From Maribellus sediminis (lineage in GTDB: Bacteria; Bacteroidota; Bacteroidia; Bacteroidales; Prolixibacteraceae): a stretch of 64,000 bases of DNA. The translations under genes were made by a program, and so were the position numbers. The notes below the pieces were generated by a model that saw only the letters and a list, made by a program, of their open reading frames with translations, made no database searches and was not told the DNA's origin. Numbering within the stretch: the stretch's first letter is position 1; each line of letters starts with the position of its first letter. Below are positions 1 through 64,000 of this stretch, one piece after another. The stretch spans positions 1,178,001-1,242,000 of the forward strand of contig NZ_WXUB01000001.1 of assembly GCF_011799805.1 (NCBI RefSeq), written 5' to 3'.

Positions 1-2
1 CA

Positions 3-785
3 AAAAATGCATTTGAAGATTTTGACGGTGCAAATATTACCTGGGGAGTTACTGAGACAGTAGTAATCGATGGTGATATACTTTATTTTACTCCCGGTGG
101 AAAGAAGAACAACGTAGTGGCTCTGAACCGTTTTAATGGAGACCTTATCTGGACTTCAGCAGGAAAAGGCGAGCTTTCTGCATACTGCACTCCTCTGTTG
201 GTTGAACTTCCGGCGAGAAAACTTTTGGTTACACACACTGCCGATCATATCCTCGGACTTGATGCAAAAACAGGGCAGTTGCTTTGGGATTTTCCGCATA
301 CCAACCGCTGGAAGGTACATGCCAATACTCCGATATTCTACAACGGTGGTTTGTTTTGTTTTAGCGGATACGGTCAGGGTGGCGTAAAACTCAATTTAAG
401 TGTGGACGGAAGCAGCATAACAAAAGCCTGGACAAAAACCGAACTCGACAGCCGAATGGGAGGAATGGTGGTTGTTGACGGTTACCTCTACGGATCGGGC
501 GACAATGCCCGCGAGTGGCGTTGCGTAAACTGGGAAACCGGTGAAGAAACCTACGCTGCCAAAGACATTGCCAAAGGCGTCACCATTTATGCCGATGGAA
601 TGTTGTATTGCTACAGCGAGCGCGGTGAACTGGCACTGGTGAAAGCCGATCCGAAAGCTTTCGAAATTGTTAGCAAAACTAAGGTTGAGCTGGGAAGTGC
701 TCAACACTGGGCGCATCCTGTCATCAATAACGGACGCCTGTTCGTTCACCACGGCAATGCTTTGATTGCCTATAAAATTAAATAA
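3..785 (+). CDS. PQQ-like beta-propeller protein, C-terminal part (5' end outside window)
   Basis: The reading frame is open from base 3, so the gene begins left of the window; about 260 residues are visible. It contains the blade motif of PQQ/BamB-type propellers, seen clearly as LDAKTGQLLW, and further Trp-ended blades. The C-terminal block HWAHPxIxxGxLFxxHG is shared with the next two proteins, so these are three tandem paralogues. The family folds as an eight-bladed periplasmic propeller, either a quinoprotein dehydrogenase or a non-catalytic scaffold such as BamB. I cannot see residues that prove PQQ binding. An apparent start at 117 is an internal GTG and is not a real N-terminus. Confidence 0.85.
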   Translation, partial: KNAFEDFDGANITWGVTETVVIDGDILYFTPGGKKNNVVALNRFNGDLIWTSAGKGELSAYCTPLLVELPARKLLVTHTADHILGLDAKTGQLLWDFPHTNRWKVHANTPIFYNGGLFCFSGYGQGGVKLNLSVDGSSITKAWTKTELDSRMGGMVVVDGYLYGSGDNAREWRCVNWETGEETYAAKDIAKGVTIYADGMLYCYSERGELALVKADPKAFEIVSKTKVELGSAQHWAHPVINNGRLFVHHGNALIAYKIK

Positions 786-893
786 CAGTCAAACTGCTCA
801 ACTTCGCTTTGAAGCTGGTATTTAACTCAGTAATTTGAATATTGAGCAGACTTAAAATAAGTTTGAACGTACATTTAACCAAAACCATAAACC

Positions 894-2132
894 ATGAAGT
901 ATTTATTAACCACAGCATTACTGATTTTCTTAGGAGCCGGTATCAAAGCTCAGGTCGTTCAGTGGCGGGGGCCTGCCCGCGACGGTCAATTCACCGAAAC
1001 CGGGTTGTTAAAGCAGTGGCCTGAAGATGGTCCCGCGCAAGTACTCGAAGTAGAAGGAATTGGGAAAGGTTATTCTTCTGCCATTTTCGAGAATGGAATG
1101 ATCTATACTTCAGGAATGATCGATACAATGGACTATCTGACTGCCATCAATCCCGATGGTTCTTTTAAGTGGCAGGTAGCTTACGGACGGTCGTGGAATA
1201 AGTCGTTTCCCGATACCCGCAGTACTCCTGTTATTGAAGAAAACCGCATTTATGTGCAGAGTGGTACAGGCCAGGTTTCCTGTATCGACAAAGAAACCGG
1301 AAAGGCCATCTGGGAAGTTGATGTTGACAAAGATTTTAACGGAGAATATCATATCTGGGGAAATTCAGAAACGGTGTTATTGTGCGACGACAAAGTGATT
1401 GTTTCTCCCGGAGGACAGGAAACCAGCATTGTGGCACTGGATAAAATGACCGGCAAAGAAATCTGGCAAACCAAATCGTTGGGTGGCCCGCGTGCATACG
1501 CTTCGGCTACCATCTACGAATGGAACGGATTGCGTTACATCCTTGCAGTAATTGGAACCGATTTAATGGCTATTGTTCCCGAAACTGGGGAGATTGCCTG
1601 GAGCTACCGGTACTGGGATTCAGAAAAATGGGATCAGAACGGATTGATCTGGACCAACACTCCTACATTCAGCAACAACACTATTTTCCTGACCATGGGT
1701 TACGATTATCCGGCGGTGATGCTGGAAATGGACTCAACCGGAACCTCGGTTTCAGAAAAATTTGTCGACCATACTTTCGATAACCACCATCACGGTGTAA
1801 TTCTCAATGACGGTTATTTGTATGGTTCGAACTGGTTCGATAATAAACGTGGCCGCTGGGTATGCATGAAATGGGATACCGGCGAAATAAAATACGTTAC
1901 CGATTGGGATACAAAAGGAGCCATGGTGATGGCCGATGGATTATTGTATTGCTACAACGAGCGCGGAAGTGTTGGCTTGGTGAAACCCGATCCGGATGGT
2001 TTTGAGGTGATCAGCGAATTCAAAATAAAAAAAGGAGCCGGTCCGCATTGGGCACATCCTTTTATTGCCGACGGAAAATTGTTCATGCGTCACGGTGATG
2101 TGTTAATGGTATACGATATTCAGCAAAAATAA
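894..2132 (+). CDS. Secreted PQQ-like beta-propeller protein
   Basis: This 412-residue protein has a signal peptide (about residues 1-19, ending GIKAQ) and several blade motifs of the form DxxTGxxxW, for example IDKETGKAIW and LDKMTGKEIW. It is therefore an exported propeller of the COG1520 (BamB/quinoprotein) type. It is closely similar along its length to the following gene and ends with the same GPHWAHP...RHGDVLMxYDI block. The ATG at 894 is preferred because it starts exactly at the signal peptide. The 108-bp gap to the previous gene holds no clear promoter, so co-transcription is likely. Whether it binds PQQ is unknown. Confidence 0.85.
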   Translation: MKYLLTTALLIFLGAGIKAQVVQWRGPARDGQFTETGLLKQWPEDGPAQVLEVEGIGKGYSSAIFENGMIYTSGMIDTMDYLTAINPDGSFKWQVAYGRSWNKSFPDTRSTPVIEENRIYVQSGTGQVSCIDKETGKAIWEVDVDKDFNGEYHIWGNSETVLLCDDKVIVSPGGQETSIVALDKMTGKEIWQTKSLGGPRAYASATIYEWNGLRYILAVIGTDLMAIVPETGEIAWSYRYWDSEKWDQNGLIWTNTPTFSNNTIFLTMGYDYPAVMLEMDSTGTSVSEKFVDHTFDNHHHGVILNDGYLYGSNWFDNKRGRWVCMKWDTGEIKYVTDWDTKGAMVMADGLLYCYNERGSVGLVKPDPDGFEVISEFKIKKGAGPHWAHPFIADGKLFMRHGDVLMVYDIQQK

Positions 2133-2134
2133 CG

Positions 2135-3379
2135 GTGAAACACGCGCTGACCATATTGATTCTGTTAGTCGGATGGAGTGCCGCTGCCCAGGAACTGGTT
2201 CAGTTCAGGGGAGTTGATCGTAGCGGTTACTACAACGAAACCGGGCTTCTGAAAAGATGGCCGGAGAATGGTCCGCGTATGTTGTTGAAGATAGAAGGAA
2301 TTGGAAAGGGTTTTTCACAGCCCATTCTTGCCGATGGAAAAATATTTGTGACCGGTATAAAAGAAGATACGCTTGATATTCTCTCTGCTTACTCGTTGAA
2401 TGGGGAAATGCTCTGGGACGTTGCCTATGGTCGTTCGTGGACCGCTTCGTACATCGACAGCAGAAGCACTCCCACTTTTTGCGACGGAAAACTTTATGTG
2501 GTAAGTGGCACCGGACAGGTGAATTGCATCGACGGAAATACGGGTAAGATAATCTGGCAGGTTGATGCAATTAAGAAATATGCTGGTTCAATACACACGC
2601 ATGGCGATTCGGAAGCGCCCTTGCTTGTTGGCGATCTGGTGGTGTATACTACCGGCGGTGAAGCTTATACCATGATTGCTTTCGATAAAAATAATGGGAA
2701 CCTGGTCTGGAAAACCAAAAGTCTGGGAGGAAACAAATCGTATGCTTCTCCAACATTGATACGGCATAATAGCAAACCAATCATTCTGGTGCAAACTGCC
2801 GAAAATTTTATTGGAATCAATCCTGAAAATGGTACTTTACTGTGGAGTCATAATCTTATGCAGTATCATTTAAACAGCTCAGGAAAAGGTGGTAATACGA
2901 ATCCGCCGCTTTACCACAACGGGGAAATATTTGTGACCAGCGGTTACGATCATCCCGGGTTGATGTTCAGGCTTTCCGAGGATGGCAGATCGATCAGCTT
3001 AAAATGGAGAAACGATGTGCTGGACAACCATCATGGTGGGATTGTACTGTTGGATGGAAATATTTACGGAGCCAACTGGACCAATAATTCAAACGGTAAG
3101 TGGGCGAGCATAAACTGGGAAACCGGGGAAACCAACTGGGAACAGGATTGGATTAACAAAGGATCGATAATTTCTGCGGATAATATGCTGTATTTTTATG
3201 AAGAAAAGCGCGGCAATGTTGCGCTTGTTGAGCCTTCACCCGAAAAACTGAATATTGTAAGCAGTTTTAGGATTGAAGATGGAGCAGGGCCGCATTGGGC
3301 GCATCCTGCCATTTATAACGGGACTTTATTTATCCGGCACGGAGATGTGATGATGATGTACGATATACAGGCAAATTAG
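2135..3379 (+). CDS. Secreted PQQ-like beta-propeller protein (tandem paralogue)
   Basis: The start is a GTG only 2 nt after the previous stop, which implies translational coupling; no better ATG lies nearby. The 414-residue product has a signal peptide (residues 1-18, ending SAAAQ) and propeller blades such as DGNTGKIIW and DKNNGNLVW. It aligns with the preceding protein from the mature N-terminus (VQxRG...ETGLLKxWPExGP) to the C-terminus, so it arose by tandem duplication. Family knowledge places it in the periplasm. A ligand or catalytic role cannot be assigned from the sequence. Confidence 0.85.
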   Translation: MKHALTILILLVGWSAAAQELVQFRGVDRSGYYNETGLLKRWPENGPRMLLKIEGIGKGFSQPILADGKIFVTGIKEDTLDILSAYSLNGEMLWDVAYGRSWTASYIDSRSTPTFCDGKLYVVSGTGQVNCIDGNTGKIIWQVDAIKKYAGSIHTHGDSEAPLLVGDLVVYTTGGEAYTMIAFDKNNGNLVWKTKSLGGNKSYASPTLIRHNSKPIILVQTAENFIGINPENGTLLWSHNLMQYHLNSSGKGGNTNPPLYHNGEIFVTSGYDHPGLMFRLSEDGRSISLKWRNDVLDNHHGGIVLLDGNIYGANWTNNSNGKWASINWETGETNWEQDWINKGSIISADNMLYFYEEKRGNVALVEPSPEKLNIVSSFRIEDGAGPHWAHPAIYNGTLFIRHGDVMMMYDIQAN

Positions 3380-3413
3380 AATTCAGCCGAAATTATGAAG
3401 CTGAGAAAATGAA

Positions 3414-4838
3414 ATGACAATACGTAAGCTAAATATTATTCTTATTGCAGTAGGAACCATTGCGTTGGTTACGCTTTTCTGGTGGCTAAGTGCCGACCCA
3501 ACAAAAGATTTCACGGTAAACCTGGAAGGTGCTGATAACCGGGGTGAAGGTGTTGCATTTGTACAGGATGTGAATATAGGGGAGTACTTCGAGGAATTCA
3601 GCACCGACTATAAACCACTGAACGAAACGTGGACCAATTTCCGCGGCGCCGATTACGATAACATTTCAAAATCTCCTGTAAAACTGATCGATAAATTTGG
3701 CCCCGAAGGACCAAAAATCATGTGGTCGGTTGAGTTGGGTGAAGGACACTCGGGTGCTGCTATCTACAAAGGTTTAGCATACATTCTCGATTACAATGAA
3801 GAAGAGCGTGCCGACCGTTTGCGCTGTTTTTCACTCCTTGACGGAACTGAACAGTGGAGCCGGGGTTACGATGTGGCCGTCAAGCGAAATCATGGCATGT
3901 CGCGAACCATTCCTGCAGTAACCGAAGATTATATTGTGACCATCGGGCCGAAGTGCCATGTTATGTGTCTCGATCGCGAAACAGGAAATTTCCGTTGGGG
4001 ACTTGATATCGTTAAAGAATATCAGAATGAAATTCCTTTTTGGTACACCGGGCAGTGTCCTTTGATCGACAATAATGTGGCGATTCTGGCGGCCGGTGGT
4101 TCAAAAATGATGGTAGCTGTAGATTGCGAAAGCGGCGAAAAACTTTGGGAAACTCCCAATCCGAATGGTTGGAAAATGTCGCATTCATCCGTTATTCCCT
4201 TCACTTTTGGTGGAAGAAAAATGTATGTGTACAGTGCCATTGGAGGCTTGCTTGGTGTAGCGGCCGACGGACCAGATGTAGGTACTATTTTATGGGAAAC
4301 CAATGCCTGGACTCACTCGGTAGTTGCTCCTTCGCCACTTTGCATGCCCGATGGAAAAATCTTCGTGACTGCCGGATACGGTGCGGGAAGTATGATGGTG
4401 CAACTTCACGAGAATAATGGGGAATTTAGTGTTGAAGTTATCGACGAATACACACCTAAAGACGGGCTGGCCTGCGAACAGCAAACACCAATTTTCTGGA
4501 ATGGATATTTGTTTGGAATTCTGCCAAAAGATGGTGGTCCGCTGAGAAATCAGTTGGTTTGTGTTAATCCGGCCGATACGAAAAAAGTGGTGTGGTCGAG
4601 CGGAAAGGAAACCCGCTTTGGTTTAGGACCTTATTTTATTGCTGATAATAAAATGTTTATTCTGAATGACGACGGTACGCTGACCATTGCACGGCCAAGT
4701 ACCGAAAAATACATTCAGCTCGATCAGGTAAAAGTAATTGAAGACGGGCACGATGCATGGGCTCCCTTTGCATTGGCCGACGGTTATTTGTTAATGCGCG
4801 ACTCAAAAACAATGGTTTGTATTGATCTGAATAAGTAA
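3414..4838 (+). CDS. Membrane-anchored PQQ-like beta-propeller protein
   Basis: The 474-residue protein begins with a hydrophobic helix at about residues 8-26 and no obvious cleavage site, so it is probably anchored in the inner membrane with the propeller in the periplasm. Blade motifs include DRETGNFRW and DCESGEKLW. The domain opens with WTNFRGADYDNIS, related to the FRG opening of the two upstream propellers, but the rest has diverged. Cysteines occur in several blades, with no CxxCH haem motif. It is 34 nt downstream of the previous gene and probably in the same operon. Confidence 0.82.
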   Translation: MTIRKLNIILIAVGTIALVTLFWWLSADPTKDFTVNLEGADNRGEGVAFVQDVNIGEYFEEFSTDYKPLNETWTNFRGADYDNISKSPVKLIDKFGPEGPKIMWSVELGEGHSGAAIYKGLAYILDYNEEERADRLRCFSLLDGTEQWSRGYDVAVKRNHGMSRTIPAVTEDYIVTIGPKCHVMCLDRETGNFRWGLDIVKEYQNEIPFWYTGQCPLIDNNVAILAAGGSKMMVAVDCESGEKLWETPNPNGWKMSHSSVIPFTFGGRKMYVYSAIGGLLGVAADGPDVGTILWETNAWTHSVVAPSPLCMPDGKIFVTAGYGAGSMMVQLHENNGEFSVEVIDEYTPKDGLACEQQTPIFWNGYLFGILPKDGGPLRNQLVCVNPADTKKVVWSSGKETRFGLGPYFIADNKMFILNDDGTLTIARPSTEKYIQLDQVKVIEDGHDAWAPFALADGYLLMRDSKTMVCIDLNK

Positions 4839-4899
4839 TTGACAGATTGTGAAACTGAAAAATTGCGAAAACAGATAAAGAAATTATTGAATGAGAACC

Positions 4900-4914
4900 G
4901 ACACTGAAAGTGTC
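4900..4914. repeat. Short perfect hairpin GACACT-GAA-AGTGTC
   Basis: Six-base arms close a three-base GAA loop. It lies 23 nt upstream of the first 45-nt hairpin element, the position taken by AACTCCGTAGGAGTT next to the other elements. It looks like an alternative first module of the same composite repeat. Confidence 0.6.
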
Positions 4915-4937
4915 AAATATGAATAAAGGTTGATAAA

Positions 4938-4982
4938 GGCGCTTTCACGAATGTTGATTGAAAATCAGGCTTAGCAAGCGCC
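4938..4982 (+). repeat. 45-nt hairpin element, copy A
   Basis: Arms GGCGCTT and AAGCGCC pair perfectly and enclose a 31-nt variable interior with the central TTGAAA, here inside a small hairpin TGATT-GAA-AATCA. It is followed by GCACA and ends 24 nt before the start codon at 5007. Five further copies follow within 6 kb. Confidence 0.75.
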
Positions 4983-5006
4983 GCACATGGATAGTTGAAT
5001 AGAATA

Positions 5007-5978
5007 ATGAAAAACAAGGGAATCGTCATATTTCTGATTGTACTGGCAATTGTCATCGTAGGAGTGATGGTGGTCGACTGGTATTCAAAACGTCCCGACC
5101 GGATGGAGGCCAATAAGTTTGAGTTCAGTGTGGATGAATTTAAAAATGTGCCGGAAGAACTGATTCAGTATAAGGAAACCAAAAATTTCAATCCCGGATT
5201 TGAAAAGCCTGCCGGACTGAGGATCAGCGACGATCAGATTTACCTGGTTGGCGACAGGGTGCTAAAACAAATTGACAAGTCCGGTCAGCTGATCAGGGAG
5301 ATTGATCTTGATGACGAACCTTCAACAGTTGAAGTAAGCGCCGATCGGATTTATATCGCCTTTAAAAATAGCATTCAAATCTACGATAAGTCCGGACATT
5401 TAATTGATGAGTGGAGGCTTGACAACGAGAATAGCCTTATTACGGCAATTGGAGCAGCAGATGACAATGTTTTTGTAGCTGATGCCGGAACCAGGAGAAT
5501 TTTGAGGTTTAGTGTTGCCGGCGAACTTTTGAACGAAATTAAAGGGAAAGCAAGTGCCGACGACTTGCATGGTTTTATCATCCCAAGTCCTTATTTCGAT
5601 TTGGATATAACTGAATACGACGATTTGTGGGTGGTTAATCCGGGGCTGCATACCCTGGAACAATATACCGAAGACGGAAATCTGCGTGAGCACTGGCGTG
5701 CGAGTGGTGCGCGAACAGAAGGATTTAGTGGATGTTGCAATCCGGCTCACTTTTGCTTTCTGCCCGATGGAAGTTTTGTTACCAGTGAAAAAGGTTTGGT
5801 GCGGATCAAGGTGTACAAACCTTCCGGTGAATTCTCCGGCGTAGTAGCTGCACCAACAAAGTTCGAAGACAAAATTGAAGGCGAGGCACCGGATGTTGCT
5901 GTCGACAGTGAGGGAAATATTTACGCTCTCGATTTCGACCGGAAAGTACTGCGGGTATTTGAGAAGAAAACTCCGTAG
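5007..5978 (+). CDS. Membrane-anchored six-bladed (NHL-type) beta-propeller protein
   Basis: I take the ATG at 5007, which opens directly on a transmembrane helix (residues 4-23), giving 323 residues. The rest consists of NHL/6-bladed propeller repeats, with phrases such as VFVADAGTRRILRFS, LWVVNPGLHTLEQY and NIYALDFDRKVLRVF. Near residue 240 there is a conserved-looking GFSGCCNPAHF segment with adjacent cysteines that could bind metal or form a disulfide. The stop codon TAG is supplied by the palindrome AACTCCGTAGGAGTT, so the C-terminal Thr-Pro is repeat-encoded. Function is unknown; the context suggests the periplasmic redox system. Confidence 0.75.
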   Translation: MKNKGIVIFLIVLAIVIVGVMVVDWYSKRPDRMEANKFEFSVDEFKNVPEELIQYKETKNFNPGFEKPAGLRISDDQIYLVGDRVLKQIDKSGQLIREIDLDDEPSTVEVSADRIYIAFKNSIQIYDKSGHLIDEWRLDNENSLITAIGAADDNVFVADAGTRRILRFSVAGELLNEIKGKASADDLHGFIIPSPYFDLDITEYDDLWVVNPGLHTLEQYTEDGNLREHWRASGARTEGFSGCCNPAHFCFLPDGSFVTSEKGLVRIKVYKPSGEFSGVVAAPTKFEDKIEGEAPDVAVDSEGNIYALDFDRKVLRVFEKKTP

Positions 5979-6013
5979 GAGTTTGAATTTAATAACACCG
6001 GGCTTTAGCCCGG
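5969..6013. repeat. Composite palindromes: AACTCCGTAGGAGTT and CCGGGCT-TT-AGCCCGG
   Basis: Two perfect hairpins lie at 5969-5983 and 5998-6013, followed by the phrase GAGCGAAGCGAAT and then the 45-nt element B. The same order, including a near-identical GTGAAGCGAAT phrase, recurs at 6299-6340. The first hairpin overlaps the 3' end of the upstream gene. The arrangement resembles REP-type elements mobilised by RAYT transposases; none is encoded here. Confidence 0.7.
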
Positions 6014-6037
6014 AGATAATGAGCGAAGCGAATAAAA

Positions 6038-6082
6038 GGCGCTGATGGGAAAGTCGATTGAAACAGAAACTTTTCAAGCGCC
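6038..6082 (+). repeat. 45-nt hairpin element, copy B
   Basis: Arms GGCGCT and AGCGCC pair over six bases. The interior carries the central TTGAAA at the same offset as copy A. GCACA follows, and the next start codon (6108) is 25 nt downstream. Confidence 0.75.
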
Positions 6083-6107
6083 GCACAAACAAAAGCTGAA
6101 TAGAAGA

Positions 6108-6308
6108 ATGGATCGAAAAAAATTCATACAAACAGGAGGAAGGCTGATGCTGCTTGGAGGGATTATCGCGGCATCGGGTTACCTGGTAAAGAATAACCGG
6201 GTAACTGCCAGTTGTTCGGTTTCTCCAACATGCGGGAATTGCGGAAAATACAGTAAATGCGAACTGCCGCAAGCAGAGGATTTTAAGTCACGAAAAGTAA
6301 CTCCATAG
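6108..6308 (+). CDS. Small Tat-like membrane/exported protein with four cysteines
   Basis: Starting from the ATG at 6108 gives 66 residues; an upstream extension to 6045 would translate the 45-nt hairpin and is rejected. The N-terminus RKKFIQTGGR plus a hydrophobic stretch (about 13-27) closely resembles the Tat signal of the next protein (SRRKFIQNGMR), although here the pair is Arg-Lys. After it come four cysteines spaced C-x5-C-x2-C-x5-C (residues 36, 42, 45, 51), able to hold one Fe-S cluster or a metal. The ending ...VTP and its TAG stop come from a palindromic repeat. I do not recognise the family. Its place before the NapG/NapH-like pair suggests an electron-transfer accessory. Confidence 0.6.
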   Translation: MDRKKFIQTGGRLMLLGGIIAASGYLVKNNRVTASCSVSPTCGNCGKYSKCELPQAEDFKSRKVTP

Positions 6309-6340
6309 GAGTTGATTAATAGCACCGGGTTTTAACCCGG
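6299..6340. repeat. Composite palindromes: AACTCCATAGGAGTT and CCGGGTT-TT-AACCCGG
   Basis: Hairpins lie at 6299-6313 and 6325-6340. The first has a central ATA instead of GTA and supplies the TAG stop of the upstream small gene. It is followed by GTGAAGCGAAT and hairpin element C. Confidence 0.7.
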
Positions 6341-6364
6341 GGTAGATAAGTGAAGCGAATGAAA

Positions 6365-6409
6365 GGCACATCAGATTCAGTAGTTTGAAAAGATTTTATT
6401 CCATGTGCC
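6365..6409 (+). repeat. 45-nt hairpin element, copy C (compensatory stem)
   Basis: Arms GGCACAT and ATGTGCC pair perfectly although they differ from copy A (GGCGCTT/AAGCGCC) at two positions on each side, so both sides changed together. Length is again 45 nt, with central TTGAAA. It ends 28 nt before the ATG at 6438. Confidence 0.75.
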
Positions 6410-6437
6410 GCACACAGAAATGTTGATCAGAAAGACG

Positions 6438-7010
6438 ATGGAAAAGAAAAATAAAGCACAATCCAGACGAAAATTCATCCAGAACGGGATGAGGTTTTCC
6501 CTGTTGCTATCGCTGGGAACAGTTAGTGCTGCCGCCCTGCGAAAGGTAACAACTGATGATTATGTCTGGCAGATCGATCCCTTTAAATGCACGCAATGCG
6601 GGCGCTGTGCTACGGAATGTGTTATGTCGCCGTCAGCTGTAAAATGTGTTCATGCATTCGATTTATGTGGCTACTGCGATTTGTGCGGAGGTTATCTGAA
6701 ACCTGACGCCAATGCGCGCAGTACAGCGGCTGAAAACCAGTTGTGTCCCACTGCAGCCATCGAACGCAGGTTTATTGAAGAACCTTATTTTGAATACCAC
6801 ATCGACGAAGATTTGTGCATCGGTTGTGCCAAATGTGTGGCCGGCTGCACATCGTTTGGAAACGGTTCGCTGCATTTGCAGATCATCCATGACATCTGCC
6901 TGAACTGCAACGAATGTTCCATTGCCCGTGTTTGTCCGTCGGATGCAATCAGCCGGGTACCGGCCAGTGAGGCCTACAAAGTAAAAGGAAGTTGGACGAA
7001 CCCAACATAG
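6438..7010 (+). CDS. Tat-exported periplasmic ferredoxin (NapG-like)
   Basis: From the ATG at 6438 the product has 190 residues; another ATG at 6420 is possible. A classical twin-arginine signal (SRRKFIQNG, then a hydrophobic stretch) shows export of the folded, cofactor-loaded protein. The mature part is cysteine-rich, with CTQCGRCATEC, CGYCDLC, CIGCAKCVAGC and CLNCNECSIARVCP, enough for three or four [4Fe-4S] clusters. Just downstream is a NapH/NosR-like membrane Fe-S protein, and the pair resembles NapG/NapH, which pass quinol electrons to the periplasm. No nitrate reductase gene is nearby, so the acceptor is probably different. Confidence 0.8.
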   Translation: MEKKNKAQSRRKFIQNGMRFSLLLSLGTVSAAALRKVTTDDYVWQIDPFKCTQCGRCATECVMSPSAVKCVHAFDLCGYCDLCGGYLKPDANARSTAAENQLCPTAAIERRFIEEPYFEYHIDEDLCIGCAKCVAGCTSFGNGSLHLQIIHDICLNCNECSIARVCPSDAISRVPASEAYKVKGSWTNPT

Positions 7011-7020
7011 ATTGAAATAA

Positions 7021-8385
7021 ATGAACCAAAAAACCAAAATAGAATCAAGTCACGAGCTACGAGCTGCGAGCTGCAAGTCATTAGTAAATGAGACTGCAAA
7101 CTGCGACTGGAAACTTCATGCATTCAAATATGCAAAGTTCATCGTTTTCGCTGTCGTCTTTTTTCTTTCAACTTTTACCTTGAGCGCACAACAACAACGG
7201 TTTCCAAAGCCTGAATTTGATACAGGATACGAACAGCCTTCACCAATAACACCGGAACCACGTGCCTTAGCCCTCGAATACTTTGATGTGCTGGTACTTC
7301 TACTGGTACTCTCTGCTGCTACCTGGATGGCCCTGAAAAGCCGTTCACGACAGGGACTGATCTGGTTGTCGATATTTACTCTGGCCTATTTTGGATTTTA
7401 CCGGAATGGCTGCATCTGCAGCATCGGATCGATACAAAATGTAACACTTACGTTTTTCGATCCCACCTATGCCATTTCACTTACGGCGCTATTGTTTTTT
7501 GTGTTGCCCTTGTTATTTACCTTGTTTTTTGGGCGAACCTTTTGTGCCGGAGCCTGTCCGCTGGGAGCCATTCAGGATCTGATAGTAATCAAACCAATCA
7601 GTCTTCCAAAATGGCTGAACAAAACGCTGGGATTGATACCTTACCTTTATTTGTCGCTGGCAGTATTGTTTGCAGCCACCGGAACTGATTTTATTATTTG
7701 TCGCTACGATCCGTTTGTTGGTATCTTCAGGATGGATGCAAAACTGCTGATGGCCATTTTGGGCATTTCCTTTTTATTGATGGGAATGTTTGTGGCACGA
7801 CCGTATTGCCGCTTTTTATGCCCGTACAGTGTGCCTCTTAGCTGGATGTCGCGTTTCTCGAAATGGCACCTCACCATAACACCTTCAACTTGTATTCAGT
7901 GTAAGCTTTGTGCCAATTCGTGTCCTTTCGATGCAATTGATTATCCGACCAACGAGAAGGAAGTGGTGAAATCAGGCCTGGGACCCAAACGATTTCTTAC
8001 TTATGTCCTGGTCATTCCATTGTGGGTGGCGTTAGGTGTATTTGTCGGAAACCGTTCGCATGTATTCCTGTCAAAAGCCAATTCAACGGTTTATCTCGCC
8101 GAGTTACTGATCTCGCATCCGGAAGTAAGAAATGATCCCGACAATATTGATGTACAAACTTTTATGTCGCTGGGGAAAACCATGGACGAGTTGGTGGTGG
8201 AAGCAGAAAAAATTCAGGATAAGTTTTACCTCGGAAGTATGATCGCCGGAGGATTTATGGGACTGGTGATCGGAATGACTTTGCTGAACACGGTGGTTTT
8301 CAGAAAACGGCAGGATTACGAACCGCACAAAGGAAACTGTTTTAGCTGTGCCCGTTGTGTGGATTATTGTCCGGTAGAAAAGTGA
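7021..8385 (+). CDS. NapH/NosR-like membrane 4Fe-4S protein
   Basis: The 454-residue protein has about five or six transmembrane helices and the two Cx3CP motifs typical of NapH/NosR (GRTFCAGACP and PYCRFLCP). These are followed by one [4Fe-4S] motif (CIQCKLCANSCP), another helix, and a C-terminal second motif (CFSCARCVDYCP). Family members oxidise menaquinol or carry electrons across the inner membrane. An FMN-binding NosR N-terminal domain is absent; instead there is a signal-like helix and a short periplasmic stretch. The first 35 or so residues are encoded partly by a dispersed repeat (7051-7077). No better in-frame start exists before the helix, so the real N-terminus is uncertain. Confidence 0.8.
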   Translation: MNQKTKIESSHELRAASCKSLVNETANCDWKLHAFKYAKFIVFAVVFFLSTFTLSAQQQRFPKPEFDTGYEQPSPITPEPRALALEYFDVLVLLLVLSAATWMALKSRSRQGLIWLSIFTLAYFGFYRNGCICSIGSIQNVTLTFFDPTYAISLTALLFFVLPLLFTLFFGRTFCAGACPLGAIQDLIVIKPISLPKWLNKTLGLIPYLYLSLAVLFAATGTDFIICRYDPFVGIFRMDAKLLMAILGISFLLMGMFVARPYCRFLCPYSVPLSWMSRFSKWHLTITPSTCIQCKLCANSCPFDAIDYPTNEKEVVKSGLGPKRFLTYVLVIPLWVALGVFVGNRSHVFLSKANSTVYLAELLISHPEVRNDPDNIDVQTFMSLGKTMDELVVEAEKIQDKFYLGSMIAGGFMGLVIGMTLLNTVVFRKRQDYEPHKGNCFSCARCVDYCPVEK

Positions 8386-8499
8386 TAAACCGGTAAATTG
8401 AAAAATTGTGAAATTGAAAAGAACTGACGATATTTTTTAACGATGAACTCCGTAGGAGTTCGATTTTGGTAGAATCAGTAAATAAATAGGAATAGAAAA

Positions 8500-8544
8500 G
8501 GCGCTTACATAAAACGCGTATGAAAAGCAGGCATCGCAAGCGCC
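8500..8544 (+). repeat. 45-nt hairpin element, copy D
   Basis: Arms GGCGCTT and AAGCGCC pair perfectly; the centre reads ATGAAA. It lies 39 nt after its AACTCCGTAGGAGTT module and lacks the CCGGG hairpin. Confidence 0.75.
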
Positions 8545-8624
8545 GCAAAAGGAAAGAAACATTAAAAATGTAGCAACTCCGTAGGAGTTCGATTATGGTA
8601 GAAAATTGAATTAGAATACAAAAA

Positions 8625-8670
8625 GGCGCTTCCGCCGAAGCTGAATTGAAAAACAGACTAAGCAAGCGCC
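8625..8670 (+). repeat. 46-nt hairpin element, copy E
   Basis: Arms GGCGCTT and AAGCGCC pair; the interior keeps the central TTGAAA and is one base longer than the other copies. Its right arm (AACAGACTAAGC) resembles that of copy A. Confidence 0.75.
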
Positions 8671-8773
8671 ACACAAACGAACCAGGATTGAAAAACGAAT
8701 AAAAGCATGATGGAAACCTGGTAGCTGAAGAAACTCTTCCCGCTTCCTGCTTCCATCTTCAAACCAAAAATAT

Positions 8774-10639
8774 ATGACCAACAACGATAAAATAAAAATA
8801 GCACAAAACATCGCCCTGATTGCCGGCATATTCTGCACGGTAGTGGCGATCCTGTTGTTGCTTAATTTCTGGCAGATTTCAAAGAGCGACCCCATTGAAA
8901 GTAAAGCTCTGGAAGCACTTGTTGAACGCCTGAAGCAGGAGCCCAATAACGAAGAGTTAAAAACGGAGATCCGCAACTTCGATCTGTTGGCGCGCAAAGC
9001 TTATTTTAATAGCGAGTGGCAGGTAAAAACCGGCGCTTATTTGATGTTGATTGGGGCAATCGTTCTGGCTTTGGCCTTACGATTTTATTATTCGCTGAAA
9101 AGCAAAATCGAAGAACCCGATACCCGTTACGAAAATGAAATTACCAGCAGGATTCTGGCTCAAAAGGGAGTGATCATTGTTGGGGCAGTAGTGATGGTTC
9201 TGGCTTTTGTCGCATCATTTGCAACCGTAAATCATTTGGATGACTACGATGCCGCTTCAGCTCAGGTGGCCGAAAATGAGGCAAGTGCAGATGAAGATCA
9301 GATTGAAGTTATTGAAGTCAGCAAATCACCTGTTGCTAATGAAACGGATGTGGAACCTGAAGTTCAGCAGGAAACGGAATCGGCTGTCGTTGTTGCAGAA
9401 GAAAAAGCAGCTGCGGAAGAAACAGCACCTGAAAAAATAGAACAGGTAGCTCCCGAAAAAACTGCGGCGACATCTTCAGGATTAACACTGGAAGCGGTCA
9501 GGGTAAATCATAACTCATTAAGAGGGCCGTTGAGTCAGGGAGTAAGTTTTCGTAAAAACATTCCGACCGAGTGGGATGCCGCCGCAGGAACAAATGTTCT
9601 GTGGAAATCACCCATCGCAAAGCATGGCTTCAATTCACCGGTAATTTGGGGTGATAAAATATTTATTGCGGGAGCAGATGCAGCCAGCCGAGAGGTGTAT
9701 TGCTATGATAGAAACACCGGAAAACTTTTATGGACAGGTGTTGCCAACAACATCTCCGGATCACCAACAACAGTCCCCAAAGTTACTCCCGATACCGGAC
9801 TTTCGGCACCTACACTTACAACGGATGGGAAAGCGGTTTTTGCAATTTTCGCAACGGGCGATGTAATTGCCTTCGATATGAATGGCAAACGTCTGTGGGC
9901 ACGTAACCTCGGGGTGCCAAACAATCATTACGGGCATTCATCTTCGTTGACTACCTGGGACGGAAAACTTATCGTTCAATACGATACCAACAGTGGTGGA
10001 AAGGTGCTGGCGCTCGACAATACCACCGGAGAAAACGTTTGGGAAACCGAGCGTGAAAGTAAGATTTCATGGGCCAGCCCGGTTCTTGCTGAAATTGATG
10101 GAAGCTATCAGGTGGTGCTGACTGCCGATCCGATTGTAGCCGGCTACGACGTAAAAACCGGAAAAGAACTTTGGCAGGTGGAATGTATGATGGGTGAAGT
10201 TGGTCCTTCTGTGGCTTATAGCGATGGAATTGTATTCGCAGCTAATGAATATGCCCGACTGGTTGCCATCGACGTGAAAAAGAATTCAATTATTTGGGAA
10301 GACGATTATTATTTGCCTGAAGCATCGAGTCCGGTTGCATATAACGGCCTCTTGATCGTATGTACCAGCTACGGTGTTATTGCCTGCTACGATGCCAAAA
10401 GCGGTGAAATGTACTGGGAAGAAGATTTAGGTACCACATTGTATTCTTCACCGATGGTAGCCGAAGGGAAGCTGTTCATTATGGACAACGACGGTGTAAT
10501 GCGCATTTACGAATTCAGTAAAGAACTGAAGAAAATTGCGGAGAATGAATTGGGTGAAACTGCAGGAACAACGCCTGCCTTTGCCGATGGCCGGATTTAC
10601 ATTCGAGGAGAGAACAATTTGTATTGCATAGGTAAATAG
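8774..10639 (+). CDS. Three-helix membrane protein with C-terminal PQQ-like propeller
   Basis: This 621-residue protein has transmembrane helices at about residues 12-33, 85-105 and 135-155. A Glu/Ala/Val-rich linker (about 160-235) then leads to a propeller domain with blades such as YDRNTGKLLW, LDNTTGENVW and YDVKTGKELW. An odd number of helices with a cytoplasmic N-terminus would put the propeller in the periplasm. The linker is long and acidic enough to extend the domain away from the membrane. It lies between the NapH-like gene and the NuoEF-like fusion, so it may be the membrane platform of the system. I know of no characterised protein with this layout. Confidence 0.78.
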   Translation: MTNNDKIKIAQNIALIAGIFCTVVAILLLLNFWQISKSDPIESKALEALVERLKQEPNNEELKTEIRNFDLLARKAYFNSEWQVKTGAYLMLIGAIVLALALRFYYSLKSKIEEPDTRYENEITSRILAQKGVIIVGAVVMVLAFVASFATVNHLDDYDAASAQVAENEASADEDQIEVIEVSKSPVANETDVEPEVQQETESAVVVAEEKAAAEETAPEKIEQVAPEKTAATSSGLTLEAVRVNHNSLRGPLSQGVSFRKNIPTEWDAAAGTNVLWKSPIAKHGFNSPVIWGDKIFIAGADAASREVYCYDRNTGKLLWTGVANNISGSPTTVPKVTPDTGLSAPTLTTDGKAVFAIFATGDVIAFDMNGKRLWARNLGVPNNHYGHSSSLTTWDGKLIVQYDTNSGGKVLALDNTTGENVWETERESKISWASPVLAEIDGSYQVVLTADPIVAGYDVKTGKELWQVECMMGEVGPSVAYSDGIVFAANEYARLVAIDVKKNSIIWEDDYYLPEASSPVAYNGLLIVCTSYGVIACYDAKSGEMYWEEDLGTTLYSSPMVAEGKLFIMDNDGVMRIYEFSKELKKIAENELGETAGTTPAFADGRIYIRGENNLYCIGK

Positions 10640-10664
10640 TTCCGAAGCAGTTTAATATGAATAA

Positions 10665-10684
10665 CCCCGGGTTTTAACCCGGGG
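10665..10684. repeat. Perfect hairpin CCCCGGGTT-TT-AACCCGGGG
   Basis: Nine-base arms close a TT loop. It precedes hairpin element F and corresponds to the CCGGG module at 5998 and 6325. There is no T-run after it, so it is not a typical terminator. Confidence 0.65.
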
Positions 10685-10707
10685 ATTGAAAAATAACCAT
10701 AAGAAAA

Positions 10708-10752
10708 GGCGCATTCACGCTCAGAGATTAAAACTCGACTTTATCATGCGCC
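10708..10752 (+). repeat. 45-nt hairpin element, copy F (compensatory stem)
   Basis: Arms GGCGCAT and ATGCGCC pair perfectly; the T-A pair of copy A is here A-T. The centre reads TTAAAA. GCAC follows, and the ATG of the next gene is 48 nt downstream. Confidence 0.75.
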
Positions 10753-10800
10753 GCACGATAATAAGTCGTTTGAAATAGGAAAGTGAAGGAATAAAAATTC

Positions 10801-13143
10801 ATGTCAGAATACAAACAATATATCGATCAACTGATTGCTGAAAAAGGCTCTACTAAAAAGAGTTTAATTCCGATTCTGCAAGCCATTCAGAAGGAATACA
10901 ACTATCTTCCTGAAGAAGCGCTGCGTCTGTTGGCGGATAATTCAGAGATAACAGCTGCCGAGATTATCGGTGTGGCAAGCTTTTATTCGCAGTTCCGTTT
11001 GCATCCTGTTGGCGAACACATGATTAAAGTGTGCGTGGGAACGGCTTGTCACGTTAAAGGAGCAGTGCAGGTTTACGATGCTTTCCGTCGCGAATTAAAA
11101 TTGAAGGATGGAATTGATACCGACGAATCGGGCAAATACACCATTGAAAAAGTAGCCTGTCTGGGATGTTGTACGCTGGCTCCAGTTGTTCAGATCGACG
11201 GAACGACTTATGGACATGTGGCATCCGATCAGATAGAGCAGATCATCGAGGACTTTGAAAGTATAAAAAGTAAAAAAGATACCGGCAAAGCCCGAAAAGC
11301 AGATGGAACTGAAATTCAGGGCGAAATCAGAATCGGACTCGGATCGTGTTGTGTGGCCAGCGGTAGCAAGGAAATCCAGGAAGAAGTGGAACATGTGGTC
11401 AACGAAAGTGGTTTACGGGTTAATCTGAAGCATGTGGGATGTGTCGGAATGTGTCACCAGGTGCCTTTGGTCGAGGTGGTTCCCAACGAAGGTGAACCAA
11501 CCTTGTACGCCAAAGTAAAACCCGAAGACGTAAAAAATATCGTTGAAAATCACTTTGACGCGCCCGGACTGTTTACTAAACTGAAGAATAAACTGATACG
11601 CACCGCTGAAACGATTCAAACCGACCGGAACTGGGAAGGTGTGCAGCGTTACGAGATCAGCATGCGCGAAAAACCGGTGGCTTCTTTCCTTGGAAATCAG
11701 TTACCGATTGCCACCGAATACCGGGGCATGATCAATCCGCTCGATTTAAAAGAATACAGAACCCGCGGAGGTTTCGAATCGTTGAAGAAGGTACTTGAAA
11801 CCATGTCGCCCGACGAGGTAGTCGATGAAGTAAAACAAAGTGGTATTCGTGGTCGTGGTGGCGCAGGGTTTCCAACCGGCTTGAAGTGGGAATTTGTAAA
11901 AAAGGAAAAGAGCGAACTAAAATACCTGATCTGTAATGGCGATGAAGGTGATCCCGGTGCGTTTATGGACCGCATGTTGCTGGAATCCTATCCGTATCGA
12001 ATCATCGAGGGAATGACCATTGCTGCTTATGCAACGGGCATTCATCAGGGGTATTTCTACATTCGGGCTGAATATCCGCTCGCAGTTAGTCGTATTCGCG
12101 AAGCCCTTAAAATCTGCAGGGAAAATAATTACCTGGGAAAAAATATTCTGGGAAGCGGTTTCGATTTAGATCTTCAGATTTATGAAGGTGCCGGAGCTTT
12201 TGTATGTGGCGAAGAAACAGCTTTGATTGCTTCCATCGAAGGAAGTCGTGGATTTCCGCGTATTCGTCCGCCTTTTCCTGCTCAGAACGGTTTGTTCGGT
12301 CAGCCAACCCTGGTAAACAACACCGAAACATTTGCTCAAATCTCCTACATTCTGCGTGAAGGCTGGAAGAGATTTGCCGAAATTGGAACCGGAAGAAGCA
12401 CAGGAACAAAAGTATTTGCACTGGCCGGGAAAGTGGCCCGTGGCGGATTGATAGAAGTTCCCATGGGTATTACGATTCGTGAAGTGATTGAAGAGATCGG
12501 TGGTGGCATTGCCAATGGCCGGAAATTCAAGGCTGTTCAGATCGGCGGGCCATCGGGAGGATGTATTCCTGCGGAATATGCTGATACCCCGATTAATTAC
12601 GAGTCGCTCCAGGAGATGGGAGCCATGATGGGATCCGGAGGATTGGTGGTACTCGACGACACCGATTGTATGGTGGACATTGCCCGCTACTTTTTGTCGT
12701 TCACGCAGGAAGAATCGTGCGGAAAATGTACCTTCTGTCGTGTGGGAACTCGTCGGATGCTGGATATTCTTGAAAATATAACCAGCGGAAAAGGCAAGCA
12801 GGGAGATATTGAAGAACTGGAACATCTGGCCGAATGGACGAGAAAAGGAAGCTTGTGCGGACTGGGAAGAACGGCACCAAATCCGGTGCTGAGTACATTG
12901 AAATATTTCAGGGAAGAATACGAGGCACACATTAACGGAACCTGTCCCACCGGGAAATGCATGGAACTGATCACCTATTCTGTAAATGACGAGTGTATTG
13001 GTTGTACCAAATGCGCGCAAAAATGTCCGGTCGACGCCATTCCATTCACGCCTCACGAAAAACACAGCATCGATACTGAATTATGTATAAAGTGCGATGC
13101 CTGCCGGGCTGCTTGTCCGGTTGATGCGATTGACGTAAAATAG
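10801..13143 (+). CDS. NuoE-NuoF-type NADH dehydrogenase fusion with ferredoxin tail
   Basis: A 780-residue fusion. Residues 1-150 form a NuoE/HydC thioredoxin-like [2Fe-2S] domain (C78, C83, C120, C124). Residues 170-255 form a second thioredoxin-like domain with C183/C184, C214 and C218. Residues 290-700 are NuoF/HydB, with the FMN/NADH motif GRGGAGFPTG at 351 and the [4Fe-4S] ligands SCGKCTFC (639-646) plus C686. The end carries two [4Fe-4S] motifs (CIGCTKCAQKC at 732 and CIKCDACRAAC at 762). Related subunits oxidise NADH in complex I, NAD-linked formate dehydrogenases and bifurcating hydrogenases. No hydrogenase or NuoG gene is present here, so the electron partner is probably the next gene. 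Confidence 0.88.
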   Translation: MSEYKQYIDQLIAEKGSTKKSLIPILQAIQKEYNYLPEEALRLLADNSEITAAEIIGVASFYSQFRLHPVGEHMIKVCVGTACHVKGAVQVYDAFRRELKLKDGIDTDESGKYTIEKVACLGCCTLAPVVQIDGTTYGHVASDQIEQIIEDFESIKSKKDTGKARKADGTEIQGEIRIGLGSCCVASGSKEIQEEVEHVVNESGLRVNLKHVGCVGMCHQVPLVEVVPNEGEPTLYAKVKPEDVKNIVENHFDAPGLFTKLKNKLIRTAETIQTDRNWEGVQRYEISMREKPVASFLGNQLPIATEYRGMINPLDLKEYRTRGGFESLKKVLETMSPDEVVDEVKQSGIRGRGGAGFPTGLKWEFVKKEKSELKYLICNGDEGDPGAFMDRMLLESYPYRIIEGMTIAAYATGIHQGYFYIRAEYPLAVSRIREALKICRENNYLGKNILGSGFDLDLQIYEGAGAFVCGEETALIASIEGSRGFPRIRPPFPAQNGLFGQPTLVNNTETFAQISYILREGWKRFAEIGTGRSTGTKVFALAGKVARGGLIEVPMGITIREVIEEIGGGIANGRKFKAVQIGGPSGGCIPAEYADTPINYESLQEMGAMMGSGGLVVLDDTDCMVDIARYFLSFTQEESCGKCTFCRVGTRRMLDILENITSGKGKQGDIEELEHLAEWTRKGSLCGLGRTAPNPVLSTLKYFREEYEAHINGTCPTGKCMELITYSVNDECIGCTKCAQKCPVDAIPFTPHEKHSIDTELCIKCDACRAACPVDAIDVK

Positions 13144-13213
13144 TTTAAAGTTCAGTGTTTAAAGTTCAAAGTGATCCAGTATCCAATATCGAATATCCAG
13201 AATCGAGAAACAG

Positions 13214-14767
13214 ATGATCAAACTAAAAATAAATAATAAGGAAATTCAAGTTGAAGCGGGCACCTCAGTAATGAAGGCGGCGCAGTCGCTGGGTTTCGAT
13301 ATTCCAAACATGTGCTGGCACGACGAGCTGGAGCATTTTACTTCCTGCATGTTGTGCATGGTAAAAGATCATGGCACGGGTAAATTGCTGCCATCGTGTT
13401 CGGTGAATGTGGTGGACGGTATGGATATTGAAACCGACAACGAAGAAGTGGCTGAATCGCGAAAAACCGCACTCGAATTACTGATGAGCGAACATACCGG
13501 CGATTGCGAAGCTCCTTGCCAGATAGCGTGTCCGGCTCATATGGACATTCCAAAAATGAACCGTTTGATTGCCGCCGATAAACTTGATGAAGCCTTGCAG
13601 GTGGTTAAAAAAGATATTGCGCTCCCGGCTGTTTTGGGGCGCATTTGCCCGGCACCCTGCGAAGGTGCTTGCCATCGGAAAACGGTGGATGAGCCGGTTT
13701 CAATTTGCCTGTTGAAACGGATTACCGGCGATGAAGGAATTGAGTCAGAGATTCAAAAAGTACCATCAACCGGAAAAAACGTGGCTGTTATTGGTGCAGG
13801 TCCGGCCGGATTGGCAGCAGCCTACTACCTTCAGCTAAAAGGCATTCAGGTAACTTTGTTCGATAAAAGCCAAAAAGCAGGTGGTTTGCTGAGAACAGCA
13901 CTAAGCGAAGAAATATTACCCAAAGAAGTGCTTGATAAAGAAATCGGGTCGATACTGAAAACGGGTGTTCTGTTCGAAGGCGGTACAGAAATTACGGCCG
14001 AAAAATTCGCTCAGATAAAGAACGAATTTGATGCCGTGGTTTTAGCCACCGGTGCCATTTCAGAAAATGCCGAGGTTTTTGGTTTGAAATCGAATCCCAA
14101 AGGAATTGATGCCGAACGTTCGACTTATCAGACTTCGGATGAAAAAGTATTTGCCGTTGGAAATGTACTGCGTTCCTCGCGATTGGCAGTACGTTCGGTG
14201 GGGCAGGGTAAGGAAGTGGCTTTTTCGGTATTGCAGTTTTTAAACAACCAGGAAATAAAAGGTGAACCACGCTTGTTCAATTCGCGGGTTGGAAAATTGG
14301 TGGCTGAAGAATTTGCTGAATATTTAAAAGAATCGGTTCCGGGAAAACGGACATTCCCGAAAGAAGGCGGACGCTCCGGTTTCACAAAAGAAGAAGCCAT
14401 TGCCGAAGCTAAACGTTGCCTGCATTGCGATTGCCGTGCTATCGATGATTGCAAACTGCGAACATATTCCGATCATTATCAGGTAGATCAAAAAAGATTT
14501 AAAACCAGCGCGCGACGCAACATAACCAAACAAATCAATCATGGTTCGGTGGTTTACGAGCCACAAAAATGCATTAAGTGTGGTATTTGTGTGCGCTTGA
14601 CAGAGAAATATTCCGAGCGTTTTGGTTTTACTTATGTTGGGCGTGGTTTTGATGTGGTAATTGGTGTACCTTTCGACGAAGCTTTGGAAAAAGGCCTGAC
14701 AGAAACAGCCGAAAAAGTGGCAAAAAGTTGCCCGACCGGTGCTATAAGTTTAAAAGAAAAAGAATGA
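13214..14767 (+). CDS. 2Fe-2S / GltD-like FAD / 4Fe-4S fusion lacking the NAD(P)-binding domain
   Basis: The 517-residue protein starts with a plant-type [2Fe-2S] domain (C34, C45, C48, C62). Next is the cysteine-rich helical domain of GltD/dihydropyrimidine dehydrogenase proteins (C98, C102, C106, C145, C149, C153), then an FAD domain with GAGPAG at 194-199. GltD relatives then have a second Rossmann domain for NAD(P)H. Here the chain passes from DAVVLATGA (about 273-281) within 32 residues to VFAVGNVLRSS, so that domain is missing. A C-terminal Fe-S motif CIKCGIC (453-459) with C506 closes the protein. Electrons therefore probably arrive through Fe-S clusters from the NuoEF-like neighbour. 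Confidence 0.8.
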   Translation: MIKLKINNKEIQVEAGTSVMKAAQSLGFDIPNMCWHDELEHFTSCMLCMVKDHGTGKLLPSCSVNVVDGMDIETDNEEVAESRKTALELLMSEHTGDCEAPCQIACPAHMDIPKMNRLIAADKLDEALQVVKKDIALPAVLGRICPAPCEGACHRKTVDEPVSICLLKRITGDEGIESEIQKVPSTGKNVAVIGAGPAGLAAAYYLQLKGIQVTLFDKSQKAGGLLRTALSEEILPKEVLDKEIGSILKTGVLFEGGTEITAEKFAQIKNEFDAVVLATGAISENAEVFGLKSNPKGIDAERSTYQTSDEKVFAVGNVLRSSRLAVRSVGQGKEVAFSVLQFLNNQEIKGEPRLFNSRVGKLVAEEFAEYLKESVPGKRTFPKEGGRSGFTKEEAIAEAKRCLHCDCRAIDDCKLRTYSDHYQVDQKRFKTSARRNITKQINHGSVVYEPQKCIKCGICVRLTEKYSERFGFTYVGRGFDVVIGVPFDEALEKGLTETAEKVAKSCPTGAISLKEKE

Positions 14768-14866
14768 TGATTAACCCCGTCTGAACGGGACGGGCAGGGA
14801 TTTTGGATTTATGAAGGAAATCTTCTATCGAAATTCGTTAATCACTATTCACAAATCAAAGGATTT

Positions 14867-15973
14867 ATGAAGTATTGGATAATTATATTACTATTTCTTA
14901 CAAGTGTAAATATATTCGCACAGCCGTCAGATTCATGGCCTATTTTCAGGGGCGATCAGAAATTAAACGGCTTATCAAAATCTTCAATCCCGGAATCACC
15001 AAAATTGAAGTGGACCTTCGAAACCGGCGACAACATCAAATCTGCTCCTGTAGTTGCCGAAGGTAAAGTGGTGGTTGGTTCAACCGATGGAATTGTTTAT
15101 TGTCTCAACACTGAAGGTGAACTGCTGTGGAAATTCGAAACCACCAATTCGATCGAAGCTCCGGCTTTGATCGTGGATAAAACCATTTACATTGGCAACC
15201 TTGATGGGATGTTGTATGCGCTAAGTCTGGATTCAGGAGAGAAACTCTGGGAGTATGAATGCGAGAACCAGATCATTGGTTCTGCCAACTGGTGGAAATC
15301 GGGCGACAAAACGCGTATTGTTGTCGGAAGTTACGACTATTATCTACACTGTGTTGATGCTCAAACCGGAGAGGGACTGTGGAAGTATGAATCGGACAAT
15401 TTTATAAATGGCGCACCGGCCTGCGAAAACGGAATGGCCATGTTTGGTGGTTGCGACGGCTATTTGCATTTGGTAGATATCGCCAGCGGAAAACTCATCA
15501 AAAAAGTTGATGTGGCAACTTATGTGGCCAGTTCGGTGGCTGCCGAAGTCGACAAAGCCTATATAGGTGATTACGATGGGCGTTTTTTTCAGGTTGATTT
15601 GAAAAGCGATGAAACAACCTGGGTGTGGGAAGACGAAAATACTCACCTGCAGTTTATTGCTTCGCCTGCAATTATTGGCGATAAAGTGCTCACGGCTAAT
15701 TACAATAAGTTTCTGTATTGTTTCAATAAAAACACGGGGGAGAAGCTTTGGGAATACAACACCGGCCGTAATGTGGAGGCTTCACCTGTTGTTGTTCAAA
15801 ACAAGGTGATTGTGGCAAATATGCGTGGCGATCTGATTATTGTAAACCTTTCGGATGGGAAACCTGTTTGGAAGTATGAAATTGGTGGTCAGATTATTAG
15901 TAATCCGGCAATTGCCGGCGGGCAGATTTACGTTGGAGCCTTTGATGGCAATGTATATTGTTTCGGGAAATAG
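14867..15973 (+). CDS. Secreted PQQ-like beta-propeller protein
   Basis: 368 residues with a signal peptide (residues 1-18, ending NIFAQ) and regular propeller blades: VYCLNTEGELLWKFE, LDSGEKLWEYE, NKNTGEKLWEYN. The mature protein opens WPIFRGDQKLNGLS, a typical quinoprotein-like start. It most resembles BamB-like proteins and has no haem or Fe-S motif. It closes the redox part of the cluster, 99 nt after the GltD-like gene, and is most likely periplasmic. Confidence 0.82.
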   Translation: MKYWIIILLFLTSVNIFAQPSDSWPIFRGDQKLNGLSKSSIPESPKLKWTFETGDNIKSAPVVAEGKVVVGSTDGIVYCLNTEGELLWKFETTNSIEAPALIVDKTIYIGNLDGMLYALSLDSGEKLWEYECENQIIGSANWWKSGDKTRIVVGSYDYYLHCVDAQTGEGLWKYESDNFINGAPACENGMAMFGGCDGYLHLVDIASGKLIKKVDVATYVASSVAAEVDKAYIGDYDGRFFQVDLKSDETTWVWEDENTHLQFIASPAIIGDKVLTANYNKFLYCFNKNTGEKLWEYNTGRNVEASPVVVQNKVIVANMRGDLIIVNLSDGKPVWKYEIGGQIISNPAIAGGQIYVGAFDGNVYCFGK

Positions 15974-16126
15974 CTTGAAACACAAAGACGCAAAGGCACT
16001 AAGATTAATTGCGAAGATTATGAGGAGAACTTCGATGAGAGCAAACATGTTATTGTGAGTAGCTCTAAACATAAAGACTTGATGATTTAATTTGTGGTTT
16101 CGTGTCTTCGTGTTAACATATAAAAG

Positions 16127-17413
16127 ATGAACATTATTCAGATCATACCGGGTTCAGGAGGTAGTTTTTACTGCGGAAACTGCCTGCGCGACAGCAAATA
16201 TTTCAATGCGCTTCGGGCCGAAGGTCACCAGGTGACCAAAATTCCGATGTACCTGCCTTTGTTTGCCGACGAACATGATATTTCTGAGATCCCGATTTTT
16301 TATGGTGCCATTAGTACTTACCTGAAACAGCTTTATCCGGTTTTCAGGAAAGCACCGGCCTGGTTCGATCGCCTGCTCAATTCGAAGCCCATGATGAAAA
16401 TGGCCGCATCGATGGCCGGCTCAACAAATGCAAAAGGCCTGGAAGACATGACGGTTTCGATGCTTTTGGGCGAAGAAGGTGAACAAAAGGACGAACTCGA
16501 CCACATGGTGAACTGGATTGCAGATCATTGCAAACCGGATATCATTCACATATCGAATGCATTGTTGCTGGGTTTGGCTCGACGTCTGAAGGAGAAAATC
16601 GGGGTGCCGGTTCTCTGCACGCTGCAGGATGAAGATGTTTGGATCGATCCGATGAAACCACAGTTTCAGAAGCGAATTTGGGATTTAATGCACGAACGGT
16701 CGAAGGATGTGGATGTGCTGGTGGCGGTAAGCGATTTTTTTGCCGGTGTGATGAAGGACCGTATGAAGCTCTCGGATGAGCAAGTGAAAACGATTCATCT
16801 TGGGGTGAATGTGGAAGATTACCAGTTTATGTCGGTAAAAGAAAAGCCACGTAATGTTGGCTATATTTCACGAATGTGTCATAAAGATGGGTTCGATATT
16901 GTTGTTGACGCCTTTATTGAATTAAAGAAAAAGTCGGGTTTTGAAGATGTGAAACTCATCGCAACGGGCGGATCAACTGGCGATGACAACAAATTTAATA
17001 AAGAGCAAAAACGTAAACTGAAGGAAAATAACCTGCTGGACGACTTTGATATCGTTCCCGATTTTGAAGGAAAAGAAGTAAACGATTTTTTCAGGAAAGT
17101 GCGGTTGGTTTCTGTGCCGGTTCGTATTGGTGAGGCATTCGGTATGTATATGATCGAATCGATGGCTTCGGGCGTTCCGGTGGTACAGCCAGCATTAGGG
17201 GCCTTCCCTGAGATTATCGAACTATCAGGTGGAGGCGTGACTTACATGCCCAATTCCCCAAAGAAACTGAGCGAAACATGGGCTGAATTACTCAACGATC
17301 AGGACAAACTTGAAAAACTTAGTCTGGCCGGTTACGAGGGAACGCGCCAAAAGTTCAACATTCACAATCACACCAAAGAAATTATAACTTTATACGAGAG
17401 TCTTCGTCAGTAA
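16127..17413 (+). CDS. Glycosyltransferase family 4 (GT-B) protein
   Basis: 428 residues. The N-terminal motif IIPGSGGSFYCGNCLRD is a nucleotide-sugar GT-B start containing two cysteines. The C-terminal half has the GT4 donor-site pattern IGEAFGMYMIESMASGVPVV and ends with a helical tail. Related enzymes transfer sugars from nucleotide donors to lipids, proteins or polysaccharides; the substrate cannot be read from the sequence. It shares the strand and close spacing of the propeller cluster and the following ABC transporter, so modification of an exported component is possible. Confidence 0.78.
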   Translation: MNIIQIIPGSGGSFYCGNCLRDSKYFNALRAEGHQVTKIPMYLPLFADEHDISEIPIFYGAISTYLKQLYPVFRKAPAWFDRLLNSKPMMKMAASMAGSTNAKGLEDMTVSMLLGEEGEQKDELDHMVNWIADHCKPDIIHISNALLLGLARRLKEKIGVPVLCTLQDEDVWIDPMKPQFQKRIWDLMHERSKDVDVLVAVSDFFAGVMKDRMKLSDEQVKTIHLGVNVEDYQFMSVKEKPRNVGYISRMCHKDGFDIVVDAFIELKKKSGFEDVKLIATGGSTGDDNKFNKEQKRKLKENNLLDDFDIVPDFEGKEVNDFFRKVRLVSVPVRIGEAFGMYMIESMASGVPVVQPALGAFPEIIELSGGGVTYMPNSPKKLSETWAELLNDQDKLEKLSLAGYEGTRQKFNIHNHTKEIITLYESLRQ

Positions 17414-17460
17414 TCATTGCGAAAGTTGCGCTACTTGGCGCTCTTTGCGCTTAAATAAAA

Positions 17461-18150
17461 ATGATGTTGCTACAATTAAAAAATATTTCGAAAGGATACG
17501 GAGAGCCCGGAACACATAGTTTTCGGCCGGTTTTGAAGGGGTTGAACCTAGAAATTGGAAAAGGAGAGAAAGTGGCCATTATCGGGCCAAGCGGATCCGG
17601 AAAAACAACTTTACTAAATCTGATTGGTGCATTGGATTTGCCTGAATCAGGCGAAGTCATTTTCAATGATAACGATCTGACCACCTATTCGAAAAATCAG
17701 CTGGCTGAATTTCGTAACAAAAATCTGGGCTTTGTTTTTCAGATGCATCATTTGATGCCGCAACTCACCTTAATGGAGAATGTGTTGTTGCCGATCCTTC
17801 CGCAAGGAAAAGTGAAAAAGGAACAGAAAGATTGGGCGGAGTACCTCATAAAAAAAGTGGGTATCTGGGAACAGCGCAATCAGAAGCCTTCGGAAATGTC
17901 GGGTGGTGAATGCCAGCGGACAGCTGTGGTTCGTGCACTGGTCAATAAGCCGGAACTGATCCTGGCCGACGAGCCAACCGGAGCACTCGACGAAGACAAT
18001 GCCACGGCGCTAACCGACCTGCTCATTCAGCTTAGCGATGAGGAAAAAGTTACACTGGTAACCGTAACGCATTCCGCAGAAATGGCAGCAAAAATGGATC
18101 GGAAACTCGTTTTGAAAAACGGACAATTAAGTTCAGAGCTCAAAGTTTAA
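17461..18150 (+). CDS. LolD/MacB-type ABC transporter ATP-binding protein
   Basis: 229 residues with Walker A GPSGSGKTT (about 43-51), the Q-loop in VFQMHHLMPQLT, a signature MSGGECQR (a variant of LSGGQ) and Walker B LILADEPTGALD. The short length and phrases such as NLIGALDLPESGEV mark the LolD/MacB/FtsE group, which powers mechanotransmission transporters with FtsX-like permeases. The permease follows 60 nt downstream. LolD-type systems act on lipoproteins or extrude substrates from the periplasm without moving them across the inner membrane. Confidence 0.88.
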   Translation: MMLLQLKNISKGYGEPGTHSFRPVLKGLNLEIGKGEKVAIIGPSGSGKTTLLNLIGALDLPESGEVIFNDNDLTTYSKNQLAEFRNKNLGFVFQMHHLMPQLTLMENVLLPILPQGKVKKEQKDWAEYLIKKVGIWEQRNQKPSEMSGGECQRTAVVRALVNKPELILADEPTGALDEDNATALTDLLIQLSDEEKVTLVTVTHSAEMAAKMDRKLVLKNGQLSSELKV

Positions 18151-18164
18151 AGTTCAAAATAATT

Positions 18165-18206
18165 CTCCCCTTGAGGGGAGAGCCCCGAGTATTCGGGGGG
18201 AGGGGT
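18165..18206. repeat. GC-rich dispersed-type inverted repeats (CTCCCCTTGAGGGGAG and CCCCGAGTATTCGGGG)
   Basis: Two adjacent hairpin-forming sequences separate the ATPase and permease genes and run up to the permease start. A related CCCCTTTCGAAGGGG hairpin occurs at about 28710. They look like members of a dispersed intergenic family. Confidence 0.5.
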
Positions 18207-18210
18207 GAAC

Positions 18211-21200
18211 ATGACACGATTACAATTCATACTAAAATCTTTTATTCATTATTTCAAGGCCAACTTACTGGTAGCGCTTGGCGTGGCCATTAGCGCCATG
18301 GTTTTGACCGGTTCACTGGTAATTGGCGACTCGGTGCGATACAGTTTAACGCAGGCAACCTTTTACCGGCTGGGCGAAACAACCCACCTGGTTTCGGTAA
18401 AGGAGCGATATTTCAGACAGGAAATGGCTGCTGAGATGGAAGCCCGGCAACCTGAAATTAAAGCTACGCCAATTTTGTTACTGGAAGGAATCGCTGTGGC
18501 CGATGGCGGTCAACGACGCGCGAATAAAGTTCAGGTGGTCGGTGTAGATTCCGATTTTTCAGAAATTTCGAATACTTCGGTTTTCTCCGTACTTGAAAAT
18601 AATGAGATTGCGATTAGTCAAAACCTGGCGGAAAAACTACAGGTTCAGGAAGGTGATAATCTACTGATCAGAATAAAAAAAGCCAGTTTAATTCCGATGA
18701 ATGCACCTTTTGTTTCGGCCGAAGAAACTACTGTTGCCTTGCGCGCTTCGGTGAGAATTGTGCTCACAAAAGAGCAGCTCGGAAGATTCAACCTGAAAAA
18801 TTCGCAGACGGCGCCTTTCAATATCTTTTTATCGATTGGTCGACTCAATCAATTAATGGAGTTTGAGGGAAAAGCAAACCAGATTCTGGTGAAAAGTAAT
18901 CTGGATAATGGCGCAATCCTGCAAACAGTTAATGATTGTCATACACCAGCCGATGCCGGACTTCAAGTCAAACAGATCGGAAAAAGTAATGAAGTTGAGA
19001 TTTCTACGGAGCGGGTTTTTATTGAAGAAAAAGTGGCTGAAACGCTTCAAAAACTACCGGATGCTGATCCAATTCTGACCTATTTTGTAAATGAGATTGC
19101 AGAGGAAACGACGAGCCACGAGCCACGAGCCGCGAGTTCAGCTAACAATCAATCTCTATCAATCTCAACCAATCTCCATCAATCTCCAACGATTCCATAT
19201 TCCTTCGTTTCATCACTTCAAGGTCTAGGCGAAAACGAAATAAGCCTGAATAAATGGGCCGCTGATGATCTTGGAGCGAATGTTGGCGATTCTATCGTTT
19301 TAAAATACTGGCAAATCGGGCCACTCCGGAAACTCATTGAAAAGGAATCTTTGTTTATAGTCAGTGAGATTATTCCTATGAATTCAGTGTTGTGCGATCC
19401 TGAACGTGTGCCGGAATTACCCGGACTTTCCGATGCCGGACACTGCCGCGAGTGGGAAGCCGGCGTTCCGATCAACCTGGATGCCATTCGCGATAAAGAC
19501 GAGCAGTACTGGAACGAATACAAAGGAACCCCAAAAGCATTTGTGTCGCTCGGCAAGGCGCTGGAAATGTGGTCGAACCGTTTTGGGAATTACACGGCAT
19601 TTCGTTTTCCGGCAGCTACATTCAGCGAGGAAAAGTTTACCGAAGTTTTCAAACAGAATATCACTTCTGCTGATCTCGGAATGATGGTCGAACCAATCCG
19701 GGCAAATGGTGTGCAGGCCGCACAAAATGGTACCGATTTTAGTGGTTTGTTTATCGGGCTCAGTTTTTTTATTTTGATCGCTGCGATTATATTAACGGCA
19801 CTGTTATTCCGCTTTAATCTCGAAAACCGTTCCACGCAGGTCGGTTTGCTGGCAGCGCTTGGTTTTCAGCAAAAACAGATCCGACGGATTTATATCTCCG
19901 AAGGTCTGGTAACGGCCGTATTTGGCGCCGTGCTCGGCGTAATCGTCTCTGTTTTCTACACGCGTCTCGTATTTCGGATTTTGAATACCTTGTGGTTTGA
20001 CATTGTTCGAACCAATGTCCTGGAAATAGAAATAGTACCGTTAACATTGGTTACAGGATTTTTGATCAGTGTATTGGTTTCACTGGTTGCTATTTTTATT
20101 TCGGTTCGGAAGTTTCAGCAACGCCAAATTGCGGAAATTCAGAAATCGGTGTCCGGGAAATCGACTAAAAAATTCAATGTTATTTACGATGTGCTGATGT
20201 GGGCTTCGCTGCTAGTTGTAGTGGTTATTTCCATTTTACAACTCACTGCGGGTAAGCTGGAGCCTTCCATGTTTTTTACCTCCGGTGCGCTTCTTTTACT
20301 CGGACTCTTGCTTTTGTTCCGAAAAGTTTTGAGAAGAATTGCAAAAACGGGGAGTAATGAACCAACGATTTTTACGCTAATCAAAGCCAATCTTGGTCGT
20401 AACCTTAGTCGTTCGTTAACCGTTGTGATCCTCTTTGCACTGGGAACATTTATCGTAGTTTCAACAGGGTCAAACAAACTCGATCTCTTCGCCAATGCGC
20501 AGAATAAAACAAGCGGTACCGGAGGTTTTCTCTATTTTGCAGAAACAACTGTTCCTGTTCTTTTCGATATTAATGATCCGCAGAAAAAAGCTCAAGAAGG
20601 TATTTTTGAGTCATTTGATGTCGTGCAATTCCGAAAGGTTGATGGCGACGATGCCAGTTGTCTGAATCTGAACAGAATTGCACAACCAGCCATTTTGGGA
20701 GTTGATCCGGAAGCATTGGCCGACCGATTTTCGTTTGCAGTAAAGGAAAAGGAAGTAGAAGGTGATCCGTGGTTGGCTTTAGACACAGATTTAGATGATG
20801 GTACCATTCCTGCCATTGCCGATCAAACTGTAATCCAGTGGGGGCTTGGGAAAAAAGTTGGCGATGTTATTCAGTACCAGAATGAACTGGGCGACACTTT
20901 AAATCTAAAACTGATTGCGGGCACCACACCGTCTATTTTCCAGGGATTTGTAATCATTTCAAACCAACAATTCCTGAAAAGCTACCCCAGCAGTAGCGGC
21001 AGTTCTGTATTCCTGATTGATGGAGCTCCTGCCAATGAACAGGCGATTGGAGATGAGCTGCAATCGGTTTTCCGCGATTACGGTTGGGAAATGGAAAATT
21101 CCGCAAAGCGTTTGGTCGAATTTTACTCCATAACAAATACATATCTTTCGATATTTCTGGCACTCGGAACACTCGGACTTATTCTTGGAACGATCGGGCT

Positions 21201-21522
21201 GGCGGTGATCCTTGCGCGAACCATCCTTGAACGTCGTCGTGAAATTGCTATGATGCAGGCGGTGGGTTTCCGAAATTCCTCCATTTTCCGGGTTCTGGCA
21301 AATGAATATTTGGTGTTGCTGGTAACGGGAGTACTAATGGGATTTGTGGCTGCAGTGGTCGCTACATTGCCGGCATTTTTATCGACCAACAGCGATGCCT
21401 CTTTTTCGACCGTATTGTTTGTTGTGGCTGCTATTCTGGTAAATGGTGTTATCTGGATTGCTGCATTGAGCCGGTTTTCATTAAATAGAACAATTGTGAT
21501 AGAAGGCTTACAGGCTGATTAA
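18211..21522 (+). CDS. Large FtsX-like ABC transporter permease
   Basis: I start at the ATG at 18211; the upstream GTG at 18205 lies in a repeat. The 1103-residue protein has a first helix at about 14-33, a large periplasmic domain, three FtsX-domain helices (about 512-640), further helices, a second periplasmic domain and a final three-helix FtsX module (about 975-1095). This is the double-FtsX layout of MacB/LolCE-like exporters. Residues about 297-330 are encoded by tandem word-like repeats (19111-19192) and form a low-complexity insertion absent from a normal periplasmic domain. It pairs with the upstream ATPase. The substrate is unknown. Confidence 0.85.
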   Translation: MTRLQFILKSFIHYFKANLLVALGVAISAMVLTGSLVIGDSVRYSLTQATFYRLGETTHLVSVKERYFRQEMAAEMEARQPEIKATPILLLEGIAVADGGQRRANKVQVVGVDSDFSEISNTSVFSVLENNEIAISQNLAEKLQVQEGDNLLIRIKKASLIPMNAPFVSAEETTVALRASVRIVLTKEQLGRFNLKNSQTAPFNIFLSIGRLNQLMEFEGKANQILVKSNLDNGAILQTVNDCHTPADAGLQVKQIGKSNEVEISTERVFIEEKVAETLQKLPDADPILTYFVNEIAEETTSHEPRAASSANNQSLSISTNLHQSPTIPYSFVSSLQGLGENEISLNKWAADDLGANVGDSIVLKYWQIGPLRKLIEKESLFIVSEIIPMNSVLCDPERVPELPGLSDAGHCREWEAGVPINLDAIRDKDEQYWNEYKGTPKAFVSLGKALEMWSNRFGNYTAFRFPAATFSEEKFTEVFKQNITSADLGMMVEPIRANGVQAAQNGTDFSGLFIGLSFFILIAAIILTALLFRFNLENRSTQVGLLAALGFQQKQIRRIYISEGLVTAVFGAVLGVIVSVFYTRLVFRILNTLWFDIVRTNVLEIEIVPLTLVTGFLISVLVSLVAIFISVRKFQQRQIAEIQKSVSGKSTKKFNVIYDVLMWASLLVVVVISILQLTAGKLEPSMFFTSGALLLLGLLLLFRKVLRRIAKTGSNEPTIFTLIKANLGRNLSRSLTVVILFALGTFIVVSTGSNKLDLFANAQNKTSGTGGFLYFAETTVPVLFDINDPQKKAQEGIFESFDVVQFRKVDGDDASCLNLNRIAQPAILGVDPEALADRFSFAVKEKEVEGDPWLALDTDLDDGTIPAIADQTVIQWGLGKKVGDVIQYQNELGDTLNLKLIAGTTPSIFQGFVIISNQQFLKSYPSSSGSSVFLIDGAPANEQAIGDELQSVFRDYGWEMENSAKRLVEFYSITNTYLSIFLALGTLGLILGTIGLAVILARTILERRREIAMMQAVGFRNSSIFRVLANEYLVLLVTGVLMGFVAAVVATLPAFLSTNSDASFSTVLFVVAAILVNGVIWIAALSRFSLNRTIVIEGLQAD
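19111..19190 (+). repeat. Intragenic repeats: ACGAGCC units and a 10-bp AATCTCNATC tandem
   Basis: Bases 19111-19136 repeat ACGAGCC, and 19145-19190 repeat a 10-bp unit about four times. The first resembles 7051-7077, inside the NapH-like gene; the second matches the intergenic tandem at 40784-40821. Both are translated in the permease frame without a stop. Confidence 0.7.
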
Positions 21523-21606
21523 ATTGGATTTTCCAAAAACGTGCTTAGGAGTTTTTTGGATGGTGATCATGCTTGAGTTGATACAAGGTGTACAAAACAG
21601 GAGAAT

Positions 21607-21939
21607 TCAATACCTCAAAATGTCATCCAACCCTTGTTTTAGCTCTGCCAGCTGTTTTTCTGTAATCGTACCAATTTTCTTTATCAGTCGTTCTTTCGAA
21701 ACGGAACGAATATGAAAAGTAAGAACCTCCGATTGCTGTGATAGCTTGTTGATACTATCCGCTTCCAAAATCAAATTTCCTTTGTAACCTTTAATTTTTG
21801 TTGTTAGCGGACAAACAATTACGATTGGCATGTAATCGTTTAGAACATTCCCGCTTAGTATTACTACAGGGCGCATTCCTTTTTGCTCGCTACCTTTTAC
21901 CGGATTCAGGTCAGCAAGCCAGATTTCACACTGTTTCAT
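21607..21939 (-). CDS. MazF/PemK-type endoribonuclease toxin
   Basis: 110 residues with the PemK/MazF beginning MKQCEIWLADLNPVKGSEQ, the KGMRPVVILS strand and the later VCPLTTKI segment, which together define the family. Such toxins cut mRNA at specific short sequences and are neutralised by a labile antitoxin. The start overlaps the end of the upstream RHH gene by 14 nt, the usual antitoxin-first order. The sequence is full length. The cleavage site cannot be predicted. Confidence 0.87.
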   Translation of the reverse strand: MKQCEIWLADLNPVKGSEQKGMRPVVILSGNVLNDYMPIVIVCPLTTKIKGYKGNLILEADSINKLSQQSEVLTFHIRSVSKERLIKKIGTITEKQLAELKQGLDDILRY

Positions 21940-22168
21940 CGCCGAGCTGTTTTAAATAGTCCTCCATGCCTTCCTCTGCAATCTCCTGGATACTTTCGTC
22001 GGAAGCAGCCTGTTTATACGATTTTATATACTCGGCTCTCGTAAGTTGGTCGAGGTAGATTTGCAGGGCTTTTTCGATGATCTTGTTTTTGGGCAGGGCA
22101 AGTTTTTGAGCCATTTCATTGAGTCGGTTCAAAATATCGTCGGGCAATGTGCTGGTAAATGTTGCCAT
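21926..22168 (-). CDS. Ribbon-helix-helix antitoxin
   Basis: 80 residues. The N-terminal half (FTSTLPDDILNRLNEMAQKLALPKNKIIEKAL) has the strand-helix-helix pattern of CopG/MetJ-like DNA-binding antitoxins. The acidic C-terminus (AEEGMEDYLKQLGDE) probably wraps the toxin. It precedes and overlaps the MazF-like toxin gene, so it is the antitoxin and likely autorepressor. A TATATTTG promoter element lies 30 nt upstream. Confidence 0.82.
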   Translation of the reverse strand: MATFTSTLPDDILNRLNEMAQKLALPKNKIIEKALQIYLDQLTRAEYIKSYKQAASDESIQEIAEEGMEDYLKQLGDETV

Positions 22169-22197
22169 TGTTATTTGTGTTGAATATTTATAAAATA

Positions 22198-22205
22198 CAA
22201 ATATA
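22198..22205 (-). promoter_or_regulatory. Bacteroidota -7 element (TATATTTG) of the toxin-antitoxin operon
   Basis: Read on the minus strand the sequence is TATATTTG, a perfect match to TAnnTTTG, 30 nt before the antitoxin start. No TTTG is seen at the usual -33 distance. Confidence 0.45.
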
Positions 22206-22418
22206 AAACATATTTATACATATCGCATCTCTCATTTGTGGTTATAATTCAATCGATGTACACGTGAGAAGATGACCCGATTTACCGAGGATGTGTAAAA
22301 TTTTAAATTTTCCAATAAAAAAAGATGTTTTTGACTGAAATGTAAACAAATTGTTGTTTTTGATCAGGCGTAAAACAATCATTTTTTGCATTTGTTTCAA
22401 TAGTAAAAATTTGTACAA

Positions 22419-23720
22419 ATGCCTGTTAATATACCAAAAACGGGACAGCCGCGTGTTGTTATCATCGGTGCCGGATTTGCCGGGCTGAAACTGGCCCGTA
22501 AATTATATAAGCACAACTTTCAGGTTGTGTTGATCGATCGCAACAATTATCATCAGTTTCAACCCCTGTTTTACCAGGTTGCTACTTCGGGGCTTGAGCC
22601 GAGTTCAATCTCATTCCCTTTAAGAAAGGCTTTTCAGAATATTGAAAATGTGTTCATCCGTATTGCTGAGGTAAAACAAATAATGACCGGTGAAAAAATG
22701 ATCGACACCACTCTTGGAACCGTTTGGTACGATTACCTGGTGATAGCAACCGGAGCAACCACCAATTTCTTCGGGATGGAGAGTTTCTCGAAAAATGGGA
22801 TTCCTATGAAATCGGTTTCGGAGGCACTTTACCTGCGAAACACCTTGCTCGAGAATTTTGAAAAAGCCGTAACCCGAACAGATAAAGAAGAGAAGCGTCG
22901 TTTGCTGAATGTGGTTGTTGTTGGAGGTGGCCCAACCGGTGTGGAGGTTTCGGGTGCACTGGCTGAAATGCGAAAGTTTGTGCTTCCGAAAGATTATCCT
23001 GAAATGGATTTTAACAACATGACCATCACGCTTGTGGAGGCGAACACACACCTTCTGCACGGAATGAGTGAAGAAGCAGCATCGAAAGCGTTCGATTACC
23101 TGACTGACTTGGGAGTGGAAGTAAAACTCAATCACAAGGTGCTGAATTATAACGGAGAAGTAGTGGAGCTCGAAGACAAGGAAAACTTTCAAACCAATAC
23201 GCTCATTTGGGCGGCCGGGGTAAAAGGGCAGATGCCTGGTGGAGTAAATCCTGATATCGTTGTACGCGGCAACCGCATAAAGGTCAATCAGTTTAACCAG
23301 ATTGAAGGAGAAGAAAATATTTTTGCCATTGGCGATATCGCTTACATGGAAACCGAAGCCTATCCCAATGGCCATCCCCAGGTTGCCCAGGTTGCCCTGC
23401 AACAGGCAAAATTACTTGCTAAAAACCTCCTGAATATCCGGGACGAAAAATCCCTGGTTGCTTTTAAATACAACGATAAAGGTTCGATGGCAACGGTAGG
23501 AAGAAACCGTGCAGTGGTGGATTTGCCAAAGCTGAAATTTGCCGGATTTCCTGCATGGATGGTGTGGATGTTTGTTCACCTGATGTCGATTGTAGGGGTA
23601 AAAAACCGACTGGTAATTTTCATCAACTGGTTATGGAATTACATGACTTACGATCAGTCGCTGCGCCTGATAATCCGTCCTTCGGCAAAAAGTGTTGAAT
23701 GGCAGAAACGAAAGCAGTAA
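22419..23720 (+). CDS. ndh: Type II NADH:quinone oxidoreductase
   Basis: 433 residues with an N-terminal FAD Rossmann motif (VVIIGAGFAGLKLA) and the NADH-binding motif VVVVGGGPTGVEVSGALAE. The later block IFAIGDIAYME contains the FAD-binding Asp, followed by a C-terminal amphipathic/hydrophobic region (about 380-410) used for membrane attachment. The phrase QPLFYQVATSGLEP is typical of NDH-2 enzymes, which pass electrons from NADH to menaquinone without pumping. It appears monocistronic, with 250 bp upstream shared with the divergent toxin-antitoxin pair. The gene symbol follows from family similarity. Confidence 0.85.
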   Translation: MPVNIPKTGQPRVVIIGAGFAGLKLARKLYKHNFQVVLIDRNNYHQFQPLFYQVATSGLEPSSISFPLRKAFQNIENVFIRIAEVKQIMTGEKMIDTTLGTVWYDYLVIATGATTNFFGMESFSKNGIPMKSVSEALYLRNTLLENFEKAVTRTDKEEKRRLLNVVVVGGGPTGVEVSGALAEMRKFVLPKDYPEMDFNNMTITLVEANTHLLHGMSEEAASKAFDYLTDLGVEVKLNHKVLNYNGEVVELEDKENFQTNTLIWAAGVKGQMPGGVNPDIVVRGNRIKVNQFNQIEGEENIFAIGDIAYMETEAYPNGHPQVAQVALQQAKLLAKNLLNIRDEKSLVAFKYNDKGSMATVGRNRAVVDLPKLKFAGFPAWMVWMFVHLMSIVGVKNRLVIFINWLWNYMTYDQSLRLIIRPSAKSVEWQKRKQ

Positions 23721-23789
23721 GCAGGCTTTTCCTTGCTTTTCTGTTGGGGGAAACTTAACTTTAAACGCGTACAAACACGCTGCAGAAGT

Positions 23790-24266
23790 ATGAAAGAAGC
23801 TGACGGAAATTTTATGCGGGCTGCCATTCGGCTGGCTGAAAAAGGCATGCAGATGAATGCCGGCGGTCCTTTTGGTGCCGTGGTGGTAAAAGATGGTGAA
23901 ATTATTGCCGAAGGATTTAACCGCGTAACTTCAGATAACGATCCAACTGCACATGCGGAGGTAATTGCCATTCGTGAAGCCTGTAAAAAACTGGGAACTT
24001 TTCAGCTCGACGACTGCGTAATTTATACTTCCTGCGAACCTTGCCCCATGTGTTTGGGCGCTATTTACTGGGCACGTCCTAAAAAAGTGTTTTATGCATG
24101 TACACGCGAAGATGCTGCACTGGCAGCTTTCGACGACCAGTTTATTTACGACGAACTAAAAGTGAATATTCAAGAACGTAAAGTTGATTTTGAAAACATT
24201 ATCCGCGACGAAGGCCTGCACCTTTTTTCGCAGTGGAAAGCAAAGTCGGATAAAATGGAATACTAA
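23790..24266 (+). CDS. Nucleoside/guanine deaminase (cytidine deaminase fold)
   Basis: The ATG at 23790 gives 158 residues. Zinc ligands are H55 (in HAE, with E57 as proton shuttle) and C85/C88 in SCEPCPMC. The GGPFGAVVVKDGEIIAEGFN start and the C-terminal extension with EGLHLFSQWK match the guanine deaminase (B. subtilis GuaD) group better than tRNA adenosine deaminase TadA. It would convert guanine to xanthine in purine salvage. The 3' end overlaps the convergent small gene by 4 nt. Confidence 0.8.
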   Translation: MKEADGNFMRAAIRLAEKGMQMNAGGPFGAVVVKDGEIIAEGFNRVTSDNDPTAHAEVIAIREACKKLGTFQLDDCVIYTSCEPCPMCLGAIYWARPKKVFYACTREDAALAAFDDQFIYDELKVNIQERKVDFENIIRDEGLHLFSQWKAKSDKMEY

Positions 24267-24565
24267 GCCTGGAAGTGAATTTCTACCTCCTCTGATTTTT
24301 GTTCAAGACTGAATGAGCCTTTGTTTTCAAGGGTGATGGAATCCTGCAGTGCCACATCCGAGAGTTTTTTGTAGAGTTGGTTTTTATCTTCCGGATTACA
24401 ATCATTGTGAAAATAGCAGAACAGGTTTTTCTCGTTCGCGTCGTTAAACTGAATTAAAAAAGCCATGTGTTCCGGAAACACCAGATCTTCGTAGGCATAA
24501 GTAATTTCAAGCCCCGTGGCTTCTTTTATGATATAGCGTACCGCTTCTAAATTTCTGAATTTCAT
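24263..24565 (-). CDS. Hypothetical protein (100 aa), last gene of the NifX/Nif11-like trio
   Basis: 100 residues, soluble, with no signal peptide or membrane segment. It has a mixed alpha/beta pattern and a C-terminal acidic strand-rich part (ALQDSITLENKGSFSLEQ). Two cysteines lie in NLFCYFHNDCNPEDK. I do not recognise the family. It lies 10 nt after the Nif11-like gene on the same strand, so it is probably co-transcribed with it and the NifX-like gene. Confidence 0.6.
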   Translation of the reverse strand: MKFRNLEAVRYIIKEATGLEITYAYEDLVFPEHMAFLIQFNDANEKNLFCYFHNDCNPEDKNQLYKKLSDVALQDSITLENKGSFSLEQKSEEVEIHFQA

Positions 24566-24575
24566 ACCTATTGTT

Positions 24576-24797
24576 TTATAATAGTGAAAACCACATTTTT
24601 ATTTGCTGAACTTCTTCGGCTTGTTCGTAGGTTTGGCATTTTACCAGTTGCATAGTAATGGCGTCTTCGAATTCTCCCATGTCGAAACCAAGTTTTTGTA
24701 GCAAATCTTCTTTTGAATTACTTTGGTAGCAGGATTTTCGAAGTTGTTTATCGTTGCCTGCCTGCTTAATGAATTTGATTGCTTTTCCAAGTGCCAT
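24576..24797 (-). CDS. Nif11-like domain small protein
   Basis: I choose the ATG at 24797 (MALGKAIKFIKQ), giving 73 residues; the longer frame would add a hydrophobic leader overlapping the upstream gene. The sequence, with a helix, the NDKQLRKSC segment, then KEDLLQKLGFDMGEFEDAI, fits the Nif11 domain found in nitrogen-fixation loci and as leader of some RiPP precursors. There is no Gly-Gly cleavage site or core peptide, so it is probably a stand-alone Nif11 protein. It lies between a NifX-like gene and an unknown gene. Confidence 0.6.
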   Translation of the reverse strand: MALGKAIKFIKQAGNDKQLRKSCYQSNSKEDLLQKLGFDMGEFEDAITMQLVKCQTYEQAEEVQQIKMWFSLL

Positions 24798-24808
24798 AAT
24801 TTTCGTTT

Positions 24809-25204
24809 TTAAGAACAGGATGATGAACAGCTTGAACACGAACTTTTGTTGCAGGCCTGATACGTCCTTGATTCGTTTGCAGTATATAACTCCAGTTCGC
24901 TTTCGTTGAAAAGACGAATGTTTTCGTCAATATCGGTGCTTCGCGCCTTAAGTACTTCAATGCTGTTACGCCTGAACATATTTAGCACCATCGGAGTAAC
25001 TTTCAAACTGATTATGGTATTTACTCCACGTTGTAGTAACGCTCCATTCAGTCCGCCGGGAGTTGAACTGAGATTTTTGGCTTCCAGCCATTCGCAGGCT
25101 TTCATGCTGCTGTCGTATATACAAACGTATTGAATGTTGTGAAATCCCTCTGCGAGTTCCTTTTTCGAAGAACCAGCCTCTTTTACCGGTAGCATCACTT
25201 TCAT
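24809..25204 (-). CDS. NifX/NafY-like (FeMo-co-binding fold) protein with cysteine-rich tail
   Basis: 131 residues. Residues 1-95 have the Nitro_FeMo-Co (NifX/NifB C-terminal) pattern: initial strand KVMLPV, FHNIQYVCIYD, and GALLQRGVNTIISLKVTPMVLNMFRRNSIEV. Family members bind or shuttle Fe-S cluster precursors. The last 14 residues add C118-x4-C123-x2-C126-x3-C130 in a Ser-rich tail, which could bind a metal or cluster and is unusual for the family. It heads a three-gene minus-strand operon with a Nif11-like protein. No nif structural genes are in the window. Confidence 0.65.
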   Translation of the reverse strand: MKVMLPVKEAGSSKKELAEGFHNIQYVCIYDSSMKACEWLEAKNLSSTPGGLNGALLQRGVNTIISLKVTPMVLNMFRRNSIEVLKARSTDIDENIRLFNESELELYTANESRTYQACNKSSCSSCSSSCS

Positions 25205-25334
25205 TGTTCCCGTTTTTTAATTTGCTGAAAACGGAGGCAAAGCCGGTGCCAAAAAGATCCGGTACTTGTATTTCAGAGTTTTAACAGTATTGAACGACTT
25301 GACATTCTTCAAAAATGTATGAAATTGAAAACTA

Positions 25335-25356
25335 AATCCTACAAAAATGTAGGATT
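25335..25356. promoter_or_regulatory. Perfect 9-bp inverted repeat AATCCTACA-AAAA-TGTAGGATT
   Basis: It lies between the divergent NifX-like operon (start 25204) and the PAS-HTH gene (start 25456). The symmetric arms with a 4-nt spacer suit a dimeric regulator; no T-tract follows, so a terminator is less likely. Confidence 0.5.
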
Positions 25357-25455
25357 AGCAGGTGTTGAATCCTTTGATTTGTGTGGTATAACTTTCAGTT
25401 TGCTTTTCCTGTTCTGTCGTATTACTTTTAGTACCTGCTTTTATCCCTAATTTAA

Positions 25456-26445
25456 ATGGATCAGGAAAAGAAAAAGGAATTTACGGCGCGGCTGGAGAAA
25501 CTGGAAAACCAGCTTTCAGAATTAAGGATTCAGTTGGAGGATACTTCGATCCTGTATCAAAATGAACTGGAGAAAAGGCAGTTTTACCAGTTGATAGCTG
25601 ATTTTACTTTTGCCTGGGAATTATGGTTCGAACCCGACGGGAACATTAAATACTGTTCGCCGTCGTGTTACGATCTCACCGGATATACATCCAACGAAAT
25701 CATTCATGCCAGCGGGATTGATGCCTTGCTGGTTTATGAAGCCGATAAAGAAAATTTTAATGCTTTTCTGAAAAATTCGCTGAATCAGTCGCAGATTAAT
25801 CAAACACTGGAGTTTCGTATTTTAACCCGAACCAAGCAATTGCGCTGGTGCATGATAAATGTGCGGGGCGTTTACGACAAACTTGGAAAATATCTGGGAA
25901 TTCGTGCCTCGGTACAGGATATTTCGCGACTGAAGAGGGCGATGGGTCATATTTCTGATCTGGAGAAAGGGAAAGAGTTTGAACAGCGAAACAAACAGCG
26001 TCTTCAAAATCAACTCGAATTAAAAGACCGGGAACTGGTTTCCTTTTTGTTGCAGTTGTCGCAAAAAAATGAATTGATTCAGAAAGCTGCAATCCTGATT
26101 CAAGAATTAAAAACTACTGAAAGTAGAAAAGGAAATGTTGTCCTGAATCAATTATCAACCGCCTTTGATCAGCATAATTCGGTACTTGTAGATTGGAATA
26201 TGATCGAGAGCCAGGTTGAAAAAATTCATCCCGGATTTTTGGCGCGCCTTCAAAAGAAACATCCTTCAATCACCGAAAAGGATAAAAAGCTTTGTTCGTA
26301 CATCAGGCTGGGGCTTTCAAGTAAGGCTATAGCCGGACTGATGAACATCACTGCAAAGAGTGTTGAAATCGCCCGCGTTCGTCTGCGGAAAAAACTCAAT
26401 CTCGATTCAGGAACACGCCTGACTTCCTACCTGTTGCAATTTTGA
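25456..26445 (+). CDS. PAS-domain transcriptional regulator with LuxR-type HTH
   Basis: 329 residues. A coiled-coil start (1-40) leads to a PAS domain (about 45-155: CSPSCYDLTGYTSNEI ... GIRASVQDISRLKRA). A long coiled-coil segment (155-245) follows, then a C-terminal LuxR/GerE-type helix-turn-helix (ITEKDKKLCSYIRLGLSSKAIAGLMNITAKSVE). This layout is common in Bacteroidota one-component regulators. It is divergent from the NifX-like operon with a palindrome between them, so it may regulate that operon, though this is inference. The sensed ligand is unknown. Confidence 0.75.
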   Translation: MDQEKKKEFTARLEKLENQLSELRIQLEDTSILYQNELEKRQFYQLIADFTFAWELWFEPDGNIKYCSPSCYDLTGYTSNEIIHASGIDALLVYEADKENFNAFLKNSLNQSQINQTLEFRILTRTKQLRWCMINVRGVYDKLGKYLGIRASVQDISRLKRAMGHISDLEKGKEFEQRNKQRLQNQLELKDRELVSFLLQLSQKNELIQKAAILIQELKTTESRKGNVVLNQLSTAFDQHNSVLVDWNMIESQVEKIHPGFLARLQKKHPSITEKDKKLCSYIRLGLSSKAIAGLMNITAKSVEIARVRLRKKLNLDSGTRLTSYLLQF

Positions 26446-26575
26446 TAAGGTATTTTCTATTTCCCTGTAAAAATATGTTAGGTTTGTTCGTATTCAAAAA
26501 CGTTGATATAGTTTAATATTTGTTAGAAGTGTAATGTATTATTAGGATACATTTGTGTTGGTGTTAGGTTTTGTA

Positions 26576-26606
26576 TTTGCATTCGAGTATTTATGCCGTA
26601 AATTTG
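26576..26606 (+). promoter_or_regulatory. Bacteroidota promoter (TTTG-N19-TAAATTTG) of the DUF4954 gene
   Basis: TTTG at 26576-26579 and TAAATTTG at 26599-26606 are separated by 19 nt, matching the primary sigma consensus of Bacteroidota. The ATG at 26631 follows 24 nt later. It is the best complete promoter match I found in the window. Confidence 0.7.
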
Positions 26607-26630
26607 AGCATCTAAAGCTTGAAAATAGTT

Positions 26631-28667
26631 ATGGTTCAAAATACCTCAGCAATTTACCGCAACTTGCTCGATGAAGAGATCGGACAGCTGGTTCATCAGG
26701 GCTGTTCCTCAACCGACTGGAGTTTGGTGAAAGTATCTCCCGATTTTATTCCCGATTGTATCGAAAACACAAAGTTCACAGGGCGAATCCGTCTGAACAG
26801 TTTTTCAGGGACCGTTAATCTTACGGGAGGTATCACCTTTAAAACGGGTATTTACAACGCCTGGCTGCACAACTGCGAAGTTGGTCGCAATGCCTTGATT
26901 CATAATGTCAGGAGTTATATAGCCAATTACAACATAGGGGATAACGTCATTATCCATAACATCACAACGCTGGCGGTTGACGGGAGAACCGCTTTTGGTA
27001 ACGGCGTCCGGGTTGAGGCCATCAATGAAGGCGGGGGCCGCGAGATACCAATTTACGATTACCTGTCGACGCATGTTGCCTACATTATGGCCTTGTATCG
27101 TCACCGGCCCAGGTTGGTGAGTACGCTCAAGGAAATGGTGCAGGATTACACCGATTTTGTGAGTGATGAGATCGGAGTTATCGGTGCCGATTCAAAAATC
27201 CTTAACTGTAACACCATATTGAATGTGAAAACCGGCCCGGCCACGTTGATCGACGGCGCTCAGAAATTGACGAACGGGAGCATTAACAGTAATTACGAGG
27301 CACCGGTAAAAATTGGGGAAGGTGTGATCATGGAGGACTTTATTTTGAGTTCGGGCACGCTGGTAGCTGATGCAACACTTATCTCAAAATGTTTTATCGG
27401 ACAGGGGAGTGTGCTGGATAAGCACTATTCTGCAGAGAATTCTTTGTTTTTCGCCAATTGCCAGGGATTTCACGGCGAGGCATGTTCTATTTTTGCGGGA
27501 CCATATACGGTTACACACCACAAATCCACTTTGCTGATTGCCGGGATGTTTTCGTTTCTGAATGCCGGAAGCGGATCGAACCAAAGTAATCATTTGTATA
27601 AACTCGGCCCGATTCATCAGGGAATTATGGAGCGCGGCGCGAAAACCACCAGCGATTCCTACCTGCTGTGGCCTTCGCATATCGGGGCATTTTCGCTCGT
27701 AATGGGGCGCCATTATAAACACTGCGATACCACCAGTTTTCCATTTTCGTACCTGATTGAAAGTAAGGATGAAAGTATCCTGGTTCCCGGTATCAACCTT
27801 AAAAGTATTGGTACCATTCGCGATACACAAAAGTGGCCGCGGCGCGATAAACGCACCGATTCGCACCTGCTCGATTTTATCAATTTTAATTTGCTGAGTC
27901 CGTATACCGTTCATAAAATGCTGTCGGGGAGAGAAAAGCTTATCGCTTTGCGTAAGTCTGCCGGTGAAAATGTAAAAGTTTATGATTTCGACCGGATGAA
28001 GATTGAAAAGCACGCGCTCGACCGCGGTATCAGCTTGTATGAAATGGCAATTTGGAAATTCCTGGGGAACTCGCTTATTACCCGGCTTGGTGATCGTAAC
28101 TATTCGAGCGATGAAGAGATTCAAAAAGCACTTCAACCCGATACCCCTCTGGGCAAAGGTTACTGGGTGGATCTGTCAGGAATGTTGTGCCCCTTCGAAG
28201 CACTGGATCAATTGCTGACTTCGGTGGAAAGTGGAGCTGTTCAGTCGCTGGAAGAAGTAAATGCCGGCCTGGCCATGCTGCATAAAAATTACTACAACTA
28301 CGAATGGACCTGGGCGGCGGATGCCCTCGAGCAATTTTATGGAAAGGCACTGGCAGAATTCCGTTCAGAAGATGTGATTCAGGTAGTGGAAAAATGGAAG
28401 GAGAGTGTTTTGGGAATCGACAAGTATTTATATGAAGATGCGAAGAAAGAGTTTTCGATGGCCAAAATGACCGGTTTTGGGGTAGACGGACAAAACGGTG
28501 CCCGTGAGCTGGATTTTGCTGAGGTTCGTGGTGAATTCGAAAATAACGAAACAGTAACCGCCATTCAGCAACACATGGAGAAAAAGGAAGCTCTGGGAAA
28601 TAAGATGATTGCAGCAATGAATCGGGTTATGGCTCCAACTTTGAACTCTAAACAAATAAAAGCCTAA
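26631..28667 (+). CDS. DUF4954 family left-handed beta-helix protein
   Basis: The ATG at 26631 fits the promoter and gives 678 residues. The first half has hexapeptide-like repeats (NAWLHNCEVGRNALIHNV, IGDNVIIHNITTLAVDG, GEGVIMEDFILSSGTLV), forming a left-handed parallel beta-helix like sugar-nucleotide acyltransferases. The second half is helical. The length and composition match DUF4954 proteins, widespread in Bacteroidota and without an assigned activity. It lies immediately upstream of glmS, which suggests a link to amino-sugar or envelope metabolism. Confidence 0.75.
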   Translation: MVQNTSAIYRNLLDEEIGQLVHQGCSSTDWSLVKVSPDFIPDCIENTKFTGRIRLNSFSGTVNLTGGITFKTGIYNAWLHNCEVGRNALIHNVRSYIANYNIGDNVIIHNITTLAVDGRTAFGNGVRVEAINEGGGREIPIYDYLSTHVAYIMALYRHRPRLVSTLKEMVQDYTDFVSDEIGVIGADSKILNCNTILNVKTGPATLIDGAQKLTNGSINSNYEAPVKIGEGVIMEDFILSSGTLVADATLISKCFIGQGSVLDKHYSAENSLFFANCQGFHGEACSIFAGPYTVTHHKSTLLIAGMFSFLNAGSGSNQSNHLYKLGPIHQGIMERGAKTTSDSYLLWPSHIGAFSLVMGRHYKHCDTTSFPFSYLIESKDESILVPGINLKSIGTIRDTQKWPRRDKRTDSHLLDFINFNLLSPYTVHKMLSGREKLIALRKSAGENVKVYDFDRMKIEKHALDRGISLYEMAIWKFLGNSLITRLGDRNYSSDEEIQKALQPDTPLGKGYWVDLSGMLCPFEALDQLLTSVESGAVQSLEEVNAGLAMLHKNYYNYEWTWAADALEQFYGKALAEFRSEDVIQVVEKWKESVLGIDKYLYEDAKKEFSMAKMTGFGVDGQNGARELDFAEVRGEFENNETVTAIQQHMEKKEALGNKMIAAMNRVMAPTLNSKQIKA

Positions 28668-28677
28668 AAATACTTTT

Positions 28678-28745
28678 TCATCCCCCGCTCTCCGTCAGAT
28701 GACGGATCGCTTCCCCTTTCGAAGGGGGATTAGGGGGATGATGGA
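28678..28745. repeat. GC-rich inverted repeats before glmS
   Basis: CATCCCCC at the left and GGGGGATGATGG at the right frame two inner hairpins (CCGTCAGATGACGG and CCCCTTTCGAAGGGG). The type resembles 18165-18206 and looks like a dispersed intergenic repeat. Confidence 0.5.
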
Positions 28746-28779
28746 TAGCACAAATATGTAATAGTAAACACTGATTATT

Positions 28780-30618
28780 ATGTGTGGAATAGTAGGATAT
28801 ATTGGAGAAAAACAAGCTTTCCCGATTTTGATAAACGGGTTGAAGCGACTGGAATATCGCGGTTATGATTCGGCCGGAGTGGCACTTTTAAATGGTTCGC
28901 TGGAGAACTTTAAAAGAAAAGGCAAGGTGGCCGAACTGGAGGAATTCGTGGCAGAAAAGAGCTGTAATGGCACTGTAGGAATCGGCCACACACGTTGGGC
29001 CACACATGGCGAACCAAGTGATAGTAATGCGCACCCGCACACGTCTATGAACGGCGTATTTTCCATCGTTCATAACGGGATCATCGAGAATTATGCGCGG
29101 CTAAAAGAGGATCTTGTAAAACACGATTATAGTTTTAAAAGCGAAACGGATACCGAAGTTCTGGCCAACCTGATAGAATATTTTTACCTGCAGAACGATG
29201 AAATGTCAAGCGAAGGCGCGGTTCAGCTGGCTTTGTCGAAAGTAGTGGGAGCATACGGAATTGCCGTATTGTGCAGCCGCGAAAGCGAAAAAATTGTAGT
29301 GGCCCGCAAAGGCAGTCCGCTGGTTGTTGGGCTAGGCGACAAAGAATATTTTATTGCCAGCGATGCTTCGCCGATTGCCGAATATACCAGCCAGGTGGTT
29401 TACTTGAACGATGAAGATATTGCCATAATTCAGCGCGATGGTTTTACGCTGAAAAATGTACAAAACAATCCTGTTTCTTTAAAAATATCGAATCTTGATC
29501 TGGAAATCGGAACTCTGGACAAAGGCGATTTTGATTACTTCATGCTGAAGGAGATCTACGAGCAACCTGATACCATTAAAGAAACCTTTCGGGGACGTTT
29601 GCGCGAGGATTATTCCGAGATTGTTTTGGGTGGCCTGCTTAATGTGTTTCCAAAAATTGAAGCCGCAGAGCGAATAATTATCATTGGTTGTGGTACCTCG
29701 TGGCATGCGGCACTAATCGGTGAATACATGCTGGAAGAATATGCCCGTGTTCCGGTTGAAGTGGAATATGCCTCGGAGTTTCGCTACCGGAAACCGATCA
29801 TCAACTCAAACGATGTGGTTATTCTGATCAGTCAGAGTGGTGAAACCGCCGATACTCTGGCGGCGCTGCATCTGGCTAAGGCAAAAGGTGCTACGGTAAT
29901 TGGAATCTGTAACGTAGTAGGTTCATCGCTGGCACGCGAAACCGATGCCGGTGTTTATACCCACGCCGGAGTTGAGATTGGCGTGGCATCTACAAAAGCT
30001 TTCACTGCGCAGGTAACGGTGCTGACCATGATCGCACTGAAGCTGGCCAAACGAAAAGGTACCATCGATTTATACGAATACCAAAACCTGGTAAAAGAGC
30101 TGTCACAGATTCCTGAAAAGGGGAGAATTATCCTCGAAAGCGATGCCAAAATTCAGCAAATAGCTGAAAAGTACCACGAAGCTGTGAATGCACTTTACCT
30201 GGGGCGCGGCTACCTGTTTCCGGTGGCTTTGGAAGGCGCACTGAAGTTGAAAGAGATCTCCTACGTTCATGCCGAAGGATACGCAGCCGGTGAAATGAAA
30301 CATGGTCCTATTGCTTTGGTCGATGATAATCTGCCGGTTGTGGTGGTGGCTCCCGAAGATGCCTATTACGAAAAGGTGGTGAGCAATATTCAGGAGGTAA
30401 AAGCGCGGAAAGGAAATGTGATTGCCATTGTTACTGAAGGCGATTCAGGATTAAAGGAACTGGCAAACGATGTAATTGAAATTCCGAAGTCGCATCCGGC
30501 GGTGGCGCCTTTGCTGGCGGTAATTCCGCTGCAGTTGTTGGCCTATCATATTGCCTTGCTAAAAGGGTGTAATGTCGATCAACCGCGTAATTTGGCAAAG
30601 AGTGTAACCGTAGAGTAA
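28780..30618 (+). CDS. glmS: Glutamine-fructose-6-phosphate aminotransferase
   Basis: 612 residues, the normal length. After Met the N-terminal nucleophile Cys (CGIVGYIGEKQAF) starts the class II glutaminase domain; RGYDSAG and HTRWATHGEPSD are family motifs. Two SIS domains follow (about 290-425 and 460-600) with CGTSWHAAL and SQSGETADTL, and the end LAKSVTVE is typical. It makes glucosamine-6-phosphate for peptidoglycan and lipopolysaccharide. I saw no glmS ribozyme upstream, as expected outside Firmicutes. Confidence 0.96.
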   Translation: MCGIVGYIGEKQAFPILINGLKRLEYRGYDSAGVALLNGSLENFKRKGKVAELEEFVAEKSCNGTVGIGHTRWATHGEPSDSNAHPHTSMNGVFSIVHNGIIENYARLKEDLVKHDYSFKSETDTEVLANLIEYFYLQNDEMSSEGAVQLALSKVVGAYGIAVLCSRESEKIVVARKGSPLVVGLGDKEYFIASDASPIAEYTSQVVYLNDEDIAIIQRDGFTLKNVQNNPVSLKISNLDLEIGTLDKGDFDYFMLKEIYEQPDTIKETFRGRLREDYSEIVLGGLLNVFPKIEAAERIIIIGCGTSWHAALIGEYMLEEYARVPVEVEYASEFRYRKPIINSNDVVILISQSGETADTLAALHLAKAKGATVIGICNVVGSSLARETDAGVYTHAGVEIGVASTKAFTAQVTVLTMIALKLAKRKGTIDLYEYQNLVKELSQIPEKGRIILESDAKIQQIAEKYHEAVNALYLGRGYLFPVALEGALKLKEISYVHAEGYAAGEMKHGPIALVDDNLPVVVVAPEDAYYEKVVSNIQEVKARKGNVIAIVTEGDSGLKELANDVIEIPKSHPAVAPLLAVIPLQLLAYHIALLKGCNVDQPRNLAKSVTVE

Positions 30619-30901
30619 GTTTGGTTTTTTTATTTGGCCGGACAAACGGGCTTTTCGCTTTACCTGTCTTGTCAAGCCTGGTTTTTGTAAACGGTACGTG
30701 GGCTCCTTTCATCCGCCTCCGTCCGATAACAAAAAACTCATGCTTGCCTGCAACAGGGTGTCGCTTCAATCCCTGCCGGGGTGCTTCGTATAATTTTCTT
30801 TCATCGAATGATTTAAAAGTTAGTTTTAGTAGAAGCAATTTCTTCGTTAGGTGTGTCACCGTGGTGCATTTGCTTACACTCAATGTACTGCCTTTTATCA
30901 G

Positions 30902-31110
30902 TGGCGGCTAAATGTTCAATTGCGAAACCCTGCCACGGATGCGCGGCACTACTTTGTATCCTTTACAAACCTGTGCCACCGAAGCACGACAACCTTATAT
31001 TCACGTACGAAACCACCCCGCGGGTGCGTGGCAAGGCTTTGTAAGCCTTACAGACTTATGCCGCCAATGCACGGCAATACTTTGCAAGTGTTACAAAGTG
31101 TTGCCTTTGG
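30902..31110 (+). repeat. Degenerate tandem repeat, about five copies, period about 43 bp
   Basis: Copies begin near 30902, 30940, 30983, 31025 and 31068. The shared pattern is TGCxxGGCAA, then CTTTGTAA, then TTACAAAC and TGCCxCC. Each copy contains its own imperfect TTTGTAA/TTACAAA inverted pair. A sixth, weaker copy may precede them at about 30864. Confidence 0.6.
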
Positions 31111-31226
31111 CTGGTGGCGGCCTCTCTTTATCAGTAAGTTAGGGTGTTTTTCGTTGTGGTGTTTTTTCTGAAATCCGCTGCTGGCGAGGAAACCGGGCTA
31201 ATGCCCCTGCACTATGTGGTATTCGC

Positions 31227-31252
31227 TAAGCCCAGGCTTAAGCCTGGGCTTA
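31227..31252. repeat. 26-bp perfect palindrome (arms TAAGCCCAGGCTT)
   Basis: Both 13-base arms are complementary with no spacer. It resembles the CCGGG hairpin modules of the 5-11 kb repeats in design but not in exact sequence. Confidence 0.7.
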
Positions 31253-31369
31253 ATCATAGCGTACTTAACCGGGTTTTAGTCCTCAATAATGCTTTTGATG
31301 TTTTCTGTTCCCAGAATTCAATTATTTCGTTAAATTCGGCAATCAATTAATTGACCCAGATTTACAGCA

Positions 31370-32092
31370 ATGAACAAGATTAGATCCCACAATATGCCCT
31401 ATAAACAAGGACAAAATGCCATGGGATTTTTCATCACTGCGTATGAGGATTATATAGCAGCACGACAACTTCTAATAAACGAATTATTGATACAAGGATG
31501 TATCCTTGCCAATACCTCTATCGAAAAATATTTTAAAGGAATGAAAGCTATTCTGGGAGAAGAGATACCAAGGCACCATGATATTACGGTTAGAAAGTTT
31601 AAAAACACATTGAAGAATAAATTCGGGAGTATCTATCAAGTAATAAATTTCGAATTCATTGAATTTCTTGCCAAATGTTATCAATTAAGGTATTTTGATG
31701 AAATTGAGAATAATTACAGCATTGCGATAATTAGAGCAAAAACTCTGGCAGAACTCGATTTTATAGTAAAACATATCGAAAACAGTTTTAGTTTTAGAGA
31801 ACCAGGCAAGGAAGCGGCAGAGAATAGATTTACGCTTGAAAAGAATGAAAAGAATCCAAAACTTTGGGACTTTAACCATATATTACACGGAATTGATAAA
31901 CAACATTATATTGAAAAGCCAGACAAGGTTTATGAGTTTAGAAAATTACACAATGGACAAATTATGCAGGTTCATTACGTGACGGATCAAATTAAAGATG
32001 ATGGCAAATTTATTTATGAAGCCATCAAACCAAAGGCAGAAGACCCAAAATCTTTTACGCTTTGTTTTACCCCGTATGGACAAAATAATTGA
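31370..32092 (+). CDS. HEPN-domain-like protein of unknown function
   Basis: 240 residues. The N-terminal half resembles HEPN domains: FFITAYEDYIAARQLL, then LANTSIEKYFKGMKAILGEEI and the HHDITV segment, matching the helix-rich A-x-E-K-x-L-K ... HDL pattern. A clear R-x4-H nuclease motif is not visible, so catalytic RNase activity is doubtful. The C-terminal 100 residues are polar and unrecognised. It is AT-rich and sits directly upstream of a methyltransferase-nuclease-Abi series, suggesting a defence role. Confidence 0.55.
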   Translation: MNKIRSHNMPYKQGQNAMGFFITAYEDYIAARQLLINELLIQGCILANTSIEKYFKGMKAILGEEIPRHHDITVRKFKNTLKNKFGSIYQVINFEFIEFLAKCYQLRYFDEIENNYSIAIIRAKTLAELDFIVKHIENSFSFREPGKEAAENRFTLEKNEKNPKLWDFNHILHGIDKQHYIEKPDKVYEFRKLHNGQIMQVHYVTDQIKDDGKFIYEAIKPKAEDPKSFTLCFTPYGQNN

Positions 32093-32125
32093 TGACCAAA
32101 GAATAAAGATTTATTAGTAATATAA

Positions 32126-33319
32126 ATGGCAAACAGCAACCTTACCGAAGCAAAACGCGCAAAAAACGACGAGTTTTATACCCAATACCACGATATTGAA
32201 AAAGAAATAAATGCCTACATCGAATACAACCCCGATGTGTTTCGCGGGAAAACTATTCTGCTGCCTTGCGACGACCCCGAATGGAGCAACTTTACCAGGT
32301 TTTTTGCGCAAAACTTCGAGCGTTTTGGCCTGAAAAAGCTGATTAGCACCAGCTATGCCGCCAACAGCAAAAAATACAAAAGCGGTTACCAGCCCTCGCT
32401 TTTTGAGGTAAACGACCCGCAGTACGATGCATACAAAACCAAAAAGAACGGAAAGATTTTTATTCTTGACCACGATCGTAGTGGCGATGGAAAAATAGAT
32501 GTGGACGACCTTGAATGGCACTACCTCGAAGGCGATGGCGATTTTAAAAGCGCTGAAATCTGCGGGCTTCGCGACGAAGCCGATATCATTATCACCAACC
32601 CGCCCTTTTCGCTGTTTCGCGAGTTTTTAGCCTGGATTATCGAAGCCGGTAAACAGTTTGTGATTATTGGCAATATGAATGCCATTACTTATAAAGAAGT
32701 TTTTCCGTTAATTAAGGATAACAAACTTTGGCTAGGAGCAACAGGAAATGGAAACGATATGGTTTTTGGTGTTCCGAAAGGAACTGAAGTTGCAGAATCA
32801 GACCGACAAAAAGCTGCACGATTAGGTTATGTGGGTGATTATACACGTTTAGGCAATTCATGTTGGTTTACCAGTGTTGACCACGGCAAACGTCACCAAC
32901 CCTTAGCCCTGATGTCGATGGAAGAGAATCTTAAATTTAATAAAAAGCTTAAGGGGAAGGAATCATACGATTGCTACGACAACTACGATGCAATTGAAGT
33001 TCCTTTTACTGATGCCATTCCAAATGATTATGATGGTGTAATGGGTGTACCAATTAGCTTTTTAGATAAATACAATCCAGACCAATTTCAAATTTTAGCC
33101 ATTACTAAAACATGGTTTGGTGCCGCGTCAAAGATTTATCCACCCCAAATTCAGGTTAGTGCAAATGGTAAGAGGAGTGATGTTACCAAGTTAAACGATG
33201 GCGCTACTTTGAAATTAGATAGACCTCCTAATGGTCAAACCTATTATATTGTCGGCAATGACTATTTTATCCAAGTGTACGCTCGTGTTCTCATCAAACA
33301 TAAAAAACTAACAAAATGA
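32126..33319 (+). CDS. EcoRI-family adenine-specific DNA methyltransferase
   Basis: 397 residues with the landmarks of M.Eco[16 protein letters not shown] near residue 14, [11 protein letters not shown] (47-56), GDGDFKSAE (136-144), catalytic NPPF (158-161), YDNYDAIEV and [11 protein letters not shown] near the C-terminus. It should methylate adenine N6 in duplex DNA. Compared with M.EcoRI it carries extra sequence at about 110-130 ([14 protein letters not shown]) that resembles an EF-hand calcium loop. Its stop overlaps the next start by 4 nt, tying it to the DUF262-HNH nuclease rather than to an EcoRI-type endonuclease. The second half looks more AT-rich than the first. Confidence 0.85.
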
Positions 33320-34479
33320 AAACCACACTGCAAACCGAAATTACAGTAAAAGATCTTTGCGAAGGCTTTGTATATAACGAACTCGAAGGCAAGGGACTTT
33401 TTGGGCTGGCCGGAAAACTTACCATTCAGCCCGAATATCAACGTAACTACATTTATGCCGATGGCCGTAGAGATGTGGCGGTTATTGAATCCATCCTCAA
33501 AGGTTATCCGCTGGGGCTTATCTATTTTGTAAAAGTAGCCGACGATAAGTTTGAGGTGCTCGACGGACAACAACGAATTACGAGCTTTGGCCGTTATGTT
33601 ACCAACAAATTTGCAGTAATCGACGAAAACGGCAAACCGCATTACTTTGGCGGTTTGGCCGCCGACAAACAAAAGCTTATACTCGAAACTCCTTTGCTGA
33701 TTTACGAATGCGAAGGCGAGGAAAGCGAAATAAAGGAGTGGTTCCGCACCATTAACATCGCGGGGATACCGCTTAACGACCAGGAAGTAAACAATGCCAT
33801 TTTCTCAGGTCCTTTTGTTACGCTGGCCAAGGAAGAATTTAGCAATACCCAAAATTCCAATACCCAGAAATGGAGCGCTTATATAAAAGGTAGCGCCAAC
33901 CGCCAGGAATTTCTCGAACGCGCGCTCGACTGGGTGAGCAAAGGAAATATCGTTTCGTATATGAGCCAGCATCGTTACGACAATAGCATTAAAGAATTAA
34001 AAACCTATTTCAATAGTGTAATCGATTGGGTAAGCGGTGTATTTATCGATGTAGAAAAAGAGATGTGCGGTTTGGAATGGGGGCGTTTGTACGAAACATA
34101 TCATAATAAAGCGTATGATCCGAAAAAAGTTTCGGACGCAGTGCAAAAGCTTATCAGCGATTCGTATGTAACAAACCGGAAGGGGATTTTTGAATATATA
34201 CTTGGTGGTTCGGTCGATACTAAACTACTTAATGTGCGGGTATTTAATGAGCCAATAAAAAAGGCAAGCTATAAAATGCAAACCTCAGATGCTGAGAAGA
34301 AAGGCATTTCCAATTGTCCACATTGTGCATTAGGCCACGATGCTAATAAACAAAAAATCTGGAAACTGAGCGAAATGGATGCCGACCATGTAACCGCATG
34401 GAGCAAAGGCGGCGCCACCGATGACAAAAACTGCCAGATGTTGTGCAAAACACATAACAGGGTAAAGGGGAATCGTTAA
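33316..34479 (+). CDS. DUF262 (GmrSD/ParB-like) protein with C-terminal HNH nuclease
   Basis: 387 residues. DUF262 is shown by IQPEYQRNY and the signature LDGQQRITS (82-90), the nucleotide-handling motif of GmrS-like proteins. The C-terminus has a zinc-type HNH motif: CPHC (334-337), DADH at 355-358, then NC and CKTHN at about 372-381. Such fusions occur in type IV (modification-dependent) and BREX-associated defence. Translational coupling to an adenine methyltransferase (4-nt overlap) suggests a restriction unit sensing or avoiding adenine methylation. Which of these applies cannot be decided from sequence. Confidence 0.82.
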
Positions 34480-34488
34480 AAGAATATT

Positions 34489-35370
34489 ATGGGAAATATC
34501 GCCACGGATACAACAACGCAAATTGCTCTGCTGAAAGAGCGAGGCATGACCTTAGATTTGCCAGAAGATAAAGTTAAAGAACATCTATTGGATATTGGCT
34601 ATTATCGTTTGGGCTTTTACTGGTATCCGTTTCAGAAGAACACAGATCATGAATTCATCGAAGGAACGAAGTTTTCGGATGTGATTAAACTCTATTATTT
34701 AGACAGCGATCTTCGAATCTTATTAATCAAATATACCAACAGGATTGAAATTAACTTTCGCACAAAAGTAATTTATTATGTGTCTAATCATTACATTGAA
34801 TCGCCAACATGGTTTGCTGATCCTGCTATTGTGAACAAAGAAATTATAGATTTCCTTGATAAAAACTATGATCAGAAATTCATAAAAAACAATAAACCAA
34901 TAAAACAACATCATTTTAAACACATTAATGATAAATATGCCCCGGCATGGAAAACCTTAGAGTTTCTTACGTTTGGAAATGTATTCAATATTTACAAAAA
35001 CGTAAAGAATAGGGCGTTAAAAGAACAAATAGCAAATGAGTTTGGCGTTGTGAGTCTGGATAAATTTTACAATCTGTTTAAAGTAATACTTGATATAAGA
35101 AACAGTTGTGCACACGGTGATGTTCTTTATGACTACAGGCGACCAACGGGAATCTCTGTAATCCCGTCTATTCCTTTTAATAATAAGGATAGAAGTTCTC
35201 TTGATTCGTGTGTTAGAGTAATTTCTTATTTCCTGGGAAATATTTCTAAAAACAGACAAGCGGATCTCAAAGATTCCATAAAAAAACTATTTGGGAAATA
35301 TGCTGATAATGCAGCGCTTAAAACTATTATCGAAGATAAAATAAACTACAATTTCAAGGAGAACATTTGA
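34489..35370 (+). CDS. Abi_2 (AbiD/AbiF-like) abortive infection protein
   Basis: 293 residues with the Abi_2 beginning (QIALLKERGMTL, LLDIGYYRLGFYWYPF) and the HEPN nuclease motif RNSCAH (R204-x4-H209). Family members are HEPN-fold RNases or related proteins causing growth arrest on phage infection. The gene is strongly AT-rich relative to its neighbours, indicating horizontal gain. It begins 9 nt after the HNH gene stop, so the three genes form one operon. Confidence 0.82.
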   Translation: MGNIATDTTTQIALLKERGMTLDLPEDKVKEHLLDIGYYRLGFYWYPFQKNTDHEFIEGTKFSDVIKLYYLDSDLRILLIKYTNRIEINFRTKVIYYVSNHYIESPTWFADPAIVNKEIIDFLDKNYDQKFIKNNKPIKQHHFKHINDKYAPAWKTLEFLTFGNVFNIYKNVKNRALKEQIANEFGVVSLDKFYNLFKVILDIRNSCAHGDVLYDYRRPTGISVIPSIPFNNKDRSSLDSCVRVISYFLGNISKNRQADLKDSIKKLFGKYADNAALKTIIEDKINYNFKENI

Positions 35371-35378
35371 ATTTGATA

Positions 35379-35413
35379 ACAAAGTTTTTAACTTTGTACC
35401 CGCAGTGCACTGC
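35379..35413. repeat. Two palindromes after the Abi gene
   Basis: ACAAAGTT-TTT-AACTTTGT (35379-35397) and the 12-bp palindrome GCAGTGCACTGC (35402-35413) follow the stop directly. With the CCCGGG hairpin at 35458 they form another composite palindrome array. Confidence 0.6.
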
Positions 35414-35457
35414 TATTCGTTTATCGCTTTAGTTTCTGCACTTAAAAATATTCTAAT

Positions 35458-35482
35458 AAACCCGGGTTCACCCCGGGTTTTT
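35458..35482 (+). terminator. Hairpin AAACCCGGG-TTCAC-CCCGGGTTT with T-run
   Basis: A nine-base stem with a five-base loop is followed by TTTTT, as in an intrinsic terminator. It would end the defence operon 88 nt after the Abi gene. The CCCGGG core also matches the palindromic repeat modules elsewhere. Confidence 0.6.
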
Positions 35483-35679
35483 GCGTTTATATATTTACCC
35501 TTACTGGTGTGCCCGTGAATTAAGGGATTATAATATTCCTTTTATAAACTCAAACAGTTTTTCACCTACTCGCTCCTTAACAATTGACCCATTCAACACA
35601 ATTTTCGAAACAGTAACCTAATTTTTTATCAAATCTGATTGAATAGATGCGATTTAAAGGCCATTCTTTGATTTTCGAT

Positions 35680-35687
35680 TAAATTTG
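35680..35687 (+). promoter_or_regulatory. -7 element TAAATTTG upstream of fabD
   Basis: It matches TAnnTTTG exactly, 26 nt before the fabD start. A good -33 TTTG is not present at 19-21 nt upstream. Confidence 0.45.
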
Positions 35688-35713
35688 CGCCGGAATTAAT
35701 AAACTCAAAAATT

Positions 35714-36601
35714 ATGAAGGCATTTGTATTTCCCGGACAGGGAGCACAATACCCGGGAATGGGAAAAGATCTTTATGAAAATTCGGCAGAAGCGAAAGCG
35801 CTGTTCGAAAAAGCAAATGATATTCTTGGATTCGATATTACCAAAATTATGTTCGAAGGTGATGTGGAAGACCTGAAGCAAACAAAGGTTACACAACCTG
35901 CCATTTTCCTGCATTCGGTATTGCTGGCTAAAACATTAAAAGATTTTGCACCCGATATGGTTGCCGGTCACTCGTTGGGTGAATTTTCGGCACTGGTGGC
36001 AAACGGAACGCTAACGTTCGAAGACGGACTGAAGCTGGTTTCGCAACGTGCGATGGCCATGCAAAAAGCCTGCGAAATTGAGCCATCAACTATGGCTGCT
36101 ATTGTAGGACTGGAAGATGCAGTGGTTGAAGAAGTTTGTGCCGAGATCGATGACGTAGTAGTTCCGGCTAACTACAATTGCCCGGGACAGCTGGTAATTT
36201 CCGGTTCGGAGGCCGGCATTGACAAAGCTTGTGCCCTGTTAACTGAAAAAGGTGCTAAACGCGCTTTAAAACTGGTAGTTGGTGGTGCATTCCACTCGCC
36301 GTTTATGGAGCCTGCCCGCGAAGAACTGGCAGCTGCCATTGAAGCGACTACATTTAGTGTGCCTGCTTGTCCGGTGTATCAGAACGTTGATGCAAAACCG
36401 GTATCAGATCCGGCGGTAATTAAGGAAAACCTTATTGCACAGTTGACCGCTCCGGTAAAATGGACACAGATTGTTCAGAATATGATTGCCGACGGAGCTA
36501 CTTCATTCACTGAAGTTGGTCCGGGAAAAGTGTTACAAGGCCTGGTTAAAAAAGTTGACCGCGCCATGGAAACTTTTGGTGTGAACAGCTACGAGGGATA
36601 A
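35714..36601 (+). CDS. fabD: Malonyl-CoA:ACP transacylase
   Basis: 295 residues, the usual length. The motif GQGAQYPGMGKDL and the nucleophile elbow GHSLGEFSALVA (Ser) define the enzyme; the catalytic His lies in GGAFHSPFM. It loads malonyl groups onto acyl carrier protein for fatty acid synthesis. It is isolated here, between the defence island and a convergent response regulator, and is followed by a strong hairpin terminator. Confidence 0.95.
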   Translation: MKAFVFPGQGAQYPGMGKDLYENSAEAKALFEKANDILGFDITKIMFEGDVEDLKQTKVTQPAIFLHSVLLAKTLKDFAPDMVAGHSLGEFSALVANGTLTFEDGLKLVSQRAMAMQKACEIEPSTMAAIVGLEDAVVEEVCAEIDDVVVPANYNCPGQLVISGSEAGIDKACALLTEKGAKRALKLVVGGAFHSPFMEPAREELAAAIEATTFSVPACPVYQNVDAKPVSDPAVIKENLIAQLTAPVKWTQIVQNMIADGATSFTEVGPGKVLQGLVKKVDRAMETFGVNSYEG

Positions 36602-36621
36602 GAAATATTCTCATGACATAA

Positions 36622-36655
36622 AAAATCCCGGTAAGCATTGGCTTACCGGGATTTT
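36622..36655. terminator. Bidirectional terminator between fabD and the response regulator
   Basis: A 15-bp perfect stem (arms AAAATCCCGGTAAGC) closes a four-base loop. The A-rich left and T-rich right flanks let it act for both convergent genes. Confidence 0.85.
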
Positions 36656-36672
36656 CTTTTGGGAAGGATTGC

Positions 36673-38031
36673 CTAATCCATATTTTTTTGCAGCATCCGG
36701 TAAATGGTAGATTTCCCAATTCCCAGTTTCGATGCCACTAAGCGTACATTCTGATTGTATTTATTCAGAAAGAATTTTACGATTTCGTTGTTGTATTCTT
36801 CCAGGGTTTTCTCCGAAGCCAGCAGGTTCTGCACGTTTTCATCCACATTCATGTTCAGGTGGCTGGGCTTGATAACATCGCGGCTGCACATTACACAGGC
36901 CAGTTCCATAATCGCTTTCAATTCCCTGATATTTCCCGGGTAATGATAGGTAAGCAACATCTGTTTGGCTTCCTCCGAAATGGTTTTGGGCTCCAGATCG
37001 TTGTCTCTGCAAAATTCATCGACAAAGAATTTCGCCAGCAGAATTTTGTCGTTGCCACGCTGCCGCAGTGGCGGTATTTCGATAGGTAAACCGAGCAGGC
37101 GGTAATAAAGGTCCTGCCTGAATTTATCATCGGTTGCCAGTGCCGACAGGTTTTTATGGGTGGCGGTAATGATCCTTACATCTAGTGGAATATTGTCGTG
37201 GCCGCCCAGACGAACCAGTTCGCGCTCCTGAATCACCCGAAGCAGTTTGGCCTGCAGATTCAGGTTCAGGTCGGCAATTTCGTCTAAGAAAAGTGTTCCG
37301 CCGTTGGCCATTTCAAATTTCCCGATCTTCTGAAAATCAGCGCCGGTAAATGCTCCCTTTTCGTGTCCAAATAATTCGCTTTCAATCAGTCCGTCGGGAA
37401 TGGCAGAGACGTTTACAGCCACAAAAGGTTTGTTGCTTCTTCTCGAGTTATAATGGATGCCTTTTGCTACCAATTCCTTACCGGTTCCGGTTTCGCCCGA
37501 AATGGATACCGAAATATTGGTTTGAATGGCTTTATTCATCAAATCAAAAACATGGTCGATTTCGCGACTGTTCCCTTTTATAAGGTTCTTGAAGTTATAG
37601 CGTTCCTTTACAGCATCTTTAAGAATAATATTTTCTTTAACCAACTGATCGGTTTTGTAAATATTCCTGATGATGTTGCTTAGTTTTTCGCGGGTATCGG
37701 GCGCTTTCATAATGTAATCATAAGCGCCGTTCTTCATCAACTCAATGGCAGTGTCAATACTGTCCTGAGCCGATATAACGATAACATTCGCTTCGGGGTG
37801 CTCTATCTGGATTTTTTGCAACACTTCTTTCCCGGTCATGTCGGGTAGGGTATAATCGAGTGTTACCACGTCGGGTTTCTCGTGAAGTGCATTAATGAAG
37901 TCGGTTCCGTTATAAAATACTTTTACCTGGAGGTTGTCATCAGTGAGTTGCTTCTTAAGCACTCGGGCATATAGTTCGTTGTCTTCAACTATAAATACCT
38001 TGTACTGGGTTTGCTGGTTTTGCTTTGACAT
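36673..38031 (-). CDS. Sigma-54-dependent (NtrC-family) response regulator
   Basis: 452 residues. The receiver domain (10-125) has phosphoacceptor D59 in TLDYTLPD. The AAA+ domain has Walker A GETGTGKE (179-186) and the sigma-54 loop GAFTGA (226-231). The C-terminal Fis-type HTH is VRLVASKLGIGKSTIYRML. It activates RpoN promoters after phosphorylation. No histidine kinase is adjacent, so its partner lies elsewhere. Repeated ATATGGAA-type sites lie within 130 bp upstream and may be operators. Confidence 0.93.
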   Translation of the reverse strand: MSKQNQQTQYKVFIVEDNELYARVLKKQLTDDNLQVKVFYNGTDFINALHEKPDVVTLDYTLPDMTGKEVLQKIQIEHPEANVIVISAQDSIDTAIELMKNGAYDYIMKAPDTREKLSNIIRNIYKTDQLVKENIILKDAVKERYNFKNLIKGNSREIDHVFDLMNKAIQTNISVSISGETGTGKELVAKGIHYNSRRSNKPFVAVNVSAIPDGLIESELFGHEKGAFTGADFQKIGKFEMANGGTLFLDEIADLNLNLQAKLLRVIQERELVRLGGHDNIPLDVRIITATHKNLSALATDDKFRQDLYYRLLGLPIEIPPLRQRGNDKILLAKFFVDEFCRDNDLEPKTISEEAKQMLLTYHYPGNIRELKAIMELACVMCSRDVIKPSHLNMNVDENVQNLLASEKTLEEYNNEIVKFFLNKYNQNVRLVASKLGIGKSTIYRMLQKNMD

Positions 38032-38540
38032 GTTTTTGTACTAATTGCGAAAACTAAAATAGATAAAAGAATCATGCGTAACAAGTGCTTTGTCCAAAAT
38101 ATGGAAAATATTTAGGAGGGTATCCCATATTCAAAAAAAGTTTCCTCGATATGGAATATGTGTTTAAAAACTTATAAGCTACTATTTGAAATTTTTCCAA
38201 TGATGTTATGGTTCTCTTCGGATTTAGCCATTAATGCCGGAGGGCCAACTTTTTCTGTCTTTTGCCTCTTGTTCCTTGCCAATTCCCAATTTGGTAACAT
38301 CCTCAAATGTCTGTCAATACCTCAGGGTGCTACATCGTAAAAAGTAAAAGAACGAATTCGACTAGATTGCATTAATTTATAATGATTGGTTTTAGTTCAT
38401 TAAATTTTGAAGAATAGAAGTAATGCACCCGATATGTAAAAATCAATTCTTAAATTTAGCATTTTACGAACCAAAATTCCGGGAAGAAACGTTCCGGCAC
38501 ACTAGTCAGAATTCTTCTTCGGAGTAAAAAATAGTATACT
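38032..38540. other. 509-bp divergent intergenic region with ATATGGAA-type repeats
   Basis: No gene is supported. Near the response regulator there are ATATGGAA at about 38098 and 38149 and an inverted GAATATGG at about 38124-38132. CATATTC (38126-38132) and GAATATG (38154-38160) form a 7-bp inverted repeat. No convincing sigma-54 site was found by eye. Confidence 0.4.
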
Positions 38541-39287
38541 ATGAATTATCGTGCTTTCCATAAATTGTCTTATGGCTTATATATTATTGCTACCGAACAC
38601 GAAGGTGAAAAGGTTGGGTATATTGGAAATACTGCTTTTCAGGTCACTTCCGAACCTTCGAAAATTGCTATAAGCAGTAACAAGGATAATTATTCAACTC
38701 AAAAAATAATCGACAGTAAAAAATTCTCGCTTTCGGTTTTGAAGAAGGAAGTTGAAACATCATTGATCGGTAAGTTTGGTTTTATGTCGAGTTCCGACAT
38801 TGACAAGTTCGATGGAGTTATGACAAAACGATCGGTTACAGGAGCTCCGATTGTGATTAATTCCTGCGTGGCCTGGCTCGATTGTAAAGTGCTGGATACC
38901 GTTGATGTGGGCACACATATATTGATTATTGCTGAGGTTGTTGACAGCGATATTATTTCGAACGAGGAACCACTGACTTACGATTATTACCACAAAAAAT
39001 ACAAAATGTTCGCTCCTAAAAATGCACCTACTTACATCGATAAAGATAAGCTGGGTGACGAGCCGGAGCCCGAACCGGAACCTCCGAAAGAAGAAAAGAA
39101 AGAAAAAGCCAAAACGATTGATGAGAACGGGGTATTTACCTGCTCAATTTGTGGTTTCAGATACGATCCTGAAGAAGGCGATCCTTCAGCCGGAATACCT
39201 CCGGGAACACCATTCGAAGACCTGCCCGACGATTATAAATGTCCGATTTGTAACGCCAGCAAGGAGTATTTTAAAAAGGATTTATAA
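38541..39287 (+). CDS. Flavin reductase-like protein fused to rubredoxin
   Basis: 248 residues. Residues 1-160 form a flavin reductase (flavoredoxin) split barrel that binds FMN. An acidic/lysine linker (172-192, [16 protein letters not shown]) joins it to a rubredoxin with iron ligands C201, C204, C234 and C237 (CSICG ... CPICN). The layout matches high-molecular-weight rubredoxin, which passes electrons from NAD(P)H to flavodiiron proteins that remove O2 or NO in anaerobes. This suits a microaerobic or anaerobic lifestyle. The 3' end overlaps the convergent CDGSH gene by 6 nt. Confidence 0.87.
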
Positions 39288-39518
39288 GGTGCGGTGCGTG
39301 CCGTCGCAATATGGTTTATTCGACGAATGTTTGCACTGGCACAACCACACATCTTTCTTTTCATCAATGGTGAAAGCTACGGGTGTTATGCCGGTTACTT
39401 TGTGTGAACCGTCGCAAAAAGGTTGATTCTGGCTTCTTCCACAGGCGCACCAGAAATAGGTGCCGGGCTCAAGCGTTAGCATTTTGGGAGCTTTTTTAGC
39501 AATAACAGGTTTGTCCAT
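39282..39518 (-). CDS. Double CDGSH iron-sulfur protein
   Basis: 78 residues with two CDGSH motifs: CxC...PFCDGSH (C24, C26, C35, H39) and CxC...PYCDGTH (C60, C62, C71, H75). Each should hold a redox-active 3Cys-1His [2Fe-2S] cluster. The protein is small and soluble, like bacterial mitoNEET-related proteins of unknown physiological partner. It converges on the rubredoxin fusion gene. Confidence 0.9.
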
Positions 39519-39568
39519 ATTTAATCGTTTTTCTTTGTAAATTCAACACCAAAACTTAATAATATAAA

Positions 39569-40672
39569 ATGAAACACTACATTTTGTTCATTTGGGGAGT
39601 CCTTCTTTCTACATTCGTATTGGGGCAAAACTCAAAATATCAGGAGTTTTTTGTTGGGACATATACATCAGAAGGAGCTGAAGGAATTAATCTTTGCAAG
39701 CTCAATACTGAAACGGGTGAAATTAATCTTGAAAATACTTTCACCGGAATTGAGAATCCTTCGTTTTTACGTTTATCGCCCAATAAGAAATTCTTGTATG
39801 CGGTTTCTGAAGCCGGAGATGCCGGAAGTTTTGTTTATGCCTATGAGGTGGTTAATAATGAGCTTAAATTTTTGAACAAACAAAGTTCTAACGGACAGGG
39901 CCCCTGTCATGTTGATGTTTCGTCAAAGGGAAGTTATGTTGCGGTGGCCTGTTATGGTGGTGGTACAACATCGATTTATCCGGTGTTAAAAAACGGCAAA
40001 CTTATGGAGGCTTTTATTACCAACGTTAACTCCGGTACGGGACCTGTTAAAGATCGCCAGGCAAAACCACATGCCCATTCCATAAAATTTTCGCCTTTTG
40101 AAAGCCTTGTTTTCAGTGCCGACCTTGGGACTGATCAACTCGATATTTACCAATTAAACTTCGGCGGTTTAAAAAAAGCCGAACAGAAATTTGTTAAACT
40201 GCCTCCCGGCTCCGGACCCAGGCATTTCGATTTCCATCCCAACGGAAAGGTGATTTATGTGATCAATGAATTGAACTCAACGGTTTCAGCGATCAGAAAA
40301 GAAGGTAATGACTGGAAAGTTTTTCAAAACATTTCAACTTTACCGAAAGATTTTAAAGGAGAAAGTTATTGTGCCGACATTCATGTTTCGAAAGACGGTA
40401 AATACGTGTATGGCTCCAATCGCGGACACAACTCTATCGCTGTTTTCGAAGTGAATCCAACCGATCAGTCGTTAAAGTTGTTGGAAACGGTTTCGGTTGA
40501 AGGAAACTGGCCAAGGAATTTTGGCATTACACCCGACGGAACCCGGATGTTGGTTGCCAACCAGCGAAGTAGTAATATCACGGTATTCAATATCGATAAA
40601 GAAACCGGCAGACTAGAATTCACGGGTAAAGAAATTAAATTGCCAGCCCCGGTTTGTATTGAATTTTTGTAA
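39569..40672 (+). CDS. Exported lactonase of the YbhE/6-phosphogluconolactonase propeller family
   Basis: 367 residues with a signal peptide (residues 1-19, ending FVLGQ). The seven-bladed propeller family is shown by FVGTYTSEGAEGI, NPSFLRLSPNKKFLYAVSE, PHAHSIKFSP, GPRHFDFHPNGK and NWPRNFGITPDG. Cytoplasmic relatives hydrolyse 6-phosphogluconolactone; the exported forms in Bacteroidota are of uncertain substrate. A separate DevB-type pgl is encoded with zwf at 60 kb, so this one probably acts on another lactone. Confidence 0.82.
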   Translation: MKHYILFIWGVLLSTFVLGQNSKYQEFFVGTYTSEGAEGINLCKLNTETGEINLENTFTGIENPSFLRLSPNKKFLYAVSEAGDAGSFVYAYEVVNNELKFLNKQSSNGQGPCHVDVSSKGSYVAVACYGGGTTSIYPVLKNGKLMEAFITNVNSGTGPVKDRQAKPHAHSIKFSPFESLVFSADLGTDQLDIYQLNFGGLKKAEQKFVKLPPGSGPRHFDFHPNGKVIYVINELNSTVSAIRKEGNDWKVFQNISTLPKDFKGESYCADIHVSKDGKYVYGSNRGHNSIAVFEVNPTDQSLKLLETVSVEGNWPRNFGITPDGTRMLVANQRSSNITVFNIDKETGRLEFTGKEIKLPAPVCIEFL

Positions 40673-40681
40673 GTTTCTTTC

Positions 40682-40822
40682 CGGGATGAGGCGGCTGAAG
40701 GATTGAAGGATTGGGAGATGAATGCTTAAATGCTTTAATTCGGAAATGCTTAAATTTTTTAATAGTGTGTAACGACAATCTTCATCGATCTCAATCAATC
40801 TCGATCAATCTCAATCAATCAC
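40682..40822. repeat. Low-complexity and 10-bp tandem repeats
   Basis: GAATGCTTAAATGCTTTAATT-type repeats run at 40718-40760. They are followed at 40784-40821 by about four copies of ATCAATCTCN. The latter unit also occurs within the FtsX-like gene at 19145-19190. Confidence 0.6.
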
Positions 40823-40835
40823 CTGTTCACAGGAA

Positions 40836-41459
40836 CTAGCTTAATTTCGAACTGATCAGTTTGATAAATTCTTCGCGTGTAGCTACTTTTTGGAAAGCTC
40901 CGGTAAAATCGGAAGTTGTGGTTATTGAATGTTGTTTTTGAATCCCTCTCATTTGCATACACAGGTGTTGTGCTTCAATTACTACAGCTACGCCAAGAGG
41001 TTGTAAGGTTTCCTGTATGCATTCTTTAATTTGCAGTGTCAGACGTTCCTGAACCTGCAGCCGGCGCGCAAAAACATCGACAACTCGCGCAATCTTGCTT
41101 AAGCCGGTAATGGTGCCATTAGGAATATAAGCCACATGTGCTTTACCAAAAAACGGCAATAAATGGTGTTCACACATCGAATAAATCTCAATGTCTTTAA
41201 CAATTACCATTTGGCGGTAGTCTTCTTTGAACATGGCCGATTTCAGTATCTCAACCGGATCGGCAGTGTAGCCGTGCAATAAAAACTGCATGGCTTTGGC
41301 CACTCGTTCCGGTGTTTTATTGAGTCCTTCCCGCGTTGGATCTTCTCCGATTATTGTTAAAATTTCAGTGTAATGTTTCGAAAGTTCACGGGTTGATTCG
41401 TCGTCATATGAATCTGTTCTCTGGTATCCGTTCGTGTTGTCAGAATTAATTGAACACAT
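40836..41459 (-). CDS. folE: GTP cyclohydrolase I
   Basis: 207 residues, normal length. Motifs include [14 protein letters not shown], zinc site [21 protein letters not shown], and [10 protein letters not shown]. The enzyme makes 7,8-dihydroneopterin triphosphate for folate and, in many bacteria, queuosine. The zinc ligands (the Cys and His of CEHH and the later QHLCMQMRG cysteine) are intact. Confidence 0.95.
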
Positions 41460-41563
41460 TTTTTTGAATTAAAGTTAGTACAAAGATTAACTTTTTTTCA
41501 GAAAAACAGTATTAAAGCATAAACACGGTAAACGAATCAAAAATATTCTGCTATCAAAAAATT

Positions 41564-42250
41564 ATGAAGATATTGTTAGTTGCAGCCACGTGGATGGAAG
41601 TGAATCTTCTGGTTGAGGAGCTGGAAAAAGTTGAAGAGAAAAGTCACTTGTTAAAAACCTACCGTTTGGGTGAAAATCTAATCGATGTTCTCATTTCAGG
41701 GATCGGTGTCACGTTCACAACCTTTCATTTAACCAGTACTTTGCATCAGGAAGAATACGATTTAGTGATCAATTTCGGAATTGCGGGAAGCTTGACACAT
41801 CAACTCGAAATAGGAGAGGTTGTTAATGTAGTGTACGAGGAATTTGCTGATCTTGGCATTGAGACCTCGCATGAGTTCTTAACGCTGTTTGAATCGGGGT
41901 ATATGAATATCAACGAGTTTCCTTTCGAGAATGGCATTTTAAAAGCTACCAGCATGTTGGAATGGGACCAATTGAAGAAAGTACGCGGAATAACTGTTAG
42001 CAAGAGCCACCGAAACCGGGAAAGTATTAGCAAGATATTATCAAAATTCTCTGGCCATACCGAATCCATGGAAGGAGCAGCTGTTTTTTATGTTTGCAAT
42101 TGGATGGGCGTTGAATGTTGTCAAATTCGTGCAATATCAAATTATTTAGAGCCCGACAGCTCGGCAAAATGGAACATTCCGCTTGCGCTGGATAATTTAA
42201 AGCACAGTTTGCTACGTCAATTGAAACAATTGGCCGTTTCTGTAAATTAA
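41564..42250 (+). CDS. mqnB: Futalosine hydrolase
   Basis: 228 residues of the nucleoside phosphorylase/hydrolase fold: start MKILLVAATWMEV, NFGIAGSLTHQLEIGEVV, and the catalytic MEGAAVFYVCNWMGV segment followed by RAISNYLE. This pattern matches MqnB, which removes the base from futalosine in the alternative menaquinone pathway. Size and motifs fit better than methylthioadenosine nucleosidase, although family assignment is by recollection only. Confidence 0.82.
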   Translation: MKILLVAATWMEVNLLVEELEKVEEKSHLLKTYRLGENLIDVLISGIGVTFTTFHLTSTLHQEEYDLVINFGIAGSLTHQLEIGEVVNVVYEEFADLGIETSHEFLTLFESGYMNINEFPFENGILKATSMLEWDQLKKVRGITVSKSHRNRESISKILSKFSGHTESMEGAAVFYVCNWMGVECCQIRAISNYLEPDSSAKWNIPLALDNLKHSLLRQLKQLAVSVN

Positions 42251-42516
42251 ATAGATGCTGTAAAAATTCTTTACGCACATTTCTTTGTCCGTGAAGAAGC
42301 TGATCCTCTGTTCACTGAAATTTTTCAATAAAAACTTAATGTAAAGAAGCAACCTTTAAGGGCCGCATTTCACCTAATTAGTACCAGATGTTTGTCTATT
42401 AAAGAAAGTTAAATTTATTTTGTGCACCGTGCAATAAAAACGAAGTGGATGAGTTTTATGAGAAAGCCAGATTTCAGAATACAGAGTTTTTACTGTACTA
42501 AAAAATCGCATATTCA

Positions 42517-43482
42517 ATGATTGTAGTAACAGGCGCAGCCGGTTTTATCGGAAGTTATTTAGTAGGGAGACTCAATAGAGCAGGTTATACCGATCTGATT
42601 CTGGTTGACAAATTCGATGACCCCTGGAAAGATTTAAACCTTTTACATAAGAAATACCGGAAATTTATCGATCGCGATAATTTCTTCAAATGGTTAATTA
42701 AGCATTCAGCTGATGTCGATTTCATCTTTCATCTTGGTGCACGGACCGATACAGTAGGGCAGGAGCCTGAACTCTATCAGCAGCTTAACTTGATTTATTC
42801 GCAGCGTCTTTGGAATATTTGTTCCGAAATTCAGGTGCCTTTGCTTTATGCATCATCGGCAGCTACCTACGGAAACGGCGAGGAAGGCTTCTCGGATTCA
42901 CACGTGAAAATTCGTGACTTGCGACCGCTGAATCTTTATGGTTGGTCGAAACACGATTTTGATGTTTGGGCGTTGAAACAATTTCGTACACCTCCGTTCT
43001 GGGCGGGCATGAAATTTTTTAATGTGTATGGTCCGAATGAATACCATAAAGGACGAATGGCGTCGGTAGTATTGCATGCTTACAAAACAATTCGCGAAAC
43101 CGGACAAATGCAATTGTTCCGTTCACACCATAAAGCGTATAAAGACGGACAGCAAAGTCGCGATTTTATTTATGTAGAAGACATTGCTGATGTAATGATG
43201 TTCTTTATGGAGAACCAGAATAATTCAGGTATTTTCAATGTGGGCACCGGGAAAGCCCGTTCGTACTTCGATTTGACTACAAGTGTTTTTAAAAGCATGA
43301 AAATTGAACCGAACATTTCATTTATTGACACTCCGGTTGATCTTCGTGGACGATATCAGTATTTTACCGAAGCCGAAATCAATAAATTACGTGAAGCAGG
43401 ATACCGAAAACCGTTTGTTGAGTTGGAAGATGGTGTTTCGCAGTATGTTAAAGAATTTCTGGTAGCGGAATCCTGTTACTAG
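42517..43482 (+). CDS. hldD: ADP-L-glycero-D-manno-heptose-6-epimerase
   Basis: 321 residues, extended SDR family. NADP site TGAAGFIGSYLVGRLN (5-20), LVDKFDD, HLGARTDTV, and catalytic YGWSKHDFD (Tyr and Lys). The phrase FFNVYGPNEYHKGRMASV is characteristic of HldD/RfaD. It epimerises ADP-heptose for the lipopolysaccharide inner core. The gene stands alone with a 266-bp upstream gap in which I see no clear signal. Confidence 0.92.
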   Translation: MIVVTGAAGFIGSYLVGRLNRAGYTDLILVDKFDDPWKDLNLLHKKYRKFIDRDNFFKWLIKHSADVDFIFHLGARTDTVGQEPELYQQLNLIYSQRLWNICSEIQVPLLYASSAATYGNGEEGFSDSHVKIRDLRPLNLYGWSKHDFDVWALKQFRTPPFWAGMKFFNVYGPNEYHKGRMASVVLHAYKTIRETGQMQLFRSHHKAYKDGQQSRDFIYVEDIADVMMFFMENQNNSGIFNVGTGKARSYFDLTTSVFKSMKIEPNISFIDTPVDLRGRYQYFTEAEINKLREAGYRKPFVELEDGVSQYVKEFLVAESCY

Positions 43483-43597
43483 CCTGCCGGATTTTCGTGT
43501 TCTCATTCCCTTTCATTTTCGCAGCTAATTCTTTTTCGAAGAAGTTCAGCTATTTCTTTTGCAAAAAACCTATTTTTATGGCAAGCATAATTGTTCA

Positions 43598-44275
43598 ATG
43601 AAAAAAGTTGTACTGCATTTCCTGTTTGCCATAATCGTTATTGGCGATCTTATTGGAGAATACCTTCAAAACCCTCAAATCGATCATATTTTTAAGCCAT
43701 TGATCTTAGTGTGGATTGCTGTTTATTTTTTGATCTACTCAAGAAATGTTGATCGGAAGGTAATTCGCTTTGCGGTGCTTGCTTTTCTTGCCTCGTGGAT
43801 CGGTGACTTGTTTATGATGTTCGCCGCCGATTTCATTTATTTTGTTTCCGGAATTGCCGGTTTTTTGATTGCACAGGTGCTCTACGTTTACCTTTTTCTC
43901 CGCACGATCAACCTGTCGGGTAAAAAGCCATTTTTAAAGAAGAAACCGTTTTGGCTAATCCCGTACATCGCTTATGGAATACTAATTTACATTGTATTGT
44001 TTCCGCATCTTGATAACGTGCTGAGAATAGCTGTTTTTGTGTATATGGTATCTATTCTAACCATGTCGGTTATGGCCTTGAACCGTTATGGAAACGGACA
44101 TCCACAAAGTTTTACTCTGGTATTTGCAGGCTCGTTGTTATTTATCATTTCCGACAGTTTAATTGCAATAAACCGGTTTTTGGTGGCCATTCCATATGAG
44201 GGGCTGTTAATTATGGCCACCTATATTGCTGCTCAATACCTGATAATGCGTGGTTTGTTGAGGCAATATGAATAA
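43598..44275 (+). CDS. YhhN family integral membrane protein
   Basis: From the ATG at 43598 the product has 225 residues and about seven or eight hydrophobic helices. The YhhN (TMEM86) family pattern is seen in SWIGDLFMM near residue 66 and in SLLFIISDSLIAINRF towards the end. Eukaryotic members are lysoplasmalogenases; bacterial roles are unclear. A terminator hairpin follows. Confidence 0.8.
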   Translation: MKKVVLHFLFAIIVIGDLIGEYLQNPQIDHIFKPLILVWIAVYFLIYSRNVDRKVIRFAVLAFLASWIGDLFMMFAADFIYFVSGIAGFLIAQVLYVYLFLRTINLSGKKPFLKKKPFWLIPYIAYGILIYIVLFPHLDNVLRIAVFVYMVSILTMSVMALNRYGNGHPQSFTLVFAGSLLFIISDSLIAINRFLVAIPYEGLLIMATYIAAQYLIMRGLLRQYE

Positions 44276-44278
44276 AAA

Positions 44279-44308
44279 ATCCCGATTTGAATAGAACAAA
44301 CCGGGATC
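44279..44308. terminator. Hairpin terminator after the YhhN gene
   Basis: ATCCCGATTTG and CAAACCGGGAT pair with one mismatch around a seven-base loop, with an A-run on the left that becomes a T-run on the minus strand. It may serve both convergent genes. Confidence 0.6.
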
Positions 44309-44330
44309 GTGCCTGATGTATTTTGTTTAT

Positions 44331-44741
44331 TTACGAAGCAAATATTTTCGAATTCGAACTTATAATCCTGTCAATAAATAGCAATATTGATGAGGCTATT
44401 AATATTCCGGCAACACTTAGCGGAACAGAACCTATTTTACCAAAGAAACTGTTGAAAGAATTACTAACGGTTTCGTTTACCTGTGGCAATAGCCGGGCAG
44501 TTTCTTCCTGAGGCTGAGCGCCAGAACCGGCCATGAAAAACATGGCAGCCAGTAACACCACAAACACGACCAGTATCGTCCAAAAACCTCTGCCCAATAC
44601 CCGTTCGGCTTTGATTTTTTCGAAAACACTATCCTCCTCAAAAATCCTGTTCATCACCCGTGCAGAGAACTTCTCGCCGGGCGAATCCAATTGCATGCTT
44701 TGCAGTAAGGCTTGCAGTTTTATGTCTTCTAATTCGCTCAT
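44331..44741 (-). CDS. Two-helix membrane protein, probable partner of the ECF sigma factor
   Basis: 136 residues: a cytoplasmic N-terminus of about 50 residues (LLQSMQLDSPGEKFSARVMNRIF), a helix at about 54-72, a periplasmic loop, and a second helix at about 107-125. The start overlaps the sigma factor stop by 4 nt, so the two are translated together. The position and layout suggest an anti-sigma role, but no zinc-binding anti-sigma motif is visible. Confidence 0.6.
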   Translation of the reverse strand: MSELEDIKLQALLQSMQLDSPGEKFSARVMNRIFEEDSVFEKIKAERVLGRGFWTILVVFVVLLAAMFFMAGSGAQPQEETARLLPQVNETVSNSFNSFFGKIGSVPLSVAGILIASSILLFIDRIISSNSKIFAS

Positions 44742-45304
44742 AATATGGTGTATAATTCATCCTTCATAATGTTACTGATAATCGTATAGAGCTTTTTTCG
44801 CGCTCTGTATAGCTTTACTTTCGTGTTACTTTCCGATAAGCCGGTGACTTTGCCGATATCTTCGATTGATTGTTCCTCGAAATAATACAGCAGCACCAGC
44901 GTATATTCATCTTCGGGAAGTTGGTCCAAGGCCTGCTTAATTACCTGCGCCCTGTTTTCTGCCGGAATACCATCGAGATTCAGCTCCTCGGATTCATCTT
45001 TTATTTCAATTTCGCTTGTCGACGCAAAGTTCATTTTGCGTTTTCTGATCTCCGAAATACAGGAGTTGTAGGTAATACGGTACAGCCAGGTCGAAAATTT
45101 TGCATTTCCTTTAAAAGTATGCAACGAATTGTATGCCTTAATAAAGCTTTCCTGGGCCAGCTCTTCCGCGTCTTCACGATTTTTAAGAACTTTCAGAGCT
45201 ATTGAAAATACAATTTCTTTGTATTTCTCTACGATATAAGAAAAAGCATTTGTCTCACCACTTTTTACTTTTTCTATGTAATAGATATCGTCTTTTTGCT
45301 CCAT
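44738..45304 (-). CDS. ECF-type RNA polymerase sigma factor
   Basis: The ATG at 45304 (MEQKDDIYYIEKV) gives 188 residues, normal for the family; the longer frame adds unlikely sequence. Region 2 is shown by FSYIVEKYKEIVFSIAL and FIKAYNSLHTFKGNAKFSTWLYRI. Region 4 is shown by LPEDEYTLVLLYYFEEQSIEDIGKVTGLSESNTKVKLYRARKKL. It is co-expressed with the small membrane protein downstream. The target regulon is unknown. Confidence 0.9.
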   Translation of the reverse strand: MEQKDDIYYIEKVKSGETNAFSYIVEKYKEIVFSIALKVLKNREDAEELAQESFIKAYNSLHTFKGNAKFSTWLYRITYNSCISEIRKRKMNFASTSEIEIKDESEELNLDGIPAENRAQVIKQALDQLPEDEYTLVLLYYFEEQSIEDIGKVTGLSESNTKVKLYRARKKLYTIISNIMKDELYTIL

Positions 45305-45585
45305 CTGTTTCTTTGACGCAAGATCATTTTGGTGGTTACAAGTTACTAAGAAAATTTTCATGCTGATAGCGCAGAAAAGACAGATTTATTTAAAACGACC
45401 AAGTCACGAAGAAACCGAAAAAGGAGATTTTATTCACTAAGCTTTGTGCCTTGTGGTAAAAAAGTTCGAAGAAATCAGTAAAGTGACTAATCAGCAAGAA
45501 AAAAAATGAAAAAGTTGTAACCACAGAAATAAAGTGGCGTCAAAAGGGCGAAAACAAATTAAAAAACAATTTAAAACGTAATATC

Positions 45586-45909
45586 ATGGAAGGATTATTT
45601 GTACCGATCGGATTTTTTCTGGCAGTGTTCGCAATATTATATGTATACTGGACAACCAGAACAAAAGAGCGCCTGGCATTAGTTGAAAAAGGTCTTGATG
45701 CAGGTATCTTTAAAGGTGAATGCTCGCAGCTGGCACTGGTTAAATGGGGCATCTTTTTAATTGCCATTGGACTGGGAGTAGTTGCCGGCTTTGCTTTGTC
45801 GAGAACCATTAACGAAGTAGTTGCTTTCTTTACAGCAATTTTGGTTTGTGGCGGAGTAGGACTGATTGTGGCTTACCTCGTAACCAATAAATTACTCAAG
45901 AAGGAATAG
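45586..45909 (+). CDS. DUF6249-type small membrane protein
   Basis: 107 residues with three hydrophobic segments (about 4-22, 52-68 and 76-98). The segment TKERLALVEKGLDAGIFKG is typical of DUF6249 proteins, which in Bacteroidota are often found next to ECF sigma factor genes. It is divergent from the sigma factor operon here. Function is unknown. Confidence 0.65.
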   Translation: MEGLFVPIGFFLAVFAILYVYWTTRTKERLALVEKGLDAGIFKGECSQLALVKWGIFLIAIGLGVVAGFALSRTINEVVAFFTAILVCGGVGLIVAYLVTNKLLKKE

Positions 45910-45940
45910 AAAACAGAAAAGCCAAAACAATTAACAAAGG

Positions 45941-45970
45941 AAACGGATGTAAAAACTACATCCGTTTTTT
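45941..45970. terminator. Bidirectional terminator (arms AAACGGATGTA / TACATCCGTTT)
   Basis: An 11-bp perfect stem with a five-base loop is followed by TTT. It lies between convergent genes. Confidence 0.85.
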
Positions 45971-45985
45971 GTGCGTATTAATTTC

Positions 45986-47260
45986 TTATTCAGCCTGCGC
46001 GCGAATAACTTTTCTGATGGCTTCCCTGCAAACTGGGCAAAATCCTTCGGCATTGTTGGTATTCATCCGGCAATCGATATACGGACTGAAAATGCCTTTG
46101 CTCATGTATCCTCCTCCTTCGTAGGCTCCAATGGTTTTAGTGTATTTTGCTGTTCGTGGCGTTGGAACCGGAGTTGATTCGTCGATCATTGATTTCCATT
46201 TTTTATCAAATTCAACCATGGTGGTAATGTTGGGTTCCCAGGGCTCAATTTCCAGGTTGTAGAAATCTTCGTAGGCTACGCTCGAGTTATAATATTCATC
46301 ACCCAGTCCGGCAAATCCGTGACCAAATTCATGTACAATAATTTTTGGAGTCAGTTCATTATCGGATGAGCAAACGGTTAAAAAGTTGTAGAATCCGCCG
46401 CCACCATATCGTTCGGTATTCACCAGAATGTAAATATGATCGTAAGGCACCACCGAGGCTGCATCGTAAATTGTTTTCATATCGCTGGTGGTTAGGTAGC
46501 GCGGGAGATCGAAGGTATAAAAGCTGGAATTGAATTTGGTATTTTTATAAATGTGCTCTCCCGGAATGTCGGTTCCCGATTCTTCCGATTCAGTAAATAC
46601 AGCTTTTACGTTAAAATTACTTTTCTCCGATTTGAACGGTTCAGCTTCAAAAAGGTAGTCGCTTACCCGTGCTGCATCGGCAAAGAACTTCTCCTGCTCT
46701 TTTGCAGTATAACCTTCTGCCAGAATTGCAATATCAACTTTATGTTCCGGCTTCCCGTTATCGAGAATGGCTTTAATTGGGTAGTCATCTTCTTTCTCAT
46801 TCAGAATAAAATAGTTTTTTGGATCGATTTCAGTCGAATATATGGTTTTAAACGTACCGTCCCACTGCCGGGCATCGATTTGTAACTTCACATCTTTTTT
46901 GGGAAACGGGAATATGGCGGCCTGATAAAAGGTTTTTTCTGTTTTTTTAGCCTCCGCGGTAGTTTGCCATTCCTGGAAAAGCGTACTAAAACCTTTCGAA
47001 AAAATAAGGCTGTCAGATTTTAGATCGAAAACCCGGAAACGGTAGCTGCCGTAATTAAACGGATCAATCAGGTTGGTATGATTTCCTGCCCAATAAGGTT
47101 CTTGTTTCATCATTTCGGGGTAAACGGCAACTTTTTCGCTGTTTCCACCTAAAAGAAAATCGAAACGTAAGGCACCATTTTTATAGTAATTATTGAAGTT
47201 AATCTGAGCTGACAGAAAAGTGGGTACAAAAAGAAATAACCATAAAATAAATGATCTCAT
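45986..47260 (-). CDS. Secreted M64 family zinc metallopeptidase
   Basis: 424 residues with a signal peptide (1-19, ending FLSAQ). The zinc site HEFGHGFAGLGDEY (310-323) is that of the M64 (IgA-peptidase-like) family, with a third ligand probably D321. The N-terminal domain (20-160) is beta-rich, as in Bacteroidota M64 proteins. It is likely periplasmic or outer-membrane linked. Substrate unknown. Confidence 0.88.
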   Translation of the reverse strand: MRSFILWLFLFVPTFLSAQINFNNYYKNGALRFDFLLGGNSEKVAVYPEMMKQEPYWAGNHTNLIDPFNYGSYRFRVFDLKSDSLIFSKGFSTLFQEWQTTAEAKKTEKTFYQAAIFPFPKKDVKLQIDARQWDGTFKTIYSTEIDPKNYFILNEKEDDYPIKAILDNGKPEHKVDIAILAEGYTAKEQEKFFADAARVSDYLFEAEPFKSEKSNFNVKAVFTESEESGTDIPGEHIYKNTKFNSSFYTFDLPRYLTTSDMKTIYDAASVVPYDHIYILVNTERYGGGGFYNFLTVCSSDNELTPKIIVHEFGHGFAGLGDEYYNSSVAYEDFYNLEIEPWEPNITTMVEFDKKWKSMIDESTPVPTPRTAKYTKTIGAYEGGGYMSKGIFSPYIDCRMNTNNAEGFCPVCREAIRKVIRAQAE

Positions 47261-47313
47261 AGCAGCATTTTATAAATTTGTGGCCTAAATTATCAAATGT
47301 AATCTAAAATCAC

Positions 47314-48645
47314 ATGCATTATTTATATCGATTTCTATTACAGGAGTTCAGATTAATAGAAGGGTTTGAAACGTTTGCCAAACCTCTGGCAGCACTTTTA
47401 ACTTTTTTGTCCATTGCGCTCGTTTCTTACTTATCCTATTTACTTGCGCGAAAGTTCATGTTGATTGTTGTGCATCGCATTGCAAATAAAACTCAAACCA
47501 CCTGGGACGATATTTTGGTTGAAAACCACGTTTTCAAAGGACTAGCCAATTTGGTGCCGGCACTAATTTTCTTTTACACCGCGAATTTTGCAGGTCCCGA
47601 ACCTATCGGACACTTTGGAAAGGCAGAACAGATTACTGCAGCTGATTTAGCAGATTTTTATGTCAATCTCGACAATTTCCTGATTCTGATGTCGAAAGTG
47701 TATTTGATTGGGATTGCAGTTCATCTTTTCAATGCTTTACTGAATTCGGTTCTTGGCATTTATAATACAACGCCATATGCAGCTACTCGTCCGATAAAAG
47801 GCTACATCCAACTGGTAAAGATTTTTATTTACAGTATGGCGGTTATTTTAATCATTGCCTCCTTGTTTAAAAAAGATCCCTGGGATTTGATTATTGGACT
47901 GGGAACGATGGCGGCTGTGTTGTTACTGATTTTCCGCGATACTATTCTGGGATTTGTAGCCTCAATACAGCTTTCGGCCAATAAAATGGTAAACCTTGGC
48001 GACTGGATAACGGTGCCCAAGCATAATGCTGACGGAACTGTAATTGATATTACTCTGAATACCGTTAAAGTGCAGAACTGGGATAAAACCATTTCTACAA
48101 TTCCAACTTATGCCATGGTTTCAGAGTCGTTCAGCAACTGGAGGGGAATGGAAGAATCGGGTGGGCGCCGAATAAAACGATCGATTCTGATTGATGTAAA
48201 TACGATTAAGTTTTGTGACGTGGCAATGCTAACACGATTCGAAAAATTTGATTTGATTCGTGATTACGTGAAGGAGAAGGAAAGGGAGCTTAAAGAATAC
48301 AATAAACAGCGCAAACTATCGGATGACGATTACATTAGCGGACGCCACCAAACCAATGTAGGGATTTTCAGAAAGTACCTCGAAGTGTATTTAAAACAGC
48401 ATCCAAAAGTTCACCAGAATATGACTTTCCTTGTACGACAACTACAGCCTGGAGGAAAAGGTTTACCAATCGAAATTTATGTCTTTTCGAAAGAACAGGA
48501 GTGGGCAAAATACGAGGCAATACAAGCCGATATTTTCGACCATATTTTTGCAGTAGTACCCGAATTTGAATTACGTGTTTTTCAGGAACTTTCGGGAGTG
48601 GATTTTGCACGCTCGGGTATGAACAGAATACCACAGGAAAATTGA
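47314..48645 (+). CDS. MscS-family mechanosensitive ion channel
   Basis: 443 residues with about five helices before a core MscS domain: GLGTMAAVLLLIFRDTILGFVASIQLSANKMVNLGDWI is the pore helix and beta-domain junction. VIDITLNTVKVQNWDKTISTIPTYAMV follows. The long C-terminal part with an SFSNWRGMEESGGRRIKRSI segment places it with the larger YbdG-like (miniconductance) channels. It should release solutes under hypo-osmotic stress. Confidence 0.88.
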   Translation: MHYLYRFLLQEFRLIEGFETFAKPLAALLTFLSIALVSYLSYLLARKFMLIVVHRIANKTQTTWDDILVENHVFKGLANLVPALIFFYTANFAGPEPIGHFGKAEQITAADLADFYVNLDNFLILMSKVYLIGIAVHLFNALLNSVLGIYNTTPYAATRPIKGYIQLVKIFIYSMAVILIIASLFKKDPWDLIIGLGTMAAVLLLIFRDTILGFVASIQLSANKMVNLGDWITVPKHNADGTVIDITLNTVKVQNWDKTISTIPTYAMVSESFSNWRGMEESGGRRIKRSILIDVNTIKFCDVAMLTRFEKFDLIRDYVKEKERELKEYNKQRKLSDDDYISGRHQTNVGIFRKYLEVYLKQHPKVHQNMTFLVRQLQPGGKGLPIEIYVFSKEQEWAKYEAIQADIFDHIFAVVPEFELRVFQELSGVDFARSGMNRIPQEN

Positions 48646-48950
48646 AAAATATGGATGTGAAAATCCCTTCAACTTACGGTCTGTAAAATTTCGTATGTTT
48701 TAAAGCAGCATAGATTAGTATTTGTGATTTTTATCTACTTTTGTTTTACGATTTGAAACTCGTTTTGAAAATTTGAGGCACAGGTTCGGAATTCATTTTT
48801 GCGGAATTCTAATGTATATGTGTTCAAATTTATTGGGCGAGTTTAAAGAATTAATGGTTATAAATTACTTCGGAGCGGACTTTGCACACGAACTAAAAAA
48901 CAGATACTAGCGAATTCCCTCGATTGCCAACAATGTAAACAATTAATGAG
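48646..48950 (+). other. 305-bp gap before the first Lrp-type gene
   Basis: No gene is visible. A TACTTTTG (48736-48743) matches the Bacteroidota -7 element but is 207 nt from the start codon and lacks a -33 partner, so it is only a weak candidate promoter. Confidence 0.3.
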
Positions 48951-49436
48951 ATGAAATCAACTGATTATTTTGAAGAGAAGGCAGCTGACATCGATGAACT
49001 GGATGAAAAAATACTAAAGCTGATCACCAAAAATGCACGTATCCCATTCCTTGAAGTAGCACGCGAATGCGGAGTTTCCGGTGCTGCAATTCATCAGCGC
49101 GTACAGCGATTATTGAATATTGGGGTTGTTCATGGCAGCGAATTTATTGTTAGCCCTCAAAAATTAGGCTACAATACCTGCGCGTACATGGGCATTTACC
49201 TCGAAAAGCAAAAATACCACACGCAGGTGGCTGAGGCACTCAGGAATATTCCGGAAATTGTGGAGTGTCACTACACTACCGGGGCCTATGCTATTTTTAT
49301 TAAAATTCAAACCAAAACCAATACGCATTTGAAGCGCTTAATCGACCAGGACCTTCAGGATATTGAAGGTATTGCGCGTACCGAGACATTTATCTCACTT
49401 GAAATGGATTTTAAACGACAAGTTCCAATTAAATAA
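48951..49436 (+). CDS. Lrp/AsnC family transcriptional regulator
   Basis: 161 residues. The N-terminal winged HTH (DELDEKILKLITKNARIPFLEVARECGVSGAAIHQRVQRL) and the C-terminal RAM ligand domain (IVECHYTTGAYAIFIKI) are complete. It is a clear paralogue of the regulator at 51151, and the two flank the ammonium transporter gene. Such proteins often respond to amino acids; control of ammonium uptake is an inference from position. Confidence 0.88.
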   Translation: MKSTDYFEEKAADIDELDEKILKLITKNARIPFLEVARECGVSGAAIHQRVQRLLNIGVVHGSEFIVSPQKLGYNTCAYMGIYLEKQKYHTQVAEALRNIPEIVECHYTTGAYAIFIKIQTKTNTHLKRLIDQDLQDIEGIARTETFISLEMDFKRQVPIK

Positions 49437-49437
49437 G

Positions 49438-49466
49438 AAAAGGCCGGTGAAAACCGGCCTTTTTTA
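49438..49466. terminator. Bidirectional terminator (AAGGCCGGT-GAAA-ACCGGCCTT)
   Basis: A strong GC stem with a GAAA tetraloop is flanked by A-run and T-run. It separates the convergent regulator and amt genes. Confidence 0.88.
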
Positions 49467-49483
49467 TTATTCGTTAGTTCAAT

Positions 49484-50815
49484 TTACTGTTCATCAGAAT
49501 AAACAAAGTTGTACGATTCGTCGTGCTGGCTGATATCCAGACCAATTTTTTCACCATGGGGAGAAATACGTAATGGAACGATCATATCGGTAATTTTATA
49601 CATTAGAAAGGAACCTCCGAATGTAAATGCTCCAACAATAACAAGGGCAAGCAGGTGATAAAGGAAAGTCGTGATTTCGCCGTGAATTAAGCCAACTTCA
49701 TTCGCAAAAACTGCGGTGAGGATCATACCGGTGATACCACCCATCCCATGTGCCGGGAATACATCCAGCGTATCGTCAAGTTTCGATTTTGTACGCAGCG
49801 TAATGGCATAATTACTAATTATTGCAGCGATAACTCCAATAAAGATACTTGAGCCAACATTAACAAAACCGGCGGCCGGTGTAATGGCAACCAAACCAAC
49901 TACCAGTCCGATGGAGGCACCAACTGCAGACGGTTTTTTCCCTTGAGCCGCATCGAAAAATATCCAGGTAAGCATGGCAGCTGCTGAGGCTGTATTGGTG
50001 TTAACAAGTGCCGAAGCGGCAACATCATTGGCCGCTAATGCCGAACCCGCATTAAAACCAAACCAGCCAAACCAAAGCATTCCGGCTCCCAACAGGATGT
50101 ACGGAATATTTGCTGGTTTGAATTCTTTATTGGCATCTTTTCTGCGTCCGAGGAACATAGCTCCGGCAAGTGCTGCGAAACCTGCTGACATATGTACAAC
50201 GGTTCCACCGGCAAAATCAAGAACACCCCAGTTTCGCAAAAATCCGTTCGGATGCCAGGTCCAGTGGGCGAGTGGCGCATAAATAAAAAGGATGAATAAT
50301 ACCATAAATAACATGTAAGCGCGGAACCTGACTCGTCCGGCAAAGGAACCGGTGATGAGTGCCGGTGTGATGATTGCAAATTTCAGCTGAAACATGGCAA
50401 AAACCGCAAATGGAAATGTTGGAGCCAAATCCGGATTGGTACCACCACCAACGCCTTTAAACATGAAATACGTGGCAGGATTACCAAATAGTCCGAAACC
50501 TTCCGGACCAATACTGTCACCAAAAGCAATGCTAAAACCTACAATTACCCACAAAACACTAACTATCCCCATGGCAATAAAGCTCTGAAGCATTGTTGAG
50601 ATAATGTTTCTCGACTGAATCATCCCGCCATAGAATAATGCCAGACCTGGAGTCATAAGCAGAACTAAACCGGTTGCAGTAAGCATCCATGCAGTGTCAC
50701 CGGCATTCAGATTCGAATAATCTTGCTCGACTGTACCTGTAGGAATTAATACTCCGAGAAAAGCAACAATAACCAATAAGGCTAGTAGCAGCCACCAACT
50801 TGTTTTATTTTTCAT
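49484..50815 (-). CDS. amt: Ammonium transporter
   Basis: 443 residues with an N-terminal helix and eleven further membrane segments in Amt style. Recognisable blocks are TAWMLTATGLVLLMTPGLALFYGGM, DFAGGTVVHMSAGFAALAGAM and AHGMGGITGMILTAVFA, the last carrying a pore histidine. It imports ammonia/ammonium. No PII (glnK) gene accompanies it, which is unusual; instead Lrp-type regulators lie on both sides. Confidence 0.94.
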   Translation of the reverse strand: MKNKTSWWLLLALLVIVAFLGVLIPTGTVEQDYSNLNAGDTAWMLTATGLVLLMTPGLALFYGGMIQSRNIISTMLQSFIAMGIVSVLWVIVGFSIAFGDSIGPEGFGLFGNPATYFMFKGVGGGTNPDLAPTFPFAVFAMFQLKFAIITPALITGSFAGRVRFRAYMLFMVLFILFIYAPLAHWTWHPNGFLRNWGVLDFAGGTVVHMSAGFAALAGAMFLGRRKDANKEFKPANIPYILLGAGMLWFGWFGFNAGSALAANDVAASALVNTNTASAAAMLTWIFFDAAQGKKPSAVGASIGLVVGLVAITPAAGFVNVGSSIFIGVIAAIISNYAITLRTKSKLDDTLDVFPAHGMGGITGMILTAVFANEVGLIHGEITTFLYHLLALVIVGAFTFGGSFLMYKITDMIVPLRISPHGEKIGLDISQHDESYNFVYSDEQ

Positions 50816-51150
50816 ACTCTGAAAATTTTAAAGCGCACCAAATCGAATTTAAGTGGATAGATACACTCATTCCACAACGATATAATGCGGATTTATTCCG
50901 TAATTAAGTTTTGTTTTTCTGTCTGTTTTGATAAAAATCAAAAGTAAATATATTAATTCATTACGGAAAAGCCTTATATTGTAGAAAAATGAAACTAAAA
51001 ATTCAAGAATGTTCATAAAATGATAATATTGAAGTCCTGTTTTGGATGGATCAAAACTTTTGTTTTCATTTTGTTACTTTTTTGTAACGCTCATATAAAA
51101 ACAGGGTTATAATGTTAAATTTTTGATATTTTTGTGGAAAATTGTTAGAT
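50816..51150. other. 335-bp divergent regulatory region between amt and the second Lrp-type gene
   Basis: Candidate -7 elements are TACTTTTG on the minus strand at 50939-50946 (for amt, leaving a leader of about 120 nt) and TATTTTTG on the plus strand at 51127-51134 (for the regulator). Neither has a clear -33 TTTG. No gene is visible. Confidence 0.45.
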
Positions 51151-51618
51151 ATGACCTTGAGGAATACCTTAGACGACTGGGATCTTAAAATTTTAGACAT
51201 CATAACTAAAAACGCCCGAATTCCCTTTAAAGATGTAGCCAAAGAAGTTGGAATTTCAAGAGCAGCCGTGCATCAGCGAGTTAACCGGATGGTTGACCTG
51301 GAAGTAATTGTTGGCTCGGGGTACCATATCAATCCCAAAAAAGTTGAATTTAAAACCTGTACCTACATTGGCATCTTTTTAGAGAAAGGTGGCCTGTTTA
51401 CAGAAGTGGTTAAAAAACTGGAACAAATTCCGGAGATCGTGGAGTGCCACTATACAACCGGGGCTTATGCCATTTTTATTAAGGTTTATGCCAAGGATAA
51501 CGAGCACCTGAAATCGATTTTAAGTGGCCAGATTCAGAAAATACAGGGAGTTGCCAGTACAGAAACTTTCATTTCGCTCGAAGAATCGTTCAAACGAACT
51601 ATTCCTGTAAACATTTAA
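51151..51618 (+). CDS. Lrp/AsnC family transcriptional regulator (paralogue)
   Basis: The ATG at 51151 gives 155 residues. The HTH is DLKILDIITKNARIPFKDVAKEVGISRAAVHQRVNRM and the RAM domain contains IPEIVECHYTTGAYAIFIKV, nearly identical to the copy at 48951. The -7 element TATTTTTG ends 16 nt before the start. It is divergent from amt, a good position for a local regulator. Its 3' end overlaps the convergent rlmB by 4 nt. Confidence 0.88.
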   Translation: MTLRNTLDDWDLKILDIITKNARIPFKDVAKEVGISRAAVHQRVNRMVDLEVIVGSGYHINPKKVEFKTCTYIGIFLEKGGLFTEVVKKLEQIPEIVECHYTTGAYAIFIKVYAKDNEHLKSILSGQIQKIQGVASTETFISLEESFKRTIPVNI

Positions 51619-52352
51619 TTTCTTTGACGTACAGCTTCGTAGATCATCAACGCGGCTGAAACAGAAACGTTCAGAGATTCTATTTTTCCATTGATTGGGA
51701 TTTTTAATTCTTCATCGGCAAGCTTTAACAGCTTGGGCGAGATACCTATGTCTTCAGATCCCATAACAATGGCGAGCGGAGCGGTCATATCGGCAGCGGT
51801 ATACAACTTATCTCCCTTTTCGGTGGCGGCCACAATATAAATTCCAGAATCCTTCAGGTATCTTACAGTGTCTTCAAGGTTCCTTACTTTGCAGATAGGT
51901 AAGTGATGAATAGCACCTGCCGATGTTTTCACAGCATCAGCTCCAATGCGAGCCATACCTTTTTCAGGTATAATGATTGCCTGAACTCCGGCGCATTCGG
52001 CAGAGCGCGCAATGGCACCAAAATTTCTCACATCAGTTATCTGGTCAAGAACGAGCAATAAGGGATTTTGGCCGGCTTCATAAATCCCGGGTAATACGGT
52101 TTCAATATTGTCGAATTCAACGGGTGAAACAAACGCGATAACTCCCTGGTGATTTTTTCGCGTAATTCGGTTGATTTTTTCTATTGGAACATACTGAAAG
52201 GCAATGCCGTTTTCTTTTATGAGTAGGTGGAGCTCTGAAATCAATTCGTTTTTTAGGCCTGTTTTAATCAGCACCTTATCAATGGTTTTTCCTGTTTTTA
52301 TGGCCTCGATAACTGAACGAGTTCCAAATACAAAATCTTCTTTGTTAATCAT
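51615..52352 (-). CDS. rlmB: 23S rRNA (guanosine-2'-O-)-methyltransferase RlmB
   Basis: 245 residues. A short substrate-binding N-terminus (FVFGTRSVIEAIKTGKTIDKVLI) precedes a SPOUT/TrmH domain with LLVLDQITDVRNFGAIARSAE, IVMGSEDIGISPKLL and IPINGKIESLNVSVSAALMIYE, the three SpoU motifs. It should methylate G2251 of 23S rRNA. A tRNA-methylating TrmH relative is the main alternative. Confidence 0.9.
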   Translation of the reverse strand: MINKEDFVFGTRSVIEAIKTGKTIDKVLIKTGLKNELISELHLLIKENGIAFQYVPIEKINRITRKNHQGVIAFVSPVEFDNIETVLPGIYEAGQNPLLLVLDQITDVRNFGAIARSAECAGVQAIIIPEKGMARIGADAVKTSAGAIHHLPICKVRNLEDTVRYLKDSGIYIVAATEKGDKLYTAADMTAPLAIVMGSEDIGISPKLLKLADEELKIPINGKIESLNVSVSAALMIYEAVRQRN

Positions 52353-52414
52353 GATTTGTAAATTGTTCTGCTAAACTTAAAGTTAGTTGTTTTTATGCGA
52401 AGTTTGGGATTTAT

Positions 52415-54358
52415 CTACCAGGTTTTACGCGATGTCCAATCCTCAAGCTCTTCGTGCAGTAACTCCCACTCATACATCACCTGCTCAAGTTTGTGTTTAA
52501 GTTGTTCGTATTGATCAAATACTGATTGGTCCTCGATACTTTCAGGAGAAGCAAGTAGCTTGTCCATATTTTTGATGTTGTCTTCAATTTCTGCTATCTG
52601 AGTTTCTGTGGTTTCAACCTTTTTTTCCAAACGGGAAATATTTCGATTGATTTCTTTTTGTTCCTCGAAACTCAGTTCCTGTTTCGGTTTTTCCTTTGAA
52701 GCCGAAGCCGACTTTGTCGTTCCTTTTTGCGTTTCAAGTTCTTTCAACGACTCCATCTTTTTTCGGTATAGAAAATCGAAAATGCCTCCCAGGTATTGTT
52801 TGGCCTTTTTATTTCTGAACTCATATACACAATTTACTAGTCCGTCAAGAAAATCACGGTCGTGTGATACCACAAGTACGGTTCCTGTGAAATTGTTGAG
52901 TGCGTTTTTCAGGATTTCTTTCGAGCGGATATCCAGGTGGTTTGTTGGTTCGTCAAGAATCAGAAAATTAACGGGCTCCAACATAAGCCGGATCATTGCT
53001 AATCGCGATTTTTCGCCACCACTTAGCACCTTAACTTTTTTATCGATGTCTTCGCCACGAAACAAAAAAGCTGCCAGTATATCTCTGATTTTTGTACGAA
53101 TATCGCCAACGGCAATTTCATCGATAGTTTCAAAAACCGTTAACTCTTCATTCAACAGTTGGGCCTGGTTTTGCGCAAAATAGCCGACTTTTACATTGTG
53201 ACCCAGTGTCATTTGGCCTTCATGTGCCAGTTCGTTCATGATGATTCGGGCAAGCGTGGTTTTACCTTCGCCGTTCCTTCCCACAAATGCAGTTTTATCA
53301 CCACTTTCAATGGTCAGGTCAACGTTCTTTAAAACAAGCAGATCGCCATACGATTTGCTGATGTTTTTCCCTTCAACGACCACTTTGCCTGATCTCGGAG
53401 CAGGAGGGAAATTTAGTTTCAAGGCTGCGTTATCTTCTTCCTCAATTTCAATCCTGTCGATTTTTTCCAATTGCTTAATGCGCGATTGCACCTGAACAGC
53501 CTTACTGGCCTTGTACCTGAATCGCTCAATAAATTTCTCGGTATCATCGATCATTTTTTGCTGGTTTCTGTATGCTGCCAGCGTAATCTCTTTTTGTTCC
53601 TGTTTCCAGTCAAGAAAAGCCGAGTAATTCATTTTCTGATCCAGAATCTTACCCAGCGAAATTTCTATGGTTCGGTTGCACACCGCATTCAGAAATGTTT
53701 TATCGTGCGAAACCAGAACTACGGCGCCTTTATAATCTTTCAGAAAATCTTCCAGCCATTGAATGGATTCGATGTCGAGGTGGTTGGTCGGTTCATCCAG
53801 CAAAAATACATCCGGTTTTTTCAACAGGATCTTTGCGAGCTCTACACGCATACGCCATCCTCCACTGAAATCAGAAGTTGGTCGATCAAAATCTGTCCGC
53901 TCAAATCCCAGTCCTATTAAAGTGCGCTCAAGTTCGGCTTCATAATTATCTCCGCCAAGCAGTTGATAGCGCTCGTTCAATTCGGTAACGATATCCAATT
54001 TATTGAGGTATTCCTCTGAATGGTAATCTTCGCTTTCTGCAATTTCTGTGTTCAGGCGGGCAATTCGTTTTTCTAAATTAAGCAGCTCTTCAAAAGCCAG
54101 AACCGCTTCCTCTTTTAATGTTCTGGTATCTGACAACTTCATCTGCTGTGGCAGGTAACCAAGGCTAGCATCCTTCGGCATTCCAACACTTCCTGAGGTT
54201 GGATGTTCTGTTCCGCTAACAATCTTTAATAATGTAGTTTTACCCGCTCCGTTTTTACCGATCAGCCCGATTCGATCCTTCGGATTAATTAGAAAACTGA
54301 TTTCCTTAAACAGCTCGAATCCGCCGAAGCTAAGGTTTATTTTATCTAATGATATCAT
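52415..54358 (-). CDS. ABC-F family ribosome-associated ATPase (Uup/EttA-like)
   Basis: 647 residues with two ABC domains: Walker A GKNGAGKTT and GRNGEGKTT, signatures SGGWRMR and SGGEKSR, and Walker B LLDEPTNHLD and ILDEPTNHLD. No membrane segments exist. The inter-domain linker (about 240-310) and a C-terminal Lys/Glu-rich coiled coil (about 545-640) point to the Uup-like subgroup. ABC-F proteins act at the ribosomal E site on stalled or antibiotic-bound ribosomes. The gene is preceded by a structured leader with an upstream ORF and terminator, suggesting regulation by attenuation. Confidence 0.9.
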   Translation of the reverse strand: MISLDKINLSFGGFELFKEISFLINPKDRIGLIGKNGAGKTTLLKIVSGTEHPTSGSVGMPKDASLGYLPQQMKLSDTRTLKEEAVLAFEELLNLEKRIARLNTEIAESEDYHSEEYLNKLDIVTELNERYQLLGGDNYEAELERTLIGLGFERTDFDRPTSDFSGGWRMRVELAKILLKKPDVFLLDEPTNHLDIESIQWLEDFLKDYKGAVVLVSHDKTFLNAVCNRTIEISLGKILDQKMNYSAFLDWKQEQKEITLAAYRNQQKMIDDTEKFIERFRYKASKAVQVQSRIKQLEKIDRIEIEEEDNAALKLNFPPAPRSGKVVVEGKNISKSYGDLLVLKNVDLTIESGDKTAFVGRNGEGKTTLARIIMNELAHEGQMTLGHNVKVGYFAQNQAQLLNEELTVFETIDEIAVGDIRTKIRDILAAFLFRGEDIDKKVKVLSGGEKSRLAMIRLMLEPVNFLILDEPTNHLDIRSKEILKNALNNFTGTVLVVSHDRDFLDGLVNCVYEFRNKKAKQYLGGIFDFLYRKKMESLKELETQKGTTKSASASKEKPKQELSFEEQKEINRNISRLEKKVETTETQIAEIEDNIKNMDKLLASPESIEDQSVFDQYEQLKHKLEQVMYEWELLHEELEDWTSRKTW

Positions 54359-54421
54359 TATTGCTTTTGAAAAGCCGCAAATATAATTAATAATGAATGA
54401 TATAGGATGTTAAATTTTAGA

Positions 54422-54456
54422 CAAAAAAAATACCCTTCCGGGTAAAAAAGGAAGGG
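54422..54456 (-). terminator. Terminator hairpin in the ABC-F leader
   Basis: On the minus strand CCCTTCC (54456-54450) pairs with GGAAGGG (54439-54433) and is followed by TATTTTTTTT. A shorter alternative, TACCC-GGAA-GGGTA, ends at the same T-run. It lies about 70 nt before the ABC-F start codon, so it would interrupt that transcript. Confidence 0.6.
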
Positions 54457-54546
54457 GAAAGCACTATGGACGCTTTTTGAAGATGATTGATAATTTACAA
54501 ACCCCTAAACACAAAACCAATCATAAATACAGAAGTCGCTTTCCCC
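54454..54546 (-). ncRNA. Structured 5' leader (candidate attenuator) of the ABC-F gene
   Basis: GGGGAAAGC (54454-54462) and GCTTTCCCC (54538-54546) form a 9-bp closing stem. Inside, ATGATTG (54483-54489) and CAATCAT (54518-54524) form a second pair. On the minus strand the closing stem shares three bases with the downstream terminator stem, so the two exclude each other. A short ORF lies in the inner loop. This is inferred from base pairing only. Confidence 0.5.
54495..54524 (-). CDS. Nine-residue upstream ORF (MIGFVFRGL) in the ABC-F leader
   Basis: The minus strand reads ATG ATT GGT TTT GTG TTT AGG GGT TTG TAA inside the leader. Its start codon is part of the inner stem ATGATTG/CAATCAT. 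Short leader peptides of this kind sense stalled ribosomes ahead of resistance-type ABC-F genes. Whether it is translated is unknown. Confidence 0.4.
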   Translation of the reverse strand: MIGFVFRGL

Positions 54547-54593
54547 TATTTAGTTTTACTTATTGAAAATAAAACCAACCATTAAATCAGTAA

Positions 54594-54601
54594 CAAATAT
54601 A
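54594..54601 (-). promoter_or_regulatory. -7 element TATATTTG for the ABC-F leader
   Basis: On the minus strand it matches TAnnTTTG exactly. Transcription from here would begin near 54587 and give a leader of about 230 nt including the candidate attenuator. No -33 TTTG at 19-21 nt was seen. Confidence 0.45.
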
Positions 54602-54748
54602 GATAAATGATTAATATAGCATTACATAATCTAACATAAAATTGATTTTATATAGACAAAAAGCCATCGTTTTCCCATTCTGGGATATTTATTTTTTATT
54701 TGGGAACCAAGCTAGTGTTCGGTGGTAATGCCATCTTCATTAATAGTT

Positions 54749-54756
54749 TATATTTG
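54749..54756 (+). promoter_or_regulatory. -7 element TATATTTG for rlmD
   Basis: It lies 18 nt before the GTG at 54775. This supports that start over the TTG at 54700, which would place the promoter inside the coding region. Confidence 0.45.
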
Positions 54757-54774
54757 CAGAAAATTTGTAGAAAA

Positions 54775-56184
54775 GTGGCTAGGAACAAGAAAAAACCATT
54801 TTACGAGAACGTAAAAATAAGTGACATAGGTGCGGAAGGTAAAGCAATTGCTAAGGTTGGCGACATGGTAGTTTTTACAAAACTGGCTATTCCGGGGGAT
54901 GTTGTCGACTTGCAAGTGACTAAAAAACGTAAACGTTATCAGGAGGCTTTTATTAAAGAATACAAAGAACTAAGTAGTGATAGGATCGAAGCCTTTTGTG
55001 AGCACTTTGGAACTTGTGGTGGTTGCAAATGGCAAATGTTGCCCTATGAAAAGCAACTTTTTTATAAGCAGAAGCAAGTGGATGATCAGCTTACCCGGAT
55101 TGGAAAAATCGAATTACCCGATGTCTCACCCATTTTAGGATCTGCCAGCGATACATTTTATCGTAACAAGCTCGAGTTCACCTTCTCGAATAAACGTTGG
55201 CTCACTTTTGAAGAAGTAGCAGAAGGGGAGGAAATCAGTGAACCGAACGCCTTAGGATTTCACGTTCCTGGCTTATTCGACAAGGTGATCAATATTAACA
55301 AGTGCTGGTTACAACCTGAGCCTTCTAACAAAATCAGGAACTTTATTTACGATTACGCCACAAAACATAAACTCGATTTTTTTGATATACGTGATCAGAA
55401 AGGTTTTCTGCGTACCCTTATTATTAGAACGGCCAGTACGGGTGAATTAATGGTCATTCTGTCGTTTTATAAAGAGGATGAGGAAAAACGTGTTGCGCTA
55501 ATGGAGGCAGTAAATGAAACGTTCCCTGAAATTACAGCATTATTATATGTAATCAATACAAAAGGGAACGACACGATAACCGATCAGGAAATCCATGTTT
55601 TTAAAGGACGTGACCACATTTTGGAGAATATGGAAGGACTGAAATTCAAAATCGGCCCGAAAAGTTTTTATCAAACCAATTCGGAACAGGCATATGAATT
55701 ATACAAAGTAGCCCGCGAATTTGCCGATCTGAAAGGAGACGAAACCGTTTATGATTTGTATACAGGGACAGGTACGATTGCCAATTTCGTGGCAAAAAGT
55801 GCGAAAAAAGTAATCGGTATCGAATATGTTCCTGAAGCTATTGAGGATGCAAAAGTGAATTCTTCGATCAATAACATAACGAACACATCGTTTTGGGCCG
55901 GAGATATCAAAAATATTCTGAATGAGGATTTTGTAAAAGAAAATGGAAAAGCGGATGTAATTATTACCGATCCGCCTCGAGCCGGAATGCATGCCGATGT
56001 TGTTCAGTCCATTCTTTCAATGAATCCCGATAAAATAGTTTATGTTAGCTGCAATCCGGCCACACAGGCCAGAGACATCGCACTGTTAGACGAATTATAC
56101 CAGGTTAACAAAATTCAACCTGTCGACATGTTTCCTCACACCCATCATGTGGAAAATGTTGTTTTGCTTACCCGGAGGTCTTGA
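54775..56184 (+). CDS. rlmD: 23S rRNA (uracil-C5)-methyltransferase RlmD-like
   Basis: The GTG at 54775 (MARNKKKPFYENV) gives 469 residues and follows a promoter element. A TRAM domain (about 10-70) precedes the [4Fe-4S] site CEHFGTCGGCKW. The SAM-binding DLYTGTGTIANF and catalytic VSCNPATQARD (Cys) follow, ending in DMFPHTHHVENVVLL. This is the RlmD/RumA family that makes m5U in 23S rRNA. A TrmA-type tRNA enzyme is excluded by the TRAM and cluster motifs. RlmCD-like dual specificity is possible. Confidence 0.9.
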   Translation: MARNKKKPFYENVKISDIGAEGKAIAKVGDMVVFTKLAIPGDVVDLQVTKKRKRYQEAFIKEYKELSSDRIEAFCEHFGTCGGCKWQMLPYEKQLFYKQKQVDDQLTRIGKIELPDVSPILGSASDTFYRNKLEFTFSNKRWLTFEEVAEGEEISEPNALGFHVPGLFDKVININKCWLQPEPSNKIRNFIYDYATKHKLDFFDIRDQKGFLRTLIIRTASTGELMVILSFYKEDEEKRVALMEAVNETFPEITALLYVINTKGNDTITDQEIHVFKGRDHILENMEGLKFKIGPKSFYQTNSEQAYELYKVAREFADLKGDETVYDLYTGTGTIANFVAKSAKKVIGIEYVPEAIEDAKVNSSINNITNTSFWAGDIKNILNEDFVKENGKADVIITDPPRAGMHADVVQSILSMNPDKIVYVSCNPATQARDIALLDELYQVNKIQPVDMFPHTHHVENVVLLTRRS

Positions 56185-56330
56185 TTTATTAAGTTAGATA
56201 GCCTAACTTAGTGAAACCAAATACTATCATAATGATGTTTGGTTTAAAATAAGGGTCGTATTAAAAAGCTGGAATCAGTTTTTTAATATTTGTATTGGTA
56301 TAATTCGTAAAATCCTAAATTCAGAATACT

Positions 56331-57875
56331 ATGAAAAAGATCTTACTTTTTTTATTGGGCTTTCTTCCTGTTATGTTAACAGCCCAGCAAAAATGCGTCT
56401 TCTTCGAGAAGATGGTAAAACTAGACACCGAAAAGACTAATCTAAACACCTCCCAAAGCGATTTTGGACCGGCATTCGTTGATAATGAACTTTGGTTCTC
56501 GGCATTTGACGATGAAGAAATTGAAAAACTGAGCAGTGGTTCCGATAAAAAAATCTACTATAACTTATTTACTGTTCCTGTTGATGCCAAAGGTAACGTA
56601 ACAGGCACAAAAACGATGAAATTTGCAGAATTGAGTCAGGGATATCACGCCGGACCGGCCTCGTATTGTAAAGCCACCGGCGAATTGTTTTTAACCCTGA
56701 GCAACTTCGAAAATCCTGACATCAAGAATAAAGTCTATCAAAAAGCTAACATTCGTTTAAAAATAATTATTGCCAGGAAAGTAAATGGCGTGTGGGAAAA
56801 AACAGGTGAATTGCCGTTTAACAGCCCTGAATATTCAGTAGGGCATCCATCGGTTACTTCAACTGGTGATACTTTGTATTTTGCTTCTGATATTCCTGAG
56901 AAAGGCCTTGGTGGAACAGATATTTACATGACCATACGTAGCAATGGAGTTTGGGGAGAGATGAAGAATCTTGGTGATAAGATCAATACATCAGGAGACG
57001 ACATGTTTCCTTTCATCTTCAAAGATAGAATACTGATTTATGCATCAAACGGATTGGGTGATGGTGATGATCTGGATATCTATGCGGCAGGTTTAATGGG
57101 CGATAACGTAATGGAACCGAACGCCATAAGCGAATTAAATTCTGATGGTGACGATTTTGCATTTGTAATTCATCCCAAAGGCGAAGTAGGATACTATACT
57201 TCGAATAAAGCCGGAGGAGTTGGAAGCGATGATATTTACAAAGTAAATATAACTCCACAGGGTAAACATGAACTTGAATTGGTTGTGATGGATAAAAAAA
57301 CAATGCAGCCAATACCCGATGCAAAAATTACGTTCGCCGGAGTATTAAGCACCATAACTGGACTTATTTTCAAACAAGAACTTGAAAAAGAAAAAAGCTA
57401 CGCGGTTGCCACAAACATCGATGGATATATGAATGATTCAAAAACCATTTCAACTGTTGGAAAACCTTTTGGGGTAATCAAAGATACGCTGTGGGTTGAG
57501 AAGGTTGAAGTAGGACAGAAGTTTGTGATGGAAAATATTTACTATGATTTCGATAAGTCAGATATTCTTCCGGCGTCTGCTGTTGAACTCGACAAACTGG
57601 TGAAAGTAATGAAAGATAATCCTGGTTGGAAAGTTGAGTTGGGATCGCACACTGATAGCAGAGGTAGTGATGCTTATAACGAGGATCTGAGCCAGAGACG
57701 TTCTGATTCGGCAGTGGCTTACATTATCGGTAAAGGCATTCCACAGGATCGCATTATTGCCAAAGGTTACGGCGAAACTCAACTGGTTAACAAATGCGAT
57801 GACGGTGTTCCCTGTTCACCGGAAGAACACCGTAAAAACCGCCGTACTGAGTTTAAGATTCTTGAAATGAACTAA
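56331..57875 (+). CDS. OmpA-family protein with PD40 repeats
   Basis: 514 residues. A signal peptide (1-18, ending LTAQ) leads to a WD40/PD40-type propeller (about 40-310; TSTGDTLYFASDIPEKGLGGTDIY is typical). A carboxypeptidase-regulatory-like beta domain (315-400) and a C-terminal OmpA peptidoglycan-binding domain (about 395-512) follow, with YYDFDKSDILP, GSHTDSRGSDAYN and NRRTEF. This layout is common in Bacteroidota envelope proteins such as those linked to gliding/type IX secretion. It probably anchors the outer membrane to peptidoglycan. Confidence 0.87.
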   Translation: MKKILLFLLGFLPVMLTAQQKCVFFEKMVKLDTEKTNLNTSQSDFGPAFVDNELWFSAFDDEEIEKLSSGSDKKIYYNLFTVPVDAKGNVTGTKTMKFAELSQGYHAGPASYCKATGELFLTLSNFENPDIKNKVYQKANIRLKIIIARKVNGVWEKTGELPFNSPEYSVGHPSVTSTGDTLYFASDIPEKGLGGTDIYMTIRSNGVWGEMKNLGDKINTSGDDMFPFIFKDRILIYASNGLGDGDDLDIYAAGLMGDNVMEPNAISELNSDGDDFAFVIHPKGEVGYYTSNKAGGVGSDDIYKVNITPQGKHELELVVMDKKTMQPIPDAKITFAGVLSTITGLIFKQELEKEKSYAVATNIDGYMNDSKTISTVGKPFGVIKDTLWVEKVEVGQKFVMENIYYDFDKSDILPASAVELDKLVKVMKDNPGWKVELGSHTDSRGSDAYNEDLSQRRSDSAVAYIIGKGIPQDRIIAKGYGETQLVNKCDDGVPCSPEEHRKNRRTEFKILEMN

Positions 57876-57900
57876 GATAATTGAATTTGTTATTTGAGTA

Positions 57901-57932
57901 GAAAGCTGTTCATTATGGGCAGCTTTCTTTGT
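57901..57932 (+). terminator. Terminator after the OmpA-family gene
   Basis: GAAAGCTG and CAGCTTTC close an 11-base loop and are followed by TTTGTTTTT. Confidence 0.7.
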
Positions 57933-57950
57933 TTTTGTATTTTTACTCCG

Positions 57951-59039
57951 ATGGCTACAACCCAGGTAAATATTCGTAAAATCATTCACATCGATATGGA
58001 TGCTTTTTTTGCTTCGGTTGAGCAACTGGATCATCCGGAGTTGCGTGGTAAGCCTATCGCTGTTGGTGGTTCGAGCGAGCGGGGAGTTGTAGCTGCAGCC
58101 AGTTACGAAGCGCGAAAATTTGGAGTGAGGTCGGCCATGGCATCAAAAGTTGCAAAACAGAAATGCCCCGATTTGATTTTTGTGAAACATCGTTTTGAAA
58201 GGTACCGGCAGATTTCGCAGCAAATTCGAAGCATATTTCTGGAATATACCGATCTGGTTGAACCACTTTCGCTTGATGAAGCATACCTCGATGTAACATT
58301 AGCGAAAAAAGGAAAACCTTCGGCAACACTTATTGCACAGGAAATAAGAAAGCGTATTTACGACGAAACCGGTCTTACTGCTTCTGCCGGGGTTTCTTAC
58401 AATAAATTCCTGGCAAAAGTGAGCTCTGATGTTAACAAACCAAACGGCATTTTTGTGGTAACTCCGGCTGAAGCACAGGAATTCATCGATCAGTTAGAGG
58501 TGAAAAAGTTTTATGGTATTGGAAAAGTGACAGCTTCAAAACTGAACAAAATGGGGGTGTGGTTTGGACGCGATCTTCGAAAAATCGATCGTTTGGAGCT
58601 GGTTCATATGTTTGGGAAAGCAGGGAACTATTACTACGATATTTGTCGGGGTGTGGATAATCGTTCGGTTCAACCTTCGCGCGAAAGAAAATCAGTAGGA
58701 GCCGAAAATACTTTTGAACACGACTTATTTTCTGAGAAAGAGCTGCAAGACGAATTGCTGAAGATTGCCGAAAAAGTGTGGAAACGTAGTTCAAAGTCGG
58801 AAGTAAAAGCCAAAACTTTAACTCTCAAATTTAAGTATGCCGACTTTGAACAACACACCAGGAGCAAAACAATTGAAACAGGTTTTACCTCAAAAGAACA
58901 ATTTCTGGAAGAAAGTTTAAGGCTTTTGAAAGTTGATGAAGGATTTCCCAAAGGCATCCGTTTGCTCGGCCTGACCTTATCCAATTTCATGCACGAAGAG
59001 AAGAAAGAAGAGGCAGTTCAACTGGTCATTGAATTTTAA
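57951..59039 (+). CDS. dinB: DNA polymerase IV (Y-family)
   Basis: The ATG at 57951 gives 362 residues; the longer frame from 57894 would translate the preceding terminator. Motifs are IIHIDMDAFFASVEQLDHP, the PLSLDEAYLDV active-site block (Asp-Glu), SAGVSYNKFLAKVSSDVNKPNG, and a C-terminal little-finger domain. It performs error-prone lesion bypass. No SOS box could be assigned. Confidence 0.93.
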   Translation: MATTQVNIRKIIHIDMDAFFASVEQLDHPELRGKPIAVGGSSERGVVAAASYEARKFGVRSAMASKVAKQKCPDLIFVKHRFERYRQISQQIRSIFLEYTDLVEPLSLDEAYLDVTLAKKGKPSATLIAQEIRKRIYDETGLTASAGVSYNKFLAKVSSDVNKPNGIFVVTPAEAQEFIDQLEVKKFYGIGKVTASKLNKMGVWFGRDLRKIDRLELVHMFGKAGNYYYDICRGVDNRSVQPSRERKSVGAENTFEHDLFSEKELQDELLKIAEKVWKRSSKSEVKAKTLTLKFKYADFEQHTRSKTIETGFTSKEQFLEESLRLLKVDEGFPKGIRLLGLTLSNFMHEEKKEEAVQLVIEF

Positions 59040-59115
59040 AGAGGAATTATTTGCACCGATCGCTTGCAGATTCTCACCAATCTCTTGTATCTTTCAGCAA
59101 ACTAAGTTGTGAATT

Positions 59116-60123
59116 ATGAAGCGCATCAAAAACTTCTTTGCAATACTGATTTTACTGGTAATAGTTGTTTACATGCTGGGACCAAAACCGGCAAAACCTG
59201 AACTGAACAAAGATCTCCCGTCAGTTTCGACAAGCATTAGTAGCATCGACGCTTACATTGAAAAAGTGGAAGCAGCTTTCGACATTAAACCTGACAACGA
59301 ATCACGTATTTTCTGGGCAAACGATTCTGTTCATGAACGCACAGAGTATTGTGTGCTATATCTTCACGGCTTCTCTGCCTCGTGGTACGAAGGTTATCCG
59401 GCACATGTGGAATTTGCAAAGCATTTCGGATTCAATTTGTACACCCCTCGTTTGCACGACCATGGTTTGGTAACAGAAGATCCGCTGCTTGATATGACTC
59501 CGGATAAACTTTGGGAATCGGCAAAAGAGGCGCTCATGGTTGCACGCAGCCTTGGTAAAAAAGTGATCATCATGAGTACTTCAACAGGTGGAACGCTCGG
59601 GTTGAAGTTAGCCGCCGATTTTCCTGAATATGTAGATGGATTAATTATGTATTCACCAAATATCAGGATCAACAACAGCACAGCTTTTATTCTAACCAAA
59701 CCCTGGGGATTGCAGATTGGCCGCAAGGTAACCGGAGGAAAGTACCGGATTACGAACGAAGATTTTGAATCAAAAGACTGTCAGTACTGGAACTGTAAAT
59801 ATCGTCTGGAAGCAGTTGTGTATCTGCAGCAGTTGGTTGAAGCTACCATGAAAAAAAGTACGTTCAACCAGGTAACTACGCCGGTTTTCCTTGGTTATTA
59901 TTATAAAGATGAAGAACACCAGGACGAAACAGTTCGGGTAGATGCCATGTTGAAAATGTTCGATCAGTTGGGAACTCTTCCTACGCAAAAGGTAAAAAAA
60001 GCATTTCCAGAAGCCGGAGAACACGTCATTGGTTGTGAACTCACTTCGGGTTGTGTTGACGAAGTAATTGCAGAAACCATTGATTTTGGGGAGAATATTA
60101 TGGGGTTTAAACCGGTAGAATGA
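59116..60123 (+). CDS. Membrane-anchored alpha/beta hydrolase
   Basis: 335 residues with an N-terminal helix (about 5-21) and an alpha/beta hydrolase core: oxyanion loop YLHGFSASW and the nucleophile region MSTSTGGTLGLKLA, where S156 sits in S-T-S-T-G rather than the usual GxSxG. A histidine in AGEHVIGCEL near residue 297 is the likely catalytic base. It resembles carboxylesterase/monoacylglycerol-lipase-like proteins of Bacteroidota. Substrate unknown. Convergent with pgl, 4 nt apart. Confidence 0.75.
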   Translation: MKRIKNFFAILILLVIVVYMLGPKPAKPELNKDLPSVSTSISSIDAYIEKVEAAFDIKPDNESRIFWANDSVHERTEYCVLYLHGFSASWYEGYPAHVEFAKHFGFNLYTPRLHDHGLVTEDPLLDMTPDKLWESAKEALMVARSLGKKVIIMSTSTGGTLGLKLAADFPEYVDGLIMYSPNIRINNSTAFILTKPWGLQIGRKVTGGKYRITNEDFESKDCQYWNCKYRLEAVVYLQQLVEATMKKSTFNQVTTPVFLGYYYKDEEHQDETVRVDAMLKMFDQLGTLPTQKVKKAFPEAGEHVIGCELTSGCVDEVIAETIDFGENIMGFKPVE

Positions 60124-60127
60124 ATCA

Positions 60128-60859
60128 CTAGGAAATCAACGAAGCTGCTTCTTCATCCAAGAACCAGATAAGATCACCATTTGTTGGGGCAATGTAATAC
60201 GCCGGTAAAAGTTTGGCTGCTTCATTGTCGTTCATTATCTCCGAAACACGCATTGCTTTGTTTTCGCCTGTTACAAGAAAATAAATCCGGTTGGCATTGT
60301 TCAACACATTTCCGGTGAGGGTGATCCTTTTTTGTCCGCTTATGGGATGTTGCGCTACCGCACAGTTTTCGGGATAATCGAATAACTCAATCTGGTCGGG
60401 GAATATCGAAGCTGTATGTCCATCGTCGCCAAGCCCCAGAATGATCAGGTCGAAAACCGGATCTTTTCCCCTCGAGTTCAGCGTGTCTTCCAATTCTTTT
60501 GAATAACGTTTGGCTTCCTGTTCCGGATCTTCTTCACCACGAATTCGGTGTATGTTTTCCTCCGGAATATCAATATTCGACAGCAGATAATCCACAGTCA
60601 TTTTGTAGTTGCTTTGTTCACTGTCGGGCGAAACACAACGTTCATCTCCCCACCACAAATGGATGCGTTTCCATGGGATTTCGTCCTTGTATTTTTTACT
60701 GATCTTTTTGAAAAGACCTTTTGGAGAATTCCCGCCGGAAAGTGCTATGTCAAAAGCTTTTTGCTGCGATTCCTGGGTTAACTTGATGATGCTTTTGGCA
60801 ATTGCATTATATACCTTCTTTGGCGACTTGTAGATTTTAACCTCGGTAATATGCTCCAT
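60128..60859 (-). CDS. pgl: 6-phosphogluconolactonase (DevB/NagB type)
   Basis: The ATG at 60859 (MEHITEVKIYK) gives 243 residues. Motifs are FDIALSGGNSPKGLF, IHLWWGDERCVSPDSEQSNYKM and LGLGDDGHTASIFP, all characteristic of the DevB/SOL family. It hydrolyses the product of glucose-6-phosphate dehydrogenase, whose gene lies directly upstream (33 nt), so they form a pentose phosphate operon. Confidence 0.93.
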   Translation of the reverse strand: MEHITEVKIYKSPKKVYNAIAKSIIKLTQESQQKAFDIALSGGNSPKGLFKKISKKYKDEIPWKRIHLWWGDERCVSPDSEQSNYKMTVDYLLSNIDIPEENIHRIRGEEDPEQEAKRYSKELEDTLNSRGKDPVFDLIILGLGDDGHTASIFPDQIELFDYPENCAVAQHPISGQKRITLTGNVLNNANRIYFLVTGENKAMRVSEIMNDNEAAKLLPAYYIAPTNGDLIWFLDEEAASLIS

Positions 60860-60892
60860 GGTGAACAAGAGTTATTGTTTATTCAAATATAA

Positions 60893-62389
60893 TTAAAGCT
60901 CGCAATACAAACCATCGTTAGTTAAATTTTTACAGGGATAGCGCCAGTTGCTATTCGGGATCAAGTTTTCCGATTCTTCGGGCCCCCATGTTCCGGCCGG
61001 ATAACCATAAATCGGAATTTCCGGGTTGCTTTCCCATGCATTTATAATTGGCTGGACAAATTCCCATGCTTTTTCAACAGCGTCGCCACGGGCGTAAAGC
61101 GTTGCATCACCGATCATACAATCGTGTAACAAGCGTTCGTAGGCTGCCGGAACTTTCGTATCGGCCAGATCGGAATAATGAAAGTCCATATTCACACTTT
61201 GTACTTTGAAGCCGGCTCCCGGTGTTTTCATGCCAAATTTGAATAAAATACCTTCGTCGGGCTGAATGCGGATAATTAGCTGGTTATGAGTTTGTACCTG
61301 GCCATGACTGTCAAATAAGTGATGCGGAACTTTTTTAAAGGTGATCACGATCTCGGTAACGCGCGTCGGTAATTTTTTCCCGGTTCTGATGAGAAAAGGA
61401 ACGCCGGCCCAGCGCCAGTTATCAATAAAAAATTTGAGGGCTACAAAGGTTTCCGTCCGCGAAAGCCGGTCAACACCATTTTCATCGCGATAAGCCGGAA
61501 CTGCTTCACCTTTAATTTTTGAAGCAGTGTACTGCCCCCTGATCACATACCTGGAAACTTCATTTTCATGTATTGGCCGTATCGACTGGAATACTTTCAG
61601 AATTTCGTTTCTGATAGCATCGGCTTCAACTACCACCGGTGGTTCCATGGCTACAAAGCCGGTTACCTGCAACAGGTGGTTCTGAACCATGTCGCGAAGT
61701 GCACCCGAATGATCATAGTAGCCACCACGGTCTTCCACCCCAAGACTTTCTGCCGAAGTTATTTCAACACGTTCAATGTATCGGCGGTTCCACAATGGCT
61801 CAAAAATTCCGTTCGAAAAACGGGTGACCAACATGTTTTGCACCGTTTCCTTCCCGAGGTAATGATCGATACGATAAATCTGGTCTTCTGCAAAATAATT
61901 CAGTAACTGAATGTTTAGTTCTTTTGCCGTTTTCAGGTTGGTCCCAAATGGTTTCTCAACGATCAGCCGCCTGAAAAATTCATTTGATTTCGACAGTCCT
62001 ACTTCATCCAGCAATCGTGGAATTACGGAATATAACGAAGGTGGAGTGGAAAGGTAAAAAATGTAATTCTGATCGATATTTAATTCTGAAGTCAGTTGTT
62101 CCAAACGTGATTTCAGTGGTTTAAAATCGTCGGCTGAATTATTTTGCACCGACTGATAAAATAGCTTCTGTTTAAACGCGTTCAGCTGCTCGTCTTCGGG
62201 CAAAAATTCGTCAGCCCGCGTCCTGAAATCTTCATCCGAAAGCTCGGAACGGGAAGCTCCCAACACGGCAAACTTCTCGGGTAATAGCTTTTGTTTATAC
62301 AGTTCGAAAAGTGCCGGGATAAGTTTGCGTTTGGTAAGGTCGCCCGAAGCTCCAAAGATTATGAGTATTTGACTTTTTGCTTGTTTCAT
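60893..62389 (-). CDS. zwf: Glucose-6-phosphate 1-dehydrogenase
   Basis: 498 residues, normal length. The coenzyme site IFGASGDLTKRKLIPALF is at the N-terminus, the catalytic RIDHYLGKETVQNM near the middle, and PVVVEADAIRNE and KVPHHLFD in the C-terminal domain. It catalyses the first oxidative pentose phosphate step, producing NADPH, with pgl immediately downstream. No 6-phosphogluconate dehydrogenase is in the window. Confidence 0.96.
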   Translation of the reverse strand: MKQAKSQILIIFGASGDLTKRKLIPALFELYKQKLLPEKFAVLGASRSELSDEDFRTRADEFLPEDEQLNAFKQKLFYQSVQNNSADDFKPLKSRLEQLTSELNIDQNYIFYLSTPPSLYSVIPRLLDEVGLSKSNEFFRRLIVEKPFGTNLKTAKELNIQLLNYFAEDQIYRIDHYLGKETVQNMLVTRFSNGIFEPLWNRRYIERVEITSAESLGVEDRGGYYDHSGALRDMVQNHLLQVTGFVAMEPPVVVEADAIRNEILKVFQSIRPIHENEVSRYVIRGQYTASKIKGEAVPAYRDENGVDRLSRTETFVALKFFIDNWRWAGVPFLIRTGKKLPTRVTEIVITFKKVPHHLFDSHGQVQTHNQLIIRIQPDEGILFKFGMKTPGAGFKVQSVNMDFHYSDLADTKVPAAYERLLHDCMIGDATLYARGDAVEKAWEFVQPIINAWESNPEIPIYGYPAGTWGPEESENLIPNSNWRYPCKNLTNDGLYCEL

Positions 62390-62481
62390 CTGTCAGAATA
62401 TATTATGCTGAACGCTAATCGTTGAAATGAAATTCCCTTCAATTAAAACGAGGTTCAGAATTTAAAGGTCGTTTTTTGAAT

Positions 62482-63114
62482 TTATATTTCAACAGCATAA
62501 ACCAGCACATTGTTCTCGATAAAATGAAAATACATTTTAAAAGAAATGTTACTGCTTTGCTGTATCAATTTTCCTTTGAATGGTCTGCCGTTTTCAGGCA
62601 CAAAATCATCAATTCTGATCTGGCTGTTAAAATGTATACCATGTTCATCGGCACACTTGAAAATGGCCTCTTTTGCCGACCAGTAGGCAACTTTGGCCAG
62701 TTGTTGATCTTCAAAAACGCTGATCGTAGTTTTTTCAATGGCATGAAGAAAGCGGTCAGCAACTCTGTCAATATTGCGATCAGCCCGTTCAATATCGATT
62801 CCTATTCTATTGTTGGAAACAAAAACGCAGGCAAAATCGGCTGAGTGTGAAATGCTGATTTTTTTATAGCTGTTTTTTAAATGTGGCTTTCCAAAACCGT
62901 TGTATTCGATTTCCGGGATTTCGCCAAATGCCATTTTTAAAAGCATGCGAGCGGCTAGAAATTCTACCTTTCGTTTTTCTGAACGCATGGCGGCGAACCG
63001 AAGATCATCTTCATTGGGAAGCTGAATTTGTGTCAACAATTCTTTCGGATTCTCCTCCAGTTTCCAGGTTCCAATCCAGCCATATTCCGTTTGTATTTGC
63101 TTAAAAAATGGCAT
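62482..63114 (-). CDS. 4'-phosphopantetheinyl transferase (Sfp type)
   Basis: 210 residues. The magnesium-binding GIDIE (105-109) and WSAKEAIFK (145-153) motifs are intact, with ISISHSADFACV before them. It attaches phosphopantetheine to acyl or peptidyl carrier proteins. The start codon overlaps the gldD stop by one base (TAATG), indicating coupled translation, an arrangement that need not mean functional linkage. Confidence 0.88.
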   Translation of the reverse strand: MPFFKQIQTEYGWIGTWKLEENPKELLTQIQLPNEDDLRFAAMRSEKRKVEFLAARMLLKMAFGEIPEIEYNGFGKPHLKNSYKKISISHSADFACVFVSNNRIGIDIERADRNIDRVADRFLHAIEKTTISVFEDQQLAKVAYWSAKEAIFKCADEHGIHFNSQIRIDDFVPENGRPFKGKLIQQSSNISFKMYFHFIENNVLVYAVEI

Positions 63115-63698
63115 TACTTCCAGTGGGTGGTTTCAATCATTCTGATTACATCCGGTTCCAGGAAATTAATGACCGGACGAAGCGAGTCAATGTCAGGAAC
63201 TTCACTGATATAAAATGCCCCGCGCAGAAAATGTTTGGTACTGTCGGTTAGAAAAAACTGCATGGGCGATGCCGCATTGCCATGTATGTTGTAAATGGTG
63301 CCATAAACTTTTTCGGGGCGGTTTATAAAAATCTTTTCGTCGATGGCAGTGGCTTTTATTGAGTGTTTGTAGGCCAGTGACCGCGTTTCTTCCATTAATT
63401 CGATGAGTAGCTCTCGCGCTGGTTGACTACCGTTTTGAAGATCGTAATAGGAAAAATGGATTTGTGCATTATTTGCAGGAACCTCCACTGTTATCCAGTC
63501 TTTCTCAGCCGGATTAGTGCGGTTTGCACTTACAGTAGCATAATCCGGAACTTCAAATTCATAAGGAAAATTGCCCTGCAATTCGCTGTAACTTTTTTTC
63601 GGGAAATCGATTCTGAAAAAACCTCTCGGTTTTGGCGTGTGCTTTTCGCCACACCCGAAAACGAAGAGAACTAAAAAAATTACTGAGAGGAAGCGCAT
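63114..63698 (-). CDS. gldD: Gliding motility lipoprotein GldD
   Basis: 194 residues with a lipoprotein signal (VFLVLFVFGCGEK, lipobox Cys at about 16) and the GldD hallmark KPRGFFRIDFPKKSY. It is located directly after gldE-type sequence, the conserved Bacteroidota order. GldD is needed for gliding/type IX secretion in Flavobacterium and is kept in many non-gliding relatives. Localisation is the periplasmic side of a membrane. Confidence 0.9.
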   Translation of the reverse strand: MRFLSVIFLVLFVFGCGEKHTPKPRGFFRIDFPKKSYSELQGNFPYEFEVPDYATVSANRTNPAEKDWITVEVPANNAQIHFSYYDLQNGSQPARELLIELMEETRSLAYKHSIKATAIDEKIFINRPEKVYGTIYNIHGNAASPMQFFLTDSTKHFLRGAFYISEVPDIDSLRPVINFLEPDVIRMIETTHWK

Positions 63699-63735
63699 AA
63701 AGATTGTTTTTGCTAAAACGCCTTTTCGGGCTTGT

Positions 63736-64000
63736 TTATTGAATCTTGACCTTTATTTCTTTGATTCTTCGGTTGTCAACCTGTTTAATGGTAAACAAAA
63801 ACTGTTTACATTTTATTTCTTCGTTCAGTTTCGGGATCTCACCTTTTAGTTCAAGGATCAAACCGGCGAGGGTATCGGCGTCGCCTTTCACTTCGTCGAA
63901 AATGGTATCGTCGCAATTGGTTATACGGTAGAAATCACCCAGCAAAATCTTGGCATCGAACACAAAATTCTTATCGTCGATTTTGGTAAAGTATTTTTCT
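63736..64000 (-). CDS. gldE: GldE / CorC-HlyC family protein, C-terminal end (continues outside window)
   Basis: The frame is open to the right edge; 87 residues are visible, including EKYFTKIDDKNFVFDAKILL and ADTLAGLILELKGEIP, typical of the C-terminal CorC_HlyC domain of hemolysin-type CBS proteins. Followed 37 nt later by gldD, it is best read as gldE. The membrane and CBS domains would lie outside the window. Confidence 0.8.
   Translation of the reverse strand, partial: EKYFTKIDDKNFVFDAKILLGDFYRITNCDDTIFDEVKGDADTLAGLILELKGEIPKLNEEIKCKQFLFTIKQVDNRRIKEIKVKIQ

Follow-up and report, generated by a model that had tools for sequence, protein, structure and literature searches.

In Streptococcus pneumoniae, the BOX elements are repeats of modular make-up that combine several short boxes. 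REPs are 20–40 bp palindromes tagged on one side with GTAG or CGTC (PMC3733652) that usually number over 100 per genome (PMC2817692), and Y1 transposases of subclass 1.2 carry the signature Y---Q--HH (PMC6006769). At the locus described here, six hairpins between the genes of a redox operon each make up just the 3′-most module, P3, of a longer composite, P1-P2-P3, which is best read as a BIME/MITE-like mosaic repeat with single units kept between cistrons.

Results

The window, by which we mean the whole 64,000-nt stretch analysed, holds six P3 hairpins of 45 nt (one of 46 nt), all real, all on the + strand and all where the initial annotation had placed them (Table 1). Their host operon encodes, by Pfam, PQQ-type beta-propellers, an NHL protein, a small protein, 4Fe-4S proteins and a NuoE/F-like protein. 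The pattern GGCGC-N30..40-GCGCC matches five times in the window, a number reached by 0/100 shuffles (mean 0.35), and a search of the window with the P3 model gave no further credible copy; a partial, AT-rich match lies at 54548-54582 (E 0.016). The end arms had been said always to pair, and all six do, over 7 bp in five copies but just 6 bp at 6038. The centre, described as TTGAAA or nearly so, is exact in four of the six (ATGAAA at 8500, TTAAAA at 10708), and GCAC or ACAC does follow directly in five (GCAA at 8500). Two statements needed amending: the interior, called strongly variable, does vary in its arms between copies but is not free, the centre TTGAAAA and several flanking columns being conserved among 119 copies of 45 nt; and confinement to gaps of the redox cluster holds in the window but not genome-wide.

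Table 1. Modules of the composite unit and their host operon, in window positions
Feature	Position	Strand	Details
P1-type hairpin, copy 1	4900..4914	+	GACACTGAAAGTGTC
P3, copy 1	4938..4982	+	45 nt; stem GGCGCTT/AAGCGCC; gap g3414–g4995
P1 hairpin, copy 2	5968..5984	+	AAACTCCGTAGGAGTTT; loop GTA
P2 hairpin, copy 2	5998..6013	+	CCGGGCTTTAGCCCGG
P3, copy 2	6038..6082	+	stem GGCGCT/AGCGCC, 6 bp; gap g4995–g6045
P1 hairpin, copy 3	6299..6313	+	AACTCCATAGGAGTT; loop ATA
P2 hairpin, copy 3	6325..6340	+	CCGGGTTTTAACCCGG
P3, copy 3	6365..6409	+	stem GGCACAT/ATGTGCC; gap g6045–g6405
P1 hairpin, copy 4	8447..8459	+	ACTCCGTAGGAGT
P3, copy 4	8500..8544	+	stem GGCGCTT/AAGCGCC; gap g7021–g8774; no P2 seen
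P1 hairpin, copy 5	8576..8588	+	ACTCCGTAGGAGT; same letters as copy 4 P1
P3, copy 5	8625..8670	+	46 nt; stem GGCGCTT/AAGCGCC; tandem with copy 4; no P2 seen
P2 hairpin, copy 6	10665..10684	+	CCCCGGGTTTTAACCCGGGG
P3, copy 6	10708..10752	+	stem GGCGCAT/ATGCGCC; gap g8774–g10801
Redox operon hosting the elements	3414..13143	+	Pfam scan

The composite unit runs in the order P1, P2, usually 21–24 nt, P3, GCA, about 13 nt and TTGAT, where P1 is a short hairpin, often with a three-base loop, P2 is a GC hairpin and P3, mostly preceded by A's, is the 45-nt element centred on TTGAAAA. Our collection of distinct matches to the P3 model numbers 295, drawn mainly from genomes of Draconibacterium-like bacteria and other Prolixibacteraceae; up to 23 of them are weak (E 0.001–1), some surely chance, and the weak ones include reverse-strand matches in the L085/L087 arrays, the window match at 54548 and L316 at 5774. 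A P2-type hairpin accompanies 180 of the 295 and ends 21–24 nt before P3 in 147 of these 180, and a triloop P1 hairpin lies near P3 in 145/295, against 18 for shuffled flanks. Among the 287 matches with at least 5/6 stem pairs, P3 measures 45 nt in 199, 44 in 58 and 46 in 15, under a model that itself favours 45. A second P3 stem class reads CGTCCGG/CCGGACG. The P2 loop was seen as a putative pairing partner of the P3 centre. A mini-hairpin between P2 and P3 (GCGAAGC/GTGAAAC) is not claimed, because its 42/295 occurrences barely differ from the 33 in shuffles.

The genome that carries the window has about 27–36 class-1 P3 copies (36 with model R1 at E<=1, 27 with model R2 at E<=1e-5) and 16 class-2 sites, rather than the hundreds of scattered copies that the initial annotation associated with ordinary REPs. 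In an order-wide search, 5/198 genomes matched at E<=1e-5; two belong to the same genus, and the others are L301, L302 and L303, the last rejected as P3, being a tRNA-Asp gene. An exact-pattern scan returned at least 116 titles; among the 80 of 116 listed are some MAGs labelled Odoribacter, Chitinophaga and Comamonadaceae, and the matches in Comamonadaceae (L193) and Sphingopyxis (L257) lie inside ORFs and look like chance. Near P3, no transposase was recognised and no recurrent effector gene seen among the 25 widest ORF clusters (684 ORFs, 116 named loci; clusters judged by eye from first residues).

Both sides of the P3 stem change together, as had been proposed, and the covariation holds when more copies are added. 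In the alignment of redox-operon P3 copies (36 rows, including two weak matches, fitted to the model), 97.1% of stem cells are paired and 23 are changed on both sides, against 5.6 in shuffles (0/500 as high); the top three covarying column pairs in P3 are stem pairs 3, 6 and 4. Among 68 dereplicated 45-mers, the strongest pair-like covariation lies in the outer stem only, and no inner helix was found in the loop. In one gap, the arms read GGCGCAT/ATGCGCC in L090, GGCGCAT/ATGTGCC in L091 and GGCACAT/ATGTGCC in L088, while the 33-nt interior is identical in L090 and L091 and differs at 8/33 positions in L088. Covariation and pairing counts support a selected hairpin, and P3 has the covarying stem expected of a cis-acting structured RNA.

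Single-partner stem changes give sense-strand G.T over A.C at 21:8 (matches with at least 5/6 pairs, G.T counted as paired, 8/295 dropped; the 120 equal to the exact pattern excluded), a modest excess; the copies are related, both the model and the filter favour G.T, and transcription-linked C-to-T change could mimic it. The RNA fold of one whole unit is significant (z = -3.0), but its DNA fold is equally so (z = -3.1), which counts against the RNA reading. When the six window units are folded as RNA at minimum energy, those at 6038, 8500 and 8625 form the P3 stem and those at 4938, 6365 and 10708 do not.

P3 is found again at the same gaps of the operon in different species. It is present in 20/23 same-genus redox operons, or 17/20 without the three operons picked through P3 matches (those of G027, G028 and G032; L092, L094 and L091), and all 34 copies are in sense. 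Several relatives' operons are cut by contig ends, and G015 and G023, which matched g7021, were left out. Since three same-genus redox operons (L306, L307 and L311; 3/23) lack P3, the element is dispensable. Measured as distances between tblastn match edges, mainly for g4995–g6045 and g6045–g6405, 13/17 of these two gaps with P3 span 133-169 nt, whereas 17/24 same-genus gaps without P3 span at most 34 nt and 7/24 are still long (80-645 nt). One gap that holds a class-1 stem in the window carries a class-2 stem in L090.

Orientation is also biased beyond the operon. Between two co-directional genes, P3 lies in sense 63 times and in antisense 7 times, with 14 copies scored as 'inside', including L193 and L257. 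An ATG with 60 or more open codons behind it lies no more than 120 nt away on the sense side in 89/198 copies and on the antisense side in 15/198. The bias is weaker for the 32 P3 copies counted, like the preceding two sets, with mechanical ORF calls in the window's own genome (16 both-sense, 4 both-antisense, 7 and 4 mixed, 1 edge). In several gaps P1 holds the stop codon of the upstream gene, as in copy 2, where the TAG (5976-5978) of the upstream ORF falls inside it. The earlier suggestion, that of a putative operon RNA element, fits the sense placement; single units probably persist as sense-oriented intercistronic spacers, as transcript hairpins.

In a long form, two units lie in inverted order (P3'-P2'-P1'-P1-P2-P3) inside a terminal-inverted-repeat (TIR) element of mostly 382-405 bp (362-413 bp in the window's own genome, 382-385 bp in D. 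orientale) with TIRs of about 16 bp. Among 12 end-paired elements, 5 have exact 9-11-bp target duplications, 5 have near-exact or offset ones that may include chance, and 2 have none, in a count made without a shuffled control; L048, L049, L205 and L230 gave no pair within limits. As the TIR form carries 9-11-bp target duplications, the sequence has been mobile. A TIR search of the own genome at up to 3 mismatches gave 31 matches against 17 in controls. In D. orientale, 20 of 23 TIR matches form ten pairs 336-385 bp apart and three are unpaired, with no autonomous partner seen among the 23; we found no transposase for the mobile form. Y1 enzymes are not known to work with TIRs and 9-11-bp target duplications, and duplications of this length presumably point to a DDE-type enzyme acting in trans. 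By eye, single operon units show no consistent terminal repeat in the gap sequences inspected, and a head-to-head unit pair at C5:326768/327026 has no visible TIRs.

Could the modules nevertheless be a selfish REP/BIME-type single-stranded DNA repeat, with P1, P2 and P3 recognised and copied by a Y1 (HUH) transposase, here subclass-1.2-like, and intergenic placement being simply what selection tolerates? The genome has seven Y1 (RAYT-like) genes, of which six fit Y---Q--HH by eye (L030 is cut short), and triloop hairpins like P1 flank four of the seven (L024, L026, L028 and L030) on both sides within 400 nt, a figure without chance control; head-to-head unit pairs also resemble REPINs. However, in the 3.3-kb regions around these seven genes of this genome (1.5 kb on each side), neither model R2 (E<=1) nor the class-2 pattern found a match; only P1-type hairpins were seen there. 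Loose-regex matches at L024, L025 (40 nt) and L026 (45 nt) lack the TTGAAA centre, were not called by the model and were rejected. The visibly mobile form has TIRs and 9-11-bp duplications, and the class-1 copy number is low for REPs. The proposal of a REP-type element moved by a RAYT stands as regards an interspersed mosaic repeat whose P1 resembles triloop hairpins at Y1 genes, but not as regards P3 or the mode of mobility, and we consider this explanation unlikely.

It is also conceivable, but improbable, that the unit is a pure passenger, the inside of a TIR element (MITE) whose decayed, functionless halves remain in operons and whose stems pair through recent common origin. The TIR elements do contain all the modules. 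Against this, the single units in operons vary in stem letters yet remain paired, L090 shows class 2 at one gap that is class 1 in the window, operon copies are 34/34 in sense, and the head-to-head pair has no visible TIRs. That the hairpins are guide-like RNAs, their variable arms serving as guides between fixed ends, is highly implausible: of the two copies, among six, searched against phages, copy 1 had no match and copy 5 only chance-level ones of 21-22 nt (E 0.02-0.07), one whole unit had none against plasmids, the arms share column preferences, and no recurrent effector gene was seen among the 25 largest ORF clusters near P3.

Discussion

Our preferred reading, which we hold at slightly under even odds (roughly 0.48), is that Draconibacterium-like bacteria and their relatives have a composite interspersed repeat of which the hairpins are P3, and that its single units, kept in sense between cistrons, work or are harmless in the transcript. 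Single units would have spread or been inherited as intercistronic spacers, and we infer that they are retained mainly in sense because they function, or at least do no harm, in RNA. In such a transcript, P1 would end the upstream gene, P2 and P3 would fold within the mRNA, and the A-rich stretch that follows P3 would become the leader immediately ahead of the next start codon. For the downstream gene, this would probably affect how the mRNA is processed, how stable it is or how translation begins.

A more ambitious version, which we regard as rather doubtful, is that the unit is a portable intercistronic RNA cassette of mobile origin. Inserted between two genes of an operon, it would contribute the stop codon of the first, two hairpins that serve in processing or protection, and the leader at which ribosomes start on the second; by repeated insertion the genus would have reset the expression ratios within its redox operon. 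P3, whose 33-nt loop is nearly constant in length and has UUGAAAA at its centre, would then be a putative site for an RNA-binding protein or ribonuclease.

If sense-only retention in operons reflects function, the unit would be a naturally occurring example of a mobile repeat recruited as a building block of operons. Were this true, the many species that have or lack it at corresponding gaps would make the old question whether REP/BIME-like repeats act in mRNA testable by comparison and simple deletions.

How does the unit compare with known systems? P3 shares a covarying stem and conserved loop letters with structured RNA families, but, with its weakly conserved loop of near-fixed length, it drew no hit in Rfam 15, either at gathering score or, over 4800-10830, at E up to 1. 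In the literature searched, including passages of PMC3733652, PMC6006769 and PMC12306157, we found no description of a P1-P2-P3 element. As in pneumococcal BOX elements the organization is modular, but the module structure differs. MITEs share with the long form its TIRs and the exact duplications in 5/12 elements; in the single operon units no such TIRs were apparent by eye, and no autonomous partner was seen. The likeness to BIMEs, REPs and REPINs lies in short palindromes combined with other motifs in a fixed order, extragenic dispersal and head-to-head pairs, whereas P3 departs from them in being an imperfect palindrome of 45 nt with a 6-bp stem and a 33-nt interior, in its few dozen copies, none beside the seven Y1 genes, and in its sense bias in operons. 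By eye, P2 often follows GTAG- or ATAG-like letters. The P1-P2-P3 unit looks like an undescribed relative of the known bacterial interspersed repeats, not a wholly new kind of system.

The hairpins are one module of a composite repeat

The six hairpin elements that the initial annotation placed between genes of the redox operon are present beyond chance, as judged from pattern counts in the window and in shuffles, and measure 45 nt in five cases and 46 nt in one. Their ends pair in all six, although one stem is shorter than the 7 bp of the others, and the central TTGAAA, said to be kept exactly or nearly so, is exact in four copies and inexact in two. Reading the flanks of the copies revealed that the elements are one part of a larger unit. 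Its first module, P1, is a short hairpin (examples are AACTCCGTAGGAGTT and CACTGAAAGTG), separated by a short A/T-rich linker from the GC hairpin P2, which reads, for example, CCCCGGGTTTTAACCCGGGG or takes a longer form. A second linker leads from P2 to the 45-nt element (P3), after which come GCA, approximately 13 nt and a TTGAT-like word. The module set is incomplete in some copies. Of 295 distinct P3 model matches, which include up to 23 weak ones, 145 have a triloop P1 (versus 18 in shuffled flanks), most commonly with the loop GAA (56) or GTA (21). A P2-type hairpin accompanies 180 of the 295 and ends 21–24 nt 5′ of P3 in 147 of these.

Features of the window and of other loci (C5 and C6, contigs of the M. 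sediminis genome; L-numbers, fetched loci)
Feature	Location	Remarks
P3	window 4938	7-bp stem
P3	window 6038	6-bp stem
P3	window 6365	7-bp stem
P3	window 8500	7-bp stem; P1 present, P2 absent
P3	window 8625	7-bp stem; P1 present, P2 absent
P3	window 10708	7-bp stem
P3 match	window 54548	E 0.016; left out of the redox-operon count
P3 match	L316 5774	E 0.037; left out of the redox-operon count
GC hairpins, then T-rich stretches	window 35460-35478 and 49441-49460	resemble ordinary terminators, not P2
P3 copy of 66 nt	L320:5984-6062	a different palindromic repeat (TGCCTGCCTGACGGTAGGCAGGCA) apparently interrupts the 3′ part
Tandem arrays of P3-bearing units	L085 (genome G011), L087 (genome G031)	regular spacing, ~455-459 bp; weak reverse-strand matches between
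Four near-identical P3-like copies in ~10 kb	C6:364888-375169 (L015-L018)	different shared interior, CGCTATG.CC..GATCAATGATGCCTGGTTGTT
Head-to-head unit pair	C5:326768/327026	long-form inverted ends not seen (by eye)
Head-to-head unit pair	C5:600123/600384	

P3 pairing is under selection

The covarying stem was borne out in more copies. In a tally of 167 matches that keep at least five of six pairs and whose stems the search pattern did not dictate, each of stem pairs 3 to 6 takes three or all four of the Watson-Crick forms, and each of the remaining two takes three, rarely; departures comprise 21 G.T, 8 A.C and 8 others. Over 68 dereplicated copies, stem pairs hold ranks 1–3 among all column pairs, with a fourth at rank 8, and covariation gave no inner helix within P3. 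In a 36-row alignment that combines the redox-operon matches with two weak ones, 97.1% of stem cells are paired, both partners have changed in 23 cells versus 5.6 in shuffles, and sliding the partners drops pairing to 23–52%. Copies occupying one gap in three loci trace the path G-C (L090), G.U (L091), A-U (L088); the interiors of the first two are identical, and that of L088 differs at 8 of 33 places.

P3 recurs in one operon and favors the sense strand

The operon encodes PQQ-type beta-propellers, an NHL-repeat protein, two 4Fe-4S proteins and a NuoE/NuoF-like fusion (Pfam), together with a small protein that has no Pfam match. We examined this operon in 23 same-genus genomes (the window, L090, L091, L092, L094 and L305–L322). 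P3 is present in 20 of them, or in 17 of 20 when G027, G028 and G032, genomes chosen through their P3 matches, are set aside; the operons of L306, L307 and L311 contain none, nor do those of two other families (L323, L324). All 34 copies are sense, and they occupy five of the six gaps, none lying in g6405|g7021 (gaps are named by the adjoining genes). At g4995|g6045 and g6045|g6405, measured between tblastn match edges, gaps with P3 span 133–169 nt in 13 of 17 cases (the others 86, 112, 305 and 324 nt); same-genus gaps without it span at most 34 nt in 17 of 24, nine of these at most 11 nt, and 80–645 nt in the remaining seven. By eye, P1 often begins the unit and often contains the stop at which the upstream gene ends, and the unit tail reaches to a few bases 5′ of the next ATG.

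A sense bias also shows in placement counts over wider sets of loci, which are not independent because related operons recur in them. The named loci hold 126 P3 places, of which 17 fall at an edge and 14 within ORFs of 100 aa or more. For the 95 with both neighbors, both genes run in the P3 direction at 63 and opposite at 7, only the upstream gene at 20 and only the downstream gene at 5. In relatives with long flanks (n = 44), both neighbors are sense at 25 places and antisense at 3, the two mixed arrangements number 3 and 4, and 7 places are at an edge and 2 inside an ORF; for M. sediminis itself (n = 32) the figures are 16 and 4, 7 and 4 mixed, and 1 edge. For 198 copies with enough flank, we looked within 120 nt of P3 for an ATG opening 60 codons or more: 89 copies have one on the sense side and 15 on the antisense side.

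Distribution and stem classes

In the 5.6-Mb source genome, a model built from 13 copies (R1) matched 36 times at E ≤ 1, and one built from 87 copies (R2) matched 27 times at E ≤ 1e-5. At E ≤ 0.001, R1 matched 32 of the 37 genomes of the genus, counting the source genome itself; among 24 genomes from the order's other families it matched two, both weakly. An exact-pattern scan of named genomes matched at least 116 stretches; the 80 titles listed include Draconibacterium, Maribellus, Mariniphaga, Prolixibacter, Tangfeifania, Gaoshiqia, Labilibaculum and many Prolixibacteraceae MAGs, and a few others, e.g., Comamonadaceae and Sphingopyxis, look like chance matches. The M. sediminis genome also has 16 sites of a second stem class, which is 46 nt long and reads CGTCCGG...CCGGACG; a third variant, CGTTCGG...CCGAACG, occurs in D. 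orientale. Gap g3414|g4995 carries the GGCGC-type stem in the window and the second class in L090.

A longer form of the repeat has been mobile

Two subfamilies of near-identical elements, one in M. sediminis (L048–L054, L056, L059) and one in D. orientale (L192, L205, L228, L230, L232, L244), have CTACCCTTTATACACA and CTACGGTGTACACACAA as inverted ends, between which the modules run P3′-P2′-P1′-P1-P2-P3; some members are incomplete, with inner parts missing from L049 and L053. The elements whose ends could be paired, 12 in all, measure 362–413 bp in M. sediminis and 382–385 bp in D. orientale. Of these 12, considered without a shuffled control, five are bounded by exact direct duplications of 9–11 bp (L052, L053, L054, L059, L244) and five by near-exact or offset ones; L051 and L056 have none. 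Since the 23 terminal inverted repeat matches in D. orientale resolve into ten pairs 336–385 bp apart and three unpaired ends, no autonomous copy was seen among them.

Interpretation and relation to known elements

In our proposed reading, the transcript carries single units as hairpin-bearing spacers that act there or are tolerated, and an enzyme working in trans may have moved the units. P3 could instead fold in single-stranded DNA. The fold of one unit is equally significant as RNA (z −3.0) and as single-stranded DNA (z −3.1), and minimum-energy RNA folding of the six window units yields the P3 stem in only three. Because copies lie mainly in the sense direction and G.T outnumbers A.C, we lean towards folding in the transcript, although the G.T excess is modest, the copies are related, the model and filter favor G.T, and transcription-linked C-to-T change could mimic it.

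The suggestion that P3 is a REP moved by a RAYT fared less well: no P3 lies within 1.5 kb of the seven RAYT-like Y1 transposase genes of the genome, so the proposed gene flanked by the same hairpin was not found there. P1-like triloop hairpins flank four of the seven on both sides (L024, L026, L028, L030), and L030 is also flanked by inverted 17-nt copies of CGCCCTGAAAGGGCAGT. By eye, six of the seven proteins fit the subclass-1.2 Y signature in PMC6006769, which describes typical terminal IS200 structures as generally absent from this subclass.

Rfam returned no family matches, and we found no description of the element in the literature searched. We rate the repeat as a variant, not previously described in that literature, of known repeat types. 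P3 departs from RAYT-moved REPs on two tests of membership; the whole unit behaves as a mosaic of the BIME type, and the long form is a MITE.
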